Source of the DNA: Proteobacteria bacterium CG1_02_64_396
Lineage (GTDB): Bacteria; Pseudomonadota; MNWR01; CG1-02-64-396
DNA length: 33,834 nucleotides
Reading direction: 5' to 3'
Assembly (NCBI GenBank): GCA_001872725.1
Contig: MNWR01000039.1
Span: 1-33,834 of the forward strand
The notes beneath the pieces are model-generated. The model searched no databases and had not been told where the DNA came from. It saw nothing but the letters and a program-made list of their open reading frames with translations. This document shows, one piece after another, positions 1 through 33,834 of the stretch (within the stretch, counting starts at the first letter, position 1; every line of letters starts with the position of its first letter). The position numbers were made by a program, and so were the translations under genes.

Positions 1-2
1 CC

Positions 3-902
3 GAGGTTGTTTTACCCAACGGCAAGGTGATCGAATACATCATCGACGGCCGCAACCGCCGGGTGGGGAAAAAGGTGGATGGGGTGCTCACCCAAGGCTT
101 CCTCTACCAGGATCAACTCAACCCGGTGGCGGAATTGGATGGGGCGGGGAATGTGGTTTCCCTGTTCGTTTACGGCTCAAAGGCCAACGTGCCCGATTAC
201 CTGGTGCGCGGCGGGGTCACCTACCGGATTGTCTCCGACCACCTGGGCAGCCCCCGTTTGGTAGTGAACGCCGCCGATGGAACGGTGGTGCAGCGGATCG
301 ATTACGACGAATGGGGGAATGTGCGGTTCGATTCCAATCCGGGCTTCCAACCGTTTGGATTTGCGGGGGGGATTGCGGATAACGACACTGGGCTGATTCG
401 ATTCGGCGCCAGGGATTACGATCCGCAAACGGGACGGTGGACGGCGAAGGATCCCATCCTTTTTGAGGGTGGGGATGGGAATCTGTATGGGTATGTCCTA
501 AGGAATCCGATAAACTTTATCGATCCGTTGGGGCTTTGGGGTTATGCAACTGAATACAGTACAACTGGAGAAGGATTAACTGGTGATATAACGATTATTG
601 AAGGCGCTGTTGATCAGGTATATCAAGATGTGAGTGGAACTACGTCCGATGCAACGGTGACATATTCAACAAATGGCGAACACACTTCACCTGCATCGAA
701 GCATTATACTGGTGAGGCGGTAGATTTGCGGACACGTGATCTCACCACTAACACCCAAAAAGTTGAGTTTAAGGAGCAGCTCCAAGATCTACTCGGTTCA
801 GATTATGATGTTATACTTGAGCCAGACCACATCCACCTTGAATACGACCCCGATATAAAAACATTGAAGCCTGATAAGCCTTTAAAGATACGGTGCCCAT
901 AA
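3..902 (+). CDS. RHS-repeat toxin, C-terminal part with LAS/M15-like metallopeptidase tip
   Basis: The frame is open to the left edge, so this is the 3' end of a larger gene; a GTG at 27 is internal. The segment up to about 536 encodes YD/RHS repeats and ends in the RHS core signature ([13 protein letters not shown]), after which RHS proteins carry a variable toxin tip. The tip (about 537-899) has [10 protein letters not shown] (His codon 702-704, Asp 723-725) and EPDHIH (Glu 819-821, His 828-830). These match the SxHxxGxAxD and ExxH zinc/catalytic motifs of LAS peptidases such as VanX and other M15 enzymes. Those enzymes cut D-Ala-containing peptides, so a peptidoglycan target is inferred, not shown. 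Base composition falls sharply at the tip, as expected for an exchanged module. A small exported protein starts one base after the stop. The RHS identity is sure; the tip function is likely. Confidence 0.9.
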
Positions 903-903
903 G

Positions 904-1431
904 ATGAAACTACTTCTTGTAGGATTGGCATTAGCGCTATTTTCGCAAAATGCTATTGCTAGAGAACTTATTAATGAAGATTTACCTGCGGGGTGGCGTC
1001 TTCCAACGGATGAGGATGTTAGTAGTGGATGGGCTTATTATCGAAGTGAGTATTCTTCCCCGTACTCTATAGACGCAGACTTTGATGGTGATGGGGCTAT
1101 TGATGCGGCACGGATATTGTTTTTTATAGGAGATAGTAATAGATGGGGGGTCTTTGTTTTTCTGTCGCGAGGGGGTAGTTTTAATATCCAGCAAATATAT
1201 ACGTCAAAAGGCAGGATTCCTGCGCAATCCGTTGGCTTGATTTCGGTTGATGGCGACTTAAAAACAGCATGTTCAAAGGGGTATTTTTCGCCGCTAGATT
1301 GTGTTGGAGATCCAGGTGTTTTACGGCTAAGAAATAGTGCAATAAAAATGCTCATGTTTGAAGGCGCGGCTTCCGTTTTTGTATATGACAAAAACAGCGA
1401 TAATTTTATTCGTTACTGGATAAGCGATTGA
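904..1431 (+). CDS. Exported small protein, putative immunity to the RHS tip
   Basis: This encodes 175 residues with a clear Sec signal peptide: MKLLLVGLALALFSQ followed by an AIA cleavage site before Arg20. The mature part contains DADFDGDGAIDAARI, an Asp-rich loop like the calcium-binding or FG-GAP-type loops of secreted proteins, and two cysteines (in TACSKG and LDCVGD) that could form a disulphide in the periplasm. I recognise no family. The ATG follows the toxin stop by one base, so the two are probably translationally coupled, and both share the same AT-rich composition unlike the rest of the window. In RHS loci the gene directly after the tip is usually the cognate immunity gene. A periplasmic location suits an effector acting on the cell wall. 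Immunity function is inferred from position only. Confidence 0.75.
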   Translation: MKLLLVGLALALFSQNAIARELINEDLPAGWRLPTDEDVSSGWAYYRSEYSSPYSIDADFDGDGAIDAARILFFIGDSNRWGVFVFLSRGGSFNIQQIYTSKGRIPAQSVGLISVDGDLKTACSKGYFSPLDCVGDPGVLRLRNSAIKMLMFEGAASVFVYDKNSDNFIRYWISD

Positions 1432-1446
1432 CATGATTCACAACAG

Positions 1447-1532
1447 AGGCATCGGGGTCTACCATCGGATTTTCCAGCAAAGTGACGCGGTCGGCTTGGA
1501 GCGTTAGCATCCCCCTTGGCGGGGGTGTGGCT
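1447..1532. repeat. Direct repeat copy 1 flanking IS110 remnant
   Basis: An 86-base segment beginning AGGCATCGGGGTCTACCATC. It recurs with few differences at 1943-2029, and its central part (CTACCATCGGATTTTCCAGC) recurs at 29577-29603. The copies share an end containing GTTAGCATCCC and GGCGGGGGTGTGGCT. In one frame the second copy reads KGIGLYHRIFPAK, close to the stretch that follows the conserved Glu in IS110-type transposases. The repeat may therefore be the collapsed 3' part of the element. Confidence 0.7.
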
Positions 1533-1699
1533 CCTGGGGTCGGTGGCCCTTGGCTCGCTCGACCTTGAAATGCAGCCCCCGCCACTTTGCATCGTCCGTT
1601 GGGTCAACCGGGATGGTGCCGATCAGCCTTCTGATGTGGCTCTGAGAGTAGACGCGACCGGCGGACGAACCGGTACGTCTGACCGACGCAGGCCACGCC
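1533..1699 (+). other. Non-coding stretch before IS110 transposase fragment; possible bridge-RNA region
   Basis: About 167 bases lie between the first direct repeat and the transposase ATG, with no credible gene. In IS110-group elements the non-coding end upstream of the transposase encodes the bridge RNA that pairs with target and donor, and its length is of this order. I cannot fold it reliably by eye, so bridge-RNA content is only an inference from position. Confidence 0.25.
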
Positions 1700-1987
1700 A
1701 TGAACACTCCCCCCAGTACCGACATTCGCGTTTGCGTTGATGTCGGCAGCCGCAAGCACAGCGTCGCGGTCGGCCTTGCCGACGGGCGCTTCCTCGACGC
1801 CTTCGAGGTGGATCGCCGCCCCGAAGGGTTCGACCGATTCTTCCAGCGCATCGACGATATTCAGCGCCAGCATGGCGGCAAGGTCTCGGTGGCGATGGAG
1901 GGGTACAACGGTTGGGCGCGTCCCCTCGACAGCCTTGTCCAAAGGCATCGGGCTCTACCATCGGATTTTTCCAGCAAAGTGACGTGA
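1700..1987 (+). pseudogene. IS110-family (DEDD) transposase, N-terminal fragment
   Basis: The 95-codon frame starts MNTPPSTDIRVCVDVGSRKH and holds the first acidic residue (Asp14 in CVDVGS) and the second (Glu67 in SVAMEGYNG) of the DEDD RuvC-like domain of IS110 transposases. The match stops near PLDSLV. After that the frame runs out of register into the second direct repeat and ends. Intact family members are roughly 300-400 residues and have a C-terminal Tnp20 domain with a catalytic Ser, absent here. The copy cannot be active by itself. It lies between two 86-87 bp direct repeats, suggesting internal deletion. Confidence 0.8.
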
Positions 1988-2029
1988 TGGCTCCCTAGCG
2001 TTAGCATCCCTGTTGGCGGGGGTGTGGCT
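1943..2029. repeat. Direct repeat copy 2 flanking IS110 remnant
   Basis: An 87-base near-copy of 1447-1532 that begins inside the transposase fragment frame and continues past its stop. Differences are single-base changes and one extra T in the T-run. The remaining bases to 2116 hold nothing that I recognise. Confidence 0.7.
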
Positions 2030-2116
2030 CATTTGGGGGGGCCGTCGCCTTTCCGTTGGGCGTTCCGATAACGCCTCTGCTATCGCTGGGAATCAAAAAC
2101 TCAAACGGCCCCTCCC

Positions 2117-3247
2117 CTACGCCCCCTGCGGCAGAGCCCCGTAGGAAACCGCAAACTCCGTCTTGAACAGCTCCCAGGTTCCCCCCGCGATCGATTCTCG
2201 AATCCGCTGCATCAGATTCAGATAGAAGGCCAGGTTGTGCACCGTGAGCAGCATGGGGGCGAGCATCTCTTGGCTGAGGTAGAGGTGGCGTAGGTAGGCC
2301 CGGGAAAAACGGCTGCAGGTCGGGCAGGGGCAGGCGGGATCGAGGGGGCGGTCGTCCTCGATAAAACGGGCCTGCTTGATCGTCAGCACCCCCTGGCTGG
2401 TGAACAGCGAGCCGTTGCGGGCGTTGCGGGTCGGCATGACGCAATCGAACATGTCGATCCCGGCATCGACCGCCATGACGATGTCCTTCGGCCGCCCCAC
2501 CCCCATCAAATAACGGGGGCGCTCAGTGGGGAGCAGCGGCGCGGTGGAACGTACCACCTCTTCGATGATCTCCTCCGGCTCCCCCACCGAAACCCCGCCG
2601 ATGGCCAGCCCCTGAAAGGGCATATGGGAAAGCTCGGCGACCGCCTCGGCCCGCAAATCCAAAAACCGCCCCCCTTGCACGATGCCGAATAGCCCTCCGG
2701 GGCCGGGACTGGCCTCGTAGGCGTTCCAGGCCCGTTTGGCCCAGCGGTTCGAAAGGGCGGTGGCCCGCGCCACATCGTCGCGCTCGGCCATGCCGGGGGG
2801 GCATTCGTCCAGGCACATCATGATGTCGGAGCGCAGTTTCTGCTGGATGCGCACCACGTTCTCGGGGGTGAGCATGTGTTTGGCGCCGTCGAGGTGACTC
2901 TGAAAGGTAACCCCCTCCTCGGTGATCTTGCGTTGCCCCGCCAGTGAAAAGACCTGGAAGCCGCCCGAGTCGGTCAGGGTCGAACCGCCCCACCCCATGA
3001 ACTTGTGCAGGCCGCCAAAGCGGTCGATGAGATCCTCTCCGGGGCGCAGGTGCAGGTGGTAGGTGTTGCCCAGGACGATCTCGGCCCCGAGGTCGGCGAG
3101 CAGGTCGGGATCCATCCCCTTGATCGTCGCCTTGGTCCCCACCGGCATGAAGGCGGGGGTCTCGGCGGTGCCGTGGGGGGTGGTGATCCGACCGCGACGG
3201 GGGCCGCTTTGACGGTTGCCGGCGAGGAATTGGTAGGTGATGGGCAT
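2117..3247 (-). CDS. tgt: Queuine tRNA-ribosyltransferase (tRNA-guanine transglycosylase)
   Basis: The enzyme exchanges guanine-34 for preQ1 in the anticodon of tRNAs for Asp, Asn, His and Tyr. The 376-residue chain from the chosen ATG compares with 375 in E. coli. Visible landmarks are RRGRITTPHG and TPAFMPVGTKATIKGM near the start, the DSGGFQ loop with a catalytic Asp, GIVQGG in the substrate pocket, GIDMFDCVMPTRNARNG with the nucleophilic Asp, and the zinc site CPCPTC with a following His (SRAYLRHL). A TTG nine codons upstream (3274) would also be open; I chose the ATG because the length then fits the family. Neither start has a strong Shine-Dalgarno sequence. The usual neighbours queA and yajC are absent; it stands alone between mobile debris and a broken Abi gene. 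Confidence 0.95.
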   Translation of the reverse strand: MPITYQFLAGNRQSGPRRGRITTPHGTAETPAFMPVGTKATIKGMDPDLLADLGAEIVLGNTYHLHLRPGEDLIDRFGGLHKFMGWGGSTLTDSGGFQVFSLAGQRKITEEGVTFQSHLDGAKHMLTPENVVRIQQKLRSDIMMCLDECPPGMAERDDVARATALSNRWAKRAWNAYEASPGPGGLFGIVQGGRFLDLRAEAVAELSHMPFQGLAIGGVSVGEPEEIIEEVVRSTAPLLPTERPRYLMGVGRPKDIVMAVDAGIDMFDCVMPTRNARNGSLFTSQGVLTIKQARFIEDDRPLDPACPCPTCSRFSRAYLRHLYLSQEMLAPMLLTVHNLAFYLNLMQRIRESIAGGTWELFKTEFAVSYGALPQGA

Positions 3248-3307
3248 GGGGACTTTCGCTGCGGGTTTGGCCAAACAAGGGAGGCCGAATCTTGGGGGTT
3301 AACCCCT

Positions 3308-4031
3308 TTAAGGTCCAGCCGACGGTTCAGCGCAGACCGGGTGCCATAAAGGGTGCAAGGTGAATCGCGCCCCCTCCCAACCCGCCCCGTGCACCTCATG
3401 GAAGCGGTCGACCAGGGTTACGGCGTCGCCCATGGCCGGATTCATCCAGCTTAAGGTTTCGAGCATGGTCCGGTGCTGCGCCGCCAAGTCGCGCCAATGC
3501 CAGATCGGCTCGTGGTGGAAAATCCGGTTGCGCAGGGTGCGGATGGCGTTCAGACGGGGCGACAACACCGCCCGGCGGCATCGCCTGAAAGAAACGGCGC
3601 TGCTTCAGCAACCGTGGCCACGAGATTTGCCCGTGTTCGTACCGGCGGTCGAACAACCGAGTCCAAAACCCGAAGGTCAATTCGGCCACGATCCGGTCGG
3701 CAGTCTCCTCCTTGCCCCCTTTGCGCAGTTGCTCGCACGCCTTGACGACCGAGTGAAGTTCGCGTGCATCCAACACGGTGCCCGGCATGGTCATCCAATC
3801 CTCCCGTCCCGTCAGATCGCTCAGCGCTTCGTGAAGCGTGTTGCGTAACGTGACCTCGAAGGTGTGAAACAGGGGGTACAGGCTTTCCCCCAAACGCACG
3901 TTCCAAAAGTAGTGGGCCAACAGCCCCTCGGCGTGATCGGGCGCCCCCTTGTCCACATACCCCCGCAGCCGTTCGTGGGCGATGGCGTCGATGATTCGTC
4001 GGCCGAATGGGGCTCCAATTTTCGATTGCAT
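3308..4031 (-). pseudogene. Abi-like HEPN-domain protein, frameshifted
   Basis: Two overlapping frames together make one Abi-family protein. The 5' part starts at ATG 4031, behind a strong AAGGAG, with MQSKIGAPFGRRIIDAIAHE. It runs through LLAHYFWNVRLGESLYPLFH, FEVTLRNTLHEAL and AELTFGFWTRLFDRRYEHG to about 3560. The 3' part continues in another frame with LSPRLNAIRTLRNRIFHHEP and ends at 3308. RNRIFH is the R-x4-H motif of HEPN RNases, and FHHEPIWH is typical of this Abi group. One base appears to be missing around 3550-3565 (GGTGTTGTCGCC). It could be a real inactivating mutation or an assembly error. Intact homologues are phage-defence or toxin-like; a function for this copy is unproven. 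Confidence 0.8.
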
Positions 4032-4065
4032 CCGCAGCTCCTTTTTCCTAGCGTTCGCCCGCCGT

Positions 4066-4120
4066 CCCCGGGTAAATCCTCTCCCAGCTTCGTGCTGGTG
4101 CATGATCCCGGGGTTTTTTT
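4066..4120 (+). terminator. Terminator-like hairpin without a matching gene
   Basis: CCCCGGG at 4066-4072 pairs with CCCGGGG at 4107-4113, enclosing a smaller CCAGC/GCTGG hairpin, and is followed by seven T. This has terminator form for plus-strand RNA, but no plus-strand gene lies upstream. It may belong to the adjacent repeat element or be a leftover of a lost gene. Confidence 0.35.
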
Positions 4121-4134
4121 ATGCCTGCTTAAGG

Positions 4135-4317
4135 CCGGACTTTCCATAAATTCGCCCGATGATCGCGTAGGACTTTGATTTCAATGGGGCTCGCCTCAAG
4201 GCGTCTACTTCTGGTTTGTGAGCCCGTGGCGTAGCCATGCCTACGTTCAAGCGCACAAAAAAAACCAGTGCAATCAAAAGACAAGCGCGGGCGGAACGAG
4301 ATTGATGAAAAGTCCGG
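4135..4317. repeat. MITE-like element with imperfect terminal inverted repeats
   Basis: The left end starts CCGGACTTTCCATAAAT and the right end, read on the other strand, starts CCGGACTTTTCATCAAT. A second patch about 35-50 bases in (ACTTTGATTTCAATGG against CTTTTGATTGCACTGG) also matches. The element is about 183 bases, has no coding capacity and abuts the lpdA stop codon. It could be a non-autonomous transposon or a long hairpin acting as the 3' end of the lpdA transcript. Confidence 0.45.
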
Positions 4318-4318
4318 G

Positions 4319-5626
4319 TTAGGCCCCCTCCCCCAGCAACAACGCAGCCTCCCGCACCGCCTCCCCCAGCGTCGGATGGGCCGCCACCGTCTTCGCAAAA
4401 ACGGAGGGGGTCAGCTTGAGCTGCACCGCCAACGCCACCGGGGCGATCAGTTCGCTCGCCTCGATCCCGACGATGCTGCCGCCGCAGATCGCCCCATCCT
4501 CCCCGGCATACAGCTGCACGAAGCCGTCGGTGGCGTTCAGGGTGCGGGCGCGGCCGTTGGCGGCCAGGTTGATGCGGGCGGAGCGGTTCGATACCGCCCC
4601 CACCGTCGCCGCCTCGGGGAAGGCAAAAATGCAGGCGGGGATGGCGCGGCCTTCAAAACGGCCGTCGATCCCCGCGAGCACCTCAGCGACCACCTCCCCC
4701 TGCCGTGAGGCGACGTGGGCCAGCCCCTGACCGGCGACATCGCCGATGGCGAAGACGCTGGGCAGGGTGGTGCGGCATTGGGCGTCGACCTCGATCCCGA
4801 AGCGGCCCACGTCGATCCCGAGGGCGGCCAAGTCCCCCACCCCGGTGTTGGGGCGCCGCCCCACCGCGACCAGAAGCTCATCGAAACCGACCGGCTCGCT
4901 CAGCCCCTCGACCGTAGCAACCCCGGCCTCGGCGCCGCGCACCAAGCAGCCGGTGCGAATCGTCACCCCACCCCGTTGCAACGCCCCGGTCAGCGCCTGG
5001 GCCACCTCGGGATCGACCCCCGGCAGCAACCGCTCGGTCGCCTCGACCACCGTCACCTTGCTGCCCAGGGCAGCGGCGATGGCGGCGAATTCGACCCCGA
5101 TCACCCCGCCACCGACGATGAGCAACCGCTCGGGCAGCGCCTCAAGATCGAACAGATCGCGGTTGGTGATCCCCGCCAAACCGGAGATCTCGGCGGGGCG
5201 CGAACCGGTGGCGATGACGATGTGGCGGGCCGCAATCCGCCGCTCGCCGTCGATGCTTACCAGGTGTGGCCCCTCAATCCGCCCCCAGCCACCCATCGTC
5301 TCGACTCCGGCATCCTTGAGCAGCCGCTCGATCCCCATGCGCGAGCTCTTCACCACCCGTTGCACATGCCCCTTGGCCTTGCCCCAGTCGAGCTGCGCCG
5401 CCCCGAGGTTCACCCCAAGCCGGGCCGCCCCCTGGGGCGCCTTCATCATCTTGGCGACCGCGTGCAGCGCCTTGGTTGGGATGCAGCCCCAGTTGGTGCA
5501 CTCCCCCCCCAGCGCCCCCGCCTCGATCAGCGCCGTCTTCAGACCGCGCCGGGCCGCCTCCACGGCGCAAACATAGCCGCCGGGACCGCCGCCGATCACC
5601 ACCACATCGAATTCGAACCCGCTCAT
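4319..5626 (-). CDS. lpdA: Dihydrolipoyl dehydrogenase (L-protein / E3)
   Basis: This flavoprotein reoxidises dihydrolipoyl groups with NAD+; here it most likely serves the glycine cleavage H-protein. The 435-residue chain has an FAD-binding GGGPGGY near residue 12, the redox disulphide Cys43-Cys48 in GGECTNWGCIPTKAL, the NAD-binding GGGVIGVEFA, AIGDVAGQGLAHVA in the second FAD contact, and AHPTLGEAV at the C-terminus with the catalytic His of the partner subunit. It is shorter than the usual 460-475; part of the loss is near PEAATVGAVSNRSARINLAA, where about a dozen residues are missing. I chose the ATG that overlaps the lplA stop as ATGA; another ATG lies five codons upstream. It is the last gene of the gcv/lip block, which supports a dedicated role in glycine cleavage. 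Confidence 0.95.
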   Translation of the reverse strand: MSGFEFDVVVIGGGPGGYVCAVEAARRGLKTALIEAGALGGECTNWGCIPTKALHAVAKMMKAPQGAARLGVNLGAAQLDWGKAKGHVQRVVKSSRMGIERLLKDAGVETMGGWGRIEGPHLVSIDGERRIAARHIVIATGSRPAEISGLAGITNRDLFDLEALPERLLIVGGGVIGVEFAAIAAALGSKVTVVEATERLLPGVDPEVAQALTGALQRGGVTIRTGCLVRGAEAGVATVEGLSEPVGFDELLVAVGRRPNTGVGDLAALGIDVGRFGIEVDAQCRTTLPSVFAIGDVAGQGLAHVASRQGEVVAEVLAGIDGRFEGRAIPACIFAFPEAATVGAVSNRSARINLAANGRARTLNATDGFVQLYAGEDGAICGGSIVGIEASELIAPVALAVQLKLTPSVFAKTVAAHPTLGEAVREAALLLGEGA

Positions 5627-6387
5627 CGCCGCATCACCCATTCGTCGCTTGCGTACTTTTTTAGCAAATCGGGAATTCTTTTTTGTTCGTCCGCCGTTAA
5701 GGAAGCGGGGGTGAGGGTGAGATCCAAAGCCTCGACAAATCCCGCTTGCATCGCCGCCGCCGCTTCACCGAAGCCGACCTCCCGTCCCAGAATTTGCTCG
5801 GCTGAGGTTACCCTTTGTCGTACATCCCGGATCAGTTTGCCCCGCATCTTCTCGTCGGCCACTTGGAGCAACCGGAACATCCGCTCCACGTCGACCCCGA
5901 GTAAAACGGTGCCGTGTTGCAACAGCCCCCCGTGTTTGCGGGTTTGAGCCTGACCGCCGAGTTTTTGTGGAATGTCGTTCGCCGTAACCACGTCGTTGAG
6001 GGGGGCAAAGCGGGCCGCGATGCCCAACTTTGCCAGCCCCGCCACGACGCCTGTGCAGATCCTTTCGTAGCTCTCCAGAATCGTCCCCGCCCCCAGGGGA
6101 TGCCCGGCGGGGAGGACCAACGAGTAGGTCAGCTCGGCGTCGTGAAAGACCGCTCCACCGCCGGTGATGCGACGAACGACCGTCACCCCCTCGCTACGGC
6201 AGGCGGTCAGGTCGAGCTCGTCCCCCGCCGATTGAAAATAGCCCAGACTCACCGCCGCCGGGGACCAGGCGTAGAGGCGCAGGGTCGGAATCGCCTCCAC
6301 CCCCCCCAGCAAAATTGCCTCGTCGACCGCCATGTTGCGGGCGGCGGGCTGGGGGCCATCGACGATCAGCCGCAGCTCATTCGCCAT
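5623..6387 (-). CDS. lplA: Lipoate-protein ligase A, catalytic chain of a two-part ligase
   Basis: This 254-residue protein of the LplA/LipB/LipM fold attaches lipoate (or octanoate) to the lysine of lipoyl domains, here probably GcvH. Conserved features are RRITGGGAVFHD (residues 72-83, lipoyl-AMP binding), KLGGQAQ with catalytic Lys142, and LLQHGTVLL. The C-terminal accessory domain of E. coli-type LplA is absent but is encoded by the gene just upstream (lplB), as in Thermoplasma. The only cysteines (63 and 111) come before the catalytic lysine, so the Cys-dependent octanoyltransferase LipM is less likely. The start overlaps the lplB stop by 11 bases and the stop overlaps the lpdA start, so the three are co-translated. 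Ligase versus transferase activity cannot be decided from sequence alone. Confidence 0.88.
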   Translation of the reverse strand: MANELRLIVDGPQPAARNMAVDEAILLGGVEAIPTLRLYAWSPAAVSLGYFQSAGDELDLTACRSEGVTVVRRITGGGAVFHDAELTYSLVLPAGHPLGAGTILESYERICTGVVAGLAKLGIAARFAPLNDVVTANDIPQKLGGQAQTRKHGGLLQHGTVLLGVDVERMFRLLQVADEKMRGKLIRDVRQRVTSAEQILGREVGFGEAAAAMQAGFVEALDLTLTPASLTADEQKRIPDLLKKYASDEWVMRR

Positions 6388-6676
6388 GGCCCGCCTCCTG
6401 AATCCCCTTCTCGATGGCCGCTTTCAGGTCGTCGGGGGTGATGCCAAACCATTGGGCCGGATGACTCTGCACTGCCGAGTCGAGCATTTCGCCCACCGCT
6501 CGCTTGGTGGCAGGGCCTCCTAAAAAAACGGCCTCGATCGCCTCCAAAGCCTCTTCGGGGTGGATGAAAAAGTCGCCCTCGACCCGCAGCCGAGCGATGC
6601 GTCCCCCCTCCAGGCGCAGCTTGACCCGGAAGAGTTTGCCGCCGGGGGGTTTTTCGGTGATGAGGATTTCAGGCAT
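6377..6676 (-). CDS. lplB: Lipoate-protein ligase accessory subunit (LplB-like)
   Basis: This 99-residue protein begins MPEILITEKPPGGKLFRVKL. It resembles the C-terminal accessory domain of bacterial lipoate ligases: a small alpha/beta unit with RVEGDFFIHPEEALEAIEAV and a final helix after WFGITPDDLKAAI. In split systems this chain is needed for lipoate adenylation by LplA. The frame is open further upstream, but that part reads through repeat DNA; the ATG at 6676 gives the domain its normal length. It overlaps lplA by 11 bases. The 276-base gap to lipA holds repeats only, so it may have its own promoter. Confidence 0.8.
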   Translation of the reverse strand: MPEILITEKPPGGKLFRVKLRLEGGRIARLRVEGDFFIHPEEALEAIEAVFLGGPATKRAVGEMLDSAVQSHPAQWFGITPDDLKAAIEKGIQEAGHGE

Positions 6677-6718
6677 GAGGCAGGCTCGATTGATCTGTGG
6701 AAACAATTCGGCATCGGG

Positions 6719-6756
6719 TGGATTCCGGGTTGCCTTTGGCGCCCCGGAATGACGCG
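6719..6756. repeat. REP-like palindrome
   Basis: ATTCCGGGTTGCC and GGCGCCCCGGAATGAC form an imperfect palindrome built on CCGGG/CCCGG, resembling the common proteobacterial REP with a CCCGGAAT core. It is one of several repeats in the lplB-lipA gap. Confidence 0.45.
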
Positions 6757-6777
6757 AAGGGTGGGCGGCGTTGCGGC

Positions 6778-6902
6778 GTAGGGTGCATCCACCAACCGCC
6801 CTCACCCCGACCCCCGCTCATCCCGATTGGGAACCCAAGGCCCATCTGTCGGGGGTTCACCCACCGCTGGTTTGGTGGATGCGCTGCGTTTATCCACCCT
6901 AC
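6778..6902. repeat. REP-like pair in lplB-lipA gap
   Basis: A half copy (GTAGGGTGCATCCACC, 6778-6793) and an inverted fuller copy (GGTGGATGCGCTGCG... to CACCCTAC, 6874-6902) bracket about 80 bases. The same palindrome, of the form GTAGGGTGGATAAGC plus GCGCATCCACC, occurs at 12176-12204, 12300-12326, 33212-33240 and in the tandem array at the right end. Confidence 0.7.
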
Positions 6903-6952
6903 GAACTGCTTCTTACGGTTTTCCTTTTTGAACATGACCGCGCAACCGCCCC

Positions 6953-7849
6953 TCACCCCGACCCCCTCCCCGTGAAGGGCGAGGGGGATTTCTCTTGGAT
7001 GGCTTGCAGCCCCGCCCGGTCGGCCCGAAAGCTGGAGCGCACCAACGGCCCCGCCTCGACGAAACCGATTCCGGCGGCCTGAGCCGCCTCGGCCAGCGCG
7101 TCGAATTCGGCTTGGCTCAGATGGCGTACCACCGGCAGGCTTGTCTTGCTCGGTTGCAGGTACTGCCCCAACGCCAGGATGGAGACCCCCGCCTCGACCA
7201 GCCGCCCGAAGAGCGCCACCACCTCGCGGCGCTCCTCCCCCAACCCCAGCATCAGCGCCGTCTTGACCGGAATTGCGGGGGCGGCTTGGTGGAAGTCGGC
7301 CAGCAGATTGAGCGAGGTGGCGACGTTTCCGACCCGGATGCCGGGGTAGAGGCGGGGAATCGTTTCGATGTTGTGCGAAAAGACATCGGGGGGATGGCGC
7401 AGCAGGATTTCGATGGCGCCAGGCTTACCGGCGAAATCGGGGGTCAGGATCTCGATCTTGCAGCCGGGGGCGTGATGGCGGATTGCCGCGACGGTCGCGG
7501 CGAAGTGGCCCGCCAAACCGTCGGGCAGGTCGTCCCGGTTGACCGAGGTCAGGACGACGTAGGTCAGCCCCAGCTCCCCCAACAGCCGCCCGATGCGTTG
7601 CGGTTCATCGCCATCAAGCGGCTCCAGCTCGCCGTAGCCGACCGAGCAATAGGGGCAGTTTCGGGAGCAGCGGGGACCGCCGATCATGAAGGTGGCGACT
7701 TTGTGGGACCAGCACTCCCCCATGTTGGGGCAGTTGGCCTCGGCGCAGACGGTGTTGAGGTTGTGCTCCTGCAACCGGCGGCGCAGCCAAAAAAACTCGG
7801 GGCTGGAGGGCAGGGGGACGACGGTGCGGACGTGCGGCCTGCTGCCCAT
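6953..7849 (-). CDS. lipA: Lipoyl synthase
   Basis: This radical-SAM enzyme inserts two sulphurs into protein-bound octanoate to make lipoate. Near the start the auxiliary iron-sulphur cluster cysteines are Cys36, Cys41 and Cys47 (VCAEANCPNMGEC), and the SAM cluster is Cys62-x3-Cys66-x2-Cys69 (RCSRNCPYCS). VLTSVNRDDLPDG, FSHNIETIPRLYP, GLGEE and GQYLQPSK follow. PLVRSSF near the C-terminus gives the conserved RSS serine. I chose the ATG that shares a base with the preceding HD-GYP stop (TGATG); a TTG one codon earlier is possible. The last dozen residues (KSPSPFTGRGSG) come from a repeat-like sequence and are not typical of LipA. Beside lplA it suggests both lipoate scavenging and de novo synthesis feed GcvH. 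Confidence 0.96.
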   Translation of the reverse strand: MGSRPHVRTVVPLPSSPEFFWLRRRLQEHNLNTVCAEANCPNMGECWSHKVATFMIGGPRCSRNCPYCSVGYGELEPLDGDEPQRIGRLLGELGLTYVVLTSVNRDDLPDGLAGHFAATVAAIRHHAPGCKIEILTPDFAGKPGAIEILLRHPPDVFSHNIETIPRLYPGIRVGNVATSLNLLADFHQAAPAIPVKTALMLGLGEERREVVALFGRLVEAGVSILALGQYLQPSKTSLPVVRHLSQAEFDALAEAAQAAGIGFVEAGPLVRSSFRADRAGLQAIQEKSPSPFTGRGSG

Positions 7850-8865
7850 CAAAATTGGCTTTCGAATTCAAACCGCTCCGAACCAAACAAATCGCGACAC
7901 ACATCGACCACGCCAGCGTCGTACTTCACCCCCCGCCCCGTGCGGATCTCCTCCATCGCCTCTTCCAGGGTTTTGGCGGGGCGGTAGGGACGATAAGAGA
8001 GCATTGCCTCGACCACATCGGCAACCCCGACGATGCGGGCCTCCAAACCGATCTGCCCCCCCTGCAAACCCAAGGGGTAGCCCGAGCCGTCGAGCCTCTC
8101 GTGGTGATGGTGGACCATCTCGGCCACCGGCCAGGGGAAGGAGATGTCGCCCAGGATCTCCTGTCCCACTCCGGTATGGGTCTTAATGACCTCGAACTCG
8201 ATGGGACTCAGGGTCGAGGGTTTGGTCAGCAGTTCGGCGGGGATGGTGATCTTGCCGATGTCGTGGATGGCGGCTCCCAAACGGACCCCCTCGACCCGGT
8301 CGGGATCGAGCCCCAGCCCCCAGGCAAGCGCCTCGGCGAGCTGGGCGACCCGGCGTTGATGCCCGGCGGTGTAGGGATCGCGGGCCTCCACCGCCTTGGC
8401 GATGGCGTGGACCGTCCCTGACAGCGCCTCGCGTAGCCTTTGGTTGCTTTCACGCAGCGCCTGCCGGTCGCTCAGCTGTTGCCGCCGCCCCTCCCCCTCG
8501 GCCAGGGCACGGCGGATCACCGGCCCCAGACGCAGCGCCTCTTGGGTTGCAACGAAGTCGTAGGCACCCCGGTGCATCAACTCCACCGCAGTGGTCAGGT
8601 CGAGATCCTCCGACATCACCACCACGGGCAGGTCGCCCTGGGGGCTGCTTTGCACCACCTCCAGGGCGGATGCGGCTGAAAACCGGGGCAACTGCGCAGC
8701 CACCACCGCCAGATCGAAGCGCTGCACCTTCAGCTGCGCCGCCAAGGTTGCAGCCTCTTCGACCCGCTCGATTTCGGGACGAAATCCCGCCTGCCTCAGC
8801 TCGGAGTCGAGCTGCGCCACCACGTCGTCCGAAGGGGCGATGGCCAACACATGCAATGACCCCAT
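7849..8865 (-). CDS. HD-GYP protein with degenerate receiver domain
   Basis: This 338-residue protein has an N-terminal response-regulator-like domain (about 1-120) and a C-terminal HD-GYP domain (about 150-335) of the kind that hydrolyses cyclic di-GMP. The receiver keeps the acidic pair Asp13-Asp14, but the phosphorylated Asp is replaced by Ala56 (FDLAVVAAQLP) and the conserved Lys is missing (DFVATQEAL), so it should not be switched by phosphorylation. The HD-GYP part is complete: His201-Asp202 (HDIGKI), HHHH at 252-255 and LDGSGYP at 258-264. It sits 27 bases after gcvPB, behind GAGG, and its stop overlaps the lipA start, inside the glycine cleavage/lipoylation block. Such placement is unusual. 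A role in regulating that pathway is only an inference. Confidence 0.9.
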   Translation of the reverse strand: MGSLHVLAIAPSDDVVAQLDSELRQAGFRPEIERVEEAATLAAQLKVQRFDLAVVAAQLPRFSAASALEVVQSSPQGDLPVVVMSEDLDLTTAVELMHRGAYDFVATQEALRLGPVIRRALAEGEGRRQQLSDRQALRESNQRLREALSGTVHAIAKAVEARDPYTAGHQRRVAQLAEALAWGLGLDPDRVEGVRLGAAIHDIGKITIPAELLTKPSTLSPIEFEVIKTHTGVGQEILGDISFPWPVAEMVHHHHERLDGSGYPLGLQGGQIGLEARIVGVADVVEAMLSYRPYRPAKTLEEAMEEIRTGRGVKYDAGVVDVCRDLFGSERFEFESQF

Positions 8866-8892
8866 GACTTGGGTGCCTCACAAAAAAGGGGA

Positions 8893-10323
8893 TCAGTCCC
8901 CGTGTTTGAGCGCCGGCTTACGGGCCGCCGCCACTTCGTCGAAACGGCTGACTGCGGTGGTGACCGGGGCGCGGTGGAGCAGGTCTGGGTCAGAGGCCGC
9001 CTCTTGCAGCACCGCCTCCATCGCCGCCACGAAGGCGTCGAGCGCCTCCAGCGCTTCGGTCTCGGTCGGCTCGATCATCAGAGCCCCCGACACATTGATG
9101 GGGAAGTAGACGGTGGGGGGATGAACCCCGTAGTCGATCAACCGCTTGGCGATGTCGAGGGTTTTGATGCCGTTGGGGACCCCCTCGTCGTTGAGGACGA
9201 ACTCGTGCTGACAGACCCGGTTGTAGGGGAGGTTGAAATTCGTTTGCAGCCGAACCCGCAGGTAGTTGGCGTTGAGCACCGCCTGCCGCCCGATCTGGGC
9301 GACCCCCTCTTCCCCCAAAGCGCTCAGATAGGCGTAGGCCCGTATCAACATGCCGAAGTGGCCGAAGAACCCCTTCATTCTTCCCAGGGTGTGGGGGTGT
9401 CCCTCCTCGGCTTGCATGACGAAGCGGTCGCCCAGGTTGACGACCCGCGGCACCGGCAGATACCCCTCAAGTTTTGCCACCACCCCGACCGGGCCGGAGC
9501 CGGGACCGCCGCCGCCGTGGGGGGTCGAGAAGGACTTGTGCAGGTTGAGGTGGACGATGTCGAACCCCATGTCGGCAATGCGGGCCACCCCGAGCACCGC
9601 GTTGGCGTTGGCGCCGTCGCAATAAAACAGGGCGCCGCGCTCGTGCAGAATCTGGGCGATCACCCCGATGCGCCGGTCGAACAGCCCCAGGGTGTTGGGG
9701 TTGGTGAGCATCAGCCCCACGGTGGTCTCGTCGACCAACGCCGCGAGCGCGGCCAGGTCGACCTCGCCGTGTTCGTCCGACGGCACCGTCTTGACGTCGA
9801 AACCGCAAAAGGCGGCGGTGGCCGGATTGGTGCCGTGGGCCGAGTCGGGGATGAGGATCGTGCGCCGCTGGGTTTGCCCCAGGGCGTCGAAGTGGGCCTT
9901 CATGATCATCACCCCGGTCAGCTCACCGTGGGCACCGGCTGCCGGTTGCAGGGTGAAGGCGGCCATGCCGGTGACGGCGCACAGCTGTTGTTCGAGCTCC
10001 CACATCAACCGCAGCGCCCCTTGTGTCGATTCGCTCGGGGTGGCGGGATGGAGATCGGCAAAGCCGGGCAGAGCGGCGCCGTCCTCATTAATGCGGGGGT
10101 TGTACTTCATGGTGCACGACCCCAGCGGATAAAAGCCGTTGTCGACCCCGAAGTTGAGGGTTGAAAGGTTGGTGTAATGGGCCACCACGTCCCGCTCCCC
10201 CATCTCGGGCAGCGACAGGCTCTCGCGGGTCAGTTCGACCGGCAGCGTCGCAGCGGGAACCTCAAGCTCGGGCAGGAAGAAGCCGGTGCGGCCCGGCACG
10301 CTGCGGTCATAGACGGTTTTCAT
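8893..10323 (-). CDS. gcvPB: Glycine dehydrogenase (decarboxylating), subunit 2
   Basis: This is the C-terminal half of the PLP-dependent P-protein, made as a separate 476-residue chain. With GcvPA it decarboxylates glycine and passes the aminomethyl group to the lipoyl arm of GcvH. It holds the PLP-binding lysine region NLHKSFSTPHGGGGPG, AHGTNPATAAFCGF, and YPLGSCTMKYNPRINE near the N-terminus. I use the ATG that overlaps the gcvPA stop by four bases (ATGA), which removes a 17-residue upstream extension. The length is close to split-P homologues. Split P-proteins are known in many bacteria and archaea, in contrast to the single chain of E. coli. Confidence 0.97.
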   Translation of the reverse strand: MKTVYDRSVPGRTGFFLPELEVPAATLPVELTRESLSLPEMGERDVVAHYTNLSTLNFGVDNGFYPLGSCTMKYNPRINEDGAALPGFADLHPATPSESTQGALRLMWELEQQLCAVTGMAAFTLQPAAGAHGELTGVMIMKAHFDALGQTQRRTILIPDSAHGTNPATAAFCGFDVKTVPSDEHGEVDLAALAALVDETTVGLMLTNPNTLGLFDRRIGVIAQILHERGALFYCDGANANAVLGVARIADMGFDIVHLNLHKSFSTPHGGGGPGSGPVGVVAKLEGYLPVPRVVNLGDRFVMQAEEGHPHTLGRMKGFFGHFGMLIRAYAYLSALGEEGVAQIGRQAVLNANYLRVRLQTNFNLPYNRVCQHEFVLNDEGVPNGIKTLDIAKRLIDYGVHPPTVYFPINVSGALMIEPTETEALEALDAFVAAMEAVLQEAASDPDLLHRAPVTTAVSRFDEVAAARKPALKHGD

Positions 10324-11660
10324 GCCATGCCCCCTTTCAAGGCCGCGGTCAAGGCGGTGGCCAAGGCATCGCACTCAGCCTTGGTGTTGTTTTCGGTGGC
10401 GCACAGCAGCAATCCATCCTTGAACTCGGGGTAGTCGTCGCCGGTGGTCACCCCGGCCAGAAAACCTTGCGCCGCCAGTAGGTGGCGCACCTTGCCCGGA
10501 TCGGGCACCTGTACCGCGAATTCGTTGTAGGTCGGCCCTTCGAAGAGCGCCCCAATACCGGGAATCGCGGTCACCTGGGTCTTGAGGTATTCGCTCATGG
10601 CGTGGCTTTGGCGTGCCACCGTCTGGAGTTGCGGCCCGACCAGGCTCAGATAAATCGTGGCGATCAGGGCGTTGAGCCCCTGGTTGGTGCAGATGTTCGA
10701 GGTCGCCTTGTCGCGGCGGATGTGCTGCTCGCGTGCTTGCAAGGTCAACACAAAGCCGTCGCGCCCCTGGGCATCCTTGGCCCGCCCGACCAGACGGCCC
10801 GGAATCTTGCGCATCAGCGGGGTTTTGACCGCCAGCAGCCCCAAATGGGGGCCGCCGAACTGCATCGGAATCCCGAAAGCCTGCCCCTCCCCGACGAAGA
10901 TGTCGCTCCCCTGCTCCCCCGGCGTTTTGAGCAGACCGAGCGCGGAACCCTCGACGACGCAGGCCACCGCGAACGCGCCCGCCGCATGGGCCAACTCGGC
11001 GGCAGCCTGAAACCCCTCGATCCGCCCGAAGTAGTTGGGGGACTGGGTGATGAGGGCGGCGGTGTCGCCGTCGCAGTGGGCCCGCTCAAGATCGGTGATG
11101 CCGTCGGCGCTGAGCGGCACCTCCACCAGCTCGATTCCCGCCGCATTCATGTAGGTCGCCACCACCTTGCGGTAGTCGGGATGGACACCGCGCGAAATCA
11201 GAATTTTTTTGCGGTTCTTGGCCCGCACCGCCATCAACGCCGCCTCGGCCAGGGCGGAGGCGCCGTCATACATCGAGGCGTTGGCCACATCCATGCCGCT
11301 CAAACGACAAACGTGACTCTGAAATTCGAAGATGGCGGCCAGCGTCCCTTGAGCGATCTCGGGCTGGTAGGGGGTGTAGGCGGTGAGGAATTCCCCCCGC
11401 CCGACCAGATGGGGGATCACGGCGGGGCGGTAGTGGCAATAGGCCCCCGCCCCGGCAAAGCAGACCAGCCGTTCGTTGGCGACGGCCAGGGTGTGCAGAA
11501 GCCGCAGCAACTCCGGTTCGCTTAAACCCCGAGGGAGCCCCAGCCCCCCCTTGAGCCGCATCGCCTCAGGGATGTCGGCAAAGAGTTCATCAACCGTTTC
11601 AACCCCGATGGCGGCGAGCATCTGCGCCTGCTGCTCGGGGGTGTTCAGGGTGTAGTGCAT
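10320..11660 (-). CDS. gcvPA: Glycine dehydrogenase (decarboxylating), subunit 1
   Basis: This is the N-terminal half of the split P-protein, 446 residues, starting MHYTLNTPEQQAQMLAAIGV behind a GAGG. It forms the heterotetrameric decarboxylase with GcvPB. Family landmarks include GAGAYCHYRPAVIPHL, TAYTPYQPEIAQGTLAAIFE, QSHVCRLSGMDVANASMYDG and FGGPHLGLLAVK. The frame is open upstream for another 20 codons, but that part has no similarity and lacks a ribosome site. It overlaps gcvPB by four bases, so the two subunits are probably made in equal amounts. The gap to gcvH is 114 bases and contains half of a REP-type repeat. Confidence 0.97.
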   Translation of the reverse strand: MHYTLNTPEQQAQMLAAIGVETVDELFADIPEAMRLKGGLGLPRGLSEPELLRLLHTLAVANERLVCFAGAGAYCHYRPAVIPHLVGRGEFLTAYTPYQPEIAQGTLAAIFEFQSHVCRLSGMDVANASMYDGASALAEAALMAVRAKNRKKILISRGVHPDYRKVVATYMNAAGIELVEVPLSADGITDLERAHCDGDTAALITQSPNYFGRIEGFQAAAELAHAAGAFAVACVVEGSALGLLKTPGEQGSDIFVGEGQAFGIPMQFGGPHLGLLAVKTPLMRKIPGRLVGRAKDAQGRDGFVLTLQAREQHIRRDKATSNICTNQGLNALIATIYLSLVGPQLQTVARQSHAMSEYLKTQVTAIPGIGALFEGPTYNEFAVQVPDPGKVRHLLAAQGFLAGVTTGDDYPEFKDGLLLCATENNTKAECDALATALTAALKGGMA

Positions 11661-11716
11661 GGGGGCCTCGGAAGGGGGGGGAAACGGGGTCGGACGGTCG
11701 CGCCAGGGGCGGAAAG

Positions 11717-11742
11717 GCATCGCGGCGAGGGCGCCGCTCCTA
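11717..11742. repeat. Half copy of a second REP family
   Basis: GCATCGCGGCGAGGGCGCCGCTCCTAC matches one arm of the inverted repeat at 22645-22726 with small changes. It lies in the gcvH-gcvPA gap. Confidence 0.55.
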
Positions 11743-11774
11743 CAAGTTTTTTGGATTGCTGGATTGCGGAGGGA

Positions 11775-12149
11775 TTACCCCCCGGCCACCAACGCCTCGT
11801 AGGCCGCCGCGTCCAGCAAGCCGTCGAGCTGAGCGGCGTCGCTGAGCTCCAGCTTGAAAATCCACCCCTGCCCGAAGGGGTCTTGATTGAGCAGCTCGGG
11901 GGCGCCGTCGAGCGCTTGGTTGACCGCGACGATGGTGCCGTCGGCTGGGGCGTAGACCGGGCTGGAGGCCTTGACCGAATCGATCATGCAGACCTCTTGC
12001 CCCTTGGTCACATTCATCCCCTCGGCGGGAAGCTCGACGAAGACGATGTCGGTGAGCAGCTCCTGGGCGTGGTCGGTGATGCCGACGCGCCCGTCGGCGG
12101 CGATCCATTCGTGTTGATCGGTGTAACGCAGGTGGGTCGGGTTGGACAT
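11775..12149 (-). CDS. gcvH: Glycine cleavage system H-protein
   Basis: This is the lipoyl carrier that shuttles the aminomethyl group between P, T and L proteins. From the chosen ATG the chain is 124 residues, near the 129 of E. coli. It begins MSNPTHLRYTDQHEWI, and the lipoylated lysine is Lys60 in IDSVKASSPVYAP; a Gly-rich turn (DPFGQGWIFKLE) follows in the usual place. The frame is open 18 codons further up, but that part is translated REP repeat. The ATG at 12149 lies behind GGAGG-poor DNA (ATTCGGTATGG is upstream), so the ribosome site is weak. LipA and the LplA/LplB ligase further down the block are its expected modifying enzymes. Confidence 0.96.
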   Translation of the reverse strand: MSNPTHLRYTDQHEWIAADGRVGITDHAQELLTDIVFVELPAEGMNVTKGQEVCMIDSVKASSPVYAPADGTIVAVNQALDGAPELLNQDPFGQGWIFKLELSDAAQLDGLLDAAAYEALVAGG

Positions 12150-12175
12150 GGAGGCCTCGATTATTCGGTATGGAT

Positions 12176-12341
12176 GTAGGGTGGATAAGCGCAGCGCATC
12201 CACCAGCAGGGGGCAGCATCGAGCAAGAGCGCCGGTTTCGGCGCAGACGCTCCCTCAAACGGGCTTCACATCAAGCAAGGGTGCAGTTTCTGGGCAAAAG
12301 GTGGATGCGCTGCGCTTATCCACCCCATCGATTCACCCTAC
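12176..12341. repeat. REP-bounded repeat element between gcvT and gcvH
   Basis: A REP copy at 12176-12204 (GTAGGGTGGATAAGCGCAGC...) and an inverted copy at 12300-12326, with a further CACCCTAC at 12334-12341, enclose about 95 bases. The first roughly 60 bases inside (AGCGCCGGTTTCGGC and surroundings) match the reverse complement of the tandem unit at the right end. The gcvT stop codon (12338-12340) lies within the outer end of the element. Confidence 0.65.
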
Positions 12342-13441
12342 GGTTGCTGCTCACCCTGACGATAGGTGTACAAGGGTCGTTTCATCACCTTGGCCGCCAC
12401 GGCGCGACCGCGAATGTCGATGGCGATGGGGGCGCCAACCTCGGGGGGGGAGCCATCGAGCAGCGCCAGGCCGATCCCCGCCTCGAAGGTGGGGCTGAAG
12501 GTGCCAGAGGTGACGATCCCAGCAGGCTTGCCCTCGATCAACACCGGACAGCCGTCGCGGGGAACCCCCCGTTCGGTGAGTTGGAAGGCGATCATGTGCC
12601 GCCGCGCCGGGTTTTCTTTTTGGGCCAGCAAAGCCTCGCGCCCGACGAAATCCCCCTTATCGAAGCGGACCGCAAAGCCGATCCCCGCCTCGATGGGTGA
12701 GATCGTGTCGCTGAGCTCATGGCCATAAAGGGAATAACAGGCCTCCAGGCGCAGCACGTCCCGCGCCCCCAGCCCCGCCGGAATCAACCCCGACGGCGCC
12801 CCCGCTTCGAGCAGGGCGTCCCACAACGCGGTCGCCTCCTCGCTGGCGCAATAGAGCTCGAAGCCATCCTCGCCGGTGTAGCCGGTGCGCGACAGCGCCA
12901 CCCGAAAACCGGCCACCACCCCGTGGCCGAATTCGAAGCGGCCCAGCTCGTCGAGGTCGAAATCGATCAGGTTTTGCAGGATCGCCTGCGACTTCGGCCC
13001 TTGCAGATCGAGCTTGGCGGTGGCGTCGGACAGGTCGATCAGATCGGCCTCGGCCTGCCCAATGTGGGATGCAATCCAGGCGAAGTCCTTCTCACAGTTG
13101 GCGGCGTTGACCACCAACATGAAGGCGTTGTCGCTAAAGCGGTAGACGAACAGGTCATCCACCGTTCCGCCCTCCTCGCGGCACAAGGCGGCATAAAAGG
13201 CCTTGCCGCTCGGCAACCGGGTCAAATCGTTGGTGATCAGCCGTTGCAGCACCTGCTCGGCATCGGGGCCGCGCAGGTCGAATTCGCCCATGTGGCTGAT
13301 GTCGTAAAGCGCCGCTGCTTTGCGGGTCGCCTCGACCTCTTGCTTGATTGAGGAATAAACCACCGGCATGGCCCAACCGCCAAAACCGACCATACGGGCA
13401 CCGAGGGCGACGTGGGCATCGAACAAAGGGGTTTGTTTCAA
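12338..13441 (-). CDS. gcvT: Aminomethyltransferase (glycine cleavage T-protein)
   Basis: It transfers the methylene group from the H-protein arm to tetrahydrofolate, releasing ammonia. The chain is 367 residues, near the usual 360-370. It reads KQTPLFDAHVALGARMVGFG, ALYDISHMGEFDLRGPDA, GTVDDLFVYRF, DLQGPKSQAIL, RTGYTGEDGFELYCASE and ARDVLRLEACYSLYGHEL, all in the family order. The start is a TTG, seven bases behind a GGAG. It is the first gene of the gcv block. Only 64 bases separate it from the preceding gene, and these carry a terminator-type hairpin, so its promoter must lie very close or inside the upstream gene. No glycine riboswitch fits there. The stop codon is provided by a repeat element. 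Confidence 0.97.
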   Translation of the reverse strand: MKQTPLFDAHVALGARMVGFGGWAMPVVYSSIKQEVEATRKAAALYDISHMGEFDLRGPDAEQVLQRLITNDLTRLPSGKAFYAALCREEGGTVDDLFVYRFSDNAFMLVVNAANCEKDFAWIASHIGQAEADLIDLSDATAKLDLQGPKSQAILQNLIDFDLDELGRFEFGHGVVAGFRVALSRTGYTGEDGFELYCASEEATALWDALLEAGAPSGLIPAGLGARDVLRLEACYSLYGHELSDTISPIEAGIGFAVRFDKGDFVGREALLAQKENPARRHMIAFQLTERGVPRDGCPVLIEGKPAGIVTSGTFSPTFEAGIGLALLDGSPPEVGAPIAIDIRGRAVAAKVMKRPLYTYRQGEQQP

Positions 13442-13454
13442 GGGGGGACTCCAT

Positions 13455-13495
13455 CAAAAACGCCCCCCCGCCCAAAACACCAGGCGGGGGGGGCA
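13455..13495 (-). terminator. Rho-independent terminator (or attenuator) before gcvT
   Basis: Read on the minus strand, GCCCCCCCCGCC and GGCGGGGGGGC form a very strong GC stem with a short TGGTGTTTTG loop, followed by GTTTTTG. It comes 11 bases after the stop of the lycopene-cyclase-like gene and ends about 14 bases before the gcvT start, so it could stop the former or attenuate the latter. Confidence 0.75.
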
Positions 13496-13505
13496 AACGA
13501 TTCGA

Positions 13506-14456
13506 TTACTTACGTTCAGGCCCCAGCCCCAAGAAGGCGTGCAGGGCGGGGCGGCCCGAGGCGCGCCAGATTTTGACCACCTCGAAAACAATCACCGAGG
13601 TGAAGGTCGCCATCAACCAGACGAGCGCCGCCTCCAGGGGAAGGTCGGCCCAGGCGCCGATGAAGATCCCCATCATCGCCTCGTGCTGGTAATTCCACCA
13701 ACCGTAGGGCAACGCCAGACTCGCCTCCCACAACAGGCTGATAAGCAGCAAGATGAAGAAGCTCAGGCTGAAGGCGCGCCAGTTAATGAAGGGGCTGGTC
13801 GTCTTGAAAAAGCCCATCGAGGGGATGACCGCAACCGCCAAGACGTAGGCGTAATAACCGGGAAAGCCATCGGGCACATCCGAAAAGAACTTCTTATAGA
13901 TGATCCCCACCCCCAGCAGCAGCAGACCAATCACCAACGACATGGGGTGAAACACCACCAAACGCTTGATTTTCTGGGAGCGTTCCTCGTAATCGGGGAC
14001 GTTGTAGGCCAGCAACCAGTATTCGTCGTTGAACACGTAGAGCAGCAGCACAAAAACAAAGGCGGAGAGGTAGAAGATGAATTCTTCGATGGGAATCCCC
14101 CCCCCTACCCCCGGAACCTCGATCCCCAGCACCGCATGGGTATTGGGGAACAAAAAGAAGGTGTGGGCAAAGAGCAGGTCGAGCACAAACCCCAGTGGCA
14201 GCAGCAACCCCAAGGTGATGCCGAATGCCCCCTTTTGAAAAGGAAGGTGGGGATGGCGAAACAACCAGACCAACAGCGCCCCGATGGGGATGATGAACAG
14301 CACCAGCGACCAGGTGTACCCCAGCGGGGAGGGGTTGTCGCTGGTCGGCACCAATTGGTTGGGATGCTCGACCGTATCGAGGGTGATCCAGGTGGCCAGG
14401 GCGATTACGGCGATCATAACCAGCACCGTTAATGCCGATTTCTGTTGCGTCTCCAT
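13506..14456 (-). CDS. Membrane protein with two lycopene-cyclase-type domains
   Basis: The chain is 316 residues with about eight hydrophobic segments, starting METQQKSALT behind GGAGGAAGAAGAG. The two halves look like repeats of the small CrtYc/CrtYd (CarR) cyclase domain. Each ends with a PxE-type motif at the start of a helix: IPIEEFIFYL (residues 121-130) and DLPLEAALVW (271-280), the second preceded by the typical WNYQHEAMMGIFIGAW. In known heterodimeric or fused cyclases both motifs are normally PxEE; here the second has lost one Glu. Those enzymes cyclise the ends of lycopene in the membrane. No other carotenoid gene is in view, so the substrate is unknown. It is divergent from the TonB receptor gene with a shared 149-base gap. 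Confidence 0.65.
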   Translation of the reverse strand: METQQKSALTVLVMIAVIALATWITLDTVEHPNQLVPTSDNPSPLGYTWSLVLFIIPIGALLVWLFRHPHLPFQKGAFGITLGLLLPLGFVLDLLFAHTFFLFPNTHAVLGIEVPGVGGGIPIEEFIFYLSAFVFVLLLYVFNDEYWLLAYNVPDYEERSQKIKRLVVFHPMSLVIGLLLLGVGIIYKKFFSDVPDGFPGYYAYVLAVAVIPSMGFFKTTSPFINWRAFSLSFFILLLISLLWEASLALPYGWWNYQHEAMMGIFIGAWADLPLEAALVWLMATFTSVIVFEVVKIWRASGRPALHAFLGLGPERK

Positions 14457-14605
14457 CTCTTCTTCCTCCCCTTTGGGTTTATGGGCCGGGTTGCACCCCA
14501 CCTGCGGGGTTGTCGCCCGGTGCACTGCATGGTTTGATGGTGCCTCAATTCGGTCGCACGGTCGCCAGGGGCTTCCCCTGACCCCCACCTCCAACGAGTC
14601 TCCCC
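14457..14605. promoter_or_regulatory. Shared divergent promoter region
   Basis: This gap separates the divergent cyclase-like gene and the TonB receptor gene, so it should hold both promoters. A potential hairpin, GCCGGGTTGCACCCC with GGGGTTGTCGCCCGG, sits at about 14490-14523. I found no convincing -35/-10 pair, Fur box or cobalamin-type riboswitch core. Confidence 0.4.
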
Positions 14606-16690
14606 ATGGACACCAGAGCCATCCCCTTTGCCGTCGCCTTGTGCCTTCCCCTGCTGGGGACGACCCACGCGCTGGCCGACGACGCCCCCCTTGTGGTGGC
14701 CATGGACGACCAGGCCGAATTTCAAAGCCTGCTCAACATTCTGGAAGAACAAACCGAAATCGCCACCAAAACAAAACTCAATGCCGACTACGTTCCCGGC
14801 ATGGTGACGGTGCTGCACGGAATCACCCTTGAAAGCGGCGGGGTTAACTCGGTTTGGGAGGCGCTGCGCCGGGTTCCCGGCTTCTACACCAGCCGGGATC
14901 GCACCGGGAATCTCGTTGCGGTCGTGCGCGGTTCGGGGGGGCTGTTCGCCTCGGGCAACCTTAAGGTGTTGCTCGACGGCATCGCCATGAACGAGTCCTC
15001 AGCCGCCAGTGCCGATTTGGTTTTCAGCCTGCCCATCGAGCAGGTTGAGCGGATCGAGGTTATCCGCGGCCCCGGCTCGGTGGTCCACGGCGAATTCGCC
15101 TACTCCGGAGTGGTTAATGTTGTCACCCGTAAAGAGGGGACTCGCGCCTTCGCGGGCATCGGACAGGGTAACAGTCGGCGGGGAGGGCTACTCGCCTCCT
15201 GGCAGAATCCCGAACAAGACAGCTTCCTCAGCCTCAACATGGCCGGTTCGATCATCCCGCGTGGCGATACCCAGATCGGCAACGACTGGCTTCATGCGGC
15301 GGGGATGTCGGTGTTGTCCAACGCCCCCGGCACCCTGCTCGACGGCAAGCACGAGGGGGCGATCATCCTCAACGGCGGTTACCGCGATTTAACCCTAACC
15401 GCCCACTGGACCCAGGATGCTCGGGACGACTTCGCCGGTAAAAGTTACCTGCTCCCCCCCGCCCAAGATGGTTTGGCTTCGCGCTCCACCAATCTGGGGG
15501 TGCAGATGGAGTACCAACACGATGTTTCGGCCTCCCTACAAACCAAGACAATGGTAGGGCTGCGCGATTACAGCAATTGGTACGACGCCTACTTCTACCC
15601 CGCCGGTATGCCGTGGCCGGTCGCCCCAGGCGCCCTCATCGTTGATACCCGCGCCCAAGGGTATTACAGCGAGCGGGAATGGCGGGCCGAGGGCGATCTG
15701 ACCTGGAACCCCGACGATCAGAACACCGCCCTATTGTCGCTTTCGGCCTCCCGCATCGATGTGGTCGATTCCTGGATGGACACCACCGTCGACCGGCTCG
15801 CCCAGCCCCCCCTTGCCGCCCCGACCCACTTCACCAGCGGCGTTCAGGTCCCCATTGATGCCGCCCAAGGGCGCACGGTCTTGGGGATCACCCTTCAAGA
15901 GGAGTACCGCCCCAGCGAGGCGATGACCTTGACCGGGGGGGTGCGCTACGACCGGTTTTCGGATGTAGGGGGGAGCGTGAATCCCCGCTTTGCCGCCGTG
16001 TGGCGTTTGGATCGCAGCAACATCCTCAAGGTGCAGTACGCCGAGGCCTTCCGCCCCCCCACCTTTTTAGAACTGCACAACGGGATCGACGTTAAGCCGG
16101 AGACCATCGCCTCCATCGAGATCGGCTACATCCACCGTGGCAGCAATACCACCGAGCGGGTGACCCTGTTCCAAAACGACTACCGCGATCTCATCCTCGA
16201 AAACAGCGTGTTCCAGTTCCACAACGCCCAAACCGCACGTGCTCAAGGGATCGAGGTCGAGGAGGAGGTCACGCTGGGGACCAGTTGGATCGGCAAGGGG
16301 AACGTGTCGTACCTGACCACCCGCGACCGGGCGACCGGGGCGGCCATTGCCGGCACCACCCCTTGGCTGGGCAACCTGATCGTCACCTACACCCCGGTCA
16401 GCGGCGACAGCCTTGAGTTGAGTCTGCATTACGTCGGCACCCGCTACCGCGAAACCGGGGACAGCCGAGCCAAACTGGGGGCCGAGACCACCGCCGACCT
16501 GAGCGGGGTCTGGAGTCCCGACCTGTTGCCCGAACTATCGCTCTCGGGGACGGTGCGCAACCTCTTCAATGTCGACACCCACATTCCCGCCATGCTGACC
16601 CCCCCCGCCCAGGGCAGTTTGCCGGGGTATCCCAACGATTTGCCCGGCTCCAAACGGAGCTGGTGGTTGAAACTGGCTTACACGCTGTAA
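14606..16690 (+). CDS. TonB-dependent outer-membrane receptor
   Basis: The chain is 694 residues, with a signal peptide ending ALA (22-24). A short N-terminal stretch, SLLNILEEQTEIATKTKLNA, leads into the plug domain (about residues 60-190: SVWEALRRVPGFYTSRD, VLLDGIAMNE, IEQVERIEVIRGPGSVVHGE, GVVNVVTRK). The rest is a beta-barrel with sections such as VRYDRFSDVGGSVNPRFAAV, VQYAEAFRPPTFLELHNG and a C-terminal strand ending KLAYTL. It imports a ligand with energy from TonB; the ligand cannot be read from sequence. It is followed at 50 bases by signalling genes, so it may act as a sensor-linked receptor. The same ATKTKLNADYVPGMVTVL-type N-terminus is common in receptors found beside YfiR-like genes; that point is from memory. 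The ribosome site is weak. Confidence 0.93.
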   Translation: MDTRAIPFAVALCLPLLGTTHALADDAPLVVAMDDQAEFQSLLNILEEQTEIATKTKLNADYVPGMVTVLHGITLESGGVNSVWEALRRVPGFYTSRDRTGNLVAVVRGSGGLFASGNLKVLLDGIAMNESSAASADLVFSLPIEQVERIEVIRGPGSVVHGEFAYSGVVNVVTRKEGTRAFAGIGQGNSRRGGLLASWQNPEQDSFLSLNMAGSIIPRGDTQIGNDWLHAAGMSVLSNAPGTLLDGKHEGAIILNGGYRDLTLTAHWTQDARDDFAGKSYLLPPAQDGLASRSTNLGVQMEYQHDVSASLQTKTMVGLRDYSNWYDAYFYPAGMPWPVAPGALIVDTRAQGYYSEREWRAEGDLTWNPDDQNTALLSLSASRIDVVDSWMDTTVDRLAQPPLAAPTHFTSGVQVPIDAAQGRTVLGITLQEEYRPSEAMTLTGGVRYDRFSDVGGSVNPRFAAVWRLDRSNILKVQYAEAFRPPTFLELHNGIDVKPETIASIEIGYIHRGSNTTERVTLFQNDYRDLILENSVFQFHNAQTARAQGIEVEEEVTLGTSWIGKGNVSYLTTRDRATGAAIAGTTPWLGNLIVTYTPVSGDSLELSLHYVGTRYRETGDSRAKLGAETTADLSGVWSPDLLPELSLSGTVRNLFNVDTHIPAMLTPPAQGSLPGYPNDLPGSKRSWWLKLAYTL

Positions 16691-16740
16691 AACGGGAGAG
16701 GGTGGATTCACCGCCCCCACAGGAACGAAAGGAGCACATC

Positions 16741-17829
16741 ATGTTGGGCACGATGCCTTTGGAACAGGCCCATATTCTGATCGTCGACGACGACCCCATC
16801 GTTGCAGTGGTGTTGAGCGAAACCCTGGGCACTGCCGGTTTCACCCACATCACCACCCTACTCGATCCCCGGCAGGTGGTTGCCCGGCTGCAACAGGAGC
16901 GGGTCGATCTGATTATTCTCGATTTAGAGATGCCCCATCTGAATGGATTTCAACTGATGGCAGCCATCACCACCCTCAACATCGACCCCCCGATTCCCCT
17001 ATTGGTCGAGACGGTCCATGCCGACAGAACCACCCGCTTGAAGGCGCTGGACAGCGGCGCCAGCGATTTCGTCAGCAAACCGGTCGACGCCTCGGAATTG
17101 CGCATGCGGGTGAAAAACCTGCTGCGCGGCCATCTGTTTCATCTGGCCCTGCTGCAAACCAACCAAGATCTTGAGGAGCGGGTTCGGGTCCGCACCCACG
17201 AGATCGAGATAACCCAACTTGAGATCATCCAACGTTTGGGCAAGGCGGCGGAGTTTCGCGACAACGAAACCGGCAACCACATTCTGCGCATGAGCCATTA
17301 CACCCGGATCTTGAGTGAGGCGTTGGGGGAGCCATTCGAATATACCCAGCGACTGTTTCAGGCCAGCCCCATGCACGATGTCGGCAAGATCGGCATTCCC
17401 GACGACATCCTGTTTAAACCGGGGGAACTCAGTCCCGAGGAGTGGCGGATCATGCGCACCCACCCCAACATCGGGGCCCAGCTTCTCTCGGGCCATTCCT
17501 CCCCCCTGCTTGAAATGGCCCAGGAGATCGCCCTAACCCACCACGAAAAATGGGACGGCAGCGGCTACCCCCAGGGGCTCAAGGGGGAGCAGATTCCCCT
17601 GTCGGGACGGATCGTGGCGCTGGCCGATGTCTTCGACGCCCTGACCTCGTCCCGCCCCTATAAGGGAGCGTGGCCCTTCAGCGAGGCCCTCGCCTACATC
17701 GAACGTCAGAAGGGGCACCACTTTGATGCCGCCTTGGTGGCCCTGCTGCCGGGGGTCATCGACGCCTTCGCCAAGGTTCATGCCCAATTCACGGACATCC
17801 CCCGGCAGCCGCTGGGAGGCATTCACTAA
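16741..17829 (+). CDS. Response regulator with HD-GYP c-di-GMP phosphodiesterase output
   Basis: The 362-residue protein has a receiver domain (about 8-128) with acidic pair Asp16-Asp18, phosphorylation site Asp61 (IILDLEMP) and Lys113 in VSKPVD, so it should be phosphorylated. A coiled linker (LLQTNQDLEERVRVRTHEIE) leads into an HD-GYP domain with His212-Asp213 (MHDVGKIGIPDD), HHEKWDGSGYP (267-277) and ALADVFDALTSSRPYK. It should lower cyclic di-GMP. The ATG at 16741 is chosen for its GGAG eight bases upstream; the open frame extends further back only as shadow of the receptor gene. Its likely phosphodonor is the hybrid kinase encoded two genes downstream. Unlike the HD-GYP protein at 7849-8865, all receiver residues are present. 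Confidence 0.95.
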   Translation: MLGTMPLEQAHILIVDDDPIVAVVLSETLGTAGFTHITTLLDPRQVVARLQQERVDLIILDLEMPHLNGFQLMAAITTLNIDPPIPLLVETVHADRTTRLKALDSGASDFVSKPVDASELRMRVKNLLRGHLFHLALLQTNQDLEERVRVRTHEIEITQLEIIQRLGKAAEFRDNETGNHILRMSHYTRILSEALGEPFEYTQRLFQASPMHDVGKIGIPDDILFKPGELSPEEWRIMRTHPNIGAQLLSGHSSPLLEMAQEIALTHHEKWDGSGYPQGLKGEQIPLSGRIVALADVFDALTSSRPYKGAWPFSEALAYIERQKGHHFDAALVALLPGVIDAFAKVHAQFTDIPRQPLGGIH

Positions 17830-17830
17830 C

Positions 17831-18409
17831 ATGGGGCGACGACGCTTTCATTTAACCTTGCTGGCCTTTGGCGTTGCTGCGGCGCAGGTGCTGTTTGTGC
17901 AGTTCGGTTCCTGCCTAAGCGCCGACGAGCAAGAGCACCGGATGATCTCCCTGGGGCTGAAGCTCTTCCTCCCCTTTTTGGGCGCCGATGAAGATCTCGC
18001 CGCCAAAACCGCCCCCGACGGCAACCTCCCTGTGGTGGTGGTCTACATGAGCGATGTCCGCCAAGCGACCGAGATGGCGCAGCGGCTGGCTCAGACCGAA
18101 ACCCTCAAAGGGATCCCCCTGAAGATCATCACCCAGTCGCTCGACGACCTACTGGAATCCCCAGCCCCCTACCCTGCCGGGGTTTTCCTGGCCGAACGGT
18201 TCGGTTTCGATCTTCCGAACCTCGCCCACTGGGGGATCGAGCACCGGGTATTGACCTTTTCTCCCTTCTCCGGCGATGTCGAGGGGGGGATTCTCGGGGG
18301 GGTGCTGGTCACCGACCGGATCCTTCCCTACGTCAACATGCAGACACTCAAGCGCAGCGGCATCCACTTGAAACCCTTCTTTTTAAAAATCGCCGCCCGC
18401 TATGAGTAA
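17831..18409 (+). CDS. YfiR-like periplasmic protein
   Basis: The chain is 192 residues, starting two bases after the HD-GYP stop (ATGGGGCGACGA). A hydrophobic signal peptide (FHLTLLAFGVAAAQVLFVQF) is followed by GSCLSADEQEH; cleavage after SCLSA is plausible, and the site does not fit a good lipobox. The mature part follows the YfiR/DUF4154 pattern: LPVVVVYMSDVRQATEMA early, KGIPLKIITQSLDDL, a HRVLTFSPFSG strand, a GGILGGVL segment and a final PYVNMQTLKRSGIHLKPFFL. In Pseudomonas, YfiR binds and represses a membrane diguanylate cyclase from the periplasm. Here it may instead act on the periplasmic domain of the kinase, whose gene it overlaps by eight bases. That partner is inferred. Confidence 0.7.
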   Translation: MGRRRFHLTLLAFGVAAAQVLFVQFGSCLSADEQEHRMISLGLKLFLPFLGADEDLAAKTAPDGNLPVVVVYMSDVRQATEMAQRLAQTETLKGIPLKIITQSLDDLLESPAPYPAGVFLAERFGFDLPNLAHWGIEHRVLTFSPFSGDVEGGILGGVLVTDRILPYVNMQTLKRSGIHLKPFFLKIAARYE

Positions 18410-20960
18410 AGATTCCCTGCTGAAACGCTTTGCCCTCATGTTGGAGGGGGGGACCACCCCCTGGTTTGTCGCCCTCATCCTCGGAATCGTCACCATCACA
18501 GTGTTCTACTGGTCGCTGGCGCTCGAACCCCGCCTCAATGACGAGGCCCGTAACAACGCCGGCGCCCTGGCGCAAGCTCAGGCCCACACCCTGGCTGCCG
18601 CCCTCTCCCGCATCGACGCCCCCCCCACCGCCCGACAAATCACCGAGGCGATGGACGAAATCCTGGTGTTGACCGACACCCACACCCGGAGCCCCTTCAT
18701 TTTGGGGGTGACCCTAGAGGTCGATTACGACGTCGTCCCCGTCCCGAGAGGGAGTCTCGACCTGAGCGAGGGGGTCACCGACTGCCCCACCTGCTTCGTC
18801 AGCGAGGTACCGCTGTTTGCCAAGGATCGCCCCGAACTGTTGGGACTGGCCCGCATTTACGCCAACAACGCCTTTTTCGAGCGGCTGAAACACGAGGTCG
18901 CACGCAGCCTGACCATCGGCACCGGGGCGATGCTGGTCATCACCTTTGCCGTCTGGATCGCCGTGGCGGGATTCCTGCGCCGCATCCGCGAAAGTGAAGC
19001 CAACGTGCGCAACATCTTCGAGGCTGCCCCCTTTCCGGTGCTGCTGGCCCGCGCCTGGGATGAGCGGGTATTGCGTATGAATCAGGCAGCCAGTGCCTTC
19101 TTCGAGATCGAGGGGGAACCTCCTTCCGGCCTCACCCTTTCCACCCTGCTGGGCCCCTCCCCCGCTCAGCAAACCCTGGCCTCCGCCCTGGCCAAGGGAC
19201 GCCCCCTGCCGCAACGGGAGCTGGCCCTACCCGACCACGACGGACGACCCCGTTGGGTCATCGCCTCGGCGTTGCCTGGGCAATATTTCGGCGACCGGGC
19301 TCATGTGGTGGGCATTGCCGATATTTCGCAGCTCAAGCAGATTCAACAGGCGCTCGAAAAAGCAAAACTTGAGGCCGAGTCGGCGGCCCAGGCCAAAAGC
19401 GAATTCCTGGCAACCATGAGCCACGAGATCCGCACCCCGATGAACGGCATTTTGGGCATGGTGCAACTGCTCGAAGAGACCCCGCTCAGCCCCCAGCAAA
19501 CGAAGTACCTGCAACTGGTTGCCAAGTCGGGCGACGCCCTGCTGGTGATCCTCAACGACATCCTCGACATCTCCAAAATCGAGGCGGGCAAGCTGATCCT
19601 GGAATCCCAACCTTTTGAATTCCGGGAATTCCTCGAAAGCATCGTTCAGCTCATGGCTTTTCGTGCCTCTGAAAAGGGGTTGTTGTTGGCGCTCGATACC
19701 GACCCCGAATTACCCCCGTTTGTCCAGGGCGACGCCACCCGGCTGCGCCAAGTGCTGCTCAACCTGATCGGCAACGCATTGAAGTTCACCGAACACGGTC
19801 GGGTCACGGTTCAAGCCCGCGCTACGGCGCTGCCGGGGGGACTTCGGGCCGATTTTGCGGTCATCGACACCGGGATCGGCATCGCCGACGAGGCGCTCCC
19901 GCATCTGTTCGACAAGTTCACCCAGGCCGATTCAAGCATCGCCCGCACCCATGGCGGCAGTGGGCTGGGGCTGGCGATCTGCAAACGGCTGGTGGAGGCG
20001 ATGGGGGGGGAGATCGAGGTCGAAAGCCGGGTGGGCGAGGGGAGCACCTTCCACTTCTGGGTCACCCTACGTAACGCCTCCCAGGAAGACCTGGCGGCAC
20101 TTCATCCGCCGCGCCAATCCAACCCAACCCGCGTGGTCGGACAGGCCCGGGTATTGATGGCCGACGATGTCGAAATCAACCGGATGACCACCGCCACCTT
20201 CCTAACCCAACGGGGGCATCGGGTCACCGAAGTGCTCAACGGCCGCGAGGCGCTGGATGCCTTCGCGCAGCAGCCCTTCGACGTGGTGCTGATGGATCTA
20301 CACATGCCGGTAATGGACGGGGAGGAGGCGACCCAGCGCATCCGCGATTGGGAGAACAGCCATCCCGCCGAGGGGCGCCCCCCCCGCACCCCCATCATCG
20401 GGCTGACCGCCGACATCACCGCCGAGGGAATGCGGCGCTGCCTGCACGCCGGGATGGACGCGGTCCTCTCCAAACCGGTGCAGTTCAAAGAGCTGGAACA
20501 GTTGCTCAACCGGATTCAATCCAGCGACGGCATGGCCGAGCTGCATCGGGAACTCAGCGTCGCCATCGGGGATGAGGAGGAGGCTGCGGCTGAAGGGGAA
20601 AGGGATGTGCTCGATGTGCGCATGCTCGAAAAATGGCGCAATGAGCTGGGGGTCGAGGGGATGAACCGGCTGTTCGACGCCTTCTTTCAAACCGTGCCGG
20701 AGCGGGTTGACGACATCAAGGTCGCCTGGGCTCGTCAAGATCTAAGCATGCTGCGCCAAGAGGCCCATGCCCTTAAAGGGGGGGTGGCGGTGATGGGGTT
20801 GACCGCCCTGAACCGGCTGGCCGCCGACCTCGAAACCGCAGCGCGCGAGGAGCGTCGCGACGACCTGCCCCCCTTGATGAATCGACTCGATGGGTTGGTG
20901 ACTCAGTCAATGGAGGCCGTACGAGGGCAGGCCGAAGTTATCAAGGCAGGCCCCGGTTAA
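18402..20960 (+). CDS. Hybrid sensor histidine kinase (PAS, HisKA, HATPase, receiver, Hpt)
   Basis: The chain is 852 residues. Two membrane helices (about 21-40 and 171-191) bracket a periplasmic loop of about 130 residues containing CPTC (128-131). Then come a PAS domain (about 200-310), HisKA with His341 (MSHEIRTPMNG), an ATPase domain (Asn458 in LIGNALKF, DTGIGI at 489-494, GGSGLGLAICK), a receiver with Asp632 (VLMDLHMP) and Lys691, and a C-terminal Hpt with His789 (EAHALKGG). This is a BarA/ArcB-type phosphorelay kinase. Its Hpt probably passes phosphate to the HD-GYP regulator in the same operon. It overlaps the YfiR-like gene by eight bases and has no own ribosome site, so it is translated by coupling. 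The signal is unknown. Confidence 0.95.
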   Translation: MSKDSLLKRFALMLEGGTTPWFVALILGIVTITVFYWSLALEPRLNDEARNNAGALAQAQAHTLAAALSRIDAPPTARQITEAMDEILVLTDTHTRSPFILGVTLEVDYDVVPVPRGSLDLSEGVTDCPTCFVSEVPLFAKDRPELLGLARIYANNAFFERLKHEVARSLTIGTGAMLVITFAVWIAVAGFLRRIRESEANVRNIFEAAPFPVLLARAWDERVLRMNQAASAFFEIEGEPPSGLTLSTLLGPSPAQQTLASALAKGRPLPQRELALPDHDGRPRWVIASALPGQYFGDRAHVVGIADISQLKQIQQALEKAKLEAESAAQAKSEFLATMSHEIRTPMNGILGMVQLLEETPLSPQQTKYLQLVAKSGDALLVILNDILDISKIEAGKLILESQPFEFREFLESIVQLMAFRASEKGLLLALDTDPELPPFVQGDATRLRQVLLNLIGNALKFTEHGRVTVQARATALPGGLRADFAVIDTGIGIADEALPHLFDKFTQADSSIARTHGGSGLGLAICKRLVEAMGGEIEVESRVGEGSTFHFWVTLRNASQEDLAALHPPRQSNPTRVVGQARVLMADDVEINRMTTATFLTQRGHRVTEVLNGREALDAFAQQPFDVVLMDLHMPVMDGEEATQRIRDWENSHPAEGRPPRTPIIGLTADITAEGMRRCLHAGMDAVLSKPVQFKELEQLLNRIQSSDGMAELHRELSVAIGDEEEAAAEGERDVLDVRMLEKWRNELGVEGMNRLFDAFFQTVPERVDDIKVAWARQDLSMLRQEAHALKGGVAVMGLTALNRLAADLETAAREERRDDLPPLMNRLDGLVTQSMEAVRGQAEVIKAGPG

Positions 20961-21013
20961 CCCCCCCCGAGGAGGGCCTCCGATCACGATGTGTGGTCGC
21001 CCCCCCCTTTTTT

Positions 21014-22600
21014 TCAAACGTGCTCGCGGGTTTTATGGAACTCGATCTCGGGCCACTGCTTGATGACGGTGTCGAGCTGCCAACGGTTGTCGGCCAAGTA
21101 GGTGAGCTGACCGGCGCTGTCGAGCGCTAGGTTGTTGCGGTTGCGGGCCTCAAATTCACTCAGCTTCTTTTTGTCGGAGCAGGTGATCCAACGGGCGGTG
21201 AAATACCCCACCGGCTCGTAGGTGGCGTCGACCCAGTATTCGTCTTTCAACCGCGCCATGGTGACGTCGAACTGCAACACCCCCACCGCACCAAGCACCG
21301 TATCGGCCCCAATCAGCGGACGAAAGACCTGCACCGCCCCCTCCTCTGAAAGCTGCACCAACCCCTTTTGCAGTTGCTTGCTCTTGAGCGGATCGCGCAA
21401 CACCACCCGTTTGAATTGCTCGGGGGCGAAGCTGGGGATGCCGGTAAAACGCAGCTCCTCCCCCTCGGTGAAGGTGTCTCCGATCTTGATCGTGCCGTGG
21501 TTGTGGATGCCGATGATGTCGCCGGGGTAGGCCTCTTCGATATTTTCCCGATCTTGGGCCATGAAGATGGTGGCGTTGGCGATGGTCAACGGCTTGCCCA
21601 GACGCAGATGTTTGACCTTCATGCCCCGGGTGAACTTGCCCGAGCAGATGCGAAAAAACGCGATCCGGTCACGATGGGCCTTGTCCATGTTCGCCTGAAT
21701 CTTGAAGACGAAGCCCGAGAACGCCTCCTCGCTCGGCTCGACCATGCGGGTTTCGGTGGCGCGGGGGCCTGGGGGGGGCGCCAGGTCGATCACCGCGTCG
21801 AGCAGCTCTTTCACCCCGAAGTTGTTGATGGCGCTGCCGAAGAAAACCGGGGTCTGGTTGCCGCGCAGAAAATGCTCCATATCGAAGGGGTTGGCCGCCC
21901 CCTCGATCAGCTCGATCTCGTCGCGCAGCTCCCCCGCTTGGGTTCCCAAAATCTCATCCAGGCGCGGATCTTCTAGCCCCTTGATGGTCACGACCTCGAA
22001 ATCCCGAGTTTTAGCGCCGGGGGTGAAGAGGTTGAGTTCGCGCCGGTAGAGGTCGTAGACCCCTTTGAAGCGCTTGCCCATGCCGATGGGCCAGGTCATG
22101 GGGGTGCACTCGATTTGCAGCTTGTCTTCGATCTCGGAGAACAGATCGAGGGGCTCGCGCCCCTCCCGGTCGAGCTTGTTGATGAAGGTGACGATGGGGG
22201 TGTTGCGCAGACGGCAGACCTCCATGAGTTTCTCGGTCTGCGGCTCCACCCCCTTGGCCGAGTCGATCAGCATCAAGGCCGAATCGACGGCGGTCAGCAC
22301 CCGGTAGGTGTCTTCCGAGAAGTCCTGGTGACCGGGGGTGTCGAGCAGGTTCACCTCGAAGTCGCGGTAGTCGAATTTCATCACCGACGAGGCGACCGAA
22401 ATCCCGCGCTCCTTCTCGATGGCCATCCAGTCAGAGGTGGCGCTGCGCCCATCCCGCTTGGCCTTGACCGCCCCCGCCATCTGAATCGCCCCCCCGAACA
22501 TCAGGATCTTCTCGGTCAGGGTCGTCTTACCGGCGTCGGGATGACTGATGATGCCGAAGGTGCGGCGGCGCTCGACTTCACGCTGCAAATGACTGCTCAC
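21014..22600 (-). CDS. prfC: Peptide chain release factor 3
   Basis: This GTPase recycles RF1/RF2 from the ribosome after peptide release. From the chosen GTG the chain is 528 residues, against 529 in E. coli, and starts [23 protein letters not shown]-binding motifs are G1 [14 protein letters not shown]3 DTPGHQDF and G4 NKLDREGR; the RF3-specific [17 protein letters not shown] follows G1. The frame is open 34 codons further up, but that part is unrelated repeat sequence. GGAG lies about seven bases before the GTG. It ends 53 bases from the convergent hybrid kinase gene. It is downstream of the pan genes with a REP-filled gap, so co-transcription is uncertain. Confidence 0.96.
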
Positions 22601-22644
22601 AGGGGGACTCCGGGGGATGCTGGAGGGGAAATTCGGTGTTTTGC

Positions 22645-22726
22645 GGTAGGAGCGCCGCCCCGGCGCGATCACCACCCGATGAGATAACCGGGTTGATCGC
22701 ATCGCGCCGAGGGCGGCGCTCCTACC
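22645..22726. repeat. REP-type inverted repeat
   Basis: GGTAGGAGCGCCGCCCCGGC (from 22645) is mirrored by GCCGAGGGCGGCGCTCCTACC ending at 22726. The inner parts also pair (ATCACCACCCG with CGGGTTGAT). It resembles the widespread proteobacterial GTAGGAGCG repeats, and one arm recurs at 11717-11742. It would form a long hairpin in the prfC-panD gap. Confidence 0.75.
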
Positions 22727-22743
22727 AAAGTTACCGCTATCGC

Positions 22744-23136
22744 TTACGCGGCGACCGGCCCGGTCTGCCCCTGAATCTCGTCGGCCACCTGCTTGATCGA
22801 ATTGTCTTCGTTGACGTAGACCAGGCTGGGGTGATGGCTTTGGGCCTCGGCCTCTTCCATGCGCACGTAGGCGCAGATGATGAGCAGATCGCCGGGGGCG
22901 ACCCGGCGGGCGGCGGCGCCGTTGACCCCGATGGTCCCGGTGCCGCGCGGCCCCTTGATGGCGTAGGTCGAAAACCGCTCGCCGTTGTTGACGTTGTAGA
23001 TGTCGACCTCCTGGAAGGGAAGGATCCCGCTGGCATCGAGCAGATCCTGATCGATGGCGATCGAGCCCTCGTAGTGCAGGTCGGCGTGGGTCACGGTGGC
23101 GCGGTGAATCTTGGCCATGAGCATGTTGCGTTGCAT
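22744..23136 (-). CDS. panD: Aspartate 1-decarboxylase precursor
   Basis: It makes beta-alanine for pantothenate. The chain is 130 residues and aligns along its length with E. coli PanD (126). The proenzyme cuts itself at Gly24-Ser25 in [10 protein letters not shown], turning Ser25 into the pyruvoyl cofactor. Other landmarks are [18 protein letters not shown], with the Tyr and Thr needed for catalysis and cleavage, and [20 protein letters not shown] lies six bases before the ATG. It is third in the panB-panC-panD series, 107 bases after panC. Confidence 0.97.
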
Positions 23137-23243
23137 CGGCGTCTCCCGGTTAGGCGGCGTGCGATGGGTGGAACGGCTTCAAACCGAGGAGGCTACGGTT
23201 TGCTCTCGATCCACATCGTGAAAAGGAAAACAGCTAAAAACGA

Positions 23244-24098
23244 TTACTTGGTCAATAGCGGCAGGTTGTCGATCAACCGCGCCCCCCCGAGCTTGATGGC
23301 GACGAAGACCCGAGCATCGTCCCGCCACGGGTTTTCTTCTCCCAGCAGCGTCAAATCGCCGCCGGAGCGAATCTCCAGATACTCGGGCTCGGGCAGTCCC
23401 GCCAAACGCAGGGTTTCCCGCCCTTGCGCCAGCAAGGCCGCAACATCCCGCCCCCCCCTCTTGGCAGCCGATTGCATGGCGCTTAAGCCCTTGAAGAGGC
23501 CGGGGGCCAGGCCGCGCGCCTCCTCGTCGAGGTAGCGGTTGCGCGAGCTCAGGGCCAGTCCGTCTTTCTCGCGCACCGTGGGCAAACCGACCATGACGAT
23601 GCCGAAGTGCAGATCGCCCACCATCGCCCGCAGGATCGCCAACTGCTGCCAATCCTTCTCACCGAAGACGGCGGCATCGGGGCGAACCAGGTGGAAGAGG
23701 ATCGAGACCACTGTGGTCACGCCGCGAAAATGGCCGGGGCGCTGGGCACCGCAGAGCACGTCGGTCATCCGCTCCGGGATCACCGCCACCGCCAGCCCGT
23801 CGCGCCCTTTGGGGTAGATCTCCTCCATGTCGGGCATGAAGACGACGCTGACGCCACTGGCCTGACAGAGGTCGAGATCCTCCTTGGGGGTGCGGGGGTA
23901 GCGGTCGAAATCTTCAAAGGGACCGAACTGGGTCGGATTGACAAAAATGCTCAGCACCACCGCGTCGCCATGCCGCTGGGCCTCTTTCACCAGCGCCATG
24001 TGACCGGCGTGCAGGTTGCCCATGGTCGGGACCAACGCCACCTTGCCCGCCCCGGCGCGCCAACGGCGCAGTTCGGCGATCGTGCGCAGAATCCTCAT
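23244..24098 (-). CDS. panC: Pantothenate synthetase
   Basis: It joins pantoate and beta-alanine with ATP. The chain is 284 residues, the normal size. It has the nucleotidyl-transferase HxGH motif in PTMGNLHAGHMALV, the pantoate-binding VNPTQFGPFEDFDRYPRT, the FGEKDWQQLAIL segment and the KMSKS-like LALSSRNRYL. The start overlaps the panB stop by four bases (ATGA), so the two are translationally coupled. It works with PanB and PanD encoded alongside; the reductase PanE is not in the window. Confidence 0.97.
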   Translation of the reverse strand: MRILRTIAELRRWRAGAGKVALVPTMGNLHAGHMALVKEAQRHGDAVVLSIFVNPTQFGPFEDFDRYPRTPKEDLDLCQASGVSVVFMPDMEEIYPKGRDGLAVAVIPERMTDVLCGAQRPGHFRGVTTVVSILFHLVRPDAAVFGEKDWQQLAILRAMVGDLHFGIVMVGLPTVREKDGLALSSRNRYLDEEARGLAPGLFKGLSAMQSAAKRGGRDVAALLAQGRETLRLAGLPEPEYLEIRSGGDLTLLGEENPWRDDARVFVAIKLGGARLIDNLPLLTK

Positions 24099-24874
24099 GA
24101 TGCTTGGTGCACCTCATTCACCCAGGCGGCGACCGCCTCGGTCAGCAGAGCAAATCCACCCAATTTCGGGGTGGCGAACGGGGGGGGCGTCTCGGTCAGG
24201 CCGACCACGTCATGAAAGACCAACACCTGGCCGTCGCACTGCCGCCCCGCGCCGATCCCAATGGTGGGAATCGCGATGGCGGCGGTCGCCTGGGCCGCAA
24301 GCTCGGCGGGGATGTTTTCGAGCACGATCATCACCGCCCCCGCCTCACTCAGCGCCACCGCGTCGGCGACGAGCTGCGCCCCTTCATCCTCAGACTTAGC
24401 CTTTTTGCCCCAGCCGTCGCGCCGGGCCGATTGGGGCGATAACCCCAGGTGGCCGACCACCGCCAACCCCCGCTGGGCGAGGTAGGCGACGGTGTCGATC
24501 ATCGGCCCCGCCCCCTCGATCTTCACCGCGTCGGCCCCCCCTTCGGCGATCAAACGACCGGCGGCGGCAAGCGCCGCATCGGCGCTCCCCTGCCCTACCA
24601 AAAAGGGCATGTCGGCAACGATGGGCAGGTTCGAGCAGCGGCGAACGATGGCGGTGTGGTAGACCATCTGGTCGAGGGTGACCGGGCAGGTGTCGCCATA
24701 CCCCTGGATCACCATCCCCAACGAATCGCCCACCAACAGGCAATCGACCCCGGCGCGGTCTGCAATCCGGGCGCTGGAGGCGTCGTAGGCGGTGAGCATG
24801 GCGATGGGCTGGTTTCCACCCTTGCGGGCGAGCAGCTTGGGCAATCCGGGAGCTTTAAGCGGCGTGGTGGTCAC
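24095..24874 (-). CDS. panB: 3-methyl-2-oxobutanoate hydroxymethyltransferase
   Basis: The first enzyme of pantothenate synthesis, adding a hydroxymethyl group from methylene-tetrahydrofolate to ketoisovalerate. From the GTG at 24874 the chain is 259 residues (E. coli 264) and begins TTTPLKAPGLPKLLARK. TAYDASSARIADRAG, LLVGDSLGMV (metal-binding Asp), DAVKIEGA, GHLGLSPQS and PTIGIGAGRQCDGQ are family motifs. The frame is open for 31 more codons upstream but that part has no similarity; AAGGGG precedes the GTG. It shares one-carbon folate with the gcv system but is not linked to it. Confidence 0.96.
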   Translation of the reverse strand: MTTTPLKAPGLPKLLARKGGNQPIAMLTAYDASSARIADRAGVDCLLVGDSLGMVIQGYGDTCPVTLDQMVYHTAIVRRCSNLPIVADMPFLVGQGSADAALAAAGRLIAEGGADAVKIEGAGPMIDTVAYLAQRGLAVVGHLGLSPQSARRDGWGKKAKSEDEGAQLVADAVALSEAGAVMIVLENIPAELAAQATAAIAIPTIGIGAGRQCDGQVLVFHDVVGLTETPPPFATPKLGGFALLTEAVAAWVNEVHQAS

Positions 24875-25101
24875 ATCTGGCCCCTTGGTCGAAACCGCGC
24901 ATCGGGTCTGCCAAGGGGAGGAGGGGGTAGAGGAGGCTGCGCGCACCTTGCGAGCGTGGGGGCTCACAGGTCAGCGGGGGCCCGATCCTCATGCCTCGTC
25001 CCCGGTCGCAGTGGATCCGGGCGTGGCGAAATCAGGTTTTTTCTAAGCGTTTCCCTTCTCGGGTGTCCTGCCAAAACGGTCAGAACCTCGGGGAGGGGAC
25101 T

Positions 25102-25656
25102 TCAAGCGGGCGGGATACTCCCCATCCGCCACATCTTTTGCAAGTGATCGTCTTGTAATAAAGCCACCCGCTGGCCGGGATCGAGCTCTGTGATGGCCGC
25201 TTGGAGCGAGCCCCCTGTGACTGGGTCGATCCAGTCGGGTTCCACATCCTGGAGGGGGGTCACAACGAAGCCCCGCTCCAAAGTCCGGGGATGGGGCAGA
25301 ATCAAATCGGGATCGCTGGCGCGTTCGTCTCCGAAGGCGATCAGGTCAAGATCGAGGGTGCGCGGCCCCCAGTGCACCTCACGGGTGCGCCCCAACTCGG
25401 TCTCGATGCGCAGCAGCGCCTCCAAGAGCGCCCGCGCCGCCCCCTGCCCGCAGGCGGCAGGCAAAGGGCCACTGGCCACGGCATTGACGAAATCGGGTTG
25501 CTCGGGGCCACCCACCGGGGCGGTGGCGTAGAGGCGGGAGCGACGGTCGAGGGGAAAACCCGCCTCGGCCAGCCGGGTGGCTGCTTGATTGAAACGGGCA
25601 ACCACCTCGGCGGGCCCGCCGAGGTTGCCCCCTAAAGCGACGATGAATCGCAGCAT
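25102..25656 (-). CDS. folK: 2-amino-4-hydroxy-6-hydroxymethyldihydropteridine pyrophosphokinase
   Basis: It activates the pterin for folate synthesis. The chain is 184 residues (E. coli 159). Motifs are FIVALGGNLGGPAE at the start, RSRLYATAPVGGPEQPDFVN, ELGRTREVHWGPRTLDLDLI with the magnesium-binding Asp pair, and LILPHPRTLERGFVV. The C-terminal extension of about 25 residues (LQDDHLQKMWRMGS) is not typical. The ATG follows the stop of the decayed four-helix-bundle gene by three bases and uses its GGGGAGG as ribosome site. A gap of 227 bases separates it from panB, with no gene that I can see. Confidence 0.95.
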   Translation of the reverse strand: MLRFIVALGGNLGGPAEVVARFNQAATRLAEAGFPLDRRSRLYATAPVGGPEQPDFVNAVASGPLPAACGQGAARALLEALLRIETELGRTREVHWGPRTLDLDLIAFGDERASDPDLILPHPRTLERGFVVTPLQDVEPDWIDPVTGGSLQAAITELDPGQRVALLQDDHLQKMWRMGSIPPA

Positions 25657-25659
25657 GAC

Positions 25660-25948
25660 TTACCTCCCCTTGCGGCGTGCCGAGCGTACCCGGTAGAGCC
25701 GCTCGGTGAAGCCCCCCTCGTTTTCGAAGTTTTGCGCCAGGGTCTTGGTTTGCCGACGAGCAGGGCGGTGGCCACCGCCAGCAGGGTCGGGGCGGCGTTG
25801 GCGGCGATTTCTTGGTAGGAGGGTGGGGTTGGGGTGGACGACGGCGCTCGCAAAACCGCACCGTTCGATCGAACACCAATTGCGCGACCTGAAACCCCTT
25901 GAGCCCACGGTAGCCCCCATGGGCACCCATCGGCTTTTCGCCCTCCAT
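25660..25948 (-). pseudogene. Decayed four-helix-bundle (IVP-type) protein gene
   Basis: Pieces of one protein lie in three different frames. The start (ATG 25948 behind GGAGG) reads MGAHGGYRGLKGFQVAQLVF then DRTVRFCERR, the normal N-terminus of the four-helix-bundle suffix family related to 23S rRNA intervening-sequence proteins. A second frame gives SYQEIAANAAPTLLAVATAL, and a third gives QTKTLAQNFENEGGFTERLY followed by RVRSARRKGR, the normal C-terminus. The middle of the protein, including the conserved Ala/Ser-rich helix region, is missing. About 290 bases remain of an expected 600 or so. It directly follows tkt. The function of intact members is unknown. Confidence 0.75.
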
Positions 25949-25968
25949 GGCGGCGCCTCCTCACCAAG

Positions 25969-27960
25969 TCAGTCCAAAAGTCCCTTCACGGTGTTCACCA
26001 CGTTGTCGGCGGTAAAACCGAACCGCTCCATGTTTTCATCACCCGGGGCCGAGGCGCCAAAGCGGTCGATGCCGATGCAGGCGCCGCCATCGCCCGCATA
26101 CTTGTGCCAGCCCAGGGTCACCCCCGCCTCGATGGTCACCCTGGCCGCCACGTCGCGGGGGATGACGCTGTTTTTGTAATCAGCCTCCTGCTCTTCGAAG
26201 ATCTCGACGCAGGGCAGCGACACCACTCGGGTCGGGATCCCCCCAGCTTCGAGCGCCTCGCGGGCGGCCAACGCCACATGCACCTCGCTGCCGGTGGCGA
26301 TCAGCACCGCCTGGGGGGCGCTGCTCGCCTCGGCCAGCACGTACCCCCCCTTCTCGGCCCCCTGTACGGCGGCGGCATCGAGGGTCGGCAGGTTCTGGCG
26401 GCTCATGATCAGGGCCGAAGGGCGCTGTTGCTTCAGGGTCATCTTCCAGGCGATGGCCGTTTCGTTGGCATCGGCGGGGCGGAAGACCGCCAGATCGGGC
26501 ATGGCGCGTAGGCTGGCCAGGTGCTCGATCGGCTGATGGGTCGGGCCGTCCTCCCCCACCCCGATGGAGTCGTGGGTCCACACGTAGATCACCGGCAAGT
26601 TGGAGAGGGCCGACACCCGGACCGAACCGCGCATGTAGTCGGAAAAGACGAAGAAGGTGGCGCAGTAGGGACGCACGCCGCCGTGGTAGGCCATCCCGTT
26701 GACGATCGCCCCCATGGCGTGCTCGCGCACCCCGAAGCGGAAGTTGCGCCCCGCCGGGGTCTCGGGGGTGTTGTCGTCGTCGGATTTGATGCGGGTGTTG
26801 GTCGAGCCGGAAAGATCGGCGTCGCCCCCCAGCAGCCAGGGGACCACCCCGGCCAGGGCGTTGAGGATCTTGCCCCCGGCGGCGCGGGTGGCGACCTTCT
26901 CCCCCACCGGGAAGGTGGGGATCGCCTCCTCCCACCCCTCGGGCAGATCGCCGGAAGCGGCCTCCAGAAACTCTTCGGCCAAATCGGGGAACGCCTTAGC
27001 GTAGGCATCGAAGCCGCGATTCCATTGGGCTTGCAGCCCGTGACCGCGCCGCACAGCGTCGCTCAGGTGATCGACCGCATCGCTGGGCAGCTCGAAACGC
27101 AGCGCAGGATCGAGCCCCAACGCCTGTTTGGTGAGCGCCAGTTCATCCTCGCCCAGCGGGGAGCCGTGGCAGGAGCTGGTCCCCGCTTTGTGGGGGGATC
27201 CGAAACCGATGGTGGTTTTGACGATGATGATGCTCGGGCGCTCGGTCTCGCTCTTGGCCTGCTCGATGGCGGCGCTTAAACCGGCCACATCATGGTCGCC
27301 GTCGGCCACCCGCAGCACCTGCCAGCCGTAGGCCTCGTAGCGGCTCCCCACCTCTTCCCCAAAAGAGAGCTCGCAAGGGCCGTCGAGGGTGATGTCGTTG
27401 GCGTCGTAGAGGTAGATCAACTTGCCCAACTTTTGATGCCCCGCCAAGGATGCCGCCTCGGCCGAGATCCCCTCCATCAAATCGCCGTCCGAGACGATGG
27501 CGTAGGTGAAGTGGTCGACGATGGTGTGACCGGGGCGGTTGTAGCGGGCCGCCATCCAGCGCTCGGCCAGCGCCATCCCGACCGCGTTGGCACTCCCCTG
27601 TCCCAGGGGGCCGGTGGTCGCTTCGACGCCGGGGGTCATGAAGTCCTCGGGATGACCGGGGGTGCGGCTCTCCCATTGGCGGAATTGCTTCAGATCATCA
27701 AGCGACAGGTCGTAGCCGGTCAGGTGGAGCAGGGAATAAAGCAGGGCGCTGCCGTGGCCAGGGGAGAGGACGAAACGGTCGCGATTGACCCACTTAGGGT
27801 CAGCCGGGTTGTGGCGCAGGTGTTTGTCCCACAGTGCGTAGGCCATGGGGGCGGCCCCCAGTGGCAATCCGGGGTGGCCCGAATTGGCCTGCTGAACCAT
27901 GTCGATGGCCAGGCCGCGGATGGTGTTGATGGCGCGTTGATCGAGGTTGGAGGCGGTCAT
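25969..27960 (-). CDS. tkt: Transketolase
   Basis: This TPP enzyme moves two-carbon units between sugar phosphates in the pentose phosphate and, if present, Calvin cycles. From the second ATG (27960) the chain is 663 residues, equal to E. coli TktA, and a GGGAG sits nine bases before it; an ATG ten codons earlier has no ribosome site. Landmarks are [40 protein letters not shown], the TPP-binding [59 protein letters not shown] and [20 protein letters not shown]. No other sugar-phosphate gene is near. It is followed 20 bases later by a decayed gene. Confidence 0.98.
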
Positions 27961-28281
27961 CGTGGCGATGCTCCCAAGGGGTGTAGACATTTATCAGAAA
28001 GGGTTTTCGTAGCACTTGAAGAGCCGGACTTGCCGGGCGCGGTATTGTGCATGAACGGGGGGAGAGGGGGTACCCCGAGGGGATCGGCGTGCCTGAAGGG
28101 AAATCGGTTGGGCAGCGCCTCGGAATCAAACTCGTAGACGTCTTGGGAAGCGCCGATTGATTCAGTGCTCCCTTGCGACCCATGGATGGGTCGCCAAAAA
28201 CAAGAACGTAATGGCGGATTTTTGGTGCATTGGGAAGCTATCATCCCCCATCTGTTTACCCCCATCCCCCGTGGAGCCGAC
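27961..28281. promoter_or_regulatory. Divergent intergenic region tkt / lpxK
   Basis: About 320 bases between divergent genes, so both promoters should be here. The only structure I see is a perfect palindrome, GCGACCCATGGATGGGTCGC, at 28175-28194 (nine-base arms, two-base centre). It could be an operator or a small hairpin. No gene in it has convincing similarity. Confidence 0.5.
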
Positions 28282-29304
28282 GTGCCATTGCATCAAACCC
28301 TGGAACGCTGGTGGCAGGGGGGGCACCCCCCCTGGTGGGGGGGATTGCTCCTACCGGCAAGCCACCTCTACGGCTGGATCGCCCACCAGCGCAACCGTCG
28401 TTACGACCGCCACCCCCCCTCACCCCTGGAGGGGGTGGTGGTGAGCATCGGCAACATCACGGTGGGAGGAAGTGGCAAAACCCCGGTGACCATCGACCTG
28501 ACCCGGCATCTGCAAAAACGGGGTCTGAAGGTGGTGGTGGTCAGTCGGGGGTATGGGGGCAGTGGTCGTGGGGAGATCTGTTTGGAGGATCTGTCCCCTA
28601 CCGAACAGGCGACGGTGGGGGGGGACGAACCGACCCTGATCCACCGCAGCACCGGCGCTCCGGTGGTGGTGGGGGCCCAACGTGCAGCGGCCTGCCGTTT
28701 GGCCCTGCGCCGCTACCGCCCCGACCTCATTGTGCTCGACGATGCCCTGCAACACCGGGCGGTACACCGTGACCTGAACGTGGTGGTGGTGGGGCGTAGC
28801 GGTTGGGGCAATGGCCACTACCTTCCGGCGGGGCCGCTGCGCGAGCCGGTGGTCGATGCCCTCGCCCGCTGCGACTGGGTGGTCCACTTTGGCCCTCTCC
28901 CCCCTGATTGCACCGGATTACCCGCCACCGCCGCCGCCACCACCGCTGGCCCCTGGTGCGACGGCAACTTAACCCCCTGCCCCCCCCCGCCCTCCGGCAC
29001 CACCGTCACCCTGTACAGCGCCATCGCCCAGCCCGAACGGGTGGTGGCCACCCTGGCGCAGCAGGGAATCGGCGTGGCTGCTCGGATCACGCAGCGCGAT
29101 CACGCCCACCCCGGCCCCCGGCAATGGCGCGCCATCGACCAACGCCCCACCCCCCTGTGGGTGACCACCGCCAAAGATGCGGTGCGTCTGCCCCCCGAGC
29201 GGCAAGCCGACCCCGCTCTGAAGGTGGTGACCCTGGAATTGATCTGGGATCCCTCCCCCCTGATCGACCAGATTGCCCATCGGGTGGCCAGCCGGAGCTT
29301 TTGA
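28282..29304 (+). CDS. lpxK: Tetraacyldisaccharide 4'-kinase
   Basis: It phosphorylates the lipid A disaccharide at the inner membrane. From the GTG at 28282, behind GGAG, the chain is 340 residues (E. coli 328) and begins PLHQTLERWWQGG. A membrane-associated N-terminus (LLLPASHLYGWIAHQRNRRY) is followed by the P-loop VSIGNITVGGSGKTPVT, VVVVSRGYGGSGRGE, GDEPTLIHRST, the catalytic LDDALQHRAVHRDLNVVVVG and GPLREPVVDALARCD. The frame is open for another 39 codons upstream, without similarity. It stands apart from msbA and other lipid A genes. Poly-Pro and poly-Gly runs reflect strong C/G homopolymers in this region. Confidence 0.95.
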   Translation: MPLHQTLERWWQGGHPPWWGGLLLPASHLYGWIAHQRNRRYDRHPPSPLEGVVVSIGNITVGGSGKTPVTIDLTRHLQKRGLKVVVVSRGYGGSGRGEICLEDLSPTEQATVGGDEPTLIHRSTGAPVVVGAQRAAACRLALRRYRPDLIVLDDALQHRAVHRDLNVVVVGRSGWGNGHYLPAGPLREPVVDALARCDWVVHFGPLPPDCTGLPATAAATTAGPWCDGNLTPCPPPPSGTTVTLYSAIAQPERVVATLAQQGIGVAARITQRDHAHPGPRQWRAIDQRPTPLWVTTAKDAVRLPPERQADPALKVVTLELIWDPSPLIDQIAHRVASRSF

Positions 29305-29328
29305 GGCTTTCTCTCGCCATCACCGAAA

Positions 29329-29421
29329 TTTTACTGGAGCTGGGGGACCAACACCTCCGGCCAGCTCGGCGACGGCACCTTCAACACCAGCGCCACCCCG
29401 GTGCAGGTCGCCCCCTGGTGA
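29329..29421 (+). pseudogene. RCC1-repeat protein fragment
   Basis: A short frame starting in mid-protein reads WSWGTNTSGQLGDGTFNTSA then TPVQVAPW and stops at 29419-29421. WxWGxNxxGQLGDGT is the signature of an RCC1 beta-propeller blade, common in large bacterial surface or secreted proteins. There is no start codon and only about one blade remains, so it is debris. It lies 24 bases after lpxK and beside a piece of the IS110-associated repeat. Confidence 0.7.
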
Positions 29422-29496
29422 ACGTCAAAACACAAGAAGTGAAACGGTGTTGCGGGGGTTGACCTGCCCCCCGGCCGACGGTCGGCCCACCACTTC

Positions 29497-29533
29497 CAAC
29501 AAAAAAGCCCCCGATTTGGGGGCTTTTTTGTTG
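29497..29533. terminator. Strong bidirectional rho-independent terminator
   Basis: CAACAAAAAAGCCCCC and GGGGGCTTTTTTGTTG form a perfect stem with a four- to five-base loop (GATTT), with A-run and T-run on the two sides. It ends the lpxK transcript and insulates metH. Confidence 0.92.
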
Positions 29534-29576
29534 GGGCCGTGCCCGCTGCTGGGAACGGGGTGAGGAACGGCAGAAC

Positions 29577-29603
29577 GGGGTCTACCATCGGATTTTCCAG
29601 CAA
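29577..29603. repeat. Partial third copy of the IS110-associated repeat
   Basis: GGGGTCTACCATCGGATTTT followed by CCAGCAA is identical to the core of the repeat at 1447-1532. The rest of that repeat is absent here. It lies in the lpxK-metH gap. Confidence 0.75.
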
Positions 29604-29714
29604 CTACCCTCTCAGCGGCGACAATTCCAGCGGTTTTTCTTAGAATCCCGCCCCTTTTGCTTGGAAATCCCCATCCGGCCCCGCCGCCGGTCGCACCTTG
29701 TGTAGGACGCCGCC

Positions 29715-32700
29715 ATGACCCGACCCGATTTTCTCACCCGCCTGCGTCAAGCCGTTCTCATCGCCGACGGCGGCATGGGGACCATGCTGCAACGGGAAAA
29801 CCTCGACCTTCAGGCCGATTTTCTGGGGCTGGAAAACTGCTCGGAGATCCTGCTCGAAACCCGCCCCGACATCATCGCCAAGATCCACCGCACCTATCTG
29901 CTGGCGGGGGCCGAGGCGATTGAGACCAACACCTTTGGCTCCAACCGGGTGGTCCTCGCCGAATACGACATCGGCGCCAAGGCCTACAACCTAAGCCTGC
30001 TGGGGGCCCAGATCGCCCGCGCCGCCGCCGACGCGGTGCAGGCCGAAACCGATCGCCCCCGCTACGTGCTCGGCTCCATCGGCCCCGGCACCAAACTCCC
30101 CTCGCTGGGCCACATCGCCTTCGATCCCCTGGCGGCCGCCTACCAAGAGCAAATCGAAGGGTTGATCGCCGGGGGCTCGGACGCCCTGATCGTCGAGACT
30201 TGCCAAGACCTGCTGCAAATCAAGGCTGCGGTGATGGGGGCGCGGCGCGCCTTTGTCGCCACCGGCAAACGGCTGCCGGTCATCGCCCAGGTCACCATGG
30301 AGACCACCGGCACCATGCTGCTCGGCACCGAGATGCCGGCGGCGCTCGCCGCCCTGATGGCGCTACCCGAGGTCGAGGTGATCGGGATGAACTGCGCCAC
30401 CGGTCCCCAGGAGATGGCCCGCCACGTCAAAACCCTGTCGGAGATGTGCGACCGGATGCTGTCGGTACTGCCCAACGCCGGACTCCCCATTTTGGTCGAC
30501 GGCCAGACCGTCTACCCGCTCGGGGCCGAGGAGTTCGCCGCTTGGCAGGAGCGCTTCGTGCACGAGGACGGGGTCAACATGGTGGGCGGTTGCTGCGGCA
30601 CCACCCCCGACCACATCGCAGCCCTCGCCGCCCGACTCACCGATGCCCAACCCGCTTCGCGCCAACCGGTGTTCGAGCCCTCGGCCAGCTCCCTCTACCG
30701 CCGCGAGACCTTGCGCCAAGAAAACGCTGTGTTCGCCATCGGCGAGCGGACCAACGCCAACGGCTCGAAGAAATTCCGCGAGCTGCTCGCCGCCGAGGAT
30801 CTCGACGGCATGGTCGAGATGGCCAAGGAGCAGGTGCGCGAGGGATCCCACGCCATCGACGTCTGCGCCGCCTATGTGGGGCGCGACGAGCTGGCCGACA
30901 TGGACCGGCTCATGGCGCGCCTGGCGGTCGACGTCACCGCCCCCATCGTGGTCGATTCGACCGAGATCCCGGTGATCGAGGCGGCCCTCAAGCGGCTGGG
31001 GGGCAAGAGCATCGTCAACTCGATCAATCTTGAGGACGGCCCCGAGCGGGCGCGGCAAATCCTTACCCTGTGCCGGGAATACGGCGCGGCGGTGGTGGCG
31101 TTGACCATCGACGAGACCGGCATGGCCAAGACGGCGGCGCGCAAGGTCGAGATCGCCGCGCGCCTCTACCAACTGGCGGTCGAGGAGTGCGGCCTGCCTC
31201 CCGGCGACCTGCTCTTCGATCCCCTGACCTTCACCATCTGCACCGGCCAAGAGGACGACTTCGAACTCGCCATCGAGACGCTGGAGGGGATTCGGCAAAT
31301 CCGCGCCCGCTTCCCTGAGGTTCAGATCGTTCTGGGGCTATCGAACATCTCCTTCGGCCTTAAGGCGGCGGCCCGACAGGCGCTCAACTCGGTCTTCCTC
31401 CACCACGCCGTTCAGGCCGGTATGACCTCGGCGATCATCCACGTCAGCAAGATTTTGCCGCTGTCGCGCATCGGCGAAGAGGCCCGATCCGCCTGCGAGG
31501 CAATGATCTTCAACCGCCGCAGCGAGGGGGTCGAAGATCCGCTGCACCGGCTGATGGCGCTTTACGAGGACGCCCAACTGGCCGAATCGGCCGCGACGCC
31601 CCCCCCCAAAACGGTGGAGGAGCGGTTGATCCGCCGCATCGTCGACGGCAACCGGGGCGGCATCGAAAACGACCTGGAGCAGGCGCTCACCACCTACACG
31701 CCGCTGCACATCATCAACGAACTGCTGCTCGAAGGGATGCGGGTGGTGGGGGAGCTGTTCGGCAAAGGGGAGATGCAGTTGCCCTTCGTATTGCAATCGG
31801 CCCAAACCATGAAGGCGGCGGTCTCCTTTTTAGAGCCCCACATGGAAAAGAGCGACGGCAAGGCCAAGGGGACCATGGTGCTGGCGACCGTGAAGGGGGA
31901 CGTGCACGACATCGGCAAAAACCTGGTCGACATCATCCTGACCAACAACGGCTTTCGGGTGGTCAACCTGGGGATCAAACAGCCGGTCGAGGCGATCATC
32001 GAGGCGGCCCGGGCCGAGCAGGCCGACGCGGTGGGGATGTCGGGACTGCTGGTGAAATCGACCGTCATCATGAAAGAAAACCTAGAGGCGATGAGGGCAG
32101 CGGGGTTGGCGATGCCGGTGGCGCTCGGGGGTGCGGCGCTGACCCGCGACTTCGTCGAGAAGGACTGCCGCGCCGTCTACCCTACCACCACGTACGCCCG
32201 CGACGCCTTCGACGGACTGCGCTTCATGCAGGCGATCGAGCGGGGGGAGGATCCAACCGTGGCGGCGCCCCCCAAGGCGGCTGCGCCCAAGCGGGAGACC
32301 ACCCCCCAAAAGGGGCCGGGGCTATTGGAGCGGCCCGAGCCGGAGGAGAGCACCGGACTCTTCAAATCGCGCATCGCCTTCGACACCCCCCCCCCCACCC
32401 CCCCCTTCTGGGGGGCGCGGATCATGGAATCGATCCCGCTCGACAACTTCCGCACGTATCTGAACGAAACGGTGCTGTTCCGCTTTCAGTGGGGGTTTCG
32501 CAAGGGCAAGTCGCAGTCGGCCGAGGATTACGTCCAGCAAATCGAGCAGGAGGTCCGCCCCATCCTCAACGACCTGCTGCGCCGGGTGAAGGCCGAGAAA
32601 ATCCTGGCGCCCCAGGCCGCCTACGGGTTTTGGCCCGCCAACGGCGACGGCGACGACCTGGTGCTCTTCGATCCCGAGGATCCCACCCAAGAGATCGCCC

Positions 32701-33188
32701 GCTTCGCCCTGCCCCGCCAAACGCGGGAGGATGGGGTCTGTCTGGCCGACTTCGTCCGCCCCCTTTCAAGCGGGGTGCGCGACGTGGTGGGACTCCAGGT
32801 GGTGACGGTGGGGCAAAGGGTTTCGGATGTGGCGCGGCAGTGGTTCGAGGCCGACCAATACCAGAACTACCTCTACCTGCACGGGCTGGGGGTCGAGATG
32901 ACCGAGGCGCTGGCCGAGTTTGTTCATGCCCGCATTCGGGCCGAGCTGGGGTATGCGGCGCAGGACGACCGCGACGTGAAGCGGGTTCTGAAGATGCACT
33001 ACCGGGGGGCGCGGTATTCGTTTGGCTACCCCGCCTGTCCCGAGACCGGCGATCAAGCCAAGTTGCTGCCGCTGCTGGGGGGCGAAAAACTGGGGCTATC
33101 GCTTGGGGAGGGGGATCAACTCCACCCCGAAATGAGCACCTCGGCCATTGTGCTGGTGCATCCGCAGGCAAGGTATTTTGGGGTGTGA
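29715..33188 (+). CDS. metH: Cobalamin-dependent methionine synthase
   Basis: It methylates homocysteine from methyl-tetrahydrofolate through B12. All four modules are present in 1157 residues (E. coli 1227). The homocysteine domain (about 1-310) has zinc ligands Cys227 and Cys293-Cys294 (MNCATG, GGCCGTTPDHI). The folate domain (about 335-600) holds FAIGERTNANGSKKF and DVNxD-like ICAAYVGRDE variants. The B12 domain (about 640-860) has the DxHxxG ligand His731 (KGDVHDIGKN). A Pro/Lys-rich linker leads into the reactivation domain, with the SAM-binding RGARYSFGYPACPE near 1090. AGGA precedes the ATG. No SAM or cobalamin riboswitch is visible upstream. Shared folate chemistry with gcv and panB may explain a general one-carbon theme, but linkage is loose. 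Confidence 0.97.
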   Translation: MTRPDFLTRLRQAVLIADGGMGTMLQRENLDLQADFLGLENCSEILLETRPDIIAKIHRTYLLAGAEAIETNTFGSNRVVLAEYDIGAKAYNLSLLGAQIARAAADAVQAETDRPRYVLGSIGPGTKLPSLGHIAFDPLAAAYQEQIEGLIAGGSDALIVETCQDLLQIKAAVMGARRAFVATGKRLPVIAQVTMETTGTMLLGTEMPAALAALMALPEVEVIGMNCATGPQEMARHVKTLSEMCDRMLSVLPNAGLPILVDGQTVYPLGAEEFAAWQERFVHEDGVNMVGGCCGTTPDHIAALAARLTDAQPASRQPVFEPSASSLYRRETLRQENAVFAIGERTNANGSKKFRELLAAEDLDGMVEMAKEQVREGSHAIDVCAAYVGRDELADMDRLMARLAVDVTAPIVVDSTEIPVIEAALKRLGGKSIVNSINLEDGPERARQILTLCREYGAAVVALTIDETGMAKTAARKVEIAARLYQLAVEECGLPPGDLLFDPLTFTICTGQEDDFELAIETLEGIRQIRARFPEVQIVLGLSNISFGLKAAARQALNSVFLHHAVQAGMTSAIIHVSKILPLSRIGEEARSACEAMIFNRRSEGVEDPLHRLMALYEDAQLAESAATPPPKTVEERLIRRIVDGNRGGIENDLEQALTTYTPLHIINELLLEGMRVVGELFGKGEMQLPFVLQSAQTMKAAVSFLEPHMEKSDGKAKGTMVLATVKGDVHDIGKNLVDIILTNNGFRVVNLGIKQPVEAIIEAARAEQADAVGMSGLLVKSTVIMKENLEAMRAAGLAMPVALGGAALTRDFVEKDCRAVYPTTTYARDAFDGLRFMQAIERGEDPTVAAPPKAAAPKRETTPQKGPGLLERPEPEESTGLFKSRIAFDTPPPTPPFWGARIMESIPLDNFRTYLNETVLFRFQWGFRKGKSQSAEDYVQQIEQEVRPILNDLLRRVKAEKILAPQAAYGFWPANGDGDDLVLFDPEDPTQEIARFALPRQTREDGVCLADFVRPLSSGVRDVVGLQVVTVGQRVSDVARQWFEADQYQNYLYLHGLGVEMTEALAEFVHARIRAELGYAAQDDRDVKRVLKMHYRGARYSFGYPACPETGDQAKLLPLLGGEKLGLSLGEGDQLHPEMSTSAIVLVHPQARYFGV

Positions 33189-33211
33189 GGAGGTGGTGTC
33201 GCGGGTGTGTC

Positions 33212-33240
33212 GTAGGGTGGATAAGCAACGCGCATCCACC
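33212..33240. repeat. REP-like palindrome after metH
   Basis: GTAGGGTGGATAAGCAACGC then GCATCCACC, 24 bases after the metH stop. It is in inverted orientation to the copies inside the tandem array that follows. Confidence 0.7.
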
Positions 33241-33274
33241 TCTCCCCCCGAAGCCCCCGACCTTGCCCGGTGAA

Positions 33275-33834
33275 ACGGCGGTTGGTGGAGGCGCCTGGGC
33301 CGAAACCGGCGCTCGTGCTTGATGCGCCCCTTGCTGGTGGATGCGCTGCGCTTATCCACCCTACAAATGACCAACAAACACCCTACAAACAACGGGGGCC
33401 AATGGCCCCTTTTCTTCATGCAACCATTGTGGCCCACGGGCGCCATTCACGGTTGAACGGCGGTTGGTGGAGGCGCCTGGCCGAAACCGGCGCTCGTGCT
33501 TGATGCGCCCCTTGCTGGTGGATGCGCTGCGCTTATCCACCCTACAAATGACCAACAAACACCCTACAAACAACGGGGGCCAATGGCCCCTTTTCTTCAT
33601 GCAACCATTGTGGCCCACGGGCGCCATTCACGGTTGAACGGCGGTTGGTGGAGGCGCCTGGCCGAAACCGGCGCTCGTGCTTGATGCGCCCCCTGCTGGT
33701 GGATGCGCTGCGCTTATCCACCCTACAAATGCCCTACAAACACCCAACAAACAACGGGGGCCAATGGCCCCGTTTTCTTCATACAACCATTGTGGCCCAC
33801 GGGCGCCATTCACGGTTGAACGGCGGTTGGTGGA
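33275..33834. repeat. Tandem array with ~181 bp period
   Basis: Three full units and the start of a fourth, beginning ACGGCGGTTGGTGGAGGCGC at about 33275, 33457, 33638 and 33820 (steps of 181-182). Units are nearly identical, with a few substitutions in the third. Each holds a GCCGAAACCGGC hairpin, the REP palindrome (33336-33364, 33517-33545, 33698-33726), CCAACAAACA-type spacers and a GGGGCC-AAT-GGCCCC hairpin followed by TTTT. No unit contains a credible gene. The array is cut by the window end. Confidence 0.9.
33395..33413 (+). terminator. Terminator-like hairpin in array unit 1
   Basis: GGGGCC-AAT-GGCCCC followed by TTTTCTTC. The same structure recurs at 33576-33594 and, with one inserted G, at 33757-33776. 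The first could end metH transcripts about 200 bases after the stop codon. Confidence 0.6.

Follow-up and report, generated by a model that had tools for sequence, protein, structure and literature searches.

In a 33,834-nucleotide stretch (positions 1-33,834) of contig MNWR01000039.1 of Proteobacteria bacterium CG1_02_64_396 (hereafter the window), a gene encoding a receiver joined to an HD-GYP domain lies within a block of glycine cleavage (gcv) and lipoate (lip) genes, all on one strand in the order gcvT-gcvH-gcvPA-gcvPB-HD-GYP gene-lipA-lplB-lplA-lpd. We refer to the product of this gene as P0001, and the features of the block are as follows, in the direction of reading.

12338..13441 (-), gcvT, profile match
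11775..12149 (-), gcvH, PF01597 match of 132.7 bits
10320..11720 (-), gcvPA, profile match
8893..10374 (-), gcvPB, profile match
8888..8901 (-), terminator-like hairpin GGGGA-CTGA-TCCCC followed by TTTTTT, five pairs, with the gcvPB stop codon in the loop
7849..8865 (-), receiver and HD-GYP gene (P0001), open reading frame of 338 aa with an ATG start
8491..8865 (-), pseudo-receiver of P0001, aa 1-125, with A10, P11, A56 and T107 at the chemistry positions, S85 and F104 kept
7852..8442 (-), HD-GYP catalytic domain of P0001, about aa 142-338, metal ligands kept except Glu185, which is replaced by Tyr165
6953..7849 (-), lipA, lipoyl synthase, its ATG overlapping the HD-GYP stop (TGATG)
6377..6805 (-), lipoate-protein ligase small subunit-like gene (LplB), 61.2 bits, below the cut-off of 65
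5623..6387 (-), lipoate-protein ligase catalytic subunit gene (LplA-like), profile match
4319..5641 (-), dihydrolipoyl dehydrogenase-like gene (lpd), 403.2 bits, below the cut-off of 408.8

The LplB-like and LplA-like genes form a two-part lipoate-protein ligase between lipA and lpd (5623-6805). A short inverted repeat, GGGTGGATAA-CGCAGCGCATCCACC, was read by eye in the gcvT-gcvH and lipA-lplB gaps (12180-12340 and 6830-6950), and another repeat-like stretch seems to make up the final codons of lipA. Elsewhere in the window, another REC-HD-GYP gene (16663-17829), whose receiver is intact, adjoins genes for a TonB-dependent receptor and an Hpt-bearing hybrid histidine kinase, and positions 27-902 encode the C-terminal portion of a protein of the RHS/YD-repeat type, with a TEN_YD-shell match.

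The open reading frame at 7849-8865 is a genuine receiver and HD-GYP gene, as the first-pass annotation had it, Pfam recovering both domains: HD_5 at 128.7 bits, and Response_reg at 30.5 bits against a cut-off of 30.2. The G+C content at third codon positions is the same in the receiver part (0.808) and in the HD-GYP part (0.809), which indicates that the receiver is still read as a gene, without amounting to proof of selection.

Alignment with related receivers placed Ala56 at the position of the phospho-Asp and Thr107 at that of the conserved Lys, bearing out both substitutions claimed at first pass. It also revealed a loss that had gone unreported there, the acidic pair being replaced by A10 and P11, so that all four phosphorylation residues are gone, while the coupling residues S85 and F104 are retained. 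Loss of the phospho-Asp is rare among the REC and HD-GYP open reading frames of the loci that we fetched, 47 of 49 having Asp at the phospho-site, in a non-random sample selected by likeness to P0001 and in which two entries (L003 and L098) are pieces of one gene. The exceptions are P0001 itself and L077 (Asn), a REC-PAS-HD-GYP protein from a metagenome-assembled genome labelled Thermaerobacter marianensis. Like P0001, L077 lacks both the phospho-Asp and the Lys (Gln in its place), but it differs in its PAS domain, in keeping the first acidic residue and in its strong receiver score; its gene (5248-6579 of that locus) is followed by a REC-PAS-GGDEF-HD-GYP gene. With acidic pair, phospho-Asp and Lys all absent, P0001 stands outside the canonical response regulators and groups with the Asp-less or pseudo-receivers, which have a PF00072 fold, here a predicted one with a Pfam score just 0.3 bits over the cut-off, and no phospho-Asp.

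An AlphaFold2 model of P0001 (30 alignment rows; mean pLDDT 92.8, pTM 0.74) contained a complete receiver, with alternating strands and helices from strand 3-9 to strand 103-106, and a helix spanning residues 113-162 that runs from the receiver into the HD-GYP domain. The top PDB matches of this model in Foldseek were the HD-GYP enzymes DvhD, PmGH and PA4781, receiver structures ranking lower. The N-terminal domain of PmGH differs from that of P0001. Taken together, the loss of the four pocket residues, the predicted fold and the preserved HD-GYP site make the phosphorylation-independence proposed by the first-pass annotation a well-supported expectation at the level of sequence.

The HD and HHExxDGxGYP motifs and the metal ligands place the catalytic half of P0001 in the HD-GYP family. 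Residues D163, H169, H201, D202, K205, H230, H254, H255, D283 and R292 match those of PmGH (4mcw; PMC4159591), with which P0001 shares the HD-GYP fold and seven of eight metal ligands. The exception is Glu185, where P0001 has Tyr165; the iron site of PmGH is trinuclear. Two further departures are Glu286 at the position of Asp308 (a correspondence counted along the P0001-PmGH alignment) and Arg295 at that of Lys317. The earlier statement that all HD-GYP residues are kept thus holds for the subfamily of P0001, in which the three differing residues are the majority ones (Tyr165 in 32 rows, Glu286 in 29 and Arg295 in 37 of a 40-row alignment of relatives), but not letter by letter against PmGH. 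At the Asp308 position, 29 of the 35 rows having a residue there carry Glu. The Y/F subfamily of HD-GYP proteins is described as likelier binuclear (PMC4159591), and P0001, with Tyr at the Glu185 position like this subfamily, has the catalytic ligands that a binuclear HD-GYP enzyme should have. Its substrate could be c-di-GMP or 3'3'-cGAMP, the latter being considered because the best phmmer match of P0001 in the PDB is V-cGAP3, a cGAMP-specific enzyme.

Both junctions of the gene are as initially described: 27 bp (8866-8892) separate it from gcvPB, and its stop shares one base with the ATG of lipA (TGATG). No clear ribosome site was read by eye in the 20 bases ahead of this ATG. The overlap makes co-translation with lipA likelier, and the HD-GYP gene is, judging by this arrangement, probably co-translated with it. 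On the gcvPB side lies the terminator-like hairpin at 8901-8888 (-), which the first-pass annotation had overlooked and which weakens the case for co-transcription with gcv. Its energy of -8.2 kcal/mol was equalled by 7 of 200 shuffles, and its 71-base context is no more stable than shuffled versions of it (z -0.53). The strict six-T terminator form occurs four times in the window, with a single palindrome accounting for two of the hits; 30 random sequences with the window's dinucleotide make-up averaged 0.3 such hits and never had more than 2. A broader terminator scan of the window showed no excess (10 found, 9.1 expected). A promoter scan of the window was uninformative (0 found, 1.2 expected). 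Upstream of gcvT (13492-13463) there is another terminator-like hairpin, longer than this one. The hairpin at the gcvPB stop may be a partial terminator, which a ribosome terminating at this stop would cover, and the HD-GYP gene is probably tied to gcv transcription weakly, if at all.

The position of the gene was compared with loci outside the class of its genome, which is the sole member of its genus, family, order and class among the genomes searched. An HD-GYP gene was found beside gcvPB in none of 43 other loci (30 + 13) and beside lipA in none of 29, within flanks of up to 1.5 kb that were shorter at contig ends; these loci are those of the best-scoring matches, out of all the genomes that matched gcvPB (68 and 168) or lipA (58). 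Two HD-GYP-like matches were rejected on inspection: the one beside gcvPB in L183, encoded on the opposite strand, is a REC-HDOD protein, and the one beside lipA in L140 corresponds to a receiver plus a REC-GGDEF protein. In L140 (2-1155), a lone receiver gene and this REC-GGDEF gene come after lipA and share its strand. Conversely, no gcv or lip match was detected near any of 129 other HD-GYP loci, 21 of them from the window's genome and many with flanks of just 1.5 kb. The gcvPB-HD-GYP-lipA arrangement is therefore present in one genome among those examined.

No orthologue of P0001 was recovered by a pattern scan of contigs (275 stretches matched and 115 relatives, of which the best 80 were compared), and among these 80 the best single near-full-length alignment, to L009, whose receiver is intact, reached 42%. 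Neither was an orthologue found in 398 genomes of the phylum, of which 21, its own included, match at 1e-65. Among the matches listed in this search, those outside its own genome start at residue 115 at the least, and a single longer match, covering residues 39-333, comes from a paralogue in its own genome whose receiver is intact. Searches at the family, order and class levels returned its own genome alone, and the 583 records obtained by tblastn against a plasmid collection were all below 60% identity.

The genome carries 36 GGDEF matches and 22 matches to P0001, some of which are pieces or receiver-only. The former make a c-di-GMP network likely, and the two together make the landing of an HD-GYP gene in the gcv/lip block by chance unsurprising: with about 50 c-di-GMP genes among about 2,800, a total estimated from the size of the genome, roughly 0.16 would be expected per nine-gene block. 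Recent foreign origin was considered and found unsupported, the G+C content of the gene (0.655; 0.802 at third positions) falling within the range of the 16 other window genes measured. In a tree of HD-GYP domains (114 of 126 domains), P0001 grouped with none of the paralogues included from its own genome, in a topology that is midpoint-rooted, with long branches and unsettled bootstrap.

Receivers deprived of their phospho-Asp are an established class. ALR/pseudo-receivers (PMC4395418, PMC12632262) resemble P0001 in having PF00072 without the phospho-Asp and in keeping coupling residues, but P0001 departs from the class in having also lost the acidic pair and the Lys, in its HD-GYP output and in the location of its gene beside lipA. 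Ala replaces the Asp in 9% of ALRs, the Y/T-coupling residues reportedly tend to persist in Asp-less receivers, and HD5 appears among the domain names of a figure legend in the same paper (PMC4395418). Asp-less receivers are put at about 4% of receivers and pseudo-receivers at about 6% in a representative bacterial set by a 2025 review, which calls the on/off switching of bacterial pseudo-receivers a mystery (PMC12632262). Among proteins of Pseudomonas aeruginosa, PA4781 (REC-HD-GYP; 4r8z) has the same domain order and a bi-metallic HD-GYP structure; in contrast to P0001, its receiver is phosphorylatable and then unmasks the active site, which the unphosphorylated receiver masks like a lid (PMC3774798). 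PA2572 (REC-YN-GYP) likewise combines a receiver and an HD-GYP-type domain with one non-standard half, but there it is the HD-GYP half that is non-canonical; no c-di-GMP degradation was detected for PA2572, and a two-hybrid test showed contact between its receiver and PA2573 (PMC3411652). Within the open-access literature searched, no paper paired HD-GYP with the term "degenerate receiver", which does not mean that such a pairing has never been published.

With moderate confidence, and from sequence and predicted structure, we favour P0001 as a phosphodiesterase of cyclic dinucleotides that belongs to the Y/F subfamily of HD-GYP enzymes and is under the control of an Asp-less (pseudo-) receiver. 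The receiver, connected to the catalytic domain through the long helix, would serve for dimerisation or for binding partners independently of phosphorylation, and activity would be set, without a kinase, by protein partners and by the amount of protein made. Counting against this reading, Asp308 of PmGH, whose mutation to Ala inactivated the enzyme (PMC4159591), corresponds to Glu286. Moreover, the receiver may act on the enzyme in either direction, because the unphosphorylated receiver of PA4781 closes the active site; by analogy with this lid, a receiver that cannot be phosphorylated could mean a permanently closed enzyme. A receiver locking the HD-GYP domain shut, leaving P0001 as a nucleotide-binding or scaffold protein rather than an enzyme, draws on this behaviour of PA4781 (PMC3774798) and appears rather improbable to us, as the catalytic ligands are kept as in relatives, which would be unexpected were activity useless. 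The receiver might instead be a relic decaying after the loss of its kinase, attached to a constitutive housekeeping phosphodiesterase, one of about 18 in the cell. The loss of all four chemistry residues, with Pro in place of an acidic one, the Pfam score barely over the cut-off, the 22 partly fragmentary or receiver-only matches in the genome and the failure to find an orthologue with an emptied pocket in relatives' contigs or in the 398 phylum genomes all fit such decay; the predicted fold and coupling residues are nevertheless kept, and the receiver matches the HD-GYP part in third-position G+C, as a part still read as a gene, selection not being implied. We regard this relic as unlikely.

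The remaining alternative gives the genomic position a meaning: a dedicated switch in which the pseudo-receiver senses lipoyl or glycine-cleavage status, for instance with GcvH, LipA or a small molecule as its ligand, and reduces c-di-GMP in response. The place of the gene inside a one-strand gcv/lip block and its overlap with lipA speak for it, as does a precedent from P. aeruginosa in which one-carbon flux affects c-di-GMP: levels there rose about 18-fold once the serine hydroxymethyltransferase ShrA, whose gene shares an operon with gcvH2/P2/T2, was lost, gcv mutants being non-rugose (PMC5835335). Against it stand the 43 gcvPB and 29 lipA loci with no adjacent HD-GYP gene, the hairpin ahead of the gene, the number of c-di-GMP genes expected in such a block by chance, and the glycine riboswitch, which was not seen in the window, where every Rfam family stays below its gathering score. 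We consider a dedicated switch very unlikely, and less probable still its fullest form, in which the pseudo-receiver would bind a component such as GcvH or LipA, or an intermediate, and lipoate or glycine status would thereby set c-di-GMP (or cGAMP) breakdown free of any kinase. The place of the HD-GYP gene in the block is most likely lineage-specific and no evidence for signalling dedicated to glycine. The link to glycine metabolism that the first-pass annotation had drawn from position went unsupported, and the link to c-di-GMP that it had called new is not wholly so, given the precedent described for ShrA.

The known class of its receiver and the published one-carbon precedent make P0001 a familiar type of protein in an unusual place. 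A link to glycine would matter if shown by experiment, and not otherwise. The interest of P0001 lies in the clean case that it offers, an emptied receiver pocket attached to an apparently intact enzyme, for learning what such a receiver does to its output, be it opening, closing or ignoring it.
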